NCBI RefSeq assembly: GCF_026004055.1
Contig: NZ_BPIJ01000001.1
Coordinates: forward strand, 682,001-746,000
Source of the DNA: Meiothermus sp.
GTDB lineage: Bacteria; Deinococcota; Deinococci; Deinococcales; Thermaceae
Direction: 5' to 3'
DNA: 64,000 bases
Positions 1 through 64,000 of the stretch are shown here, in pieces (within the stretch, counting starts at the first letter, position 1; every line of letters begins with the position of its first letter). The notes under the pieces are model-generated. The model searched no databases. It was not told the origin of the DNA and worked only from the letters and a program-made list of their open reading frames with translations. Made by a program: the position numbers and the translations under genes.

Positions 1-1068
1 GACTTCCACCTGAACGGCGAGCTCAACTACACCTCCACCAGCCCCTTGGACGGCAAACTGCGGCTACGCTACCAGGGCACAGTGCTGGACTGGGCGGATA
101 GCTTCGGGGTTCCCGGCCACCCGGCAGGCAGCACCGGGGCGGGTTTTTATGCGGCTCAAGATTTGTGGATCTTTACCGTAGCGGCAGCCGCCCCGCTCAG
201 TGCACCCCCACGGGTCGGGTTGGGGATCAACACCCCCAACCTTTGCGGAGGCGGCAGCATCAGCATCGAGGCCAAGGACATCATCCTGTGGTTGAGCGGG
301 GGTTTTGAGGGCTTTAGTGCGCGGGTGCAGTACCAGCCCAAGCGGGCCAACTACCTCGATTATGAAGGCGAGTACCGCAACACCCCGGCCTTTCACCTGC
401 ACTTTGGCGGAACCGAGCTGGCCGGCTATGCCGAGATCTGGGGTCTGATCGCCGACCCCTCCTTCGACTGGCTTAGGTACAAGGCCAAGCTGAGCCTGGA
501 CACCCCTGGTCTCAGCAGCGAGGCTACTTTGGACTTTCCCTTTATCCACGCCGAGTACAGCCAAACCCCCACCGCCGGGCTCACCGCCGCGGGCTTTTAC
601 CGCTGGCTGATGGGCGGTTTTCTCTCAGAGCTTCGTTTGGGCGGGCGGTACGCCCCGGCCAGCGCCAGCTATGGTGAGCTGCTCTCTCGCTGGATGTGGA
701 ACGAGAGTTGGGGCACCGACCTGGGGGTGCGGGTGGGGACGCTGGGTGTGGGGGGCTTGCTGGGCCTGGGCTTCCAGTACGACCTCGAGGGGTTCTACAA
801 GGTGGTGGTGGGCCTAGAGGCCGACAACATCGCCCTGCCCAGCACCTACAAGGCCACTGCCCAGCTTATCCTGCGCGGTCTGGAGGGCTGGCAGTTGGCG
901 CTGGAAGCCAGCAGCCCCTTCGGACAGCCCAGCGATTCGGTGATCAAGCTCAGGGCCTCGCAGTGGTTCTTCACCCCCGTTGACCCGCCCAGTACTGGCC
1001 TCCGTTGGATGGAGGCTGGTGAATCCGTTCCCCAGCCAGCGACCAGCTACTGCTGGCGCTGGAGATAA
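1..1068 (+). CDS. Beta-rich protein of unknown function, 5' end outside window
   Basis: The frame is open from the first base, so the start lies upstream and at least 355 residues are present. No family is recognised. The visible part is rich in Gly, aromatic residues and alternating hydrophobic/polar stretches (many short strands ending in Tyr/Trp/Phe), as in exported beta-sandwich or outer-membrane beta-barrel proteins; the signal peptide would be upstream. It ends 14 bases before the YceI gene, whose ribosome site lies in the gap, so the two are probably co-transcribed. The last 25 or so residues are Pro/Trp-rich and look less protein-like, so a late frameshift is possible. An envelope location is inferred from composition and neighbours only. 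Confidence 0.6.
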   Translation, partial: DFHLNGELNYTSTSPLDGKLRLRYQGTVLDWADSFGVPGHPAGSTGAGFYAAQDLWIFTVAAAAPLSAPPRVGLGINTPNLCGGGSISIEAKDIILWLSGGFEGFSARVQYQPKRANYLDYEGEYRNTPAFHLHFGGTELAGYAEIWGLIADPSFDWLRYKAKLSLDTPGLSSEATLDFPFIHAEYSQTPTAGLTAAGFYRWLMGGFLSELRLGGRYAPASASYGELLSRWMWNESWGTDLGVRVGTLGVGGLLGLGFQYDLEGFYKVVVGLEADNIALPSTYKATAQLILRGLEGWQLALEASSPFGQPSDSVIKLRASQWFFTPVDPPSTGLRWMEAGESVPQPATSYCWRWR

Positions 1069-1082
1069 AAAGGAGGAAGCCT

Positions 1083-1622
1083 ATGAAGAAAAGTGGTATG
1101 GCAGTTTTGGGTTTCTCGTTACTGACAGCTTTGTTTGTGCTGGCGGCGCCCACCAGTTACAACGTGAGCGGCAAAGTTGTCTACGATGCCAAGGGCCCCA
1201 CCGGGCGCTTCAAAGGCAGCAACGAGTCGGTCAGCGGCAACTTTAGCCTCGAGGGCAACAAGCTGAGCGGAAAAATCTGTGTGGACTTGAGCAAATGGGC
1301 TTCCGGTGAACCCGTGCGCGATACCCATACCCGGGGGATGTTTGAGGTGGATAAGTACCCCCAGGCCTGTATGGATTTGTCCAGCGTGGAGGGCAACATC
1401 GCCAGCGGCAACGCTACGTTAGTCGGAAGCCTCAACATCCACGGCAAAGACCAGGCGCTTAAGGTTCCCGTGACCATCAAGATGAACGGCAACAAAATGC
1501 TGGTCGAGGGCCAGTTCGAGACCAAAGTCACCGACTGGGGCATGAAGCGGCCCAGCTTGCTGGGTATCACCGTGGATGACCTGGTCAAGGTGGCCTTCTC
1601 TGCAGAGGCCAGCCCGCAATGA
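1083..1622 (+). CDS. YceI-family exported lipid-binding-like protein
   Basis: 179 residues with an N-terminal signal peptide (KK at 2-3, hydrophobic 5-20, likely cleavage after the LAAP region). The rest matches the YceI lipocalin-like beta-barrel: the opening YNVSG strand, a central DTHTRGMFEVDKYP segment, and the late GMKRPS/GITVDDLVKV region typical of the family. YceI proteins bind polyisoprenoid-type lipids in the periplasm and often accompany electron-transfer proteins. A strong ribosome site (aggagg) precedes the ATG. Its stop overlaps the start of the next gene by 4 bases (ATGA), so it is translationally coupled to the cytochrome. Family assignment is firm; the ligand is unknown. Confidence 0.88.
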   Translation: MKKSGMAVLGFSLLTALFVLAAPTSYNVSGKVVYDAKGPTGRFKGSNESVSGNFSLEGNKLSGKICVDLSKWASGEPVRDTHTRGMFEVDKYPQACMDLSSVEGNIASGNATLVGSLNIHGKDQALKVPVTIKMNGNKMLVEGQFETKVTDWGMKRPSLLGITVDDLVKVAFSAEASPQ

Positions 1623-2419
1623 AACCGGCTTTGCTTCACCTGGGTGGCCTGATTGGGCTGGCGTTGTTGGGCTGGGCGGCCCTAGCCGAAGGCTATAAAC
1701 AACTAGCCTGGGTTAAGGTTGAGGAGAAAGGCGGGCTGGTGCTGTCCAATGGAGCCAAAGCCCCCGTGGGGGCCAAGCCCGGCCAGTTCGTGGCCCTTAA
1801 GAATGGTGGAGCCAAACTCTTAGCACAGTGGCGCTCGCCGCAAGACATCGAAGTTGCCTGGGCGAGCAAGGGGGTGGGGCGGGTGGTCTTTAGCCACGAG
1901 CGGCATTTCTCGGCGATCGGGGTCAAACAGTGCGAGACCTGCCACGCCGAGGAAAAGGGGTTGGGGAAAAATACCACTTGGCCCAGCTTGGTTACCGGCC
2001 TCGAGGCCGAGCCACATAAGCCCCAGTCGCTGGGCCGCTTCTGCGCTACCTGCCACGATGGCAAGACCACCGCCGCCAGCCTGCCCGAAGCCAAGCCCCC
2101 AGTTCCACTCAAAATCTTTAGCGCCATGGGCAAGGGCGGGGCAAGCTGCGACCGCTGCCATGCTCCAGCCAGCCACGGCACCGATTTCACCCCCATCCAC
2201 GGCGAGTTTGCCGAGGACGGGGCGAACTGCTCCAGTTGCCACCGGGGCGGGGCGCAGATCAGCCCGCGGGACTTGGGTCAGGCTATGGCTTATATCAAAG
2301 CGCAGCTCAAGCTGGTCAAAGACTCTGAAGACACCGCCTCCTTCCAGAAAACCCTGCCCAACAACTTCTGCGCCTACTGCCACGCCGCCGATCGCGAACT
2401 TTGGCAGGAGAAGAACTAG
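1619..2419 (+). CDS. Pentaheme c-type cytochrome, exported
   Basis: 266 residues. A signal peptide (about 1-23, ending in ALA) is followed by five CXXCH heme-attachment motifs beginning at Cys105, 142, 177, 204 and 251. Several extra His residues could be distal ligands, as in the cytochrome c3/c7-type family. Residues 25-95 carry no heme motif and may form a small separate domain. The ATG overlaps the yceI stop. Together with YceI and the Rieske protein downstream it suggests a periplasmic electron-transfer module. The donor and acceptor cannot be read from the sequence. Confidence 0.85.
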   Translation: MKPALLHLGGLIGLALLGWAALAEGYKQLAWVKVEEKGGLVLSNGAKAPVGAKPGQFVALKNGGAKLLAQWRSPQDIEVAWASKGVGRVVFSHERHFSAIGVKQCETCHAEEKGLGKNTTWPSLVTGLEAEPHKPQSLGRFCATCHDGKTTAASLPEAKPPVPLKIFSAMGKGGASCDRCHAPASHGTDFTPIHGEFAEDGANCSSCHRGGAQISPRDLGQAMAYIKAQLKLVKDSEDTASFQKTLPNNFCAYCHAADRELWQEKN

Positions 2420-2420
2420 A

Positions 2421-2485
2421 GAGGAGGTATAACCCTGGACAAGATGGGTTTGGTCTTCAAGCAACAGCCGATGACCTTTAGCTAA
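2421..2485 (+). other. Strong ribosome site with a tiny open frame
   Basis: A near-perfect Shine-Dalgarno (gaggaggt, 2421-2428) follows the cytochrome stop directly, but no normal gene begins here. A 14- to 17-codon frame (CTG at 2435 or ATG at 2444, stop at 2483-2485) is the only reading frame in range. It may be a leader peptide, the relic of a deleted gene, or chance. The next gene has its own ribosome site at 2534-2540. Confidence 0.3.
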
Positions 2486-2545
2486 AGGCTAACCACCAAA
2501 CGCTCTGAAGCCATGGGGTTCCCTGACCCCTCTGGGAGGTATTTT

Positions 2546-3967
2546 ATGAACCGTAGACAAGCCATCAAGAGCCTGGGAATAGGAGGGGCTGCGCTGCTGG
2601 TAAGCTGTAGCAGCGTTGACCAGCCCGGAACCGATTTAGTGGCAGAACTCAGCAGCGATACCCCACAAGCCACTTGTCCTGGAACCATCGTGTTGCGGAT
2701 CAAGGTCAAGAGCGAGTATGAAAAAGAGAATGGAGCAGCCGTCAAGGTCGAGTTCTACCGGGGCGATACGCTGTTGGGCACCAAGACCAGCCCTCCCTGG
2801 ACACTCAGCATTCCCTTGACCAAAGACAACATCGCCAATTACGCCTTTGACGACGAGGACGAAAAAGAAAAGGACGAGGCCCAAAAAGACAAGAAGCTTT
2901 ATAAGGCCAAGGTCTTCTTCGGCAATGGCACGGTCAAAATCACCAATAAAGTTAAGGTCAAGGTCAGCCGCGACTGTGGAGCCGGCGGCGATACCACCCC
3001 GCCTACCATCAGCCTCTCGGCCAGCAGCACCACGGTTTCTGCGGCGGGTTCCGTCAGCTTGATGGCCACCGCCAGCGACAACGTAGGGATTGTCAAGGTC
3101 GAGTTCTACGAAGGCAACACCTTGCTGGCGACCAAGACCTCGGCTCCTTTTAGCCACAACATCGCCTATACCGGCGCCGACAACGGCACCCATACCTACA
3201 CCGCCAAAGCCTATGATGCGGCGGGAAACACGTCTAGCAGCAACAGCGTCAGCGTAGTGGTGAATATAGGCGGTGGGAGCGGCGATACCACCCCACCCAC
3301 CATCAGCCTTGCTGCCAGCAGCACCAACGTCACCGCAGCGGGCTCGGTCAACCTGATGCCCACAGTGAGCGACAATGTGGGTGTCGTCAAGGTTGAGTTC
3401 TACGAGGACGCTACCTTGTTAGCCACCAAAACCGCCCCGCCCTTTACCCATAGCATTGCCTATACCGGCGCCAATAATGGCAGCCACAGCTATACCGCTA
3501 AAGCCTACGATGCTGCCGGTAATAGCGCTACCAGCAACGTGGTCGTGGTAAATGTCAACATTGGGGCAACTCCTACCGGACAAAAGGTGGCAACGCTGGC
3601 CGAGTTTCCTACGGTGGGTTCGTTCAAGCGTCTTTCCAACGTAAACATTGGGGGCCAGCCTTGGAATATCATTATCATCCGCACCGCCAACGGTCAGCCC
3701 GCCTGTGGTGGAGCCAGCGCCAATGGGGTAAACCTGGTGGCCTATAGCGCCAACTGCACCCACAAAGGCACCCTGGTACAAAACCCTGGGGTGATGGGTA
3801 CCAAACCCGGAACGCTCTACTGCGACAACCACGGGGCCGAGTTCGACTACAACAACTGTGCCTACGCGGTGGTCGGCCCCAATAATGGCGCGGCTGGGTC
3901 AACACCTGCGCTACCCTCGTTTGTTCTGACCATCGATGCCAGTGGAAACGTGTACCTGCCTCAATGA
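2546..3967 (+). CDS. Tat-exported Rieske [2Fe-2S] lipoprotein with Ig-like repeats
   Basis: 473 residues. The start is the ATG at 2546, with ggaggt six bases upstream; it gives an N-terminus with a twin-arginine motif (NRRQAIK) and a lipobox ending LLVSC. Next come a divergent Ig-like unit with a highly charged Lys/Glu insert, then two tandem Ig-like repeats, each with TTPPTISL, DNVGxVKVEFYE, TKT and YTAKAYDAAGN. The C-terminal domain has the Rieske cluster ligands Cys404-Thr-His406 and Cys426-Asp-Asn-His429. Tat export fits a protein that folds around a metal cluster before secretion. A Rieske domain carried on bacterial Ig-like spacers is unusual and suggests a redox centre held away from the membrane. 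It is co-oriented with YceI and the pentaheme cytochrome. Confidence 0.85.
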   Translation: MNRRQAIKSLGIGGAALLVSCSSVDQPGTDLVAELSSDTPQATCPGTIVLRIKVKSEYEKENGAAVKVEFYRGDTLLGTKTSPPWTLSIPLTKDNIANYAFDDEDEKEKDEAQKDKKLYKAKVFFGNGTVKITNKVKVKVSRDCGAGGDTTPPTISLSASSTTVSAAGSVSLMATASDNVGIVKVEFYEGNTLLATKTSAPFSHNIAYTGADNGTHTYTAKAYDAAGNTSSSNSVSVVVNIGGGSGDTTPPTISLAASSTNVTAAGSVNLMPTVSDNVGVVKVEFYEDATLLATKTAPPFTHSIAYTGANNGSHSYTAKAYDAAGNSATSNVVVVNVNIGATPTGQKVATLAEFPTVGSFKRLSNVNIGGQPWNIIIIRTANGQPACGGASANGVNLVAYSANCTHKGTLVQNPGVMGTKPGTLYCDNHGAEFDYNNCAYAVVGPNNGAAGSTPALPSFVLTIDASGNVYLPQ

Positions 3968-4002
3968 GGTGGGTAAGGGCTTCCTTCATTGCAGTCTCTA
4001 GA

Positions 4003-4090
4003 GCGGTTCCCACGAATAGTCCCTACAGCAAAAACCGCTGTAGGGACTACAATACGACCCACGCGGTGGCTCGTATTGGTGGGAATCACG
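4003..4090 (+). repeat. Small palindromic element E, copy 1
   Basis: Bounded by inverted ends GCGGTTCCCAC and GTGGGAATCACG; inside are two hairpins (arms around 4018-4050 and 4053-4078). A second copy in the opposite orientation lies at 30606-30693, and relatives sit inside two B elements (19611-19695, 60553-60623). No coding capacity. Confidence 0.7.
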
Positions 4091-4092
4091 CC

Positions 4093-4311
4093 TATTGGTC
4101 TGGTAACAAAGTATGCGACCCCACTTTTTCCGTTATTGCGAGCTTCCGAAAGATGCGAAGCAATCCAGAATCAGAATCTCTGGCCTGGCTAGCCCAGTTA
4201 ACACATCTGGATTACTTCGTTGGCCTTAGGCCTCCTCGCAATGACGAGGTGTTCGTCAAGAAAACATCGTATCTGCATAAAGTGGCAAGAATCGGCTTAC
4301 CAGACCACTTA
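4093..4311 (+). repeat. MITE-like element B, copy 1
   Basis: About 219 bp, left end TATTGGTCTGGTAAC, right end CTTACCAGACCACTTA. The core contains an imperfect long palindrome (TTATTGCGAGC ... GCAATGACGAG) shared with five other copies in the window. The flanking TA on both sides suggests TA target duplication, as for IS630/mariner-type elements. Its right end supplies the TAA stop of the gene at 4309-5001. Confidence 0.75.
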
Positions 4312-5001
4312 GCCATCATTGAAAGGCCCAATGCTTTTCCATCGGATGGAATCACCCTGGACTTCGCCCTTCACCATCACCCAACCTTGAGGGGGGTTGC
4401 TTACGGGGGGCAGCCCCACAGGCAGAACCAGAAGCTGTCCGTTGGCGGCTTTGGCCAGCAGCAGCACCTCGCTAGCTGGATTCACGACCTGATAGGCCAT
4501 ACGCTGCAATGCACCCAAAGCATCTGTGGTAAACCAGACCTCGATCCAGGCATTCCCTAACCCTAAAGGAGCGCCGGGGCCACGGTAGTAGCTAAAGGTA
4601 GTGGGGTCGGTGATCTCCAGGGTTTGGGCCAGAAAAGTGTCCTTGTCCCAACTGCCCTGAGCCCTGACCCACATCCCTGCAGTCAGAAAGTTAACCCAGG
4701 GCGAGCTGGTCTTTAAGCGTCCATCGCTAAGCAACACCGTGCCGTTACGGGCCAGGCTCACCTGGTCATAAAGGGTCTGGGTTTTGCCTTGGGTCTTTTG
4801 GCTATCCTCTCGCTTTTTTTTCTCTTCTTCTTTTTTCCGCTCTTCCTCGGCTTCTTTCTTCTTTTTCTCGCCCTCTTTCTTTTCCTGTTCCTTTTTCTCT
4901 TTTTCCTTCTTCTCGTCGTCCTTTTTATCTTCAGCAAAGGCCCACGAAGCCATAAGCAACATTCCAGCCAACCAAGAGAGAAACCGGCGGCGGCTAAACA
5001 C
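4309..5001 (-). CDS. Tat-exported Lys/Glu-rich protein of unknown function
   Basis: 230 residues, GTG start. The N-terminus has a good twin-arginine signal (SRRRFLS, hydrophobic 9-20, cleavage after AFA). Residues 24-65 are almost purely Lys/Glu/Asp, probably a long charged helix. Residues 75-230 form a beta-rich domain with no recognised family, loosely like small exported OB-type domains (GMWVRAQGSWDKDTFLAQTLEI and WVMVKGEVQG strands). The start overlaps the histidine kinase stop by 8 bases, making it the last gene of a regulator-kinase-effector operon. A role as envelope ligand or target of the kinase is inference. The stop codon lies in the end of a B element. Confidence 0.65.
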   Translation of the reverse strand: MFSRRRFLSWLAGMLLMASWAFAEDKKDDEKKEKEKKEQEKKEGEKKKKEAEEERKKEEEKKKREDSQKTQGKTQTLYDQVSLARNGTVLLSDGRLKTSSPWVNFLTAGMWVRAQGSWDKDTFLAQTLEITDPTTFSYYRGPGAPLGLGNAWIEVWFTTDALGALQRMAYQVVNPASEVLLLAKAANGQLLVLPVGLPPVSNPPQGWVMVKGEVQGDSIRWKSIGPFNDG

Positions 5002-6232
5002 GGTGTCCTCCCGGCAATACCAAAGTGGCCTCGAGGCCGCCCTCAGGGTGGTTGCGAAGCGTTAGACCCCCACCCAAGCCCTCGGCGACCTGGCGGACAT
5101 AAGCCAGACCCAGCCCGCTGCCAGCAACGTCCGAATTCAGTCTATAGAATGGTTCGCTCAGGCGGTTCAAGGCGGCCTCAGGAACCCCCTTGCCATAGTC
5201 CCGCACGGTGATGCATAAAGAAGAACCCTGGTGGAGTCTTAGACAAACCGGGCCCTCGCTATAGCGCAGCGCGTTTTCCAGCAGGTTGCGGATGGCCCCC
5301 TGCAGGGCTACACGAGGCGCTTCGATCACGGCATTTTCCAGGCTCAAGCGAATGCGGGCTTGCTCCGCTTCTGAATAATCCTTGAGTACATCTTGAATCA
5401 GATCCGGCACAACCACCAGCGAAAGCTCGCTTGGCCCCCGCGCTAGCTCGAGCAAGCCCGAAAGCGTTCGCTGGATACGCGCCAGGTTGCGCTCGGCCAC
5501 GTCCAGGGCTTCGTCCGCCGGAACCAGCCCCTGCTGTGCACCCGAAACATAAGCGCTCAAGGTGGTCAGCGGGGTACGCAGCTCGTGCGAGGCATAGCGG
5601 GTAAAACTGCGTTCGCGCTCGAGGGCCAAGCGGATGCGCTCGACCATCTCATTAAAGCTCTCGGTCAGGCGAGCCAGCTCATCCTGACCCTCCACCGGCA
5701 GCAAGCTGGGGAAGCGCTCGCGGGCCAGGGTCTGGGTGGCAGCCTCGAGCTTTTTCATCGGCCTGAGCAGGTAACTCCGCAGCACAATAGCCAGCCCAAC
5801 CGCCAACAGCAGGCTGACCAGCAGCGAGACCCCACTGGTTTGCAGGTACTGCTCGAGGGCCTTGTGGTGTTGCCCCTGGTTGATGGCAACCTCTAGCTCG
5901 TAGCCTTGGGGCAAGGCTTTCTTGATTTTCACCCAGCCCGAGTCTTCCTGGGGGAAACGTCCGCCCGCCTCAAAAATCAGGTTCTCTCCCTGGGTCAGGC
6001 GGAACCGGCCCTGGTACTCCTTGGCAATGGGCAGTTTGTTGGGGTATAAGGCGGGGGTGGAGGTTTGTAGGTTGATGGCCTCCGTAATCATCGAGGCATA
6101 TTTGCGGATGTCCTCCTGCAAATCCCGATCCATCGAAGATCTAAAGCTCCAATAACCCAAGGCCGCCTGAAACCCAGTCACGCTCAAGGCCAGGGCCATC
6201 AAACCCAGCAGCAGGCGCTTACGAAAGTCCAA
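4994..6232 (-). CDS. Membrane sensor histidine kinase
   Basis: 412 residues. Transmembrane helices at about 7-27 and 133-155 flank a roughly 105-residue extracytoplasmic sensor region with no recognised domain. A HAMP linker follows (about 156-208), then HisKA with the phospho-acceptor His216 in YASHELRTP, then HATPase_c with the N box (NLLENALRYSE, Asn320), G1 (DYGKGVPE, from Asp345) and G2 (GSGLGLAYV, from 371). All catalytic motifs are intact. It overlaps the upstream response regulator by 14 bases and the downstream exported protein by 8. The signal is unknown; the extracytoplasmic loop and exported operon partner suggest envelope sensing. Confidence 0.92.
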   Translation of the reverse strand: MDFRKRLLLGLMALALSVTGFQAALGYWSFRSSMDRDLQEDIRKYASMITEAINLQTSTPALYPNKLPIAKEYQGRFRLTQGENLIFEAGGRFPQEDSGWVKIKKALPQGYELEVAINQGQHHKALEQYLQTSGVSLLVSLLLAVGLAIVLRSYLLRPMKKLEAATQTLARERFPSLLPVEGQDELARLTESFNEMVERIRLALERERSFTRYASHELRTPLTTLSAYVSGAQQGLVPADEALDVAERNLARIQRTLSGLLELARGPSELSLVVVPDLIQDVLKDYSEAEQARIRLSLENAVIEAPRVALQGAIRNLLENALRYSEGPVCLRLHQGSSLCITVRDYGKGVPEAALNRLSEPFYRLNSDVAGSGLGLAYVRQVAEGLGGGLTLRNHPEGGLEATLVLPGGHRV

Positions 6233-6878
6233 GGCGATAGCCTCCAGGAATGGTCTTGATCACCTCGGGCTGCATTTTTTCCCTCAGGCGCTTGACGTAC
6301 ATCCGCAGGATGTGATGACCCGAGGCCGCGTTGGGGAACAGTTGGGTCAGCAGTTCATCTACCGTATATACCCGCTCAGGATACAACGCCAGCAGTTCGA
6401 TGAGGGCAAACTCCTTGGGCGTGAGGTCTACTTCGCGGTTGTCCCAGAGCACCTTACGGTTGGTGAAGTCCACCCGCAGGCTACCCCGATCCAAAAAATT
6501 AGACCGGGTTGGGGTACCCCGACGTAGCAAAGCCCGTACCCTGGCCAGTAGCTCTTCCAGTTCAAAGGGTTTGATCAGGTAATCGTCACCCCCTAGATCC
6601 AAACCCGTGACCCGGTCTTCCAGGGCATCTCGCGCGGTCAGGAAAAGAATCGCCCCACTATACCCCCCTTGACGCAGTTGTTCGGCGAAGCTAAAACCCG
6701 CAGCGTCGCCTTCGGGGAGCATTACGTCCAAAATAACCAGATCGGGCTCGAGCGCTTCGAGCTTGGCATAGGCCTCGAGCTGGCTCCTGGCCCACTCTAC
6801 CTGGTGGCGCTCCCGGTTGAGCAGCTTGGTCAGCAGCCGAGCCAGATCGGTTTCGTCCTCGACCAGAAGAATCCGCAT
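6219..6878 (-). CDS. OmpR/PhoB-family response regulator
   Basis: 219 residues. The receiver domain (1-115) has the acidic pair Glu8-Asp9, phospho-acceptor Asp51 (LVILDVMLPEGD), Thr81 and Lys103. The C-terminal winged helix (about 128-218) contains the OmpR-type DLTPKEFALIELL and YTVDELLTQL segments and ends TIPGGYRLGLS. It is the first gene of a three-gene overlapping operon, with a ribosome site (taggag) before the ATG. It should be phosphorylated by the adjacent kinase. Target genes are unknown. Confidence 0.93.
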   Translation of the reverse strand: MRILLVEDETDLARLLTKLLNRERHQVEWARSQLEAYAKLEALEPDLVILDVMLPEGDAAGFSFAEQLRQGGYSGAILFLTARDALEDRVTGLDLGGDDYLIKPFELEELLARVRALLRRGTPTRSNFLDRGSLRVDFTNRKVLWDNREVDLTPKEFALIELLALYPERVYTVDELLTQLFPNAASGHHILRMYVKRLREKMQPEVIKTIPGGYRLGLS

Positions 6879-7121
6879 GGTTTACTCGAACTCCTAAAGT
6901 ATCAACCAAATTGGCGGCATACGTATTTTGATGCTAAGGGTTAGAAGTAAATAACAGCTAAAAATTCCTGGCCCCAAATCCTTCCAAAACAGGTCTGGGA
7001 GGTAATCACTACGCAACGCCACAGAAGCTACTACTTCTTCTACCTCCCCAGTCTCATTGCTGGCCACATATCCCAACCAAAGCACTCGAAGATGATCAAG
7101 CAAATGGGGTTACTCGCCCAA

Positions 7122-7922
7122 TTACCCGTAGATCCCAGCAGCTCGAATCTGCGCTACGAGGGCCTCGAGGTAGCCAAAAAACCCCGGGCCGTAGTGGGCC
7201 AGCTCGTCGCCACCCGTGACCACCAGGGGGTAAGGCCAGTTTCGCTCGGTCAGGAGGCGCCGGGCTTTCTCGTAGGGGCGCGAACGGTGGGGCTTGGGCT
7301 CGTAGATCACCAGGTGGGGCTCCCGGCGCTGCACCTCGGCCAGGTCGGGGGTGAAGTAGCTCTGGGGGTGGTGGGCAAAGATGTTCTGTAGGCCCAGGTG
7401 CTGCAAGGCTTCTCCCACATAGCTACCCCGCCCCACCGTGATAGGCCCGCCTAGGTCGAACTCGAGGTAGACCCGGTAAGGGGGCAGGCTCTGATAGAGC
7501 AGCCGGTAACGCTCCACCAGGTGAGCCGCAAGCTCGCTGGCCTGCTCGGCCACTCCCAGCAAAGCCCCCACCAGCACAATGTTTTCCAAAATGCCGTAGG
7601 GGCTGTGGGGCAGGGGTACCGGGAAGATGGGATAACCCCGCCCATGAAGCTCCTGGAGCAAATCGCGCTGCACTCCGGTACTTATGAGCACCAGGTCAGG
7701 CTTCAGGCTATCCAATAAATCCCACCGCAGACGGGTATAGCTCGAGACCACCGGCAGCGAGAGGGTAGCCGCCGGACGGTAGCAGAAGGCGCTGCGCCCC
7801 ACCACCCGCTCGCCCAGGCCTAGGGCAAAGAGGGTCTCGGTCACGTTGGGGGCCAATGAGACCATACGCCGGGCAGCATCGGGCAGTTCCAAGGGCCCCA
7901 GCCAGTCGTGTACCAGCTTCAA
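7122..7922 (-). CDS. BtuF-like (cobalamin/Fe-siderophore) substrate-binding fold protein without signal peptide
   Basis: 266 residues using the TTG start at 7920-7922, chosen because a strong aaggaggt lies six bases upstream and the start overlaps the coaE stop by 4 bases. The sequence begins directly with the mature fold: RMVSLAPNVTETLFALGLGERVVGRS, then DLLDSLKPDLVLIS and the second-lobe GGPITVGRGSYVGEALQHLGLQNIF, as in BtuF/FhuD-type periplasmic proteins. No signal peptide or lipobox is visible, unlike transporter-linked members, and no permease or ATPase is adjacent. It may act in the cytoplasm or be an orphan binding protein. The corrinoid ligand is a family-level guess. Confidence 0.75.
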   Translation of the reverse strand: MKLVHDWLGPLELPDAARRMVSLAPNVTETLFALGLGERVVGRSAFCYRPAATLSLPVVSSYTRLRWDLLDSLKPDLVLISTGVQRDLLQELHGRGYPIFPVPLPHSPYGILENIVLVGALLGVAEQASELAAHLVERYRLLYQSLPPYRVYLEFDLGGPITVGRGSYVGEALQHLGLQNIFAHHPQSYFTPDLAEVQRREPHLVIYEPKPHRSRPYEKARRLLTERNWPYPLVVTGGDELAHYGPGFFGYLEALVAQIRAAGIYG

Positions 7923-8497
7923 CCCACCACCTCCTTGTACCAAGCATCCACCCGCTTTTGTAGGGTGGCTAGGTCGGCATCGTTCCAGATGACCCAGGTA
8001 GCCCGGCGCACTTTCTCTTCCTGGGGCATCTGGCTTTTGTCGCGGGCCTCAAACTCGGCTTCGCTCAGACCGCTTCGGGCCATTACGCGGGCCTTGCGCA
8101 GTTCGGTAGGGGCCGCCACCACCAGTACCCCGGCAAAATCTGCTTGGCGTCCTGTCTCGAACAAAAGCGGAATGTCGTGCACCACCACCTTAGCTCCCAT
8201 CGAGAGGGCCTTCTGGGTTTCTTCGCGCATCCGGCGGCGCACGTAGGGATGGATGAGGGCCTCGAGCCGCCTACGGGCCTCGGGGTCGGCAAACACCCGC
8301 CGGCCCAGGGCCGCCCGGTCTATCTCTCCATCTCGACAAACCTCCGGAAAAGCTTGGCAAATCTCCGCCCTTAGAGCACTGGCCGCTTCTCGCGCGTATT
8401 CGTCGGCATCCAGCACTCGCACTCCCAGTTCTCGTAAGCGCTGGGCCACGGTACTCTTGCCACTGCCGATGCTTCCGGTCAGGCCAATCAACTGCAT
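7919..8497 (-). CDS. coaE: Dephospho-CoA kinase
   Basis: 192 residues, the usual size. It phosphorylates the 3'-OH of dephospho-CoA, the last step of CoA synthesis. The P-loop is GLTGSIGSGKST at 5-16; the DADEYAREA and HPYVRRRM segments and the LLFETG lid motif follow, all typical of CoaE. Its stop overlaps the TTG of the downstream BtuF-like gene. The start ATG at 8495-8497 fits the family N-terminus (MQLIGLTGSIGSGKS). Confidence 0.95.
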   Translation of the reverse strand: MQLIGLTGSIGSGKSTVAQRLRELGVRVLDADEYAREAASALRAEICQAFPEVCRDGEIDRAALGRRVFADPEARRRLEALIHPYVRRRMREETQKALSMGAKVVVHDIPLLFETGRQADFAGVLVVAAPTELRKARVMARSGLSEAEFEARDKSQMPQEEKVRRATWVIWNDADLATLQKRVDAWYKEVVG

Positions 8498-8583
8498 CCA
8501 GGCTCTAGCATACCCTTCTTCATGTAACGCTATATGGTGAGGTTTTCACCAGGTAGCGCTCAGGGCTTTTGAACAATGGTTCT

Positions 8584-9075
8584 ATGCGCTGGCTTGTGTG
8601 GACATTGACGGCCCTTTTTGCGGCCTGCACCAGTAGCCCCAGGGTTGAATACACCCCTCCCGGCTTTGAGGCCACGCTCGAGGCCGTCAATCAGGCGCGG
8701 AGCATAGGCCGCAACTGCACTTCGGATGGCAGTACACAGTGGTACGATGCGGCTCCTGCGCTAAGCTGGAACGGTTTGCTGGGAGAAGTGGCCCGCCAGC
8801 GGGCGGAATACCTCCAGCAAAGCGGCGTGCTTAGCCATTTTGAGGGGTCTAGCACCACCTTTGCCGCCGCCCTTCGCAGTCAGCAAAACGGATACAGCTT
8901 CAAGGAGCTGCGGGAGAACCTGGCGCAGGGCTATAGCACTGCAACCGATGCGGTGAACGCCTGGCTCGCCAGCACCCAAGGCCACTGCGAGACTCTGATG
9001 GCCCCAAACCTGCGCGAGATGGGCATGGTGAAGGCGGGCGACTACTGGGTGCTGGTGGCCGCCGAGCCACAGTAG
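8584..9075 (+). CDS. CAP/SCP-domain lipoprotein (YkwD-like)
   Basis: 163 residues from the ATG at 8584; a TTG 15 bases upstream would add five residues. A short signal ends in a lipobox (LFAAC), so the protein is probably lipid-anchored. The CAP fold is recognised by LNQAR-like VNQARSIG, LSWNGLLGEVARQRAEYLQQSGVLSHFE, RENLAQGYSTATDAVNAWLASTQGHCETLMAPNLREMG and the final YWVLVAAEP strand. Cys residues at the start and in GHCETL may pair. Bacterial CAP proteins are secreted and mostly of unknown function. It ends 6 bases from the convergent rnr stop. Confidence 0.85.
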   Translation: MRWLVWTLTALFAACTSSPRVEYTPPGFEATLEAVNQARSIGRNCTSDGSTQWYDAAPALSWNGLLGEVARQRAEYLQQSGVLSHFEGSSTTFAAALRSQQNGYSFKELRENLAQGYSTATDAVNAWLASTQGHCETLMAPNLREMGMVKAGDYWVLVAAEPQ

Positions 9076-9081
9076 TGGCGC

Positions 9082-11514
9082 TCACCGCCGTCTGTGACGT
9101 TTCTTTTTGGCTTTAGGCTTCTGCTCCGTTTGGTGGTCTGGGTTGGCAGATTCTGCACCCCAGGCGCCGAAGTAAATTTTCTGCGCTTTTACCTTGACCG
9201 GTTTGCTGAACCCCTTGCGCTCGTCCGGGGGCCCTACCACCCGCCTCGAGCGCGCTTTGGCGTGCGGGGCCGGGCTTTTGGGCTCGGTGGCCACCACCTT
9301 GCGGGGTAGGCTCGAGGCCTCGGGCTGTGGCGCGGCCTGGGGTTTTTTCTTCTTGCGGCGCTTCTTGGCCGGTTCCTCGTGGGGTGGGTTTTGGTAGAAC
9401 CCTTCGGTGGGCACAAAATCAATTTGCCGGGCCGAAGGGTTGGCTCCTTCAATCTTGACTTCCATCTCGTCTCCTATACGAATGCGGCGCTTGGTGCGCA
9501 AACCTTCCAGGGCCAGCAGTTCTTCGTGGTAGTGGTAGTGGTCGTCTTTGAGGGCCCCTAGCCGAATCATGCCCTCTACCCCATTGTCCAGGCTGACAAA
9601 TACCCCAAAGCCGGTCACACCCGAAACCATCCCGCGGTAGACCTCGCCCTGGTGCCGCTGGGCCCAGAGGCACTGGTAGTACTTGGTCAGCTCGCGTTCG
9701 GCGTTTTCGGCGGCCCGCTCCCGTTCGGAGGCGTGCTGGGCAATTTTAGGAAACCGCTGGGCCCAGTCTTCTTTTTGAGCCTCGCTAACGCGGCGCTTGA
9801 GCAGCGCGCGAAGCACCCGGTGAACTACCAGGTCGGGGTAGCGCCGGATGGGGCTGGTGAAGTGCAGGTAGTGCTCGGCGGCCAGGCCGAAGTGTCCCAG
9901 GTTCTCGGCGGCATAGCGGGCCAGGCGCAAGGAGCGCAGCAGCAGGGTAGAGACCACCGCCTCCTCGGGGCGGCCTTCGGCCTTACGCAGGATAGATTGC
10001 AAGGCCTTGGGACTGAGCTCGCCCCCCGGCAGGCTGTAGCCCAGCTTGCCCAGCGCAGCCACTAGTTTATTGAAAGCTTCCTGGCTAGGGTCTTCGTGCA
10101 CCCGAAACAGCGCCGGTATCTGCCGCTCGGCCAGGTGTCGGGCCACGATCCGGTTGGCCAGCAGCATTAGCTCCTCGATCAGGCTACGGGCCTGGGGTTC
10201 GCGCTGGGGGATGAGGTGCAGATTGCCCTCGGCATCCACTTCGACCTTGACCTCGGTAAAGCGGAAATCCAGCGCACCCTGTTCCAGGCGACGTTCTTTG
10301 AGAATTTGGGTCAGCTTTAGCAGTTGTGCCAGGTCGGCTTTGAGTTCCTTGCTCCAGTCCGGCGGAGTTGGGACTGGGGAACTTTCAGGGCTTGCCAGCG
10401 ACACTGCAAAAGCCTCCACCTCGGGATAGGTCAGGCGGGCCACGCTCCGGATAACCCCCTCGGCAAAGCGGTAGTCCTTTACCCGCCCCTTGGGCGTCAG
10501 CTCGACCAGCACCGACAACACCAGCCGGTCTTCGTAGGGCTTGAGCGAACAGATGCCGCTCGAGAGCTGCTCGGGCAGCATGGGCAGCACCCGCCCTGGC
10601 AGGTAGACGCTGGTAGCTCGAGCGTAGGCTTCGTGGTCGAGGGGCGAGAACTCCTTTACATAGTGAGACACATCGGCAATGTGAATCCCTACCTGGTAGT
10701 TGCCGTTGGGGAGCAGCTCAATATGGATGGCGTCGTCGAAGTCCTTGGCGTCGGGCCCGTCAATGGTAAAGACCCGCAAGGCCCGAAAGTCTTCCCGTCG
10801 GGCAATTTCTTTGGGATCTAGGTGGGCTACCCGCTCGGCCTCGGCCAAAGCCTCGGGCGGGAATACGCTCCTGAGCTCATATTTGGCGATGATGGCCTCG
10901 GTCTCGACCTCGGGACTATCCCCCTGGCCCAGATAACCCGAAACCTCACCGTAGGGCTCTTTTTGCTTGCCGCTGGGGTAGTGTACCCGCACTACCAAAC
11001 GGGCCCCACTCTCCAGCCCCTCCAGCCCCACCGGCTTTAACTTAAGGGCGGGCAACCGGGCATCGTCGGGCTTGAGCCAAGCAAAACCTTGCTTGAAGTA
11101 AAGCCGACCCACTACCTGATGGGTAGCGCGCTCGAGCACCTCCACCACCACCCCCCAGGGTTTGCCGTCGCGGCCCGGTGGGCGGGGCTCGGCCCGCACC
11201 CGGTCGCCGTGCCAGGCCCCCCCCAGGTGGCCTTTGGGAATGTAAAGATCGGGGAGGTCGGGGCTGGTAGGAATCACAAAAGCAAAACCGGCGGGGTGGG
11301 CCTGCAGGTGGCCCTCGAGGCCCTTACGCCCCTGGGCCTCAGGGAGCTGGTAGAGCTTGCGGCGGGGCTCCAGCACCTTGCCTTCGGCCACCAGCAAGTC
11401 CAGGGCTTCTTTGGCCTCGTCTTTGTCGAGGCGCAAACCTCGCACCACCTCACGCAGGCTAAAACGCTTGTTGGGGTGCTTTTTTAGGTAAGCGTAAATC
11501 TGTTCTTCAAGCAT
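9082..11514 (-). CDS. rnr: Ribonuclease R (3'-5' exoribonuclease)
   Basis: 810 residues with the start placed at the ATG of MLEEQIYAYLKKHP. Domain order is that of RNase R: an N-terminal winged helix (about 1-60), cold-shock OB folds (about 65-215), the RNB catalytic domain with IDGPDAKDFDDA at about 251-262 (metal-binding Asp residues), an S1 domain near 625-710 (GVTGFGVFVSLDNGVEGMI), and a very basic Lys/Arg-rich tail that may bind structured RNA. It degrades structured RNA in the cytoplasm. It lies 20 bases downstream of the aminotransferase gene on the same strand. Confidence 0.95.
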   Translation of the reverse strand: MLEEQIYAYLKKHPNKRFSLREVVRGLRLDKDEAKEALDLLVAEGKVLEPRRKLYQLPEAQGRKGLEGHLQAHPAGFAFVIPTSPDLPDLYIPKGHLGGAWHGDRVRAEPRPPGRDGKPWGVVVEVLERATHQVVGRLYFKQGFAWLKPDDARLPALKLKPVGLEGLESGARLVVRVHYPSGKQKEPYGEVSGYLGQGDSPEVETEAIIAKYELRSVFPPEALAEAERVAHLDPKEIARREDFRALRVFTIDGPDAKDFDDAIHIELLPNGNYQVGIHIADVSHYVKEFSPLDHEAYARATSVYLPGRVLPMLPEQLSSGICSLKPYEDRLVLSVLVELTPKGRVKDYRFAEGVIRSVARLTYPEVEAFAVSLASPESSPVPTPPDWSKELKADLAQLLKLTQILKERRLEQGALDFRFTEVKVEVDAEGNLHLIPQREPQARSLIEELMLLANRIVARHLAERQIPALFRVHEDPSQEAFNKLVAALGKLGYSLPGGELSPKALQSILRKAEGRPEEAVVSTLLLRSLRLARYAAENLGHFGLAAEHYLHFTSPIRRYPDLVVHRVLRALLKRRVSEAQKEDWAQRFPKIAQHASERERAAENAERELTKYYQCLWAQRHQGEVYRGMVSGVTGFGVFVSLDNGVEGMIRLGALKDDHYHYHEELLALEGLRTKRRIRIGDEMEVKIEGANPSARQIDFVPTEGFYQNPPHEEPAKKRRKKKKPQAAPQPEASSLPRKVVATEPKSPAPHAKARSRRVVGPPDERKGFSKPVKVKAQKIYFGAWGAESANPDHQTEQKPKAKKKRHRRR

Positions 11515-11534
11515 AAATTGGGGGAACCCCGGCT

Positions 11535-12770
11535 CTACAATACCCCCTCGAAAGCCAGTTGGGTGGCTTTCAAAGCACCGTCCAGGGCTCCCAGGCATTC
11601 ATCAATGTGGTGCTTCTCGACAATCAAGGGCGGCTCCAGGCGCACCACCTTGGGGTTGTTGAGGCCAAAAGCGGTCAGCACCCCCCGAGAAGCCAGTTCG
11701 GCCACCACCACCGCGCCAATATCGGCGTCGCTGAACTCGAGGCCCACCAGCAAACCCCGCCCCCGCACCTCCTGGATGAACTCGGGGTAGGCTTTTTGCA
11801 GTTCGGCCAGCTGGCCCAGCAAATAATCGCCCATCTGGGCGGCCCTCGAGGGGATACCCTCGGACAGCGTGACCTCGAGGGCAGCCAGGGCCGCCGCCGC
11901 CGCCAGCGGATTGCCGCCAAAGGTGGTGGAGTGGATGAGGGGCTCGGTCTTGTAGATGCTCAGGATTTCCGGTCGGCAGATGGTCGCCGAGATGGGCATC
12001 ACCCCTCCCCCCAGGGCCTTGGCGCTCACCAAAATGTCGGGCTCAACCTCTTCCCAATTCACCGCCCAGAGCTTGCCGGTACGGCCTAGGCCGGTCTGCA
12101 CCTCGTCGGCAATCATCAGCACGCCTTTTTCGCGGGTAATGCGGCGCACCTCACGCAGATACCCTTCGGGCGGTACCCGAATACCGCCTTCGCCCTGGAT
12201 GGGCTCCACAATAACCGCTGCGGTATCGGGGCCAATGGCCTCTGCGATGGCATCGGCGTCGCCATACGGCACCACCGTCACGCCGGGTACTAAGGGTCGG
12301 GCCGGAAGCTGGTAGTGCTCGCGCGGCGTCACCGAGAGGGCGCCCATAGTTTTGCCGTGGTAGCCTCCTTCGGTGGTGATGAAACCGGGTTTGCGGGTAT
12401 AGAAACGGGCAAACTTGAGCGCCGCTTCCACCCCTTCGGCGCCGGAGTTGCCGAAGTACACCATGGAAAGCTCACCGGGGGTAATCTCGGCCAGGCGGGC
12501 TGCCAGCTTGGCAGTGGGCTCGGAGATGAGCACCCGCACCGACATGGGCATCCGCTCGAGCTGGGCCTTGACCGCCTCCACCACCTTGGGGTGACAGTGC
12601 CCCAGGGAAAGGGTTCCGTAAAGCCCCAAAAAGTCCAGGTAGCGCTTGCCTTCGGTGTCCCAAACATACATCCCCTCGGCGTGGGACTCCACTTTGTCCA
12701 GCCCGGTAAAACGCAAAAGCCCGGCCAGACCGGGGTTGATGTGTCGCTCGTAAAGCTCAAAGGTGGTCAT
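11535..12770 (-). CDS. Class-III PLP aminotransferase (putrescine/acetylornithine type)
   Basis: 411 residues from the ATG at 12770. Fold-type I aminotransferase with YFGNSGAEGVEAALKFAR (phosphate binding, about 105-122), GGYHGKTMGAL, VEPIQGEGG, ADEVQTGLGRTG (Asp222) and the PLP lysine Lys251 in SAKALGGGVMPI. The pattern (LYGTLSLGHCHPKV, TTFGGNPLAAAAALA) is closer to putrescine/diaminobutyrate-type enzymes than to ArgD, so polyamine or omega-amino acid transamination is the likely role; the exact substrate is not readable. Upstream lies a decayed repeat (12832-12930). Confidence 0.85.
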   Translation of the reverse strand: MTTFELYERHINPGLAGLLRFTGLDKVESHAEGMYVWDTEGKRYLDFLGLYGTLSLGHCHPKVVEAVKAQLERMPMSVRVLISEPTAKLAARLAEITPGELSMVYFGNSGAEGVEAALKFARFYTRKPGFITTEGGYHGKTMGALSVTPREHYQLPARPLVPGVTVVPYGDADAIAEAIGPDTAAVIVEPIQGEGGIRVPPEGYLREVRRITREKGVLMIADEVQTGLGRTGKLWAVNWEEVEPDILVSAKALGGGVMPISATICRPEILSIYKTEPLIHSTTFGGNPLAAAAALAALEVTLSEGIPSRAAQMGDYLLGQLAELQKAYPEFIQEVRGRGLLVGLEFSDADIGAVVVAELASRGVLTAFGLNNPKVVRLEPPLIVEKHHIDECLGALDGALKATQLAFEGVL

Positions 12771-12831
12771 GGTCGGCCTCGAGTTTATCACGCCTATCGC
12801 GGCATGGCTTTTGGCGCTTTGTACCGCCAAA

Positions 12832-12930
12832 TACCAGATTCGGTTGATTTGTTGCCGAACGGCGACGAATCAACCCCACCGAGGTTATTCGTGCAGCGGA
12901 GGGCGATACCACCCCTTGGAAGGAAAACGT
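12832..12930 (-). repeat. Element C, truncated relic
   Basis: About 99 bp matching the right-hand half of element C (see 17775-17968) in reverse orientation with several substitutions. The terminal TACCAGATTCGG is retained at 12832; the other half is missing. Confidence 0.65.
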
Positions 12931-12948
12931 AAGCTGAGTGGGTCGCAG

Positions 12949-13464
12949 CTAAGCCTGGCCCGCCCCCTGGCCCAATGTGGTCCACCCTTGCGCCGGATCC
13001 CAGGGATACACAATCCAGGCATCGGTCTCGGCAGCGTAATAGTCGGGGGCGTCGCCGGGAAACTGGCTTTTGCGCGGCTTATAGTGCAAAACCGCCACCT
13101 GTGGCTTACCTCCTGCCATCTTGATGCGCTCCCGAACCGCTACCGCCGTTTTGCCCGAGTCCCAAACATCGTCCACAATCAGGACGCGCTTGCCATAGAG
13201 CAGGTGGTCGGAGGGAAACTGCAGAAAAACCGGGTCTTTGATGGTCTCGCCCACATCGGTATAGAACATTACCGCCGCGGTCAGGATGTTGCGCTGGTCG
13301 GTGGCTTCCGAGACCAAACAGGCCGGAATCATGCCGCCCCGGGTAACGGCCAGAATACAGTCGAAGTCGTTGGGGTTGACCTGGCCCAACAGCCTGGACA
13401 CCAGATTGGTGATGTCGTGCCAGGTCAGGTACTGCTTACCCGAATAGCTCTGGGATTCGCTCAT
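12949..13464 (-). CDS. Purine-type phosphoribosyltransferase (Gpt-like)
   Basis: 171 residues from the ATG at 13464 (aaggag nearby). The type I PRTase core is clear: the PRPP-binding VLIVDDVWDSGKT (Asp-Asp pair) and an early LAVTRGGMIPA loop. The C-terminal hood WIVYPWDPAQ resembles xanthine-guanine phosphoribosyltransferases. It would salvage a purine base with PRPP in the cytoplasm. It lies 79 bases downstream of lysC in the same direction. Base specificity is uncertain. Confidence 0.85.
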   Translation of the reverse strand: MSESQSYSGKQYLTWHDITNLVSRLLGQVNPNDFDCILAVTRGGMIPACLVSEATDQRNILTAAVMFYTDVGETIKDPVFLQFPSDHLLYGKRVLIVDDVWDSGKTAVAVRERIKMAGGKPQVAVLHYKPRKSQFPGDAPDYYAAETDAWIVYPWDPAQGWTTLGQGAGQA

Positions 13465-13543
13465 ACGGCTCCTTGCATTGCGTCCAGCATGGAGTACAAG
13501 GAATCTGGCGTCAAGTTTCGGCGCTCGACCCCTGACCCCCGCG

Positions 13544-14770
13544 CTAGCTCGCAACGGGCTTGTCCAGCTCAAACGCACTATGCACGGCGCGTAAAGCAGC
13601 CTCGGCAGACTGCAAAGGGATAATCGCAGAGATCCGCACCTCGCTGGTCGCAATCATGTCTATGTTGGCGCCCACGCTCGAGAGCGCCTGAAACATGCGG
13701 GCCGGTATACCGGGGGTGGAGGCCAGGGCCACCCCCACGATGGAGATTTTGCAGATGTCGCGGCGAAGCTGGGCCTCGCCCCCGATTTCGGCCAGAACGG
13801 GCTCGAGGGCCTCCATGGCCTCCTCGGCAAAGTCCTGGTTGACCGTAAAAGCCATCTGGGTGCGGCTGGCCTCGTGACCGGGCACCCCCTGGATAATCAT
13901 GTCCACCGCCACCCCTTTGCGCGCCAGGGCCTCAAAAACCCGCGCCGCAATGCCGGGCCGGTCGGGAATACCAACCAGGCCAATCTGGGCGATTTCATCG
14001 TCGAGGGCTACCCCCGTCACTGGGCGATCGAGTTCCATACCATCCTCCGTCACTATGGTGCCAGGGTTATAGGAAAAGCTGCTGCGCACGTGGATTTTCA
14101 CCCCGTAGCGCTTGCCGTAGTAAACCGAACGTGGGTGCAGCACCCGCGCCCCCAGGGCGGCCATCTCGAGCATCTGGTCGTAGCCGATTCGGCTCAGTTT
14201 CTGGGCCTCGGGAATGGCGTGGGGGTCGGTGGTGTAGACCCCTTCCGTATCGGTGAAAATCTCGCACTCCTGAGCCCCCAGGGCCGCCGCCAGGGCCACC
14301 GCCGTGGTGTCGGAGCCCCCACGCCCCAGGGTGGTGAGTTCACCTTCGGGGGTGGTGCCCATAAAGCCGGCCACCACCGCGACCTCTCCCCTATCCAGGG
14401 CTTGTTGGATGAGCGTGGGCTCCACCCGTAGAATGCGGGCATCGCCAAAGCGCCCATCGGTGGTGATGCCAATCTGGTGCTGGGTAAAGCCCCGCGCCGG
14501 AATGCCCATGGCGTTGAGCTGCATCGAGAGCAGCGCCACCGACTGCTGCTCGCCGATGGTGGTCAGCATGTCGAGCTCGCGTTGGGGCGGGCGTTTGTTC
14601 ACCCGCTTGGCCAGGGCAATCAGCTCGTCGGTCATGCGGCCCATGGCCGAGACCACCACCGCAATCTGGTGCCCCTTCTCGAGGTAGTGGTGAATGCGCT
14701 GGGCCACCTTGTGGATGCGCTCGAGGTCGCCCACGCTGGTTCCACCGTATTTCTGCACAATCAGCGCCAT
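13544..14770 (-). CDS. lysC: Aspartokinase with internal beta-subunit start
   Basis: 408 residues from the ATG at 14770. It phosphorylates aspartate at the head of lysine/threonine/methionine synthesis. The N-terminal kinase domain has VQKYGGTSV, TTIGEQQSVALL, GRGGSDTTAVALAAAL and TDTEGVYTTDP; two ACT domains follow from about residue 255. An in-frame ATG at residue 245 (14036-14038) has its own ggagg six bases upstream and would give a 164-residue ACT-only beta subunit, the alpha2beta2 arrangement known for Thermus and Bacillus class II aspartokinases. The ACT domains imply feedback control by an end product, probably threonine or lysine. Confidence 0.95.
   Translation of the reverse strand: MALIVQKYGGTSVGDLERIHKVAQRIHHYLEKGHQIAVVVSAMGRMTDELIALAKRVNKRPPQRELDMLTTIGEQQSVALLSMQLNAMGIPARGFTQHQIGITTDGRFGDARILRVEPTLIQQALDRGEVAVVAGFMGTTPEGELTTLGRGGSDTTAVALAAALGAQECEIFTDTEGVYTTDPHAIPEAQKLSRIGYDQMLEMAALGARVLHPRSVYYGKRYGVKIHVRSSFSYNPGTIVTEDGMELDRPVTGVALDDEIAQIGLVGIPDRPGIAARVFEALARKGVAVDMIIQGVPGHEASRTQMAFTVNQDFAEEAMEALEPVLAEIGGEAQLRRDICKISIVGVALASTPGIPARMFQALSSVGANIDMIATSEVRISAIIPLQSAEAALRAVHSAFELDKPVAS
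14036..14048 (-). promoter_or_regulatory. Internal ribosome site and start for aspartokinase beta subunit
   Basis: Within lysC, ggagg is followed after a short spacer by an in-frame ATG (Met245). The encoded 164 residues begin at the first ACT domain, matching the beta subunit of two-start aspartokinases. Confidence 0.7.
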
Positions 14771-14782
14771 AACTAGCACAGA

Positions 14783-14811
14783 ATGCTAACATGCCTACAT
14801 CCGATAGCCAA
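14783..14811 (-). promoter_or_regulatory. Candidate lysC promoter
   Basis: On the minus strand, TTGGCT (14811-14806) and TAGCAT (14788-14783) are separated by 17 bases; the lysC ATG follows 12 bases after the -10 box, so the leader would be very short. Confidence 0.45.
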
Positions 14812-14889
14812 TAGCCGATGCCCAAAGCAAAACCCGGCGGTTGTAGAGAACCTGACCCAGGCGATAAGCTTTAGACCGAGGTCGAAAAC

Positions 14890-15222
14890 ATGAGCGTCTT
14901 TCCGGAGTGGTTCAAAGCCTTCAAACAGGTGGAAATCTGGCCCGGTATGGACATGGCGGTGCTCTCGGGGCAAAAGGGGCAGGCCGGGTTTGCCCAGGTG
15001 CAGGAAGAAACCTTTGTGCCCGAGCACGCCCACGACGGACAGTGGGGCGTGGTGCTGGAGGGTGAGGTGGAGTTCATCATAGGTGGCGAGAAGAAGGTCA
15101 TTCGCAAAGGAGATTACTATCACATTCCCGCCGGTGTGCCGCACAGCGCCAGACTGGCGCCCGGCACTGCCTTCATCGACGTTTGGGAGAACGAACGCTT
15201 CCCGGCAGAGCGGCTCAAGTAA
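14890..15222 (+). CDS. Cupin-domain protein
   Basis: 110 residues. A single cupin barrel: motif 1 PEHAHDGQWGVVLEGEVEFIIGG (with His-x-His and Glu metal ligands) and motif 2 GDYYHIPAGVPHSARL (last His ligand). Small stand-alone cupins of this kind may be metal-dependent isomerases, dioxygenases or sugar-binding sensors. It is divergent from lysC and alone on its strand. No substrate can be assigned. Confidence 0.8.
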   Translation: MSVFPEWFKAFKQVEIWPGMDMAVLSGQKGQAGFAQVQEETFVPEHAHDGQWGVVLEGEVEFIIGGEKKVIRKGDYYHIPAGVPHSARLAPGTAFIDVWENERFPAERLK

Positions 15223-15340
15223 TACCCTCTTTGCCTGAACACTTTACATGCTATTTAGCGGTGAGATAGGGATCAGGGCTAGGGGACAGGTGTTAGAGGC
15301 CCACTATCTACTCTTACTTCCGCTTCCGAATCGTTGAAAG

Positions 15341-15368
15341 TTGGCTACACGCCTAAATTTGGTATAAA
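15341..15368 (+). promoter_or_regulatory. Candidate promoter for the crotonase pair
   Basis: TTGGCT (15341-15346) and TATAAA (15363-15368), spacer 16, with the ATG of the first enoyl-CoA hydratase 14 bases further on. Confidence 0.45.
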
Positions 15369-15382
15369 ACCTTGGGAGTCCT

Positions 15383-16153
15383 ATGTACGAGAACATTCTG
15401 GTCGAAACCCACGGGCGGGTAGGGCTGGTGAAGCTCAACCGGCCCAAGCAACTCAACGCCCTCAACACCCAGACCTTGCGCGAGCTGGCCCAGGCCATTG
15501 GGGCTTTTGAGCAAGACGAGACCATCGGGGCCATGGTCATCACCGGCAACGAACGGGCCTTTGCCGCCGGGGCCGACATCGCCGAGTTTCAGCAGACCAA
15601 CCTGAGCGACCTGCTACGGGGTCTGCGGGCCGACCAGTACGAAACCCTGCGCAAGGTTCGCAAACCCCTGGTTGCGGCGGTTTCGGGGTTCGCCTACGGC
15701 GGGGGCTGCGAGCTGGCCCTGCTCTGCGACCTGATTGTGGCTTCCGATACCGCCCGGTTTGCCCAGCCCGAGATCAACCTGGGCATCATCCCCGGTGGCG
15801 GGGGCACCCAGCGCCTGACCCGGCAGGTGGGCAAATACCTGGCCATGGAGGTGATTCTGGCCGGACGGGTGCTCTCGGCCTGGGAGGCTATGCAGCATGG
15901 CCTGGTGAACAAGGTGGTTCCGGTGGAGCTGTATCTGGAAGAGGCCCTCGAGCTCGCCCAGAGCATCGCCGGCCGCGCCCCTCTGGCCGCCCGACTGGCC
16001 AAGGAGGCCATCAGCCGGGCCCAGGATATGAGCCTGGAAAACGGACTGGCCTTGGAGCGCAGCAACTTCCTGATTGCCTTTGGCAGCGAGGACAAACACG
16101 AGGGCACCACGGCTTTTGTGGAGAAGCGAAAACCGGTATGGAAAGGCCAATAA
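15383..16153 (+). CDS. Enoyl-CoA hydratase (crotonase family)
   Basis: 256 residues, standard for short-chain enoyl-CoA hydratase. The oxyanion-hole and CoA-binding segment AFAAGADIAEF and the catalytic region SGFAYGGGCELALLCDLIVAS are intact. Two acidic residues expected for hydratase chemistry are present: the Glu of GGGCELAL and the Glu of the PEINLGIIPGGGGTQRLTR segment, so true hydratase activity is likely. It would hydrate trans-2-enoyl-CoA in fatty-acid or phenylacetate breakdown. The second crotonase gene starts 16 bases downstream, so the two form an operon. Confidence 0.9.
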   Translation: MYENILVETHGRVGLVKLNRPKQLNALNTQTLRELAQAIGAFEQDETIGAMVITGNERAFAAGADIAEFQQTNLSDLLRGLRADQYETLRKVRKPLVAAVSGFAYGGGCELALLCDLIVASDTARFAQPEINLGIIPGGGGTQRLTRQVGKYLAMEVILAGRVLSAWEAMQHGLVNKVVPVELYLEEALELAQSIAGRAPLAARLAKEAISRAQDMSLENGLALERSNFLIAFGSEDKHEGTTAFVEKRKPVWKGQ

Positions 16154-16169
16154 CCTGCATGGAGGCGGT

Positions 16170-16940
16170 ATGAGCGTCTTACTCACAGAACTTCAAGGGG
16201 GCATCCTGACCCTTACCCTGAACCGGCCCGAGGCCATCAACGCCCTGACCACCGAGATGCTCAAAGAGCTGGGTAGGGTGCTGGCCAAAGAAGCCCCCCT
16301 GCCCGAGGTGCGCGCGGTGGTGCTGCGGGGCGCGGGCCGCGGCTTTTGTTCGGGTCAGGATTTGCGTGAGTTTGAGGGCCAGCGTATCTCCTACAAGGCC
16401 CACCTACGCAACTATCAGTCGGTAGTGGAGGGCCTCGCCAATCTGGAAAAACCCGTGCTGGCGGCCATCCACGGCGCCGCTGCTGGGGCCGGCCTCTCGC
16501 TGGCACTGGCCTGCGACCTGCGGGTGGCTGCCGCCGACGCGGTTTTCACCACCGGCTTTAGCAAGATTGGACTCATCCCCGACGCCGGCATGAACTACCA
16601 CCTGCCGCGCATGTTGGGCTATGCCAGAGCTTTTGAGCTGGAGGCCCTCTCGCCCCGGCTAGGGGCCGAAGAAGCGCTGGCCCTGGGGCTGGTAAACCGG
16701 GTGGTGCCGGTGGAATCGTTTAGCGAAGAGGTTGCCAGGCTGGCAGGTGAGCTGGCCCAGGGGCCCACCAAGACCTATGGCCTGATCAAGCGGGCCCTGC
16801 GGAAGAGCGCCAGCGCCACCCTGGAAGAGATGCTCGAGTACGAGGCCTTGCTACAAGAGGTGGCGGGCCGCACCGAAGACCACCAGGAGGGCGTGCAGGC
16901 TTTCTACGAGAAGCGCCCCGCCCGCTTTCAGGGAAAGTAG
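16170..16940 (+). CDS. PaaG-like enoyl-CoA isomerase/hydratase (crotonase family)
   Basis: 256 residues from the ATG at 16170 (ggagg six bases upstream). Crotonase fold with GRGFCSGQDLREF and IHGAAAGAGLSLALACDLRVAA. It lacks the first catalytic Glu (AGLSLAL instead of GxCELA) but has FSKIGLIPDAGMNYHLPRMLGYARA with Asp in place of the hydratase GGGT, the pattern of PaaG-type isomerases that rearrange ring-epoxy phenylacetyl-CoA or shift double bonds. Pairing with a hydratase suggests degradation of aromatic or unsaturated acyl-CoAs; no other paa genes are in the window. Confidence 0.85.
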   Translation: MSVLLTELQGGILTLTLNRPEAINALTTEMLKELGRVLAKEAPLPEVRAVVLRGAGRGFCSGQDLREFEGQRISYKAHLRNYQSVVEGLANLEKPVLAAIHGAAAGAGLSLALACDLRVAAADAVFTTGFSKIGLIPDAGMNYHLPRMLGYARAFELEALSPRLGAEEALALGLVNRVVPVESFSEEVARLAGELAQGPTKTYGLIKRALRKSASATLEEMLEYEALLQEVAGRTEDHQEGVQAFYEKRPARFQGK

Positions 16941-16949
16941 ACTATTCCA

Positions 16950-17531
16950 GTGGTTCGCTACCTGAGGGGAACCGTCCTCAAAAAAAGCCAGAGCAGTGTG
17001 GTTTTGCTGGTAGGGGGGGTGGGTCTGGAGGCCGGCTGTCCGGCCTCTACGCTGGCCCAGCTCAGCGAAGGGCAGGAGGCCATCCTGCATACCAAGCTAA
17101 TTGTTCGTGAGGACGACCTTTCGCTTTTTGGCTTTGCCGACGAACGCAGTCTGGAGCTATTTGAGCTACTGCTCTCGGTCTCGGGGGTGGGGCCCAAGGT
17201 AGCCCTCAACCTGCTTTCCTCGCAAACTCCCGCCCTGCTGGCCCGGGCCCTAGCCGAGGGCGATTTGCGCTTGCTCACAGCGGCCCAGGGCGTGGGCAAG
17301 AAGCTGGCCGAGCGGATTGCCCTCGAGCTGCGCGGCAAGGTACCGGCTCACCTGATGGGCGAAGGGGGTGCTCTCGTTCGAACCACCCACACCCAGGAGG
17401 CCGAGCTAGCCCTGGTCGCCCTAGGTTTCCGTGAGAGCCAGGTGCGCAGTGTGGTGGCCGAGATTGCCCAGAAAAACCCCGAGGCCGGCACCCAGGAACT
17501 CATCAAGCTGGCCCTGAAGGCGCTGCGTTAG
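16950..17531 (+). CDS. ruvA: Holliday junction DNA helicase subunit RuvA
   Basis: 193 residues, GTG start. The N-terminal OB fold begins VRYLRGTV; the two helix-hairpin-helix units are LLLSVSGVGPKVALNLL (about 70-88) and LLTAAQGVGKKLAERIALELRGK (about 108-130); the C-terminal RuvB-binding three-helix domain occupies about 145-193 (ELALVALGFRESQVRSVV). It binds Holliday junctions as a tetramer and loads RuvB. No ruvB or ruvC is adjacent. It starts 9 bases after the PaaG-like gene. Confidence 0.95.
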   Translation: MVRYLRGTVLKKSQSSVVLLVGGVGLEAGCPASTLAQLSEGQEAILHTKLIVREDDLSLFGFADERSLELFELLLSVSGVGPKVALNLLSSQTPALLARALAEGDLRLLTAAQGVGKKLAERIALELRGKVPAHLMGEGGALVRTTHTQEAELALVALGFRESQVRSVVAEIAQKNPEAGTQELIKLALKALR

Positions 17532-17735
17532 AAATAGCGCTCCCGCATCTAGCGCAGAAACTCTTCGCTCAAATCTATGCCCTAAGCCGAGCCCAGCCCA
17601 GTGTCAATGCCCCGATAAGGGCAGAGTGCCGTTTGAATCCACCCACACTTCGATTGCGCTTGGGGGAAAATACGCAGACAGTAAAAACAGCCAAACTGCT
17701 CACCTTGCAGAATTCCCGAGCGGTGGCAGATAGCA

Positions 17736-17774
17736 TAGAGCGCTCTTCACAAATATTGAGCCATCGGGAACTAA
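17736..17774 (+). repeat. Element F, left half only
   Basis: TAGAGCGCTCTTCACA and the following stretch match the left half of element F (complete copy at 60702-60793). Element C is inserted at the same internal position as in the copy at 27001; the right half is not found here. The rest of 17532-17735 shows nothing recognisable. Confidence 0.55.
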
Positions 17775-17968
17775 TACCGGATTCAAAAAGATACTCTTCA
17801 AAACCAAAAACCCAGAGGCTATCTTTTTGAATCCTAGAGCACACCCCTCCCTGACGGTCGGCGAAAAAAACGTCTCCCTTCCAAGGGGCGGTATCGCCCT
17901 CCGCTACGCGGATAACTTTGGTCGGGTTAGTCCGTCACCGAAGGGTGGCGAACTACCCGAATCTGGTA
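17775..17968 (+). repeat. MITE-like element C, copy 1
   Basis: 194 bp with inverted ends TACCGGATTC and GAATCTGGTA, flanked on both sides by TAA (17772-17774, 17969-17971), a 3-bp TNA-type target duplication as made by some IS5-group elements. The left end forms a perfect 15-bp hairpin (GGATTCAAAAAGATA with its complement ending at 17833). The remainder is nearly identical to the copies at 27040 and 63827. No transposase frame. Confidence 0.8.
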
Positions 17969-17990
17969 TAACGACGGGTTTCGGGGTAGG

Positions 17991-18770
17991 TCATAACGTC
18001 TCCAGCCAAGGCAGCATCTCCAGCAGGTTGGAGACCTCGAGGTCGGCTTTATACCGAGGGTCTTTGGGCTTGAAGCCACGCTCCACCCAGACCGATTTCA
18101 TCCCCACGCCCGCCGCCCCGGCCACATCCCGCTCGGGGTTGTCTCCCACCATCACACATTCCGAAGGCTCCACCCCGAGTTCCTTGCAGATCTGCTCGAA
18201 GATGCCGGGCTCGGGCTTGCCAATATCGAGTTCGCCCGAAACTGCCACGGCATCAAAACGGTCTTGTAGAAGACAACCCTCGAGCTTCTCCCGCTGCAAA
18301 TCGGGCACGCCATTGGTCACAATGCCCAGTCGGTAACCCGAAAGAGCTTTCAACAGCCGGTCAATTTCGGGATAACGAGGGTACAAGCGCCGCTCGGAAA
18401 GGTATCGATGAGCCAACGCCTCACACAGCGCATCGTCGTGAACACCCTGCTCATCTAAAGACTCACGCCAGACCGCCACACGAAAGGCCGGCGCCCAGTC
18501 GTGCAGGATTTTCAGTGCGGGGTGGGTTTGCACCTCGTAGCGGGCCCAAAGCCCCTCGCCTGCACTGTGACCGATGCGTTGGGTGTAGTCAAAAACCGGC
18601 GAAGCCCTCCACAGGCGTACAGCATTTTCTTCAGCCGCCTGAATCAAGCGGGGAATATCCAGGCTGTACCAGGAAGCCGCATAGAAAGCACAACTGCGCA
18701 ATGCATGGAGCGAGACCGGATGGTCTAGGATCAGGGTTTCGTCAAGATCAAAAAGAACAGCCCGAATCAC
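17991..18770 (-). CDS. HAD-superfamily hydrolase (class IA)
   Basis: 259 residues. Motif I is FDLDETLILD (nucleophile Asp8 and Asp10), motif II IVTNG (Ser/Thr position), motif III Lys in DIGKPEPGIF, motif IV VMVGDNPERDV. The helical cap between motifs I and II is of the C1 type, as in phosphoglycolate/pyrimidine nucleotide phosphatases and haloacid dehalogenases. A phosphatase of small metabolites is likely; the substrate is unknown. It stands alone between repeat-rich spacers. Confidence 0.88.
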   Translation of the reverse strand: MIRAVLFDLDETLILDHPVSLHALRSCAFYAASWYSLDIPRLIQAAEENAVRLWRASPVFDYTQRIGHSAGEGLWARYEVQTHPALKILHDWAPAFRVAVWRESLDEQGVHDDALCEALAHRYLSERRLYPRYPEIDRLLKALSGYRLGIVTNGVPDLQREKLEGCLLQDRFDAVAVSGELDIGKPEPGIFEQICKELGVEPSECVMVGDNPERDVAGAAGVGMKSVWVERGFKPKDPRYKADLEVSNLLEMLPWLETL

Positions 18771-18857
18771 CGCTCAATCTTACGCTAATCGGTGCCTACA
18801 TGGAGTCTTTGCTTTAGTCGGCCTGTACCCACAGAGCTCCAATGCAAGGCATCTACC

Positions 18858-19406
18858 CTAATTTGCCTCCAGCAAAACCCGTGCTCCCAGCACAGCAGCC
18901 TCACCAACTTCCCGGGTGAGTTTCAGACCCTCGATCAGGGCCTGCAGGTAGCTTTCCTCCATCAGGGCCATCTCCACAGCCATGATTTTCTCAAAGGACT
19001 CGATGGCCAAAAACACCTCGCTGCCCCGCAGGGCTTGCCGAAGGTGCTCTAAAGTTAGCTCCTGCACGATACCCGCCGCGGGCAACACATGCTCGGGCCG
19101 CACCCCTACGTGGGCATGTACCAGGCCAATGCGCACACGCCGCTTGGCATAGGCTTCGTCATAGAGGCCCGAAAAAATCTCGCGGTACCAGGCGGCAAAC
19201 GAACGGTACAGCCGCTCCACCCGACCGGGCGTTCCCCAGAGAATTTGGTGCATCTCGGGGTCGCGACCCAGATAGTCGTAGAAGGCCAGGGCGATTTCCG
19301 AAGCCATGGGGGTCATGAGGGGCTCGAGCTTTCGCAGCATCTGAGTATGGTGCTCGAGGAGACCCGTGCGCGCTATCAGTTTGCACAGTAGCCCATAGGC
19401 TTCCAT
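18858..19406 (-). CDS. Protoglobin-like single-domain heme sensor globin
   Basis: 182 residues from the ATG at 19406. The helical pattern matches protoglobins and globin-coupled-sensor heads: FYDYLGRDPEMHQILW, then RLYRSFAAWYREIFSGLYDEAYAKRRVRIGLVHAHVGVRPEHVLPAAGIVQELTLEHL. The proximal His is probably the one in VRIGLVHAHVGV. The last 60 residues continue as helices but no GGDEF, methyl-accepting or other output domain follows, so it is a stand-alone globin that may bind O2, CO or NO. The start is not certain. Confidence 0.75.
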   Translation of the reverse strand: MEAYGLLCKLIARTGLLEHHTQMLRKLEPLMTPMASEIALAFYDYLGRDPEMHQILWGTPGRVERLYRSFAAWYREIFSGLYDEAYAKRRVRIGLVHAHVGVRPEHVLPAAGIVQELTLEHLRQALRGSEVFLAIESFEKIMAVEMALMEESYLQALIEGLKLTREVGEAAVLGARVLLEAN

Positions 19407-19533
19407 ATGGGACAATCGTACCTTGACAAACGGTTTTTGGAAACGCCGGCGCCAGGCCCAGACGCCATTGTCCGTGTGAGGAGGCCACCGGCTGTACAGG
19501 TACATCTGTACAATCTAACAAAATCCCCCGACC

Positions 19534-19837
19534 TAGTGGTCTGGTAACAAAGTATGTGACCCTACTTTTTCCGTCATTGCGAGCAACCGCAGGATGCGAA
19601 GCAATCCAGAGCGGACTCCCACGAATACCCGGTACAGGGAACTTTGCTGTACCGGGTATATTCTGCCTCACCACGTGAGGCGTAATTGGAGACGCGACGG
19701 AATCTCTGGCCTGGCTAGCCCAGTCAACCCTATCTGGATTGCTTCGTCGGCCTAAGGCCTCCTCGCAATGACGAGGCGTTCGTAAAGAAAACACCGTATC
19801 TGCATAAAGTGACAAGCATCCGCTTAACAAAGCACTA
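19534..19837 (+). repeat. MITE-like element B, copy 2 (carries element E)
   Basis: Left end TAGTGGTCTGGTAACAAAG; the right end is decayed (AACAAAGCACTA) and abuts element A copy 1. The usual B palindrome is interrupted at 19611-19695 by a relative of element E, at the same site as in copy 6 (60416-60703). Confidence 0.75.
19611..19695 (+). repeat. Element E relative nested in element B
   Basis: Ends GCGGACTCCCACG and GGAGACGC; inner hairpin CCCGGTACAG ... CTGTACCGGG and a second hairpin around CCTCACCACGTGAGG. It interrupts the CCAGA/GAATCTCTGG junction that is continuous in B copy 4. Confidence 0.65.
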
Positions 19838-20179
19838 GTGGTCTGGTAACAAAATACGCAGTATGGGGTTTAGCCTTCAGAACGCGCCGTGTCTCGTAAA
19901 CCTGGGCCTTCGGTGCCTTGCCTGTACGGTCATGCAAAAAGCACCCCACCTCGCTTCGCCCCTTCCCTCCCCTACTGCGTAGGGGAGGCCAGGTGGGGTG
20001 GCTGACCTGGCCCTTCACCCAGCGGATTGGGGGCCTTGCCTGATACCCTCCCCCACCCTCCCTACGCGGTAGGGAGGGCGCTTTTAGGCCATCTCGGGGG
20101 CCGAAGTGGGATGGAATCTCTACAACGATGTATTCGGTGTGCGGTACATAACTTCGGAAATTTAGTTACCAGACCACTA
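19836..20179 (+). repeat. MITE-like element A, copy 1
   Basis: 344 bp with perfect 15-bp inverted ends (TAGTGGTCTGGTAAC and its complement). Inside are two strong palindromes (CTCCCCTACTGCGTAGGGGAG near 19970 and CCCTCCCTACGCGGTAGGGAGGG near 20055). The ends match those of element B, so both are probably mobilised by the same transposase. Four copies occur in the window and none encodes a transposase. Confidence 0.85.
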
Positions 20180-20189
20180 GCTTCAACCC

Positions 20190-20219
20190 CGCCCTCTCCT
20201 ACGCCGTAGGGGAGGGCGG
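20190..20219. other. Stable hairpin downstream of gltB
   Basis: GCCCTCTCCTAC/GTAGGGGAGGGC stem with a 3-base loop between element A and the gltB stop. There is no T tract on the gltB side, so it is more likely an mRNA 3' stabiliser or repeat relic than a full intrinsic terminator. Confidence 0.45.
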
Positions 20220-20276
20220 TTTCGGGCTATCCCTTTCGGGGGCAACCAAAGCGGAAAGGGATTTCTGCGAAATGTA

Positions 20277-23200
20277 CTACTCGGTGCTGACTTCCTGTAC
20301 CACTTGCTGGTTGATAGGCAGCACCATACGGAAATGCGACGCAGGATCGGCCAAGAGTTTCACCAGACGCTCGGCTTTGTCCTCGCGCTCAGCAGCCCGC
20401 AGGGCCTCGAGGTACGCACCCATCAGTTCGCGCACATCGGCAATTCCCCGCTCATCCAGCTCCTGAATCGCAACTTTTGCGCCCTTGGCCAGCCGTCGCT
20501 GCATGGCCTCTTCGCTAAGGCCCATCTCGGGCCAGTAGCGCAGGTAGACCCGTCCGCCAGTCATGCCCGAGCAAATCCAGGGGCCCGGATCCCCCAACAC
20601 CACCGCCCGCCCACGGGTCATGTATTCGAAGGCAAAGCCCTTGGCCTGAGCACGGGCAGCAATGTTGCCCAGTTCGTCCTGCACCGGGCGATCGGGCTCG
20701 CCCGCCAGCACCACATCGGCCCCGGAAAGGCGGATGCAGAAGCGACTGTCGGCCTGCCCCTCCACAATCAGCAAGCCTCCGATTGCGCCATACGCGAAAG
20801 ACTTCCCGACCGAGCCGTCTACGTACTGCCCGAAAGGGTTACGGCCCTTTAGGATCGCTACCTTGCCGCCGTAGGCGTTCTTGGCGATGCCGTCCTGAGC
20901 ACCACCTTCCACCACGATGTCCAACCCTTCCACGTTAAACGCAGCAATCCCGTTACCGGCTACACTCCCCGCGTCAAAGCGCAGCTCGACCCTGGCATCC
21001 CACCCCTTGCCGTACAAGCGGCGACGGGCAATTTCTCCGGCCAGGTGAGTGCCCAAGGCCCGGTCGGTGGAGCCTACCGGCCCATCCTGGAACAAGAGTT
21101 CGCGTCCACCATCGGCATAGGCCTGGGTAACCACCTCGGTAATCGAACGGGTGAGCTGGTTCAGGGGTTTGCGTAGCACATGGGCCGAGCGTTCGCCCAG
21201 CCACTCGGGGGCCGCAACGGGTTCAAAAAAGTAGCCAAGATCCAGTTCGCTAGTATGGCCTTCTTGCGTCAGCAAATCGCTGCGGCCCACCAGTTCACGC
21301 AGGCTTCCTGCGCCCAGGGCCGAGACCAGCCGGCGTAACTCCTGACCTTTAGCACCAAAAAAGGTCACAAGTTGTTCCACGGCCCGCTCGAGCTCTTGCG
21401 GTACAAAACGCTTGAGCCCATGGGCCTGGGCTTGCTCCGTGGTTTCGATCTGAGTAGCGATGCCTACGTGGCAGGTGTCCATCTGGCACTGGCGGCAGAT
21501 GGTACACCCAATGGCTACCATGGCCATGGTGGCCATACCCACCCGGTCGGCTCCCAAAAGCACCATGCGGAGGGTGTCGTAGGCAGTCTTGAGGCCGCCA
21601 TCGGCCCAAAGCTCCACCCTGTCGCGCATTCCAGCCCGCACCAAGGCCCGGTGGGCCCGTCGAACCCCGATTTCTACCGGCAGACCGGCGTATTTGAGGG
21701 CATGCCAGCGCGCCGCTCCTGTGCCGCCCTCAAAGCCTGACAGCGCAATCACATCGGCCCCGGCCTTGGCAATGCCCACCGCAATGGTGCCGATGCCCGG
21801 AATAACCGGCACCTTGACCGAAACCTTGGCCTTGGGGTTCACGGTTTTGAGCTCTTCGATCAGCTGGGCCAGGTCTTCGATGGAGTAGAGGTCGTGGTTG
21901 TTGGAGGGTGAGATTAAATCCACTCCCGGTACAGCGTTGCGGGCCGCAGCGACCTTGGCCGTAACCTTTTTGCCCGGCAGGTGTCCTCCCTCTCCGGGCT
22001 TAGCCCCCTGACCGATTTTGATCTCGATGAAGCCCGCCGAGTTGAGCATGTAGGCATGGGCGCCAAAACGGCCCGAGGCCACCTGCTGGCCGCGCCAGTG
22101 GGTATACTTGCCCAGCATGTCGGGAATTTCGCCGCCCTCGCCGTTGATGCAAACCATGTTGAGCTTTTTGGCCGCCTCAATGTAGGCCCGGAAGCTGGCC
22201 TCGCCTTGCGAGCCAAAGCTCATGGCCGTAATCACAAAGGGCAGCGAGTGGCCTCCCACGCTCAGATCTACTTCCTCGGGGTTGACCTCGGACTTACCGG
22301 GGAAACGCACGCTCAAAAGCTGCCGGGCCGCAACCGGCGACTCTTGCTCGAGCCCCCGCACCTTCTCCTGGAAGTGCTCGTAGGGCGACTGCCCGGACGA
22401 AACATCCATGGCCGCCTTGAAAATGCGGGAGTTAAAGCGGAAGTCTTTGGCTGGCAGTACTTTCTCGGCATTTAGCAGGTTGAGCCGCTCCAGCAAGGTG
22501 CGCTCGAGTTCCAACAACCCATAGCCTGCCTTATCCGAACCCAAAAAGTTGCGGATGCCAAACTGCTCGGCCAGTTCGGGCTTGAGGCCGATGGCGCTGA
22601 AGATGCGCCCATAGCCGCGCACCTCGTGGATGCCCATGGTGGAGATAACCTTCTCCAGGCCTTTTTTGAGGCCCTCGAGCAGGTTTTGCAAGCCCAGCGC
22701 ACCCTTGGCGGCCTGGGCCTTGTGCTGCATGAGCCAAGGCGCTACTGCGTCGGCGCCCAGGCCCAAGCACACCGCCAGGTCGTGCAGGTTGCGCACCCCC
22801 CCGGAGTGCACCAGCACCGAGGTGCGGCGGCGCAGCGAGATGCCCTCCTCGTCGCGGGCCTCTTCCAGAGCTTTGCCCACAGCAGCCAGGGCCAGGTACA
22901 CATCGAGCCAGACCCCTCCCTCAAAAGCACCCCGATCCGAGAGCACCAAAAGCTCCGCTCCGCTGCGAACGGCCTCTACCGCACTTTCTTGCAGTCGTTT
23001 GAGACCGGCTGCAATGCCCTCCTCTACTGAGAACTGTAAGGGCAATACGGCATGCTTGAAACGGCTAAGGGCTTCTTCATAGGTCAGGGTTCCCTGGCCT
23101 TGCGCAATGGCTCGTACGGTAGAAGCGGTTTCTTCCAACAACACCGGCACTACCAGTTCTTCCACATGGCCTGCCCCCCGCCCATCGGGCAAAGGCCGGC

Positions 23201-24773
23201 GCCCCAGGATGCTGCGGGTGGAGAAATGTTCGATCTCGCGCTCGCGGTCGATGGCCGGGTTGGTCACCACCGCCACGGTTTCTTTGAAGAACTCCGAAAG
23301 GTTGGGTTTTTCGGGGTTGAGGGCCGCGATGGGGCCGTCGTATCCAAGCGAGCCGATGGGCTCGTTGCCGTTTTCTGCCAGGGCCTCGAGGTAGCCCGCA
23401 TCCCAGCGATCCCAGCCATAGGCCCGCTCGAGGTTCGGCGAAGGGGGCGCAGGCTTATCTTCCACCTGGGCCTCGCTGCCCCCGGCCACCGGGGGAATCG
23501 AGCCATAGCGCGGCCCGGCCAGGTGGACTCGGTAGCCCTCGAGGCTATGGGTTTTGGTCAGGATACGCTCCAGCACCTGGCGCTGGTGGCGGTCGAAAGG
23601 AAAGAGCCGGGCTCCGTCCGGGGTAAGCCGCAGGTACATTTTTTCCCCTGGGGCAAAAGGACGAGGCTCAGACACAAACTCCTCTACGGTAAACACCCCC
23701 CGCTCCGAGCTAAAAACGTACTCCGAGTCGGTCTCGACAAACCACAAAGGGCGTAGCCCCATGGCATCGGTACCAAAAACGGCTTCTTCGCGGTGGCGCG
23801 TCACCAGAGCTGCCGGGCCCTGGGCCAGCGGGCCAAAGCGCTGGCGCAGGTTCATGTACAGGTCTTGCAGGGCCGGGGAGTAGTTCTTGATCTCACCCAG
23901 AATAGGCGGAAAAGCCACATCCATGGCCTCGGGCAGGGAAAGACCAAAACGGTAGAGCAAACCCTCCAGGATTCGGTTCAGATCCTGCGAGTCGGAGCCG
24001 CCGGTGAGCGGAATATCCAAAAAACGCCCTTCACGGCGCAGCCGCTCGATGGTGTTGATCTCACCGTTGTGGCCCAGCAGGCCAAAGGGCTGCACCGCCT
24101 CGAAGGTGGACATGGTGTTGGTGGAGTAGCGGTTGTGGCCAAGGGTGATGGTGGATTTGTACTCTGCCCGCGACAGCTCCGGGAAGTAGCGCTTGAGAAT
24201 CTCGGCGGAACCCCGCACCTTGTAAACGACAGTGGCCGTGGATAGCGAGACCACGTGTACGGGGAAGCGCTGCTCTAAAAGCAAACCCAGTTCCCATAAT
24301 GGGCCGTCACCATCGGTGGAAAGCCCGGCGACCTGATAAAACAGCGGCTCGGTACGCTTGCCCACCGGCCCCAGCACGCTGCTGTTGGTCTCTGCTTTGC
24401 GCTCCAGCAGCAGCTTGATACCCCGCTTGGAACCCTCGACCCGGAACAAATCGAAGAGTTCCTGAACCCGCGTTCCCTCGCTTTTGGGAATAAAGAGGTG
24501 CCCCACAAAAAACCGGGGGTTTTGGGCCAGGTTGCTGTCCAAGCCGGCTTCGTACAAATAGCCTGCCCAAAGCTCGCGTGGAAGATCGGTCTGGATGCCT
24601 GTGCCGTCGCCTTCCCCCCGAATCAGACCGGCGCGATGGGCCATCTTGTAGAGGCTTTCGATGGTACGTTGCACATTGGCATGGCTTGGGCGTGCGCTCT
24701 TTTCTGCGATGGCGATGATTCCGCATGCATCGCGTCCATTTGGTATACCAGGGTAAGCCTCACTAAATTTCAT
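20277..24773 (-). CDS. gltB: Glutamate synthase large subunit (GOGAT)
   Basis: 1498 residues, full length. A class II glutamine amidotransferase domain (about 17-400) follows a 16-residue propeptide, with the nucleophile Cys17 in DACGIIAIA after processing. The central domain (about 470-760) and the FMN-binding synthase domain (about 800-1180; KVSVKVPVIPGIGTIAVGIAKAGADVI, SGFEGGTGAA) precede the 3Fe-4S ligands in CTICRQCQMDTCHVG and the C-terminal GXGXG beta-helix domain (NAYGGKVAILKGRNPFGQYVDGSVG). It makes two glutamates from glutamine and 2-oxoglutarate. No gltD is adjacent, so the electron donor (ferredoxin or an unlinked small subunit) is unresolved. ggaggtc precedes the ATG. Confidence 0.95.
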   Translation of the reverse strand: MKFSEAYPGIPNGRDACGIIAIAEKSARPSHANVQRTIESLYKMAHRAGLIRGEGDGTGIQTDLPRELWAGYLYEAGLDSNLAQNPRFFVGHLFIPKSEGTRVQELFDLFRVEGSKRGIKLLLERKAETNSSVLGPVGKRTEPLFYQVAGLSTDGDGPLWELGLLLEQRFPVHVVSLSTATVVYKVRGSAEILKRYFPELSRAEYKSTITLGHNRYSTNTMSTFEAVQPFGLLGHNGEINTIERLRREGRFLDIPLTGGSDSQDLNRILEGLLYRFGLSLPEAMDVAFPPILGEIKNYSPALQDLYMNLRQRFGPLAQGPAALVTRHREEAVFGTDAMGLRPLWFVETDSEYVFSSERGVFTVEEFVSEPRPFAPGEKMYLRLTPDGARLFPFDRHQRQVLERILTKTHSLEGYRVHLAGPRYGSIPPVAGGSEAQVEDKPAPPSPNLERAYGWDRWDAGYLEALAENGNEPIGSLGYDGPIAALNPEKPNLSEFFKETVAVVTNPAIDREREIEHFSTRSILGRRPLPDGRGAGHVEELVVPVLLEETASTVRAIAQGQGTLTYEEALSRFKHAVLPLQFSVEEGIAAGLKRLQESAVEAVRSGAELLVLSDRGAFEGGVWLDVYLALAAVGKALEEARDEEGISLRRRTSVLVHSGGVRNLHDLAVCLGLGADAVAPWLMQHKAQAAKGALGLQNLLEGLKKGLEKVISTMGIHEVRGYGRIFSAIGLKPELAEQFGIRNFLGSDKAGYGLLELERTLLERLNLLNAEKVLPAKDFRFNSRIFKAAMDVSSGQSPYEHFQEKVRGLEQESPVAARQLLSVRFPGKSEVNPEEVDLSVGGHSLPFVITAMSFGSQGEASFRAYIEAAKKLNMVCINGEGGEIPDMLGKYTHWRGQQVASGRFGAHAYMLNSAGFIEIKIGQGAKPGEGGHLPGKKVTAKVAAARNAVPGVDLISPSNNHDLYSIEDLAQLIEELKTVNPKAKVSVKVPVIPGIGTIAVGIAKAGADVIALSGFEGGTGAARWHALKYAGLPVEIGVRRAHRALVRAGMRDRVELWADGGLKTAYDTLRMVLLGADRVGMATMAMVAIGCTICRQCQMDTCHVGIATQIETTEQAQAHGLKRFVPQELERAVEQLVTFFGAKGQELRRLVSALGAGSLRELVGRSDLLTQEGHTSELDLGYFFEPVAAPEWLGERSAHVLRKPLNQLTRSITEVVTQAYADGGRELLFQDGPVGSTDRALGTHLAGEIARRRLYGKGWDARVELRFDAGSVAGNGIAAFNVEGLDIVVEGGAQDGIAKNAYGGKVAILKGRNPFGQYVDGSVGKSFAYGAIGGLLIVEGQADSRFCIRLSGADVVLAGEPDRPVQDELGNIAARAQAKGFAFEYMTRGRAVVLGDPGPWICSGMTGGRVYLRYWPEMGLSEEAMQRRLAKGAKVAIQELDERGIADVRELMGAYLEALRAAEREDKAERLVKLLADPASHFRMVLPINQQVVQEVSTE

Positions 24774-24818
24774 CTACGCAGACCTCCAGAGCACAGCTAA
24801 AAGGATGTGGGGGGAAAC

Positions 24819-24838
24819 CTTCGCATAAGTTTGCGAAG
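24819..24838. other. Hairpin in the gltB leader
   Basis: CTTCGCA/TGCGAAG stem with a 6-base loop, in the untranslated leader about 45 bases before the gltB start and just after the predicted transcription start. It could be a regulator site or leader structure. Confidence 0.4.
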
Positions 24839-24847
24839 ATTTGAAGC

Positions 24848-24876
24848 AGTATACGAACCGTTGGGTCTTACGTCAA
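24848..24876 (-). promoter_or_regulatory. gltB promoter
   Basis: On the minus strand, TTGACG (24876-24871) and TATACT (24853-24848) with a 17-base spacer. It predicts a leader of about 68 bases that includes a hairpin. Confidence 0.7.
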
Positions 24877-24998
24877 TACAAAACAGACCCTGTAGAGAGC
24901 TTCTTTTTTGTGGTTTAGGACAAAAACGCCTCGCCTTGTTTCGACACTGCCCGCAAAGCCTTGGTAGGCTAGAAAAAACCCTCCAAGAACGCATTTTC

Positions 24999-25028
24999 TT
25001 GACATTGTCTTATGCTTACACCTACAAT
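24999..25028 (+). promoter_or_regulatory. spoVS promoter
   Basis: TTGACA (24999-25004), spacer 18, TACAAT (25023-25028), 31 bases before the GTG start; aligned divergently to the gltB promoter. Confidence 0.7.
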
Positions 25029-25059
25029 GCAAAGAGGAGCGTTACGCCTTGGAGGTTTT

Positions 25060-25332
25060 GTGGAAACGTTGCGTGTATCCGGCAAGTCACGTCCCAACTC
25101 CGTTGCAGGCGCTATCGCCGCGCTGTTGCGCTCCCAGAGCGAGGTCGAGGTGCAAGCCATCGGCCCCGAGGCGGTCAACCAAGCCGTCAAAGCCATTGCC
25201 ATTGCCCGTGGCTACATTGCGCCGGACAACCTCGATCTGGTGGTGAAGCCGGCTTTTGTGAAACTCGAGCTCGAGAGCGAAGAGCGTACCGCTCTACGCT
25301 TCACGGTGCGTAGCCAGCCCTTGCAGCCATAA
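25060..25332 (+). CDS. spoVS: SpoVS-family protein
   Basis: 90 residues from a GTG at 25060 with ggagg just upstream (25051-25055). This start gives the family N-terminus VETLRVSGKSRPNSVAGAIA, followed by IQAIGPEAVNQAVKAIAIARGYIAP, DLVVKPAF and EERTALRFTV. SpoVS is named from Bacillus sporulation, but small Alba-like relatives occur widely in non-sporulating bacteria including Deinococcota; a nucleic-acid-binding regulatory role is likely. It is divergent from gltB. Upstream frames from 25012 lie in the promoter and leader and are not used. Confidence 0.9.
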   Translation: METLRVSGKSRPNSVAGAIAALLRSQSEVEVQAIGPEAVNQAVKAIAIARGYIAPDNLDLVVKPAFVKLELESEERTALRFTVRSQPLQP

Positions 25333-25432
25333 AACCCTGCGCGGTTTGTTGCGACAATGTCCTTGAACTGCTAGGCCGTTCTTTTCTCTCGATTCTGAGG
25401 TGATATATCCTACATGACACGTGTTTTAGCAC

Positions 25433-25620
25433 TAAATGGTCTGGTCGTCACTTTGCCCTTACAAATCCAAACGTGAGCACCTTGTCATTGTGAGGAGGCC
25501 CCCGCCGACGAAGCAATCCAGATTAGGTTTGACCTGGCTAGCTGCACCAGAGATTCTGGATTGCTTCGCATCCTGCGGATGCTCACAATGACGGGAGAAG
25601 GCTGGCGTCACATACTTTGG
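25433..25620 (-). repeat. MITE-like element B, copy 3, one end lost
   Basis: Reverse orientation. The TGGTCTGG end (25437) and the core palindrome are present, but the opposite end stops at CATACTTTG where element D sequence begins, without the terminal inverted repeat. Confidence 0.7.
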
Positions 25621-25684
25621 GAGGGACAGCGCGAACCTGGGTTGGATGGCAGTAGGAAAGTATCCGTACAGGCATCTATACGAC
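25618..25684 (+). repeat. Element D, right-hand part
   Basis: Matches the right half of the element at 48364-48487, ending GTACAGGCATCTATACGAC. It is joined directly to the truncated B element. Beyond it, 25685-25871 holds no other recognisable feature apart from the leader of the next gene. Confidence 0.6.
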
Positions 25685-25871
25685 GATGTACTAAATTTTG
25701 CCTTCAGCTTTGGGCTTTCCGCGATTCTCACTAGTTCGAAAACACGCCCTTGGCTTGATTGTCTGCTAGAGCTACCCCCAATTGTGATCTTTTGCACCCA
25801 GTCTAGACCGGTGACCTAAGACTCAGAGCCCTCACGTGGGGTTTGGTACCTTGTACGTGTAGGAGGGAAGG

Positions 25872-26546
25872 ATGACGATAACGTTTTTACTGATGATTGT
25901 GGTTTTTGTGGCAACGCTGTTCATACAGTTTTGGCTCCAGAGTACCTACGCTCGCTACAGCCGTGTACCCAACAGCCGAGGGGTGACAGGCGAGCAGGTA
26001 GCACGTGCCATTCTCGATGCCTATGGGCTGCACAACGTGCGGGTAGAAATGGTGCCGGGTGCCCTTACCGACCACTACGACCCCATCGCCAAAGCGGTGC
26101 GCCTGTCCGAGCCCAACTATCACTCCCCCTCGGCAGCCGCCCTCGCCGTAGCCGCCCACGAGGTTGGGCACGCTATCCAGGACGCCAAGAGCTACGCCTG
26201 GTTGCGGGTTCGACACAGCATTCTGCCGGTAGCCAACATTGGTAGCATGTTTGGCCCCTGGATCTTTATTGCCGGAATGGTGATGGGCGCAGCCGGCCTA
26301 ATGAGCATTGGCATCTGGCTCTTTGCCGCCGCCGCCCTGTTCCAGCTCGTGACCTTGCCCGTAGAGTTCGATGCCTCCAACCGGGCCCTGAACATCCTCA
26401 AAAAGATGAACTTTCTGGACAGCTCTGAGATGCATGGGGCCAGGGCCGTCCTGACCGCCGCCGCCATGACCTATGTGGCCGCGCTGGCCAACTCGGTTGC
26501 TACCATTCTGCACTACGTCGCCATCATGATGTCTAACCGCGAGTAA
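25872..26546 (+). CDS. Membrane zinc metallopeptidase (YugP family)
   Basis: 224 residues with a hydrophobic N-terminal helix (about 3-22) and further membrane segments at about 118-160 and near 195-215. The zinc site is HEVGH in VAAHEVGHAIQD (about 96-100), with the YugP-family downstream VEFDASNRAL segment supplying the third ligand. YugP-type proteins are uncharacterised integral-membrane peptidases, probably cutting within or near the membrane. aggaggg precedes the ATG, and a clear intrinsic terminator follows. Confidence 0.88.
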   Translation: MTITFLLMIVVFVATLFIQFWLQSTYARYSRVPNSRGVTGEQVARAILDAYGLHNVRVEMVPGALTDHYDPIAKAVRLSEPNYHSPSAAALAVAAHEVGHAIQDAKSYAWLRVRHSILPVANIGSMFGPWIFIAGMVMGAAGLMSIGIWLFAAAALFQLVTLPVEFDASNRALNILKKMNFLDSSEMHGARAVLTAAAMTYVAALANSVATILHYVAIMMSNRE

Positions 26547-26560
26547 AGCGCTAGAAAAAG

Positions 26561-26591
26561 AAAACCCCTGGGAGCTTCCCAGGGGTTTTTT
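26561..26591 (+). terminator. Intrinsic terminator after the zinc peptidase
   Basis: AAAACCCCTGGGA / TCCCAGGGGTTTT stem with a 3-base loop and a six-T run; also symmetrical enough to end transcription of the tRNA unit from the other side. Confidence 0.85.
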
Positions 26592-26675
26592 GGTGCGCGG
26601 AGGGGGACTTGAACCCCCACACCTTGCGGCACAAGATCCTAAGTCTTGCGTGTCTACCAGTTCCACCATCCGCGC
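26591..26675 (-). tRNA. tRNA-Leu (anticodon UAG)
   Basis: Class II tRNA with a long variable arm. Acceptor GCGCGGA pairs with the 3' arm; D-loop GGTAGACAC; anticodon stem CAAGA/TCTTG with loop CTTAGGA, anticodon TAG (reads CUA/CUN); T arm GGGGGTTCAAGTCCCCC; CCA is encoded. It lies 70 bases downstream of tRNA-His on the same strand. Confidence 0.93.
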
Positions 26676-26745
26676 GAGGTTAGGCCGTGGAAGAGGGGTT
26701 GAGTTTTGATAGATCTCTACCCGACCCCTGTTCCCTATGCCTATT

Positions 26746-26823
26746 TGGGGTGAGCGATGGGACTTGAACCCACGACCCCCGGTTCCACAGACCGGTGCTC
26801 TAACCGGCTGAGCTACGCTCACC
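26746..26823 (-). tRNA. tRNA-His (anticodon GUG)
   Basis: Acceptor GTGAGCG with the extra 5' G(-1) encoded; TAGCTC D stem; anticodon loop CTGTGGA, anticodon GTG; T arm GTGGGTTCAAGTCCCAT; discriminator C and CCA encoded. The G(-1)/C73 pair is the histidine identity element. Confidence 0.93.
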
Positions 26824-26843
26824 GCGCCGCAGCAGCAGGGAGT

Positions 26844-26872
26844 ATTGTAGGCTTCGCACACGCTAGCGTCAA
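26844..26872 (-). promoter_or_regulatory. tRNA-His/tRNA-Leu promoter
   Basis: Minus-strand TTGACG (26872-26867), spacer 17, TACAAT (26849-26844), placing the transcript start about 14 bases before tRNA-His. Confidence 0.75.
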
Positions 26873-27039
26873 GGTTCGATGGGGGATTTTGTTGCAAAGT
26901 CGAGCTTTATTTGTTCCCAACCCTTATCTCAATGCCCGATAGATCGCGGTTTTCACCCTTAATTTGGGCGTCCAAATTTTGGTGTGCCCAATACAGCCTT
27001 TAGAGCGCTCTTCACAAATATTGAGCCATCGGGGACTAA

Positions 27040-27234
27040 TACCGGATTCAAAAAGATACTCTTCAAAACAAACAGCCCTGGGGGCTATCTTTTTGAATCC
27101 TAGAGCACACCCCTCCCTGACGGTCGGCGAAAAAAACGTCTCCCTTCCAAGGGGCGGTATCGCCCTCCGCTACGCGGATAACTTTGGTCGGGTTAGTTCG
27201 TCACCATTCGGTGACGAACTAACCGAATCTGGTA
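27040..27234 (+). repeat. MITE-like element C, copy 2
   Basis: 195 bp, ends TACCGGATTC/GAATCTGGTA, flanked by TAA on both sides (27037-27039, 27235-27237). The target in the intact F element reads GCTAAGAAT, so the empty site can be seen elsewhere in the window. Confidence 0.85.
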
Positions 27235-27267
27235 TAAGAATCTTTTGTCCTGGACAAAACAGTGGCC

Positions 27268-27444
27268 GCCGGGAAACTCGAAACCCAAGCACCCGTGGCC
27301 CACGCCCCAGTGCGTAACATGCGTCTGCCAGGGAATGGCTTATGCCATAGCCACAACGTGGCTAACCTGGCCCAGACGCAACGCAGACAAGCGTGCCTCA
27401 CCGAGGTGAGGCACGTCTGCTTGTCCCTTCTCGTTTTCGTGGGC
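27268..27444 (+). repeat. Element G inserted in element F
   Basis: About 177 bp between two copies of GGCC (27264-27267 and 27445-27448), replacing the single GGCC of intact F, so probably a 4-bp target duplication. Its ends are imperfect inverted repeats (GCCGGGAAACTCGAAAC and the complement of GTTTTCGTGGGC), and it holds a strong hairpin (GTGCCTCAC/GTGAGGCAC with GACAAGC/GCTTGTC) at 27388-27425. No frame of note. 27471-27612 contains nothing else but the TetR gene leader. Confidence 0.6.
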
Positions 27445-27612
27445 GGCCACGTCTGTGAAGAACGCTGTAATATTTCACGCAGAAGGGAATAGACCTTCTT
27501 GACCCCGCAGCAGGGGCGGGCATGTCTGCGCTGTGTTGGCTAGGGAGTGGTTCTTCAATTTCACCTATAGCATTGACGCCAATCGAGGGCTCACTCTATA
27601 CTCTGCGGCAAG

Positions 27613-28215
27613 GTGCCAAACAATCGTTTGTTTGAGGAAGGTAAGGAAAAGGCGAGCCGCCGAGACGAAATCCTGGATGCAGCGGGTCAGCTTTTTAGTC
27701 GCCAGGGCTTTCATGCAACCTCGATGCGCGACCTAGCGCGTGCGGTTAACCTGCAAGGTGGTAGCTTGTATGCCCATATTCAGTCGAAGGAAGAGGTTTT
27801 GTTCGAGCTAGTTAACCGGGCAGCGGACGAATTTTTGAGTTGCGCAGAGGCCATTCCAGAACACCTCCCACCCAAGGAACGACTCGAGCGTCTTATTCAC
27901 GGTCACCTAGACGTGATTGTACGGGAGCTGGACAATGCCACCGTTTTTTTTCACGAGTGGAAGTTCTTAAACCCCGATCTGCAAAGCAAAATCAAAGCCC
28001 GCCGGGATGCCTACGAGGGCCACTTCCGCAAGATCATCGAGGCAGGGGTCAGATCGGGTCAGTTTCAGGTAGAGGACGTGCGGTTGGCGACCTTGTTTGT
28101 ATTATCGGCCCTCAACTGGACGTATCACTGGTATCGGCCCGGCGGCAAGCTCACCCTCGAGTCGCTTTCCCGGCACTATTGCGATCTGGTATTTAGAACC
28201 CTGGGAGCCCACTAG
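27613..28215 (+). CDS. TetR-family transcriptional regulator
   Basis: 200 residues from a GTG; a TTG at the sixth codon is an alternative start. The N-terminal helix-turn-helix (about 18-62: RRDEILDAAGQLFSRQGFHATSMRDLARAVNLQGGSLYAHIQSKEEVLFELV) is a textbook TetR domain. The C-terminal effector domain has the FFHEWKFLNPDLQSKIKARRDAYEGHFRKII stretch seen in acyl-CoA-responsive Thermus-type regulators such as FadR/PaaR, so an acyl-CoA ligand is plausible but not shown. It stands alone. The TAG stop is the first triplet of element A copy 2. Confidence 0.88.
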   Translation: MPNNRLFEEGKEKASRRDEILDAAGQLFSRQGFHATSMRDLARAVNLQGGSLYAHIQSKEEVLFELVNRAADEFLSCAEAIPEHLPPKERLERLIHGHLDVIVRELDNATVFFHEWKFLNPDLQSKIKARRDAYEGHFRKIIEAGVRSGQFQVEDVRLATLFVLSALNWTYHWYRPGGKLTLESLSRHYCDLVFRTLGAH

Positions 28216-28556
28216 TGGTCTGGTAACAAAATACGCAGTATGGGGTTTAGCCTTCAGAACGCGCCGTGTCTCGTAAACCTGGGCCTTCGGTGTCTTGCCT
28301 GTACGGTCATGCAAAAAGCACCCCACCCCGCTTCGCCCCTTCCCTCCCCTACTGCGTAGGGGAGGCCAGGTGGGGTGGCTGACCTGGCCCTTCACGCAGC
28401 GGATTGGGGGCCTTGCCTAATACCCTCCCCCACCCTCCCTACGCGGTAGGGAGGGCGTTTTTAGGCCATCTCGGGGGCCGAAGTGGGATGGAATCTCTAC
28501 AACGATGTATTCGGTGTGCGGTTCATAAGTTCGGAAATTTATTTACCAGACCACTA
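28213..28556 (+). repeat. MITE-like element A, copy 2
   Basis: 344 bp, same orientation as copy 1 and more than 95 percent identical by eye, with ends TAGTGGTCTGGTAAC and TTTACCAGACCACTA. Its left TAG serves as the stop codon of the TetR gene. Confidence 0.85.
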
Positions 28557-28658
28557 GAGTGGTTCCACCAATACTCGGCTTTAGCTGCTGTTGAGTGCGA
28601 TGGTGCTTCCGCAGCAGCGCCGGTATACCGTAAAAATTGGGTATGATTTTGACAATCT

Positions 28659-29342
28659 ATGTCCTACCTACACCAGCCGGGCTTTTTGGAGCGGTTGAGC
28701 GAGCACGAGCGCCAACGTTTGGGCCAGATATGCCCGCCCCGCGCCTACCAACCAGGCGAACTCCTGTACCGCGAGGGCGACCCCTGCCAGGGGCTGCTGA
28801 TTCTGATTGAGGGCCAGGTAAAGCTTACCCGTGTGTCTGCAGGCGGACTCGAGCGCATTGTGTATGTGGCCGGTAGTGGCGACCTGCTAGGGGTCAATTT
28901 TCTGGAACCAGACGCTCTCCACTCCAGCAGCGCGGTTTGCCTGAGCCAGGTTATGATCTGCCCGGTAGCAAAAAGCCAGATCGAGCAGGTATCGCGCGAG
29001 CTGCCTAACGTTCCGTTGCGTTTAGCGCAGGTCTTGGCCGAAAGAGTAGAGCAGCTCGAGGCCCAGCTCGAGGTCTCCTCGGCCCCGGTGGCCTTCCGCA
29101 TTGGCCGTGCGTTTGCCTGGCTGGCCCGGCGCTTCAGCGTGCCCGACTTTTCGCCCTGGCGCGACTTGCCCATGGAGCTCAAACAAGAAGAACTGGCCGC
29201 CATGTGCGGCACCACCCGGGTAACGGTCACCCATACCCTGGGCGAGCTGCGCAGCCTAGGGCTGGTGGAAGGCACCCGGGGCCGTTACCGGGTCAAACTA
29301 AAAGCCCTCGAGGACTGGCTCGAGGGCTTTGCAATCGACTAG
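28659..29342 (+). CDS. Crp/Fnr-family transcriptional regulator
   Basis: 227 residues. The N-terminal cyclic-nucleotide-binding-type beta roll (about 15-125: GELLYREGDPCQGLLILIEGQVKLTR) leads into a long dimer helix (LAERVEQLEAQLE) and a winged helix (about 172-215: LKQEELAAMCGTTRVTVTHTLGELRSLGLVE). Cys residues at 25, 43, 88 and 96 are not in the Fnr iron-sulfur spacing, so an Fe-S sensor is unlikely. A TATGAT box at 28642-28647 sits only 11 bases before the ATG. It is tail to tail with the cytochrome P460 gene, whose stop is the next base. Confidence 0.88.
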   Translation: MSYLHQPGFLERLSEHERQRLGQICPPRAYQPGELLYREGDPCQGLLILIEGQVKLTRVSAGGLERIVYVAGSGDLLGVNFLEPDALHSSSAVCLSQVMICPVAKSQIEQVSRELPNVPLRLAQVLAERVEQLEAQLEVSSAPVAFRIGRAFAWLARRFSVPDFSPWRDLPMELKQEELAAMCGTTRVTVTHTLGELRSLGLVEGTRGRYRVKLKALEDWLEGFAID

Positions 29343-29795
29343 CTAACGGCGGCCCCAAGGGGTAAATACAAGGTCGGTGGCACTGGCCTGCTGATGGCAG
29401 CCCACACACATGGCCGGGTCGGCCAGGGCGCCCCCCTGAAACGCCTCGCCCTTGCGCTCGTAAGCCGCCCAGGCCCAGTCGGAGGCGTTATTGCTGCGCT
29501 TTTGCATCACCCAAACGTTGGTCACCTGCAGGCTCGAGGGATCCACGCGCTCTTTGACAAAGATGGTTCCCTGGGCAAAGGGGAGCCGGTAGTTCCCGTT
29601 GGAGCCCAAGAGCCGGTCGGGCGCCAGGTTGACATACACGTCTTTGCCCAAAGGGTGCGCGCCGGCAGTGTTGATTTTGTTCACATTCACCCGTGTCCAG
29701 CTTGCATAGCCGCGAATATTCTCTGCCAGGCTGGTCACCTGCGCCAAAACAACCCCGATAAACAGCAGTCCGATTAGCATCATCCACTTTTTCAT
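29343..29795 (-). CDS. Cytochrome P460-family exported heme protein
   Basis: 150 residues with a signal peptide (about 1-18, VVLAQ). P460/cytochrome c'-beta features: GYASWTRVN near the N-terminus, GTIFVKER, VWVMQKR and the C-terminal heme-binding CVGCH (131-135). Family members oxidise hydroxylamine or bind NO. A Lys crosslink to the heme, diagnostic of true P460, cannot be judged from sequence alone. ggagg precedes the ATG. The adjacent Crp/Fnr regulator may control it. Confidence 0.85.
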   Translation of the reverse strand: MKKWMMLIGLLFIGVVLAQVTSLAENIRGYASWTRVNVNKINTAGAHPLGKDVYVNLAPDRLLGSNGNYRLPFAQGTIFVKERVDPSSLQVTNVWVMQKRSNNASDWAWAAYERKGEAFQGGALADPAMCVGCHQQASATDLVFTPWGRR

Positions 29796-29861
29796 TGGGT
29801 TTCCTCCCGAGGCTCAGGTTAGCCGGGGCCTCGAGGGCTTTGTGTATCGAACTTGACACAG

Positions 29862-29888
29862 AAAAAAGAGGCGGCCTGGCTACCGCCT
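29862..29888 (-). terminator. Intrinsic terminator overlapping the tenA stop
   Basis: Minus-strand AGGCGG/CCGCCT hairpin followed by C and six T; the tenA stop codon lies inside the hairpin. Confidence 0.7.
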
Positions 29889-30512
29889 TTCCTCATAATC
29901 CGAGGTCTGGCTCAGGGCAAACGCCAGGGCCATCTCCCAGGCCGACTGCTCGAGCTGCAAAACCCGGCCCACAACCCGTTTCACCTCGTCCGGTAGAAGT
30001 TCTTTGGCAACCTCGAGGGTCAGGCTGCCCAGATCGTGAATCAGGGCTTGGGCTTCAGGGGCCAGCCAGTGCTGGACTATCTCATCGGCCAGATGGTTCA
30101 AGCTTTCTGGCCTATCACTTCGCTGAAGCGAACCCCAGACATCGGAAAAAGCCCTGTGTCTGGCCCAGTGGGCCACGGTGCCCATGGCATAAGGGGCTTG
30201 CTCGAGACCCCGCAAAAAATCCAGGTATTGTTGGCGCAGCGGGTGGATAGGCTGCGCGGGCAGCTCGAGGTGGGCCAGCCAGTCCAGCTCTTCTACCGTG
30301 ACCAGCAGGGCATTGGCCATAATCAGGCGGTGTCGCTGCGGCGCCCGGCGCAACAGCGAAGTTTGCAGCCCCAGCATGGCTTCATAAAGGTACTTCTCCT
30401 GCACCAACCAGCGCTCAAAGGCACCGTCTGAGACCTTTCCCCGGCGCAGCCGGTGCAAGAACGGCTGTTCGGTCAGCGTGGCCCATTCCCTAAAGCCCCG
30501 AAGGTCAAACAC
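29880..30512 (-). CDS. TenA/thiaminase-II-like protein
   Basis: 210 residues, GTG start after aaaggg. All-helical heme-oxygenase-like TenA fold: FLHRLRRGKVSDGAFERWLVQEKYLYEA, then the HPLRQQYLDFL and APYAMGTVAHWARHRAFSDVW segments. The catalytic Cys typical of TenA_C is not obvious, so it may belong to the TenA_E or PqqC-like branch that salvages pyrimidine moieties of thiamine, or have another role. It is followed by a terminator, then the cytochrome P460 gene. Confidence 0.75.
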   Translation of the reverse strand: MFDLRGFREWATLTEQPFLHRLRRGKVSDGAFERWLVQEKYLYEAMLGLQTSLLRRAPQRHRLIMANALLVTVEELDWLAHLELPAQPIHPLRQQYLDFLRGLEQAPYAMGTVAHWARHRAFSDVWGSLQRSDRPESLNHLADEIVQHWLAPEAQALIHDLGSLTLEVAKELLPDEVKRVVGRVLQLEQSAWEMALAFALSQTSDYEERR

Positions 30513-30605
30513 CCTTTAAGCGTGAGGTCAAATAGGCTCGGTGGGTGTGCACAGGGCTAAGATTGAATGTTGTGCGCACAATGGATGCCCCTGCGAACTG
30601 TGATC

Positions 30606-30693
30606 GCGGTTCCCACCAAGAGGGCTCACGCGATGGCTCGTATGGTAGTCCCTACAGCAAAAAACCACTGTAGGGACTATTCGTGGGAATCGC
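30606..30693 (-). repeat. Small palindromic element E, copy 2
   Basis: Ends GCGGTTCCCAC and GTGGGAATCGC; the inner GTCCCTACAG/CTGTAGGGAC hairpin is near the right end, so it is inverted relative to copy 1 at 4003-4090. Confidence 0.7.
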
Positions 30694-30737
30694 ACTGACA
30701 CTACCCCACTTACTCAATTTCGGCGTTTTTCAATGTG

Positions 30738-31604
30738 CTATGGCGCATTATAGAGTGCATTTTGCAGGGCCTCGGCAAACGCATAGGGCTGGTCAATCCA
30801 AGGGTAATGACCGGCGCCCTCAATCACTTCAAGCCGCCCTCCCACCAAGTCGGCGACGGTCTGGGCCTCTGGGTAGCTGCTGGCATCCAAAGCCCCGACC
30901 AGCACCGCAGTGGGGGTGTGAACCTCGAGCAAAAACGGGGTGTAATCCAGACGCCACAGCCCGTTCAGGACAAACATCCGCCCCGGCGTGTCGGCCCCCA
31001 CCACGGTAGCGCCTTCCGCCATCCATTCGTACTCCATACGGCTGTGCAAGCTGGGAAACAGCAGCTTGTCGAAGGCTGCTTTAGGCTCCACCTGGGCAAA
31101 AGCTTCTTGAAGCAGCCGGGTGCCGTCCTGGGGCTCCTCTACCTGGACATCGCTAAAGCCCAGCAACTCCTGCGAGGCCCTATAAAGTTGTGCCGCAAGC
31201 CAGGGAAAGTTGGTCCAGGGGTTAATAAGCACCAACCCCTGGGTGGTTTCTGGCGAACGGCGGGCATACTCCAGCGCCAGCAAACCCCCAAAGCCGTGTC
31301 CCAGCAAAGTCCAGGTATCCAGCCCCAGGTGGTCGCGTAGGTGAAAAAGGTCACCCACCAAAGCATCCAAGGTGAACAGGCCCGGCTCTTCCGGCAATGC
31401 AGGGCTGCGGCCCCCGCCTCGCTGGTCGAGGTAGAGCACCCGGAAACCCTCCAGGTACTCTTCCAGCCCTTCTCGAAGGGCATAGCTACTGCCCCCCGGC
31501 CCCCCATGCAGCACCAGAATAGCGGGGGCCTGGGGAGGGCCGGTGTCCTCAAGGTAGACCTCTACCCCATCGTCCACGGCAATCAAATCTATTTCTTCGC
31601 GCAT
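30738..31604 (-). CDS. Alpha/beta hydrolase, proline-iminopeptidase-like
   Basis: 288 residues from the ATG at 31604 (MREEIDL), chosen because related Thermus proteins begin there; an ATG at 31649 overlapping the upstream stop (TAATG) would add 15 residues. Features: HGGPGGSSYALREGLEEYL oxyanion segment, DQRGGGRS, and a lid region from about 135. The nucleophile elbow reads GHGFGG, with Gly where the serine should be (GxSxG), as I recall from the related Thermus protein, so classical peptidase activity is doubtful. Asp in VLVGALDASSYPE and His in EGAGHYPWID complete the remaining triad positions. Confidence 0.8.
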   Translation of the reverse strand: MREEIDLIAVDDGVEVYLEDTGPPQAPAILVLHGGPGGSSYALREGLEEYLEGFRVLYLDQRGGGRSPALPEEPGLFTLDALVGDLFHLRDHLGLDTWTLLGHGFGGLLALEYARRSPETTQGLVLINPWTNFPWLAAQLYRASQELLGFSDVQVEEPQDGTRLLQEAFAQVEPKAAFDKLLFPSLHSRMEYEWMAEGATVVGADTPGRMFVLNGLWRLDYTPFLLEVHTPTAVLVGALDASSYPEAQTVADLVGGRLEVIEGAGHYPWIDQPYAFAEALQNALYNAP

Positions 31605-31648
31605 ATTCTTTTTTGGCCTGAAGCCCCAGGCCGAAGGCGAAAAGGACA

Positions 31649-31867
31649 TTAGCTTTGCCGGCTACCCTCCTCGAGCAGCTCAAAACTCCAGTTGCGAAAG
31701 CCCTCCAGTTTTGCAGCGGCTTGCTCCATTTCCGGGGTATGGCCCCATACCTCGAGCAGATAGAGTGCCTGATCCGCACGATAGAGCAGCCGATAGGGAT
31801 GAGGAAACTGCCGCGCCAGACTCCGCAGGGCTTCTAGGTTTGGGCCTTCTACAAAAAGCACCTTCAT
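31649..31867 (-). CDS. Small conserved-looking protein of unknown function
   Basis: 72 residues. No family recognised. The sequence (MKVLFVEGPNLEALRSLARQFPHPYRLLYRADQALYLLEVWG ...) has a plausible beta-alpha-beta pattern and normal codon use for this genome. Its TAA stop overlaps an ATG of the hydrolase frame, suggesting translational coupling. Confidence 0.55.
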   Translation of the reverse strand: MKVLFVEGPNLEALRSLARQFPHPYRLLYRADQALYLLEVWGHTPEMEQAAAKLEGFRNWSFELLEEGSRQS

Positions 31868-31918
31868 TGGCTTCTACTGTACTCCCTTATCGGTTGCGAC
31901 CCCTAGCTCACTTGGGAG

Positions 31919-32061
31919 AAGCCCCGCCGCTTACACCCCGCCACACATGCTCTAAAAACAGCACCTCGCTGGCTTCCTCGAGACGCTTACTTCGAGGAAG
32001 CCCCGCCACTTACACCCCGCCACACATGCTCTAAAAACAGCACCTCGCTGGCTTCCTCGAG
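31919..32061. repeat. Tandem 64-bp duplication at the 3' end of the aldolase gene
   Basis: Positions 31919-31982 and 31998-32061 are identical but for one base (period 79). The upstream-of-gene unit duplicates the C-terminal coding end of the aldolase, including its terminal codons, so the present stop lies in the spacer between the units. Confidence 0.85.
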
Positions 32062-32592
32062 GCTCGTCATCAGCGAGTAGGCTTGCAAAAGGGCTTTTTC
32101 TGGAACTGGCTCGGTGCTTTTGATAAAGGCCCCGTGGCCGCGCACCACGCAGGCCCGATGGCTCTGCAGGGCCTGCGCCACTGCTAGGGCGGCCTCTTCG
32201 GTAGCCGAGGTGGTTTGGGGGGCCACTACAGGAATCTGCTCGAAGTAGTAGCGCCCCTCGAGGTCTATGGGCACTATGCTATCGAGGTGAAACGAAAGGG
32301 CAATGGCGTGACGGGGATGGGCATGCACCACTGCGGTGGCGTCGGTTTGTCGGTAGATGGCCCGGTGAATCACCCGCTCCACCGAAGCGGCGGAGTCGCG
32401 CTCGGGGTCGGGCTCGAGAGGCAGCCACAGGAGGTCGTCCGGGGTCAGGTGGGCTTTTTGAACGCCCGAGCGGGTGATCCAGAGCCCTTTTCCATCCCGC
32501 ACCGAGAAATTGCCCGAGGTGGCCGAGGCCAGTCCGGCGGCAAATAAATCGGCGCCTACCTGCTGAAAGGTGAGATAAAGTTTGGCTTTCAT
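31987..32592 (-). CDS. Class II aldolase/adducin-family protein
   Basis: 201 residues. Zinc aldolase fold: ASATSGNFSVRDG (phosphate/anion site), TRSGVQKAHL, the metal ligands HAHPRH and the third His in VVRGHGAFI. By length and motifs it could be methylthioribulose-1-phosphate dehydratase (MtnB) or a fuculose/rhamnulose-1-phosphate aldolase. HAHPRHAIALS and the absence of sugar genes slightly favour an MtnB-like role. The last residues (GVSGGASSK) come from a local tandem duplication, so the original C-terminus may have differed. Confidence 0.82.
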   Translation of the reverse strand: MKAKLYLTFQQVGADLFAAGLASATSGNFSVRDGKGLWITRSGVQKAHLTPDDLLWLPLEPDPERDSAASVERVIHRAIYRQTDATAVVHAHPRHAIALSFHLDSIVPIDLEGRYYFEQIPVVAPQTTSATEEAALAVAQALQSHRACVVRGHGAFIKSTEPVPEKALLQAYSLMTSLEEASEVLFLEHVWRGVSGGASSK

Positions 32593-32696
32593 GAACTACC
32601 AGTACATATCAAGATTTGCCTTTATCCCTGTAACAAATCGGCTATGAAGAGGCATCTACCCCACGCTGTAACTAGCTCACCAACCGTCCCAAATAT

Positions 32697-32728
32697 CATA
32701 GGCTGTAAGCGTAAGCCTACAGCCTATG
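32697..32728. other. Hairpin downstream of rpoC
   Basis: CATAGGCTGTA / TACAGCCTATG, an 11-bp perfect stem with a 10-base loop, 15 bases past the rpoC stop. No T run follows on the rpoC side; it may be a weak terminator or mRNA end stabiliser. Confidence 0.5.
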
Positions 32729-32742
32729 GTCACACCTCTAAT

Positions 32743-37323
<4,581 letters not shown>

Positions 37324-37391
37324 TGTTCACTCCGTGAACTTATGTCTCAGGTCTCAGGCCAATGGCAGCGGTTGTCTTGTAACCTGCAACA

Positions 37392-40766
<3,375 letters not shown>

Positions 40767-40953
40767 CAAAACACCTCTTAACCCGTGGGCTTTGCTCCGC
40801 ACCCCTGGGGATGCGGATACGGCTTGCTCTGGGCCTTATGGGGGTTTTCGTAAGCTAACAGGGTTCTTCCGCAGGCGAAAATTCCCTACGGTGGCTGGCT
40901 CTTACGCTTTTTGTGGGATACACCCGGGGTGTAGGCCACAAAACATAAAAAAG

Positions 40954-40983
40954 AGAATAGCACATTTGCACACACAAGCGCAA
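40954..40983 (-). promoter_or_regulatory. Candidate rpoBC promoter
   Basis: Minus-strand TTGCGC (40983-40978), spacer 18, TATTCT (40959-40954) preceded by TG (extended -10). It implies a leader of about 180 bases before rpoB. Confidence 0.45.
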
Positions 40984-41121
40984 TATGCACCCTGAAGCTC
41001 CAAGCTGCTGGGAAGAGTGTAGCACAAGATGAAATATTTGAGGAGTTCGCGGGGCTCGAAGTAGGAGCACATAGCACACACCACCGTCCAAATGCCCTTG
41101 CTATCGGCATTTTTTCGGGGG

Positions 41122-41326
41122 TAGCGGTCTGTTAAAGTATGAAACCCCACATTTCCCGTCATTGCGAGCATCCGCAGGATGCGAAGCAATCCAGAATCTC
41201 TGGCCTGGCTAACCCAGTCAACCCTATCTGGATTGCTTCGTCGGCGGGGGCCTCCTCGTAATGACAAGGGGGTCACATTTGGATTTGTAAGGGCAAAGTG
41301 ATGCAAATCAGATTACCAGACCAGTA
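41122..41326 (+). repeat. MITE-like element B, copy 4
   Basis: 205 bp, left end TAGCGGTCTGTTAA, right end GATTACCAGACCAGTA. The uninterrupted core palindrome (CATTGCGAGCATCCGCAGGA ... CCTCGTAATGAC) shows the state of the site into which element E is inserted in copies 2 and 6. Confidence 0.75.
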
Positions 41327-41346
41327 ACAGCCGGGCAGTGTTAATG

Positions 41347-43293
<1,947 letters not shown>

Positions 43294-43335
43294 AGGTTGC
43301 TCCCGGGATCAAAGACCAAAAAGCTTTTGATGTTG

Positions 43336-43364
43336 AGCATAGGCAGCCCGGATACCGACGTCAA
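43336..43364 (-). promoter_or_regulatory. acsA promoter
   Basis: Minus-strand TTGACG (43364-43359), spacer 17, TATGCT (43341-43336), about 42 bases before the acsA ATG. Confidence 0.6.
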
Positions 43365-43405
43365 GAAATGCCGGGGTTTGGCAAATGTAGGAATCGGAAC
43401 ATTAC

Positions 43406-43434
43406 TTGACAGCCCGCCCCCACCCGGCCATCAT
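43406..43434 (+). promoter_or_regulatory. Candidate promoter of the IclR-ACS fusion gene, near leaderless
   Basis: TTGACA (43406-43411), spacer 17, CATCAT (43429-43434). Transcription would begin at about 43440, the GTG that opens the reading frame, and no ribosome site is present, so a leaderless mRNA is likely. Confidence 0.5.
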
Positions 43435-43439
43435 GACCA

Positions 43440-46103
43440 GTGAACCCGAATGGGCCAACTCCTATGGCACAGAGCCGCAAACTGACCACCGTTCAGGCCG
43501 CCTTGCGGGTCTTGGTCTACCTAGCCCAGCACCCCGAAGGGGTGGAGGCTGCCCGTCTGGCCGCTTTTTTGGGCAAGAGCCTTTCCACAGCCTATGCCAT
43601 CCTGGCCAGCCTGGTCTCCGAGGGCTTTGCCGAGCGAGAGGGCAGCACCTACCGGCTTTCCAAAACTGCGCTGGCGCCGGCCCCAGCCCGGCCGACCCAA
43701 CCCGAGAAGCTCACAGACGCACTGGAGGAGTTATACCTACGCACCCGAGAGCGCACCTATCTGGCCCTGCTCGACCCGGAAGGCAGGTTGCGCCTATTGA
43801 CCCGGGGGCGGCAGGGCTTACCCAAGCTGGTGGGATTGGAAAACCATGTGAGCGAGGGCTTCCATGCCTTAGCCCTGGGTAAAGCAGTGCTGGCTTTTAT
43901 GGATTCCGAGGCCCAGTCGGCTCACTTCCAAAACCTAAACGCCTATACCCGCCTCACCATCACCGATCCCCTAACCCTCGAGGAAGAGCTCACCAAGGTG
44001 CGCCAGATGGGCTTTGCGGTGGAGATCGAAGAACATACCGACGGCATCTCGGGGGTAGCCGCCCCCATTTTTAGCCAAGATGGGAGGGTGATGGGGGCTT
44101 TGGGGATCGTAGTGCCCTCGAGGCGTTTCCCCTATGCCTTCACCCGGCTGGTGCAGGCGGTACAGGAGGTAGCTAAAGCTGCCTCGAGCCATGCCCGGGC
44201 AGAACCCGCCCCCCACGCCCCGCCCAGCGCACTACCACCCGAACCGGCCTATCTAGGTTCTGCCAGTGAAGAACAAACCATCTGGCCGCCCAAGCAGCTC
44301 GTGCACAATGCAAACCTACAAGACTATGCCGCCGAGTATCAGCGGAGCCTGAGGAACCCCGAGGAGTTCTGGGCCGACTGGGCCCAGCGCTTTCACTGGT
44401 TTAAGCCCTGGAAGCAGGTACGGGAACTGAAGCTGCCGCACCACCGCTGGTTTGTGGGGGCTACCACCAACATTGCCTACAACGCCCTGGATCGGCATGC
44501 CGATGGCCCCCGACGCAACCAGCTGGCCCTGATCGCGCTGGCCGGCGACGGCACCGTGCACAAACTAACCTACCGCGAGCTGCGCGACCTAACCGCACGC
44601 TTGGCCGGAGGGCTCCTGACTCTGGGCATCCAGCCCGGCGACCGGGTAGCGGTCTACCTACCTACCGGACTCGAGATGGCCCTGACCTTTCTGGCCTGCG
44701 CTCGCATCGGGGCCGTGCATGTGGCCGTTCCCGCCGGAATGGGCAGCCAGGCCTTGCGCGAGCGACTCCAGGACACCGGGGCCCGCTTGCTCGTTGCCGC
44801 CGACCGCATGTACCAGGGTGGGCGCACCATCCCCTTTACCAACACCGTAGAAGAGGCCACCCAGGGTCTGGATTTGTCGGTGTTGTGGTTTAGCCGAGGG
44901 GGTGCGCCCAAGCCCCTGGAGTTCTGGGATCTACTCGAGGCCCACCAGCCCACCACGCCAGCCTTGCCAGTAGATAGCGAGCATCCACTTTTTATCCTGT
45001 ATACCTCCGGCTCCACCGGCAAACCCAAAGGGGTGGTACACGTGCACGGGGGCTACATGGTGGGCATCACCTACCACCTGCGCACCCTGTTTGACCTAAA
45101 AGACGGGGAAATTGCCTGGGCCACCGCCGACCTTTCCTGGATTGTGGGTCATAGCTACGGCCTGTATGCCCCTCTGTTGGAGGGACTCACCACGGTGCTG
45201 CGGGCCGAGCGGCTCGACTACCCCGACCCCAGCGGGTTCTACGAGACCCTGGAAGACTGTGGCGTCAATGTGCTCATCATCAGCCCCACCTGGCTGCGCA
45301 CCCTGCGTCGGCACGGGGAAGAGTGGGCCCAGAAAGCCAATCTCGCCGATCTGCGGCTGGTCGCCAGCGTGGGCGAGTACCTGGCCCCGGAGGTCTGGCG
45401 CTGGGCCGCTCAGCACCTTGCCTACGTGCTAGACCACTGGTGGCAGACCGAGACCGGCGGGCCTTGCCTCTCCACCCCAGTCTGCTTGCCCGCCAAGCCC
45501 GGCAAAGTCGGTTTCCCGCTCCCCGGAGTGGAGATAAGGGTGGTAGATGCCCTGGGTCGCGAGCTGCCCCCGGGTCAGAAAGGTCATCTGGTCATCTGTC
45601 GGCCCTTTCCACATTTCATGCGCACTTTTTGGCACAACGAAGCCCGCTACGCCGAGCAGTGGAGCCGTATCCCGGGCTGCTACAGCACCGGCGATATCGC
45701 CGTGCGGGACAGCGAGGGCTATATCGCGCTCTTGGGCCGCTCCGACGATGTGATTAAGGCCGGCGAGCTCCGCATTGGCACGGCGGAGATTGAGGGAGCC
45801 ATGCTCTCCCATCCGGCGGTGGCCGAGGCCGCCGCGGTAGGGGTTAGCTGCCCAGAACTCGGCGAGGTGATCAAGGTCTATGTGGTGCTCAAAACCCGTG
45901 AGGCCAGCCCCCAGGTACGTGAAATTCTGGCCGGCAAGCTCTCGAGCCACCTGCGTCGACAGCTAGGCAACTTCAACCTGCACACCGAAGTGGAGATTAT
46001 AGAACAACTCCCCCGCACCAAAAGCGGAAAAATTCTGCGCCGGCTGCTCAAAGCCCAAGAGCAGGGCGACGACCCGGGCGACCTCTCTACCCTCGAGCCA
46101 TGA
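43440..46103 (+). CDS. IclR-type regulator fused to an acetyl-CoA-synthetase-like enzyme
   Basis: One 887-residue frame (GTG 43440; ATG 43464 is an alternative). Residues 14-75 are an IclR winged helix (TTVQAALRVLVYLAQHPEG ... STAYAILASLVSEGFAERE). Residues 95-250 are the IclR effector domain (SEGFHALALGKAVLAF, ITDPLTLEEELTKVRQMGFAVE, GISGVAAPIFSQDGRVMGALGI). A Pro/Ala linker (252-272) leads to a complete ACS module, 285-887: P-loop [12 protein letters not shown] (520-531), WWQTETGG (667-674), TGDIAVRDSEGYIALLGRSDD (750-770) and catalytic Lys864. Compared with AcsA, TAPTAIR reads ISPTWLR, GEPINP reads GEYLAP, SGHRLGT reads GELRIGT, and WITGHSY reads WIVGHSY, so acyl or adenine binding may differ. 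A transcription factor that senses or makes an acyl-adenylate/acyl-CoA is inferred. Confidence 0.88.
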   Translation: MNPNGPTPMAQSRKLTTVQAALRVLVYLAQHPEGVEAARLAAFLGKSLSTAYAILASLVSEGFAEREGSTYRLSKTALAPAPARPTQPEKLTDALEELYLRTRERTYLALLDPEGRLRLLTRGRQGLPKLVGLENHVSEGFHALALGKAVLAFMDSEAQSAHFQNLNAYTRLTITDPLTLEEELTKVRQMGFAVEIEEHTDGISGVAAPIFSQDGRVMGALGIVVPSRRFPYAFTRLVQAVQEVAKAASSHARAEPAPHAPPSALPPEPAYLGSASEEQTIWPPKQLVHNANLQDYAAEYQRSLRNPEEFWADWAQRFHWFKPWKQVRELKLPHHRWFVGATTNIAYNALDRHADGPRRNQLALIALAGDGTVHKLTYRELRDLTARLAGGLLTLGIQPGDRVAVYLPTGLEMALTFLACARIGAVHVAVPAGMGSQALRERLQDTGARLLVAADRMYQGGRTIPFTNTVEEATQGLDLSVLWFSRGGAPKPLEFWDLLEAHQPTTPALPVDSEHPLFILYTSGSTGKPKGVVHVHGGYMVGITYHLRTLFDLKDGEIAWATADLSWIVGHSYGLYAPLLEGLTTVLRAERLDYPDPSGFYETLEDCGVNVLIISPTWLRTLRRHGEEWAQKANLADLRLVASVGEYLAPEVWRWAAQHLAYVLDHWWQTETGGPCLSTPVCLPAKPGKVGFPLPGVEIRVVDALGRELPPGQKGHLVICRPFPHFMRTFWHNEARYAEQWSRIPGCYSTGDIAVRDSEGYIALLGRSDDVIKAGELRIGTAEIEGAMLSHPAVAEAAAVGVSCPELGEVIKVYVVLKTREASPQVREILAGKLSSHLRRQLGNFNLHTEVEIIEQLPRTKSGKILRRLLKAQEQGDDPGDLSTLEP

Positions 46104-46171
46104 TGCGCCAGAATAGACAAACGCCAGCATATACGGCTTATCTACCCTACCCTTGAAAAACCGGAGGCCCC

Positions 46172-48055
46172 ATGGAAATAGAGCCACTCCTCTCAACCAA
46201 AAAGAGCTACCAGGCTCCCGATGCCCTGAAGCAGTCGGCCAACGTGCCGGACTTCTGGGCCGAGTACCAGCGCAGCGTACAAGACCTCGAGGGCTTCTGG
46301 GGCGAGCAAGCCCGGCAGTTTTACTGGTTTCGGCCTTTCGATCAGGTGCTTGAGTGGAACTTTCCCAACCACCGCTGGTTTCTGGGTGGCCAGACCAACA
46401 TCACCTACAACGCCTTGGATCGCCACGCCCAGGGCCCCAAGCGCAACCAGGTCGCGCTTTTGTACCTGGGAGAGGACGGCAGCGAACAAAAGCTCACTTA
46501 CGGCGAGTTGCTAGACCGAGTTTCACGCCTGGCCAGCGGGCTCAGAAGCCTGGGGGTGCAAAAAGGCGACCGGGTCATTATCTACATGCCGCTCACGCTC
46601 GAGGGCGTGATAGCCATGCTGGCCTGCGCCCGGATTGGCGCCATCCACTCGGTGGTGTATGCAGGGCTGGGGGTATCCGCCCTGCGCGAGCGTATTTTGG
46701 ACGCCGGAGCCAAACTGGTGATGGCCGGGGATGTCAGCTACCGCCGGGGCAAGCCGGTCGACCTCGAGTCCATTGTGCTCCAGGCCACCGAAGACCTGGA
46801 CGTACACACGGTCTGGTTCTGCCGCAGCAAGGCGGCTCCAGAGGGGCCCCGTTTCCACGACTTCAACCGGTTGCTCTGGTCGCACCAACCGGAAGCCGAA
46901 GCCGTACCACTGGACAGTGAACACCCGCTTTTCATCCTCTATACCTCGGGCTCTACCGGCAAACCCAAAGGGGTGGTGCACGTACACGGGGGCTACATGG
47001 TGGGCACTGCCTATCACCTGCGCTCTTTTTTCGATGTAAAGGACACCGATGTCTACTGGGCCACCTCGGACATCGGCTGGATTGTGGGGCACAGCTATAT
47101 CGTGTATGCACCGCTGCTGTTGGGCATCACCAGTGTGCTGCGCGAGGGAGCACCCGACTACCCGAACCCTGCCGCTTTGTGGCATGCGGTCGAAAAGTAT
47201 CGGGTAAATGTGATGTTTACCGCTCCCACTGCCATCCGCATGTTCATGAAGTTCGGGCCTGAGTGGCCCGCAAAGCACGACCTCTCCTCGCTGCGCTTCA
47301 TCGGAGTGGCGGGCGAACCCCTCAACCCCGAGGCCTGGCAGTGGGCCGTAGAGCACCTGATGGACGGGGGCCGGCGTGGCTTTGTGGCCGACAACTGGTG
47401 GCAGACCGAGCTGGGCGGCCCCACCCTGGGCACCCCCCTTACGCTGCCGGCCAGGCCGGGCTTTGTAGGGGTACCCCTTCCGGGGGTGGAGGCCCTGGTG
47501 GTGGATACCGAAGGCAACGAGGTACCGCCCGGCACAGGCGGCTTGCTGGCCCTCAAGCGTCCCTTCCCCCACATGATGCGCACCGTCTGGGGCAACCATG
47601 CCCGCTATACCCAGTACTGGACGGAGATTCCCGGTCAGGTCTATGCTGCCGGCGACGTGGCCAGCAAAACCGCCGAGGGCTACTTTAGCGTGCTAGGCCG
47701 CGCCGACGACGTGCTCAACGTAGCCGGCCATCGCATTGGTACAGCCGATGTGGAGAGCGCCCTGGTCTCGCACCCTGCCGTGGCCGAGGCCGCGGTAATC
47801 GGGGTACCCGACCCCATTAAGGGCGAGAGCATCAAGGCCTTTGTGGTGCTACGGGTTGGACACCAGAAAAGCGAGGCGCTCAAGGGTGAAATTGTGCAGC
47901 ACGTGCGGCTCGAGCTCGGCCCCATCGCCACCCCTGGCGAGCTGGTTTTCCTGGACAAACTACCCAAAACCCGCAGCGGGAAAATCCTGCGCCGCTTGCT
48001 TAAAGCCCAGGAAATGGGGCGCGACCCCGGCGACTTAAGCACGCTCGAGGAGTAG
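46172..48055 (+). CDS. ACS-like short-chain acyl-CoA synthetase
   Basis: 627 residues, ATG with ggagg seven bases upstream. Complete AMP-forming synthetase: [16 protein letters not shown] (255-270), SDIGWIVGHSYIVYAPLL, TAPTAIRMFMKFG, GEPLNPEAW, NWWQTELGGP, AGHRIGTADVESAL and catalytic Lys604 in [11 protein letters not shown]. The Val in WIVGHSY replaces the Thr of acetate-specific enzymes, as in propionyl-CoA synthetases, so propionate or a related short acid is a reasonable guess. It lies 68 bases after the IclR-ACS fusion and shares its C-terminal DPGDLSTLE ending; the two are probably co-transcribed paralogues. Confidence 0.9.
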   Translation: MEIEPLLSTKKSYQAPDALKQSANVPDFWAEYQRSVQDLEGFWGEQARQFYWFRPFDQVLEWNFPNHRWFLGGQTNITYNALDRHAQGPKRNQVALLYLGEDGSEQKLTYGELLDRVSRLASGLRSLGVQKGDRVIIYMPLTLEGVIAMLACARIGAIHSVVYAGLGVSALRERILDAGAKLVMAGDVSYRRGKPVDLESIVLQATEDLDVHTVWFCRSKAAPEGPRFHDFNRLLWSHQPEAEAVPLDSEHPLFILYTSGSTGKPKGVVHVHGGYMVGTAYHLRSFFDVKDTDVYWATSDIGWIVGHSYIVYAPLLLGITSVLREGAPDYPNPAALWHAVEKYRVNVMFTAPTAIRMFMKFGPEWPAKHDLSSLRFIGVAGEPLNPEAWQWAVEHLMDGGRRGFVADNWWQTELGGPTLGTPLTLPARPGFVGVPLPGVEALVVDTEGNEVPPGTGGLLALKRPFPHMMRTVWGNHARYTQYWTEIPGQVYAAGDVASKTAEGYFSVLGRADDVLNVAGHRIGTADVESALVSHPAVAEAAVIGVPDPIKGESIKAFVVLRVGHQKSEALKGEIVQHVRLELGPIATPGELVFLDKLPKTRSGKILRRLLKAQEMGRDPGDLSTLEE

Positions 48056-48363
48056 AGCTGGCTTCTGGGTAGAACTGGGCCTCGAGAGGGTTTATACCGG
48101 CTTGGCAGAGATAATTTTCATGCATCCCCAAAGTGGTTTGACAACAAAGTAATCGGGATGCCTCCAACGAGCCTAACTTCGGCCCTCTACTGCTTATCAT
48201 TTTGAGGCGCAGGCAGTGCAACGAGGAATCTGGTACCGCAGAGGGAAGGTGCATACAATGGACTACGGTTCATCAGGTTCCTCACCTCGCCTCGCTCTGT
48301 TCGCAATGAGAAGTAAATAAAGTCAACTAACTTCGAAGGAATACTCTCTATTTTTATTGCAGC

Positions 48364-48487
48364 GTCGTAGAAACACCTGTACCCCCTCCCTACAGCACCC
48401 CACCCTACCCTCCCCTGCTAGGGGAGGAACAGCACGAACCTGGGTTAGATGGCAGTAGGGACGTACTCGTACAGGCATCTATACGAC
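48364..48487 (+). repeat. Element D, complete copy
   Basis: 124 bp with imperfect inverted ends (GTCGTAGAAACACCTGTAC and GTACAGGCATCTATACGAC) and an inner CCCTCCCC/GGGGAGG hairpin. A truncated copy is at 25618-25684. The rest of 48056-48594 contains nothing I can identify. Confidence 0.65.
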
Positions 48488-48594
48488 GGTATATTTATTT
48501 TTTGGCTCATATTTCTTGACATGTTTAACAACATTTATGCCGAATGGACGATCGCTGGACGCCGACAGGTATGGTGTGAGTTGGGAGGTGCGGC

Positions 48595-50469
48595 ATGGGT
48601 TCTCAGGAAGAATTGAGCCTTCGAGACCTGGTAATGGTACTCAAGAAAAATTTACGGTTGCTCGCCCTGATTACACTGGTTTTCTTGGCACTGTCTGCCA
48701 TTTATGCTTTTTGGGCGGAGAATGTCTACACCGCGCAAGCAACTCTAAGCCTCGCCACCGATCAAATTCAAGCCCAGTTGGAACAGCGAATCCGCTTACA
48801 GCAAAACAATCGATTGCCTTTCGAGGCCGTCAGGGCAGTGGCCTTTTCGGAAGAGGTACTTACGGGAGTCTGGCAAGCCTTGAAAAAAGATAATCTGCTC
48901 CCCAGCAAATGGGAAAACGCTTCTGGAAGGCGTGGATTTGAGCAAATGATGCGTGACTTTCAAATCAAGGAGCAATCGGCTAAGCGAAATGATGGCTCAG
49001 ATGGCAAGGCGCTTATCGTTCAGCTTGGGGTTCACGCCCCTTCTCCAAGGCTGGCGAGCCGGACAGCCAATTTGTGGGCAGAGCACGTTGTGGAAGCAAT
49101 CAATCGCGTCCCCTACCGGAATTTCGAGAAAAGCTTGGCCTATCTGAAAAATAGCCTCGAAGAGGCCCAGAAGCAGTACCTAGCAACTCAAGCCCGCTGG
49201 CTCGAGTTCAGTCAACGCTCAACCCTGCCCTCGGATAAGCTCGAGCTCGAGCAGCTTATACAAGAAAGAATACGCCTCGATCAGGCTATTGCTACAGTGG
49301 TAGCAGATTTGGACGCGGTTAGGTCACGTTTGCATTCTTATCAGGCAGCTATTCAAGATCAAAGAACTCAGCTTTCAGGCAACATCAGCCCTGACCAGGC
49401 AGCTCTGATTAATCGCAGCTTTGAAGATGCGCGTAAGAGCCTTTCGGAGGAGCTCGAGCGTTTCCGCCAGGCCTTCGAGCAGGCCGCCCAAGAACAGGAG
49501 GTCTTTGCAAAGCATGAAAGAATATCCGAAGCCCAAATACAGGTAAACCGTTTGGCCGAACGTTTGGGCGAAATATCCATTCGCCTAGGAACCATTGCTA
49601 CCGAGAAAGCACAAAAACAGGCCTCTTTGCAGGAACTCGAAGCCCTCCTGGGTCGTGAGCCCCGACTGGTAGAGGTTTTGCGAGAAGTGGTGATGGATCC
49701 CATTGTGGCCACCGCGGTGGAAAAAGGGGATTGGAGGGCTCTCGAGTCTCTACGCATCAAGGCACAAGAATTGAATCCTGCCTATCTACCGCTGTTTAAC
49801 CAGACGGTTGAACTCAGAGCAACCTTGATAGGGCTCACCTCGGCCGAGCAAGCCTTGCGCAACGAGCAGTTAGAAGTATCGAAAAAACTTGAATCCTACA
49901 AACAGCTACTGGCTTCACAATTAAGGACTAGGGATCGCTTGAATCTGGTATATTCTACCCGAAAAGCCGCCTATGAATCGCTACTGAGCAGGTTTGAGCA
50001 GCTCGGACGGATGTCCCCTCAACAACTAACTTTCGCCAGCCCCAACCCTGAGTATCTTCGACTTAGAGGAACCATAATTGATGTCGAGGCCGAAAAAGCG
50101 GGCTTGGAAGGCCGGCTGACGCAGTTGCAAAACCGACTTGATGAACTCAATAAAAGAATTGAGGCTTTACGAGGGCGAGTAGCCAAAGCCCAGCTCGAAC
50201 AGGACAATGCTTTACAAGCAATGGAGCTCAGTAAGAACACCTATATGGCGCTTACCCAGAAAAAAACCGATCTGGAAATTGAAGCCTCTAGCTCTCAAAG
50301 CCCGGCCCAGGTGTTGGTGCAAGCTTATCCTAGCCATCAAAAGGCTTCACCGAATCGGGCTTTGATCATCTTGGTTGGTACCATCCTCGGTATTTTGGTT
50401 GCTTTAGTGGGAGTATTTTTATTTGAGGCAGTTCAGGTGAACCCTTCATCCACAGCCTCTGCGGCATAG
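48595..50469 (+). CDS. Wzz/chain-length-determinant-like coiled-coil membrane protein
   Basis: 624 residues; ggaggt precedes the ATG. The N-terminal Wzz domain (LSLRDLVMVLKKNLRLLALITLVFLALSAIYAFW, transmembrane about 21-41, then AENVYTAQATLSL) and a second transmembrane helix (about 587-608) bracket a long periplasmic region dominated by coiled coils (about 170-260, 275-345, 430-460, 500-560). This layout is that of polysaccharide co-polymerases controlling chain length or export, but no kinase domain, polymerase or glycosyltransferase is adjacent. Codon use is visibly more A/T-rich than the neighbours, hinting at transfer. Its end overlaps the convergent MBL gene by 37 bases. Confidence 0.8.
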   Translation: MGSQEELSLRDLVMVLKKNLRLLALITLVFLALSAIYAFWAENVYTAQATLSLATDQIQAQLEQRIRLQQNNRLPFEAVRAVAFSEEVLTGVWQALKKDNLLPSKWENASGRRGFEQMMRDFQIKEQSAKRNDGSDGKALIVQLGVHAPSPRLASRTANLWAEHVVEAINRVPYRNFEKSLAYLKNSLEEAQKQYLATQARWLEFSQRSTLPSDKLELEQLIQERIRLDQAIATVVADLDAVRSRLHSYQAAIQDQRTQLSGNISPDQAALINRSFEDARKSLSEELERFRQAFEQAAQEQEVFAKHERISEAQIQVNRLAERLGEISIRLGTIATEKAQKQASLQELEALLGREPRLVEVLREVVMDPIVATAVEKGDWRALESLRIKAQELNPAYLPLFNQTVELRATLIGLTSAEQALRNEQLEVSKKLESYKQLLASQLRTRDRLNLVYSTRKAAYESLLSRFEQLGRMSPQQLTFASPNPEYLRLRGTIIDVEAEKAGLEGRLTQLQNRLDELNKRIEALRGRVAKAQLEQDNALQAMELSKNTYMALTQKKTDLEIEASSSQSPAQVLVQAYPSHQKASPNRALIILVGTILGILVALVGVFLFEAVQVNPSSTASAA

Positions 50470-51296
50470 CCCTTTTCGTTGCGCACCAGCCGCCCCAGGG
50501 GGTGTCCCGGCTCGTGGGTGAAGCAGAGCAGGTAGCCCTCCTCGAGCCAGCGGGCGTACAGGCGCTTGCGGGTCTCGAGGGTGGTCATGGGGTAGAGGTC
50601 GAAGGCCGGGATGTAGAGCAGGGGAACCTGGGCCCGAAGGGCCACCAGGTCGCCGGTGTAGACCAGCCGCTCCCCCTCGGACTCGAGCTCCACCACCTGC
50701 ATGCCCAGCGTATGTCCCGCCGCGGGCACCAACCGCACCCCCGGCAGCACCTCGGCCTCCCCTTCCACGAGCTCAAACCGCCCGGCCTCCCAAAGGGGCT
50801 CCACGTTCTCGGCCCGGTAGCTGGCCTGGCTGCGCTCGTGGGGGCGCAGGGCGTCCTCCAGCTCCTGCTTTTGCACCAGGTGGCGGGCCTTGGGGAAGGT
50901 GGGCCGTAGCCTGCCCTCCACCCAGCGGGTGTTGAGCCCGGCGTGGTCAAAATGCAGGTGGGTGTGAATCACCAACGAGATGTCCTCCGGGCGAAGCCCC
51001 AGCAGGGCAAGCTGCCCCAGCACCGGGCTGCCCTCGGAGAGGCCGTAGATTTTGCGGAACTTCTCGTCCCCCTTGCGGTCAAGGCCGGCCTCAATCAGGA
51101 TATAGCGCTCCCCCATCCGTACCAACAGGGGGTTCAGCCCCAGCCGGATACGGTTTTGTTCGTCGGGCGGGGTGAGCTTGGCCCAGAGCACCCGGGGCAC
51201 CACGCCGAACATCGAACCCCCATCCAGCCAGAAGTCCCCGTCGTTCAGAACCCAAAGGTCGAAGCGACCAAGCTTACGGTACAGGATAGGACGCAT
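50433..51296 (-). CDS. MBL-fold metallohydrolase (lactonase-like)
   Basis: 287 residues. Zinc ligands in HTHLHFDHAG (111-120), later AAGHTLGM and YTGDLVALR (bridging Asp), and a terminal His in CFTHEPGHPLG. The pattern is that of AHL-lactonase/glyoxalase II-like enzymes; the substrate is unknown. It is the last gene of the trpB-trpA-methyltransferase series, with its start overlapping the methyltransferase stop by 23 bases. Confidence 0.85.
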   Translation of the reverse strand: MRPILYRKLGRFDLWVLNDGDFWLDGGSMFGVVPRVLWAKLTPPDEQNRIRLGLNPLLVRMGERYILIEAGLDRKGDEKFRKIYGLSEGSPVLGQLALLGLRPEDISLVIHTHLHFDHAGLNTRWVEGRLRPTFPKARHLVQKQELEDALRPHERSQASYRAENVEPLWEAGRFELVEGEAEVLPGVRLVPAAGHTLGMQVVELESEGERLVYTGDLVALRAQVPLLYIPAFDLYPMTTLETRKRLYARWLEEGYLLCFTHEPGHPLGRLVRNEKGYAAEAVDEGFT

Positions 51297-52125
51297 CGAG
51301 GACGATTATCTCAGGCCCATAGGGGGCCAGTCTACGGCGCATGATTTCAATCGCGGCGGGGTTCTCGTCCACCAGCAAAAAGCCCCGCCCGTTGCGGGCC
51401 GCGGCCTCCCCTGTGGTGCCCGAGCCGGCGAAAAAGTCGAGCACCGCCTCGCCCGGACGGGAGTGCACCCGCACGATGCGCTCCAAAAGTCGGAGGGGCT
51501 TCTGGGTGGGGTAGCCAGTCTTCTCCTTGGAGCTGGTAGGCACGATGGTCTGCCACCAGACATCGGTGGGCGTCTTGCCCCGGGCAGCCTTCTGGGGCCC
51601 CGCCATCTTGGGGGCCAGGTAGGGGATGCGGTCAATGGCCTCGTAGTTGAAGGTGTAGCGCCGGGGGTCTTTGGCGTACCAGAGGAGGGTGTCGTGCTTG
51701 GCGGGCCAGCGGTTTTTAGGCCGGCCGCCGTAGTCGTAGGCCCAGATAATCTCGTTGATGAAACTCTTGCGGCCAAAAATGGCGTCCAGCGCCACCTTGA
51801 TGTAGTGCACCTCGCGGTAGTCCAGGTGCACGAAGAGCGAGCCCGTGGGGGTAAGTAGCCGGTAGGCCTGCTCGAGGCGGGGAATCAAAAAAGCCGCGAA
51901 GTCCTCGAAGCGGTCGGGATAAACCGGGGCCGCCAGTTCCTCGGTGCGGTAGCGCTTGCCACCAAAGCCCTGCCTTTGGCCCATCTCATCCGCAATGGCC
52001 CGGATGCGGCGGCGCTGCTGGGTCTTGCGGGTGTTGAAGGGGGGGTCGAGGTAGATGAGCGGGAAGGAAGCCTCGGGCAGGGTGGCGATGTACCGGAGAC
52101 ACTCGGCCTGCACGATGCGCTTCAT
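51274..52125 (-). CDS. Solitary DNA methyltransferase, beta-class N6-adenine/N4-cytosine
   Basis: 283 residues from the ATG at 52125. Catalytic motif IV DPPFNT (27-32) comes first and the AdoMet motif FAGSGTTG (232-239) last, the beta-class order; between them are the RRRIRAIADEMGQRQGFGGKRY insert and a target-recognition region with WAYDYGGRPKNRWPAKHDTLLWYAKD. YPTQKPLRLLERIVRVHSRPGEAVLDFF is the family's motif X-I junction. No restriction endonuclease is adjacent, so it may be an orphan epigenetic methylase. It starts 10 bases after the trpA stop and is probably in the trp transcript. Confidence 0.9.
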   Translation of the reverse strand: MKRIVQAECLRYIATLPEASFPLIYLDPPFNTRKTQQRRRIRAIADEMGQRQGFGGKRYRTEELAAPVYPDRFEDFAAFLIPRLEQAYRLLTPTGSLFVHLDYREVHYIKVALDAIFGRKSFINEIIWAYDYGGRPKNRWPAKHDTLLWYAKDPRRYTFNYEAIDRIPYLAPKMAGPQKAARGKTPTDVWWQTIVPTSSKEKTGYPTQKPLRLLERIVRVHSRPGEAVLDFFAGSGTTGEAAARNGRGFLLVDENPAAIEIMRRRLAPYGPEIIVLDASYPVP

Positions 52126-52135
52126 CGGCCTGATT

Positions 52136-54135
<2,000 letters not shown>

Positions 54136-54190
54136 GGATGTCTCCTGAGGGAGGTCTATCGTTTATGGTCTATTGACTATGGACGCTAAG

Positions 54191-54219
54191 AAACAAAAAC
54201 TCGAGGCCCTTACCTCGAG
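54191..54219 (-). terminator. trp attenuator terminator
   Basis: Minus-strand CTCGAGG/CCTCGAG stem with a 6-base loop followed by TTTTTG and three more T, between the leader peptide stop (54251) and trpB (54135). An alternative pairing of the CGCTGG at about 54227-54232 with CCAGCG in the leader codons could pre-empt it when ribosomes stall at the Trp codons. Confidence 0.75.
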
Positions 54220-54250
54220 AAAAGCCCCAGCGCCGTCTTGAAAGCTGCGC

Positions 54251-54316
54251 TTAGGGCCACCCACGCCACCAACGCTGGTGGTGCCATTTGTAGCTGCGCG
54301 GGGTACGAATCCGCAT
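54251..54316 (-). CDS. trpL: trp operon leader peptide
   Basis: A 21-codon frame (ATG 54316-54314, TAA 54253-54251) with four Trp codons at positions 11, 16, 17 and 20, including a tandem pair, near its end. The ATG is only 9 bases past a -10 box, so translation is probably leaderless. Four Trp in 21 residues, directly before a hairpin with a T tract and trpBA, is the signature of ribosome-stalling attenuation: scarce Trp-tRNA stalls the ribosome at Trp16-17 and favours read-through. Confidence 0.85.
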   Translation of the reverse strand: MRIRTPRSYKWHHQRWWRGWP

Positions 54317-54325
54317 GTTGCCCAA

Positions 54326-54354
54326 AGGGTAGCAAGACCCAGGGCTTCCGTCAA
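54326..54354 (-). promoter_or_regulatory. trp operon promoter
   Basis: Minus-strand TTGACG (54354-54349), spacer 17, TACCCT (54331-54326); the start falls at about 54319, just ahead of the leader peptide ATG. Confidence 0.6.
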
Positions 54355-54425
54355 GACAAGCACCAGACTGGAGGTTTTCCCTGCACCCTGAGCAAGAGCA
54401 AGCGGGGTAGGGTAAAGTTGTCTGG

Positions 54426-55655
54426 ATGGAACCTTTTGCAGACTACCTCGATAAGCTGGCAAAAGTAGCGGTGCAGGTGGGGCTTGGGCTAAAGGCCGGT
54501 CAGGAAGTGGTCATTACCGCCCCCATCGAGGCCGTGCCCCTGGCGCGCAAGATTGCCGAGTATGCCTACCGGGCCGGAAGCCCGCTGGTGACGGTGCTCT
54601 ACGACGACGACGCTGCCACCCTCCTGCGCTTTCAGCACGCCCCCGAAAGCGCCTTCGAGCACGCTCCCAAGTGGCTTTTTGAGGGGATGGCCGCAGCCTT
54701 TCGCAGCGGAGCAGCCCGCTTGCATATTGCAGGCAGCGACCCCAACTTGCTGCGGGGACAAAACCCCGAGCGCGTAGCCCGGGCCAACCGCGCCCGCTCG
54801 ATGGCCTACCGCCCGGTACTCGAGCTGATTACCTCGTTCGAGGTCAACTGGACCATCGTGGCCTATCCGCATCCGGCCTGGGCCCAAACGGTTTTTCCCA
54901 ACCTCGAGCAGCAGCAAGCAGTACAAAAGCTCTGGGATGCCATTATCAAGGCCTCGAGGCTCGACACCCCCGACCCTGTGGCTACCTGGCAGGCCCACAA
55001 CCGGCAGCTTTCCGAACGGGTGGCCTACTTGAACCACAAGCGCTATAGCGCCCTGCATTTCAAGGGCCCCGGCACCGACCTGCTCGTCGGGCTGGCCGAC
55101 GACCACGTCTGGGCCGGAGGGGCCGGTCAGGCCAAAAATGGGGCGGTTTGCAACCCCAATATCCCCACCGAGGAAGTATTTACCGCCCCCCACAAAGACC
55201 GCGTCGAGGGCTACGTGCGCAGCACCAAGCCGCTGTCTTACCAGGGCAGTTTGCTCGAGGACATCGAAGTACGTTTCGAAAAAGGCCGGGTAGTGGAGGC
55301 GAAAGCCAAAACCGGCGCCGATGTGCTGCACAAGGTGTTGCAGACCGACGAGGGGGCCAGAAGCCTGGGCGAAGTGGCCCTGGTACCGCACTCCTCACCC
55401 ATCGCCCAGACGGGAATTCTCTTCTACAACACCCTTTTCGACGAAAACGCGGCCAGCCACATTGCGCTGGGGCAGGCCTACAGCGAGTGCATTCGGGGTG
55501 GCAGCCAGCTAAGCCCCGAGGAACTTGCCGCCAAAGGGGCCAACAGCAGCCTAATTCACATAGACTGGATGATCGGCTCGAGCCAGATCGACGTTGACGG
55601 GATCAGCCCGTCCGGTCAGGCCGAGCCGCTCATGCGCGGGGGGGAGTGGGTATAG
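54426..55655 (+). CDS. M29-family aminopeptidase (AmpS/aminopeptidase T type)
   Basis: 409 residues. Dimetal aminopeptidase of the thermophilic M29 family: a beta-alpha N-terminal domain (1-200) and a metal domain with NIPTEEVFTAPHKDRVEG (Glu and His ligands), LGEVALVPHSSPI (Glu), LFYNTLFDENAASHIALGQAYSECI (Asp/His) and HIDWMIGS (His-x-Asp). All expected ligands are visible. It removes N-terminal residues from peptides in the cytoplasm. It is divergent from the trp operon, with a TAGGGT box 13 bases before the ATG. Confidence 0.93.
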   Translation: MEPFADYLDKLAKVAVQVGLGLKAGQEVVITAPIEAVPLARKIAEYAYRAGSPLVTVLYDDDAATLLRFQHAPESAFEHAPKWLFEGMAAAFRSGAARLHIAGSDPNLLRGQNPERVARANRARSMAYRPVLELITSFEVNWTIVAYPHPAWAQTVFPNLEQQQAVQKLWDAIIKASRLDTPDPVATWQAHNRQLSERVAYLNHKRYSALHFKGPGTDLLVGLADDHVWAGGAGQAKNGAVCNPNIPTEEVFTAPHKDRVEGYVRSTKPLSYQGSLLEDIEVRFEKGRVVEAKAKTGADVLHKVLQTDEGARSLGEVALVPHSSPIAQTGILFYNTLFDENAASHIALGQAYSECIRGGSQLSPEELAAKGANSSLIHIDWMIGSSQIDVDGISPSGQAEPLMRGGEWV

Positions 55656-55660
55656 GTGGC

Positions 55661-56119
55661 CTACGACCGGGTGGTTGGCCGCTGGTAGCGCTCCCAAGCT
55701 AAAGCGGCCTGAGTCAGGGAATAGCCTCGGTTGAGCAGAAAACGCATCGCCCTGGGTTTTTCACCCCGGTGACGGCCTGGGTAGCGCTCGAGCAAGGCTA
55801 GGGCCGCCTCTACAGGGTCTTGTAACGAGGCCTGTTCGGCCAGAACCTGCTCTACAACCTCACGCGAAAGGCCTTTGCTCAACAAGGCCCGGCGCAGCTT
55901 GGCCGCACCCCAACGGCCTGCATAAAGCCGGGCGTAGCCTTCGGCGTACTGTCGGTCGTCGAGGTAACCCAAGCCCTTTAGTCGTTGCACCACCGCCTCG
56001 ACCATATCCAAGGGGGCTTTTCGGGCCAGTTTTTGACGCAGGGTCGCTTCCGGGTAAGCCCTGGCCCCTAGGGCCCGCACCGCATATAAGAACAACTCAT
56101 CGGGGGTAGTGTGCTTCAC
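55661..56119 (-). CDS. recX: RecX-family regulator of RecA
   Basis: 152 residues in three-helix repeats typical of RecX: ALGARAYPEATLRQKLARK, VVQRLKGLGYLDDRQYAEGYAR, RWGAAKLRRALLSKGLSREVVEQVL and the C-terminal RAMRFLLNRGYSLTQAALAWERY. It inhibits or tunes RecA filaments. recA is not adjacent. Element A copy 3 lies immediately upstream of the start, so it may supply or disrupt the promoter. Confidence 0.88.
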   Translation of the reverse strand: MKHTTPDELFLYAVRALGARAYPEATLRQKLARKAPLDMVEAVVQRLKGLGYLDDRQYAEGYARLYAGRWGAAKLRRALLSKGLSREVVEQVLAEQASLQDPVEAALALLERYPGRHRGEKPRAMRFLLNRGYSLTQAALAWERYQRPTTRS

Positions 56120-56135
56120 ATGTCCGATTATGCCC

Positions 56136-56480
56136 TGAGTGCGCTGGTAACAAAATACGCAGCATGGGGTTTAGCCTTCAGAACGCGCCGTGTCTCGTAA
56201 ACCTGGGCCTTCGGTGCCTTGCCTGTACGGTCATGCAAAAAGCACCCCACCCCGCTTCGCCCCTTCCCTCCCCTACTGCGTAGGGGAGGCCAGGTGGGGT
56301 GGCTGACCTGGCCCTTCACGCAGCGGATTGCGGGCCTTGCCTAATACCCTCCCCCACCCTCCCTACGCGGTAGGGAGGGCGTTTTTAGGCCATCTCGGGG
56401 GCCGAAGTGGGATGGAATCTCTACATCGATGTATTCGGGGTGCGGTACATAACTTCGGAAATTTAGTTACCATACCACTG
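56136..56480 (+). repeat. MITE-like element A, copy 3
   Basis: Core identical in layout to the other A copies, but the ends have decayed: TGAGTGCGCTGGTAAC on the left and GTTACCATACCACTGA on the right. The 12-mer TGAGTGCGCTGG appears at both 56136 and 56479, the second being the start of element B copy 5. Confidence 0.75.
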
Positions 56481-56662
56481 AGTGCGCTGGAAACAAAGTA
56501 TGTGATGCCGGCCTTCTCTTGTCATAGCGAGCATCCGCAGGATGCGAAGCAATACAGAGATTCTGGATTGCTTCGTCGGCGGGGGCCTCCTTGCAATGAC
56601 AAGGGGGGCACATCTGGATTTGTAAGAGCAAAGCGACGTAAATCAGATTGCCAGACCACTGA
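56479..56662 (+). repeat. MITE-like element B, copy 5
   Basis: Left end TGAGTGCGCTGGAAACAAAG, right end GATTGCCAGACCACTGA, directly abutting element A copy 3. The core palindrome is shorter than in copy 4 (part of the middle is missing). Confidence 0.7.
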
Positions 56663-56778
56663 GCAAACGGCATCTGTAAGTACGGGCGCACCGCAGCACT
56701 TGACGCTCGGGCCCGAACCCTAGACACTAGACTTTCAGCCGGAGGCTTTTGCCCCCTTTTCTTGGAGACCCCATCCTC

Positions 56779-57510
56779 ATGCGTGTGTTTGCCATTGCCG
56801 ATATCCACCTGTCCAAGGCTTTCCCCAAGCCCATGAACATCTTTGGGCCGGAGTGGGCCAAGCACCCCGAGGCGGTGTTCGAGGAATGGCGCAAAACCGT
56901 GGGTGACGATGACTTGGTCATCGTGGCCGGAGATATCTCCTGGGCCATGAAACTGCCTGAGGCCCTGCTCGACCTGGCCGACTTAGCCCAGCTACCAGGC
57001 ACCAAGGTACTTTTGCGCGGCAACCACGACTACTGGTGGCCCTCCATTAGCCGTCTGCGGCAGGTGCTGCCACCCCGCATGCACGCCCTGCAACACGACT
57101 CCCTGATCATCGGCGACCTGGCCATTGCCGGAAGCCGCGGCTGGGACACCCCCGGCAGCTACAACTTCACCCCGGAAGACGAAAAAATATACAAACGCGA
57201 AGTCGAGCGGCTGGCATTGTCGCTCAAAACCCTACAAAACCACGAGTATGAGCACCTAATCCTGGCCATGCACTACCCGCCGTATGGCCCTACCGGTGGC
57301 CCCACCGGCTTTACCGAGTTGATAGACCAGTACCGGCCTACTTGCGTGGTCTACGGGCACCTGCACGGGGCTGACCCCGAGCGCTTACCCAAGCAGTGGA
57401 ATGGGATTCCCCTACACTTTGTCTCTGCCGACGTGGTACGCTTTAAGCCGCAACTCATCCTCGAGACCGCCCATCAGACACATGCGGTAAATGTTGCCGG
57501 TGTCGAATAG
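56779..57510 (+). CDS. Calcineurin-like metallophosphoesterase
   Basis: 243 residues from the ATG at 56779 (ggag upstream). All five metal motifs are present: ADIH (Asp8, His10), VIVAGDISW, LRGNHDYWWPS, LAMHYPPYG and VYGHLHGADP. The GNHDYWW and KxWNGIPLHFVSADV features place it among the bacterial YmdB/predicted phosphohydrolase branch of unknown substrate, possibly nucleotide or phosphodiester hydrolysis. Confidence 0.88.
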   Translation: MRVFAIADIHLSKAFPKPMNIFGPEWAKHPEAVFEEWRKTVGDDDLVIVAGDISWAMKLPEALLDLADLAQLPGTKVLLRGNHDYWWPSISRLRQVLPPRMHALQHDSLIIGDLAIAGSRGWDTPGSYNFTPEDEKIYKREVERLALSLKTLQNHEYEHLILAMHYPPYGPTGGPTGFTELIDQYRPTCVVYGHLHGADPERLPKQWNGIPLHFVSADVVRFKPQLILETAHQTHAVNVAGVE

Positions 57511-57650
57511 CGAGTGGCCTGTGGTTCACGGCTTTACCTGGATAGGTGGCAACCTGGATCAGCGCTCGGCCTTCGGCTTTGGGCTTTCTGCAACGTTGCG
57601 CTACTACCTTCCCAACTGCCCGTTCTCTATATCTGGAGTATCATCCAGGC

Positions 57651-57935
57651 ATGATTACCGCTTTTGTCCTGATCCAAACCAGCCGTGAGTCCACCGCCGA
57701 AACCGCCGAGGCGGTGGCCGAAATTCCGGGCGTGGCCGAGGTGTATTCGGTTACGGGGGAATGGGATCTGGTGGCTATCCTACGCTTCCAAGACTTCGAG
57801 CAGCTCGACGACATCGTGACCCTGGGCCTGCGCAAGCTCAAGGGCATCGAACGCACCCAAACCCTCCTGGCTTTTAGGGCCTATTCCCGCAAGCTGCTCG
57901 AGCAAGGTTTCAATATTGGCAGCGAAGGGCTCTGA
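57651..57935 (+). CDS. Stand-alone RAM (Lrp/AsnC ligand-binding) domain protein
   Basis: 94 residues from the ATG at 57651. Only the ferredoxin-like effector domain of Lrp/AsnC regulators is present (MITAFVLIQTSRE, AEIPGVAEVYSVTGEWDLVAILRFQDFEQLDDIV, GIERTQTLLAFRAYS); the DNA-binding helix-turn-helix is absent and is not encoded upstream in any frame. Stand-alone RAM proteins are known in Thermus and bind amino acids as decamers or modulate full-length Lrp proteins. Confidence 0.88.
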   Translation: MITAFVLIQTSRESTAETAEAVAEIPGVAEVYSVTGEWDLVAILRFQDFEQLDDIVTLGLRKLKGIERTQTLLAFRAYSRKLLEQGFNIGSEGL

Positions 57936-57942
57936 GCTCAGC

Positions 57943-58494
57943 ATGTTTCGCTTTTTCTTGCTGCTCCAGCTCGGGCTCTTGCTAATCGGGCTGGTCTGGA
58001 TGGAGCTAGCCGGCTACTCCGCCCTGCAAAACCCCAACCCCCTGCGCGATACGCTGGCCTTTTTCTTGCTTTTTTTCGGGTTGATGGGCCTCGAGCGCCT
58101 GTTTTCCTGGCTTTTCCCGCAAAGCTTCCGGGCAGCCGAGGCCCTGCACGGCCAGCTTGGGGCAGTCATGCGAGCCCAGGGCGTCAACCACCATCAGGCC
58201 CTACTCCTAGCCGTGGTATCGGGCGTAGGTGAGGAGGTGTTTTTTCGCGGGGCCCTACAAAATGCCTTGTGGGGCGGTTGGCTTGGGGTGCTACTCCAGG
58301 CGGTGGTGTTTACGGCACTTCATCCGGTGCCCGACCGCAAAGCCTGGAGCTATCCACTGTTTATTTTTGTGGGCGGTCTGCTGTTCGGTGCAAGTTATCT
58401 GCTCACCGGAAGCCTGATTCCGGGTATCCTGGCCCACTACCTCCACAACGCCCGGGGCTTTTATCAGCTTCTGGAGCAAGAGAAAGCCGTTTAG
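57943..58494 (+). CDS. CPBP-family intramembrane protease
   Basis: 183 residues from the ATG at 57943, 7 bases after the RAM gene. About five or six membrane helices; the CPBP/Abi motifs are EEVFFRG (glutamate pair plus Arg), FTALHP and HYLHN. The family covers CAAX prenyl proteases and bacteriocin-immunity-type proteins; the substrate here is unknown. The TAG stop at 58492-58494 is formed by the end of element A copy 4. Confidence 0.85.
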   Translation: MFRFFLLLQLGLLLIGLVWMELAGYSALQNPNPLRDTLAFFLLFFGLMGLERLFSWLFPQSFRAAEALHGQLGAVMRAQGVNHHQALLLAVVSGVGEEVFFRGALQNALWGGWLGVLLQAVVFTALHPVPDRKAWSYPLFIFVGGLLFGASYLLTGSLIPGILAHYLHNARGFYQLLEQEKAV

Positions 58495-58836
58495 TGGTCT
58501 GGTAACTAAATTTCCGAAGTTATGTACCGCACACCGAATACATCGTTGTAGAGATTCCATCCCACTTCGGCCCCCGAGATGGACTAAAAACGCCCTCCCT
58601 ACCGCGTAGGGAGGGTGGGGGAGGGTATCAGGCAAGGCCCCCAATCCGCTGCGTGAAGGGCCAGGTCAGCCACCCCACCTGGCCTCCCCTACGCAGTAGG
58701 GGAGGGAAGGGACGAAGCGGGGTGGGGTGCTTTTTGCATGACCGTACAGGCAAGACACCGAAGGCCCAGGTTTACGAGACACGGCGCGTTCTGAAGGCTA
58801 AACCCCATACTGCGTATTTTGTTACCAGACCATTTA
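58492..58836 (-). repeat. MITE-like element A, copy 4 (reverse)
   Basis: 345 bp, reverse orientation, ends TAGTGGTCTGGTAAC and GTTACCAGACCATTTA with TA on both outer sides. It follows the CPBP protease directly and provides its stop codon. 58837-59091 contains only the icd upstream region. Confidence 0.85.
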
Positions 58837-59091
58837 GAGCGTTAATAAAAATTGACCCTACCGGGTTTATGCATTCTCCGTCCCACACGCGACAAAAGTG
58901 CGCGATAAGGGCTCCACAGGAATTATGTTCTGGGATGGCTGTCGCCCAGCCCATCTTCCCTTCAGCAAACCAACAAACAGCTCCCACAGAAGGATGCTTG
59001 ATCGATTCGACACTATTGACCTTCGATTTGGGCTTTCAGCAACTCCAAGCGGCAAGCCCCAGACCCCCACTTCTGTTATGCTTTTGGTGCT

Positions 59092-60366
59092 ATGGCTTAC
59101 CAAAAAATCACGGTTCCGGCAGGCGAGAAGATTTCCATTCACGAAGGCAAGCTACAGGTACCCGACCACCCCATTGTGGGCTTCATCGAGGGCGACGGCA
59201 CCGGCCCCGACATCTGGAGAGCGGCGCAACCCGTGCTAGATGCAGCGGTTGCTAAAGCCTACGGGGGCAAGCGCAAAATTGCCTGGGCGGAAATTTATGC
59301 CGGCGAAAAGGCCAACCAGGTCTACGGCGAGGTCATCTGGCTGCCCGAGGAAACCCTCGAGTTCATCCGCGAGTACCTGGTAGCCATCAAGGGGCCCCTG
59401 ACCACACCCGTAGGCGGCGGGATTCGTTCCATCAACGTGGCGCTGCGCCAGGAACTCGACCTGTATGCCTGCGTGCGCCCGGTGCAGTGGTTCGAGGGGG
59501 TACCCAGCCCGGTACGGCATCCCGAGCTGGTCAACATGGTCATTTTCCGTGAGAACACCGAGGACATCTACGCTGGTATCGAGTTTCCCAAGGATAGCCC
59601 CGAGGTGAGAAAGTTCCTCGAGTGGTTCAAGGCCGAGTTCCCCAAACCCTATAGCAAGATTCGCTTCCCCGATACTAGCGGTATCGGCATCAAGCCGGTC
59701 TCGGAGGAAGGCACCCAGCGCCTGGTCGAGGCCGCCCTCAACTACGCCATAGACAACGACCTGCCCTCGGTCACGCTGGTACATAAGGGCAACATCATGA
59801 AGTTTACCGAGGGGGCCTTCCGCGACTGGGGCTATGCCCTAGCCAAGAGCAAATACGGCGCGGTAGACCTGGATGGCGGCCCCTGGCAGACCTTCACCAA
59901 CCCCAAAACCGGCAAGCAGATCGTGGTAAAGGATATGATCGCCGACAACTTCTTGCAGCAGATTCTGCTGCGCCCGGCCGAGTACAGCGTGATCGCCACC
60001 CTCAACCTGAACGGCGACTACATCTCCGACGCTCTGGCCGCCCAGGTAGGCGGCATTGGCATTGCTCCCGGCTCCAACGTGAACTACTACACCGGACACG
60101 CGGTCTTCGAGGCCACCCACGGCACCGCCCCCAAATATGCCGGAAAAGACCAGGTCAACCCCAGTTCGGTGATCCTTTCGGGCGAGATGATGCTGCGGTA
60201 TCTGGGCTGGACAGAAGCCGCCGACCTGATCATCCATGCCATGACCAAGACCATCGCCCAAGGCAGGGTCACCTACGACTTCCACCGCCTAATGGTGGCC
60301 GAAGGCCGCAGCGCCACCTTGCTCAAGTGCAGCGAGTTTGGTCAGGCCTTGGTGGAGAATATGTAG
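59092..60366 (+). CDS. icd: Isocitrate dehydrogenase, NADP+-type
   Basis: 424 residues, dimeric E. coli-like class. It oxidises isocitrate to 2-oxoglutarate and CO2 in the TCA cycle. The substrate loop [19 protein letters not shown] carries the regulatory Ser and three Arg contacts; Asp ligands are in [18 protein letters not shown]+ specificity is indicated by [15 protein letters not shown] (Lys-Tyr ... Val) and VTYDFHRLM (Tyr, Arg). A TATGCT box 9 bases before the ATG hints at a near-leaderless transcript. An intrinsic terminator follows. Confidence 0.95.
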
Positions 60367-60382
60367 AGCATTTCCTACAAAT

Positions 60383-60416
60383 ACGCGGTATGGCGTTTTT
60401 GCTGTACCGCGTTTTT
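60383..60416 (+). terminator. icd terminator
   Basis: ACGCGGTA/TACCGCGT stem followed by GTTTTTAT; its T run touches the start of element B copy 6. Confidence 0.7.
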
Positions 60417-60703
60417 ATTGGTCTGGCGAAGCTGGTTTTCGCCACCTTATGTAGATATGCGTTTTCCTTGACCAGCGCCTCGTCATTGCAAGGAGGCCCC
60501 CGCCGACGAAGCAATCCAGATAGGGCTGACTGGGCTAGCCAGGCCAGAGATTCCGTCGCGTCTCCCCACGTAATGTACCCGGTACAGCAAAGTTCGCTGC
60601 ACCGGATATTCGTGGGAGTCCGCTCTGGATTGCTTCGCATCCTCCGGATGCTCGCAATGACAGGAGAAGACCTGCATCACATACTTTGCTACCAGAGCAG
60701 TTA
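60416..60703 (-). repeat. MITE-like element B, copy 6 (carries element E)
   Basis: Reverse orientation, ends TATTGGTCTGG and CTACCAGAGCAGTTA. The core is interrupted at 60553-60623 by an E-type element, the same composite as copy 2 (19534-19837). Confidence 0.75.
60553..60623 (-). repeat. Element E relative nested in element B copy 6
   Basis: CCGTCGCGTCTCCCC to CGTGGGAGTCCGC, reverse of the insert at 19611-19695, with an inner CCCGGTACAG/CTGCACCGG hairpin. It is slightly shorter than the other copy. Confidence 0.6.
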
Positions 60704-60793
60704 TAGCGATCTTCACAAAGATCGAGCCATCCGGGGCTAAGAATCCATTGTTCCGGAGAGAACAGTGGCCACATCTGTGAAGAGCGCGATGTA
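60702..60793 (+). repeat. Element F, intact copy
   Basis: About 92 bp; inverted ends TATAGCGATCTTCACA and TGTGAAGAGCGCGATGTA. It serves as the uninterrupted reference for the split copy at 27000-27470 and the half copy at 17736. Confidence 0.65.
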
Positions 60794-60912
60794 TCGCATG
60801 TCTGCCAAGTTGTAGTACCCATCCAGTAAAATTAACAAGCCTGGATTCAAATGGTCTGTATAATGGACAATAACAAGAACCTTATGCAGCAATAATCAAA
60901 CGGGAGGGGATT

Positions 60913-61203
60913 ATGGTACAGGTTCTGTTGGTGCTGGGGCTACTTTTAATGCTCTACAACACCTATACCGGCTTTACGATGAGGGGCAAAGCACCCGGTG
61001 GAATTATTGGAGAAAGGCTAACTCAGCTCAACTGGTTTATTTTGCTTTTTGCCCTGGGCTATTTCGTTGTGGGCATTCTGACCTGGAGCCGCCCGGTTGA
61101 CTCTCTACTAATCATATTGGGCTTGATCTTGTTATTTGGAGCAATTTTTGTTTTGTTGGTTTTGAGGCTGGTGCAAGCAGTGCTTGCAGCGCTCGAGGCC
61201 TGA
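60913..61203 (+). CDS. Small three-helix membrane protein, unknown function
   Basis: 96 residues; gggagggg lies seven bases before the ATG. Hydrophobic segments at about 3-21, 40-58 and 65-92, with a short polar loop GFTMRGKAPGGIIGERLTQ between the first two. No family recognised. Its TGA overlaps the ATG of the next gene (TGATG), so the two are translationally coupled. Confidence 0.7.
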   Translation: MVQVLLVLGLLLMLYNTYTGFTMRGKAPGGIIGERLTQLNWFILLFALGYFVVGILTWSRPVDSLLIILGLILLFGAIFVLLVLRLVQAVLAALEA

Positions 61204-61661
61204 TGCGAATCTACCGGCGCACTGCAAAACCTCTCGCCATACTTCTCGGTCGGGAGGAGCGGTTGGTTTACTCTTTATGCCGTGAGGAGATAAGCGATGT
61301 GGTTCTGGCCCAGCGCACCAGTCTTGCACTGGATGTTCTGGAAAAGATTCTTGCCTCTTTGCTCGAGCAGGGCTTGATTGAAACCGTGGTGGCCTCCAAG
61401 GATCTATCAAGTGAAGTTTTGCAATCTGAGCCCACCACGGCATTTCAGGATCGGCTGGCTACCACAAAAGCCAAGCTAGCTGAGATTCTCGAGGCCGAAC
61501 TGGGCCAGCAGGCAAAAAAGTACCTACCCGAATTGGAGAGCAAACAAAGCCTGACAGAGCTAGAAGAGTGGAGTTACAAACTGGTGTTGAAACTTAAACT
61601 CACCATCAGTCAAAAAGCAGCCACCGCTTTAGAAGCTCGCCTCAAGTCTTTATTCAGCTAG
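61203..61661 (+). CDS. Unknown protein with possible winged-helix N-terminus
   Basis: 152 residues. No family recognised with certainty. Residues 15-60 (LGREERLVYSLCREEISDVVLAQRTSLALDVLEKILASLLEQGLIETV) have the helix pattern of a winged-helix domain; residues 75-150 are amphipathic helices (FQDRLATTKAKLAEILEAELGQQAKKYLPELE). Coupled to a small membrane protein, it could be a membrane-tethered regulator or adaptor; this is inference. Codon use is similar to the rest of the window. Confidence 0.6.
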   Translation: MRIYRRTAKPLAILLGREERLVYSLCREEISDVVLAQRTSLALDVLEKILASLLEQGLIETVVASKDLSSEVLQSEPTTAFQDRLATTKAKLAEILEAELGQQAKKYLPELESKQSLTELEEWSYKLVLKLKLTISQKAATALEARLKSLFS

Positions 61662-61827
61662 AGCATCGCCGTTTGCTCTCTTTGGCCGAACCCGTAGCGC
61701 TTGGTGATTGGTCATGCGCAGTTGTGGCCTTTTGGCCGCCCAACCACGCTGTGCCGTGGATTACTGGCAAGGAGCAACATACCTGCCGAGCCAAAGGGTT
61801 ATCCAAGTTGCGCAGAGCGGCTGTCTA

Positions 61828-63336
61828 TCAGGTCTTGGGTATCCATTCTACCAACAGCTCCCGCCCGAAAGCCTGCTGAAACAGCTTGGACTGCTTGCGG
61901 GTTTCGGCCAGCTCCACCCAGGGCTCTTCCGAGGCCAGCAGGCTCAGGCGCACCTGCTTGGGGCCAATCTCGATTTCCAGCCCCTCGACCCGCCCGGCCC
62001 GGCTACGCTCGAGGTACTCGCTAATCCGCAAGAGCGTTGCCAGGCGTAGCAAGCGCTTGTTGTCGCCCTCCTGCAGCACCGACCGATACACCCCAGGGCG
62101 GGGCTCGCCCTTGCGGTGGTAGCGCACCAACAGCCCCAGCAAGACCTGCTCGCGGTGGGTCAGGCCGGGGATGGCCGCGCTCATGATCAGGTATTCGCCG
62201 TGCTTGTGGTGGTCGTAGTAGCCCACGCTCATGCCGATGTCGTGCAGTAGGGCAGCCTCGTCCAGAAGCTGCTCCTCGGCCTGGCCGTAGCCGTGCAGGG
62301 GAGCCAGTAGGCGAAAGAGCAGTCGGCAGAAGTGGCGCACCCGAGCAGTGTGGCCAAAGTCCTGGGGGTAGCGGGCAAAGAGGTTGCGCACATAAAAACC
62401 CCGCACATCGCTCAAAAGGTGAGGGGCCGGCAAAAACTCGCGGTAAAAGGCCCCCTCCCGTACCCCCTGGCCGGAAATCCACAGGCCCTCGAGCCCGGTC
62501 TCGCGCAGTACGGTGCGGTAGACCACTCCCCCGGCCACGATCACATCGGCCCGATCGGCCTGGAGGCCCTCGAGCTGCCGCCGCTGCTCGGTGCTGCGCT
62601 GGGCCAACATGGCCACCACCTCCTCGAGTGCCTCCCGCGAAAGGTAGTAGCCGTGAACAAGGTCGAGGGGATAGTTTTGGCGCCGCTGGGCCAGTTTGGC
62701 CAGGTTTCGCACCGTGCCGCCCATCGCCACCAGGGGCAGGGGGTGTTTGCGCACCTGGGCCAGGACTCCCTTCATCTCTTTGCGCACAAAGCGCTCGAGG
62801 TCTTCGATCTCGCCCTTCTTGGGAGGGTTCGAGCGCAGAAACATCTCGGTGAGCCGCACCGCCCCCAGCGGATAGGCCCGGCCCTCGCGGTAGATTCGGC
62901 CTTCCATCTGCGAGAGCTGGGCGCTGCCTCCCCCTAAGTCCATCACCCAGGCGTCTTCAAAGTTAAAAGCGTTGGCTACTGCCAAAACCCCAAAGCGAGC
63001 CTCGTCCTCGCCCGAGAGGACTTGTACCTGGAGGCCTAGCTTTCGTACTTCGCGCATAAACTCCGCGCTATTCTCGGCATCCCGGCTAGCACTCGTAGCA
63101 ATCACCCGTAGTTCGTCTAGGTCGGTGGCCTGGGCAAAATCGGCATAGAGCTTTAGGGCGGAGAGGGCCCGCTGCATCGCGCTTTTACTCAGGCGGCCCT
63201 GGGTAGCAAGCCCCTCGCCTAGCCGCACGGTTTCCCGAATTTCGTCTACCAGCCGGAATTGCTTTCCCGGCTCGTAGACATACACCACCAGCCGCGCCGT
63301 TCCCGACCCCAAGTCCACAATGCCCAGCCGTTGCAC
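61828..63336 (-). CDS. Ppx/GppA phosphatase with C-terminal HD domain
   Basis: 502 residues, GTG start (an upstream ATG is out of frame). The N-terminal actin-like ASKHA fold carries VDLGSGTARLVVY (phosphate 1), SGEDEARFGVLAVAN, VMDLGGGSAQLS (phosphate 2) and PLGAVRLTEMFL. The C-terminal HD domain (from about 315) has ALLHDIGMSVGYYDHHKHGEYLI. The arrangement is that of exopolyphosphatase/guanosine pentaphosphatase enzymes that degrade polyphosphate and pppGpp. No ppk is nearby. Confidence 0.92.
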   Translation of the reverse strand: MQRLGIVDLGSGTARLVVYVYEPGKQFRLVDEIRETVRLGEGLATQGRLSKSAMQRALSALKLYADFAQATDLDELRVIATSASRDAENSAEFMREVRKLGLQVQVLSGEDEARFGVLAVANAFNFEDAWVMDLGGGSAQLSQMEGRIYREGRAYPLGAVRLTEMFLRSNPPKKGEIEDLERFVRKEMKGVLAQVRKHPLPLVAMGGTVRNLAKLAQRRQNYPLDLVHGYYLSREALEEVVAMLAQRSTEQRRQLEGLQADRADVIVAGGVVYRTVLRETGLEGLWISGQGVREGAFYREFLPAPHLLSDVRGFYVRNLFARYPQDFGHTARVRHFCRLLFRLLAPLHGYGQAEEQLLDEAALLHDIGMSVGYYDHHKHGEYLIMSAAIPGLTHREQVLLGLLVRYHRKGEPRPGVYRSVLQEGDNKRLLRLATLLRISEYLERSRAGRVEGLEIEIGPKQVRLSLLASEEPWVELAETRKQSKLFQQAFGRELLVEWIPKT

Positions 63337-63551
63337 CGCCCCATCGTAGGGCTTTAGGGCCAGAGGCTCAAGTTCTGTACGTAGCAGACTTGACCGTTAT
63401 ACCGCATAGAGCCCCAAGAACCAGTGGGCAGATAGGGGATGGAAAGAGAAAGCCTCCAGGGCCGCCTTCTTCTCTTTCACATCCCTCCCGTGGGACAGCG
63501 CTAAAAACGCCCGCAGCCCCGAAGCACCTGGGCCCCTATCCCTCGCACCTA

Positions 63552-63828
63552 TTACGCATCTTCTTTCAAGAGCACGCCCCACACCCAGAAGGAAGCGTTC
63601 TCAATCTCCCCTCGCCCCACAAACACCACCTCCGTACCCAGACTGGTCAGGGCGTAGCTCACCGACCGCCGTACCTTCCCCGTGGCCTTGCACCACCCCC
63701 CACTCCAGGCGCTCGGCTTGCTTTGCCCAAAAGCCTGCATCGTCTGGGGCAGGTAGGGGAAAGCCCCTCTCCGGTACGTCCACCCCTCCCCGTCCCGCAC
63801 CCGGCTCCACACCGCCTCGGTTTTTATA
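63552..63828 (-). pseudogene. 3' fragment of an unknown gene cut by element C
   Basis: Stop at 63552. The 90 or so residues leading to it (KTEAVWSRVRDGEGWTYRRGAFPYLPQTMQAFG ... EVVFVGRGEIENASFWVWGVLLKEDA) look like a genuine protein end, but upstream the frame runs straight into element C at 63827. The present start would lie within the repeat, so the native N-terminal part is lost or interrupted by the insertion. The family is not recognised. 63337-63551 shows no gene. Confidence 0.5.
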
Positions 63829-64000
63829 CCGGATTCAAAAAGATACTCTTCAAAACCAAAAACCCAGAGGCTATCTTTTTGAATCCTAGAGCACACCCCT
63901 CCCTGACGGTCGGCGAAAAAAACGTCTCCCTTCCAAGGGGCGGTATCGCCCTCCGCTACGCGGATAACTTCGGTCGGGTTAGTTCGCCACCATTCGGTGA
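63827..64000 (+). repeat. MITE-like element C, copy 3, runs off the window
   Basis: Starts TACCGGATTC after TTA (TNA-type flank) and continues almost identical to copies 1 and 2 until the window ends, about 20 bases short of the expected right end. Confidence 0.8.

Follow-up and report, generated by a model that had tools for sequence, protein, structure and literature searches.

A short leader peptide conserved upstream of trpB in Meiothermus and other Deinococcota

The trpBA leader locus

We examined a window of 64,000 nucleotides from the genome of Meiothermus sp. (contig NZ_BPIJ01000001.1, positions 682,001 to 746,000), in which a short leader region lies between trpB and an M29 aminopeptidase gene that runs divergently on the plus strand (54426-55655). 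A first-pass annotation had listed here a promoter, an ATG, a 21-codon frame rich in Trp codons, a hairpin with a T run and then trpB; all of these could be read from the sequence, and the whole feature, whose strand had been left unstated, lies on the minus strand. In the direction of transcription, its parts are the following.

54326..54354, minus strand: predicted promoter, TTGACG (54354-54349), 17-nt spacer and TACCCT (54331-54326), read from the sequence
54251..54316, minus strand: leader ORF MRIRTPRSYKWHHQRWWRGWP, 21 codons, stop codon TAA at 54253-54251; peptide profile E = 2.4e-11, one copy in the genome
54266..54281, minus strand: hairpin H1, CCACCA:TGGTGG, inside the Trp codons; folds in most relatives
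54223..54258, minus strand: hairpin H2, 5' arm overlapping or abutting the leader stop codon; compensatory changes in 5 of 12 pairs
54191..54219, minus strand: hairpin H3, intrinsic terminator CTCGAGG..CCTCGAG plus TTTTTGTTT, from the terminator scan
52921..54135, minus strand: trpB, tryptophan synthase beta, from the ORF, Pfam PF00291 (PALP) and synteny with trpA
52136..52924, minus strand: trpA, tryptophan synthase alpha, from the ORF and Pfam PF00290 (Trp_syntA, E = 3e-80)

The ATG at 54316 stands 9 nt past the TACCCT -10 box and opens a frame with four Trp codons, two of them in tandem. The terminator scan placed the H3 hairpin at 54219-54200 and its T run at 54199-54191, and because no other gene ends at H3, it can act on the trpBA leader transcript only. 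Short repeats of the gatagtccatag type occupy 54190-54140, between the terminator and trpB, and are expanded in several Meiothermus genomes (L005, L007, L010 and L011).

Start of the leader transcript

The near-leaderless initiation proposed in the first-pass annotation is supported by the geometry of the promoter: in 80 of 80 relatives, the start codon is preceded at a distance of 5-10 nt, mostly 6 nt, by a TAnnnT box, against a background of 3.4% of all ATGs in the window. The box guided the choice of start codon in families f4 and f5 but not in the Thermaceae, so that the f1 set (39 genomes) provides the cleaner count for the box-to-start distance. Within the window, 22 ATG frames of 10-35 amino acids hold at least three Trp codons, and the trpB leader alone has a TAnnnT box 5-10 nt upstream. 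The leader mRNA is thus predicted to be leaderless or nearly so. This is an ordinary way to start here, given that approximately 40% of genes in the phylum Deinococcota are predicted to be leaderless (PMC3160421) and that a leaderless trpL is known in Sinorhizobium meliloti (PMC7298713). The neighbouring M29 aminopeptidase gene (54408-54426, plus strand) is seemingly leaderless too, with TAGGGT 12 nt before its ATG.

Distribution of the leader among relatives

At the search threshold, TrpB was detected in 50 of 50 Thermaceae genomes, with G017 giving weak paralogue-like matches only. Every readable Meiothermus-like genome carries an ORF of 18-30 amino acids upstream of trpB, of the form MRxRTPRSYKWHHQRWW.. 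(in G019, the copy lies on a second contig). The Thermus-like version reads MRxRTPFA[YF]KxRHGRYR, often with one Trp or none, and in several Thermus-like genomes the ORF has been lost or frameshifted and is therefore dispensable there. A search with the peptide profile gave a single strong match per genome (E about 1e-8 to 1e-11), and the same profile detected the leader, with trpB downstream, in two more families: f4, which we infer to be the Marinithermaceae, and f5. Just 5' of trpB, Thermaceae, Marinithermaceae-like and Trueperaceae-like genomes share the consensus (R)xRTPR[SA][FY]K..HQR[W/F].

A degenerate DNA pattern of the peptide core, scanned against 84,980 species, returned 27 matches, all labelled as Deinococcota or lower taxa within it, with contig names that include Trueperaceae and further Thermaceae-labelled metagenome-assembled genomes. 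A same-strand trpB follows in 25 of the 25 pieces with enough DNA, within 230 nt in 24. In the 25th, from a Trueperaceae genome (G096, L104/L121), an EamA-family transporter gene separates the leader from trpB, so that the leader still comes first in the operon; the EamA-family gene is itself a candidate amino acid exporter under this leader. Where the leader is missing beside trpB, the profile search found no copy elsewhere in the genomes searched; where it is present, it has a fixed place ahead of trpB or the trpB operon.

Families f2 and f3 have no trpB leader. In several of these genomes (L138-L145), trpB follows closely behind a TAnnnT box, and an upstream CTAGAC..GTCTA palindrome could be a repressor site. 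Most f2 and f3 rows group together in a TrpB tree, read without a determined root, and the leader occurs on both the Thermales and the Trueperaceae-like sides, a pattern compatible with an ancestral leader that was lost several times.

Selection on the leader peptide

We aligned 80 leader peptides from three families over a 13-residue core and found no insertion or deletion within it. R0 and T are kept in 80 of 80 peptides, R(-2) and P in 79 and K in 78; Trp occupies core position 7 in 45 peptides and core position 12 in 51, the latter being aromatic in 75 of the 80. In-frame pN/pS is 0.15 in the Meiothermus-like group, 0.28 in the Thermus-like group, 0.28 in f5 and 0.46 in f4, and rises to 1.27-3.95 in the shifted sense frames (1.3-4.0 in the Meiothermus-like group); one antisense frame is also low, as expected from the coincidence of its wobble positions.

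The constraint persists where tryptophan is set aside. With all Trp codons removed, pN/pS is 0.32 in the non-Thermus set, and it is 0.17 in Thermus-like copies that lack a core Trp; seven Thermus-like peptides have no Trp at all and Marinithermaceae-like ones often have one. Since pN/pS stays low even without the Trp codons, it is the peptide, and not these codons, that is the conserved object. On these alignments, the short leader peptide is conserved at the amino-acid level across families of Deinococcota. Conservation of the Trp codons, on which the first-pass annotation had staked its reading beforehand, holds in nearly all Meiothermus-like genomes and fails outside them, where the other residues of the peptide persist.

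RNA structure and Trp-codon attenuation

The first-pass annotation had read the locus as an enteric trpL system. The combination that it claimed, of a translated leader peptide with an intrinsic terminator before trpB, is supported and is conserved in relatives. Under classical attenuation, uncharged tRNA-Trp would stall the ribosome at W11 or W16-W17 and so block H3. Two features speak for such a scheme: four Trp codons, a terminator and trpB stand in the right order, and nearly all Meiothermus-like genomes retain the Trp codons. Outside the Meiothermus-like group the peptide is kept and the Trp codons are not, which speaks against it.

Comparison of 14 Meiothermus-like genomes predicted three hairpins: H1 over the Trp codons, H2 around the end of the leader ORF and H3 as the terminator. 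Covariation upstream of trpB, which the annotation had suggested as a check, was found in part: 5 of the 12 pairs of H2 show compensatory changes, the H1 and H3 stems are invariant over the 14 genomes so that covariation is uninformative for them, and the proposed antiterminator has none. We discounted the invariance of the H3 stem as evidence for a switch because its CTCGAG word is about six times over-represented in the window. This palindromic word, which also makes the H3 stem, occurs there 133 times, with 20.7 occurrences expected from base composition.

The antiterminator had been proposed as a pairing of CCAGCG (54278-54273) with CGCTGG (54232-54227), both on the minus strand. It was rejected: the pairing does not overlap the terminator stem, which is left free, no compensatory change supports it in the 14 genomes and 11 of these 14 relatives cannot form pair 16:69. 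H3 formed in folds with the ribosome absent and also with a ribosome masked on W11, W16, W17 or the stop codon (P at least 0.71, the exception being G008 at the stop codon, 0.17). Enteric trpL logic did not hold up at this leader, as H3 forms in nearly every ribosome state and a conserved antiterminator was not found among these genomes. In RNAs cut before the 3' arm of H3, pairing of its 5' arm is 0.50-0.85 with the ribosome at the stop codon versus mostly 0.07-0.35 on W16, and runs through a weak hairpin between the H2 3' and H3 5' arms. Such a shift of H3 5' arm occupancy with ribosome position favours classical attenuation; the modelled folds leave room for a kinetic, his-like switch and are no evidence for one. 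The single-sequence fold z-score of the leader, -1.8, is unremarkable.

The trpE leader as an internal control

In this Meiothermus genome, trpE is preceded by a leaderless Trp leader of its own, MVRTVHVKGGWWPG (G000:C2, about 633816-634004, L051). Among 28 trpE leaders compared, the tandem Trp and P-G-stop are kept in at least 25 and the remainder is variable. The same folding method gave an antiterminator for a stall on the first Trp and the terminator for a ribosome at the stop codon in four of four species; this leader is the genome's real trpL-type attenuator. A classical switch is thus visible to this method, which shows none at trpB, a further point against classical attenuation there.

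Leader peptides of attenuators are usually viewed as codon counters whose sequence is irrelevant. Here, two leaderless Trp leaders of the same bacteria can be compared directly within one genome: at trpE, only WW-P-G-stop is kept, antiterminator and terminator are mutually exclusive and the peptide behaves as a codon counter, whereas the trpB peptide is kept for its sequence even without Trp codons. A pure codon-starvation attenuator at trpB appears unlikely to us, and less likely than a nascent peptide that acts in cis.

Output devices across lineages

Of 18 Meiothermus-like leaders (g1 and g2), 17 have an intrinsic terminator, with five weaker candidates among 18 Thermus-like ones and none in the g3, f4 and f5 leaders, and the lack of them in f4 and f5 again disfavours classical attenuation. 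Two other outputs were considered and rejected. For a Shine-Dalgarno sequence opened by a stalled ribosome, the mean change in accessibility is small (0.23 to 0.27 in f5, 0.27 to 0.36 in f4). For Rho acting at a rut site, many f5 genomes have a C-rich spacer but the Thermus-like spacers are G-rich, and a rut-like spacer is not common to all families. Comparison of terminators, Shine-Dalgarno accessibility and C-rich spacers yielded no conserved switch structure linking arrest to output. Thermus-like loci (for example, L026 and L034) have a TAGGAT box shortly 5' of trpB, which may be a second promoter from which transcription would bypass the leader.

A proposed cis-acting nascent peptide

Given that relatives keep the amino-acid sequence and not the Trp codons, the leader is probably not just another textbook tryptophan attenuator but a regulatory peptide at work inside the ribosome. 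We favour, with moderate confidence, the reading that the trpBA leader ORF encodes a cis-acting regulatory nascent peptide that acts near its conserved aromatic end and probably reports tryptophan. Counting against it are the loss of the ORF in some Thermus-like genomes, the lack of sequence shared with known arrest peptides or of a Pfam or NCBIfam match, and the failure to find a conserved switch structure. Comparison of sequences shows translation in frame, selection on amino acids, a constant leaderless geometry and position in cis, covariation of H2 and a strong terminator in one branch only. Beyond these findings, we infer the arrest, the response to tryptophan, the direction of control and the influence of H2 on H3 as parts of a mechanism that could run as follows.

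The N-terminal RxRTPR[SA][FY]K and the C-terminal HQR plus aromatic residue (in most cases Trp, close to the stop codon) would lie together in the ribosome exit tunnel, where both parts would delay or halt the ribosome as it reaches, or has just passed, the conserved aromatic position, which would carry the tryptophan signal. In Meiothermus-like bacteria, the paused ribosome would overlap the stop-codon hairpin H2 next to H3, and in this way, we propose, peptide synthesis would be coupled to premature termination; their extra tandem Trp codons probably add sensitivity to codon starvation. A wider view, which we offer tentatively and consider possible rather than probable, is that RTPR[SA][FY]K..HQRW marks a phylum-specific class of Trp-responsive arrest peptides on a biosynthetic operon, leaderless and ancestral to Thermales and Trueperales, whose output device was swapped between lineages.

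A constitutive leaderless upstream ORF that does no more than adjust trpB expression or mRNA stability, whatever the metabolite level, would fit a phylum in which leaderless genes are common and the loss of the leader in some Thermus-like species; it seems improbable given how strongly one particular peptide sequence is conserved and given the Trp and aromatic bias at its end, before a Trp gene. A small peptide functioning in trans, with trpB as its usual neighbour, would suit a very basic, conserved product under purifying selection and has a precedent in peTrpL of Sinorhizobium (PMC7298713), but among the searched genomes no copy turned up apart from trpB or the trpB operon, and the product is too short for a typical stable protein; we consider this the least probable account. 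Confirmation of arrest by the cis-acting peptide would establish a new regulatory nascent peptide in thermophiles and, as Thermus ribosomes are well studied, structural work on it would be direct.

Relation to known leader systems

The trpB leader matched no entry in Rfam, Pfam or NCBIfam, and the open-licence literature that we searched describes no trpB leader in Thermus, Meiothermus or Deinococcus, although older subscription papers may contain one. With enteric trpL (Rfam Trp_leader), the Meiothermus-like version alone shares a short ORF with tandem Trp codons, hairpins and a terminator before trp genes; it differs in being leaderless, in its conservation of the peptide and not the Trp codons, in the lack of a mutually exclusive antiterminator and in having no match to the Rfam family. 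The trpL of S. meliloti (peTrpL/rnTrpL) is likewise a leaderless Trp-codon upstream ORF before a trp gene (PMC7298713), but its mutually exclusive attenuator is established and precedes trpE(G), whereas the leader described here precedes trpBA and has another peptide sequence.

The regulatory peptides TnaC and SpeFL differ from the trpB leader, with which they have no sequence similarity, in that it serves a biosynthetic rather than a catabolic operon and has no conserved rut site, and its arrest is a proposal. The Trp12/Asp16/Pro24 pattern of TnaC is absent from the trpB leader peptides, which have no conserved Asp or terminal Pro, and no sequence is shared with known arrest peptides. TnaC and SpeFL are, like the trpB leader, short leader peptides with conserved residues spread along their length and an end near the stop codon, and nascent-chain control is what we propose for the trpB leader too; TnaC shows that nascent peptides can sense tryptophan (PMC8429421). 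As the trpB leader has no sequence kinship to TnaC, we regard the resemblance as a likeness of working and not as membership of the same family.
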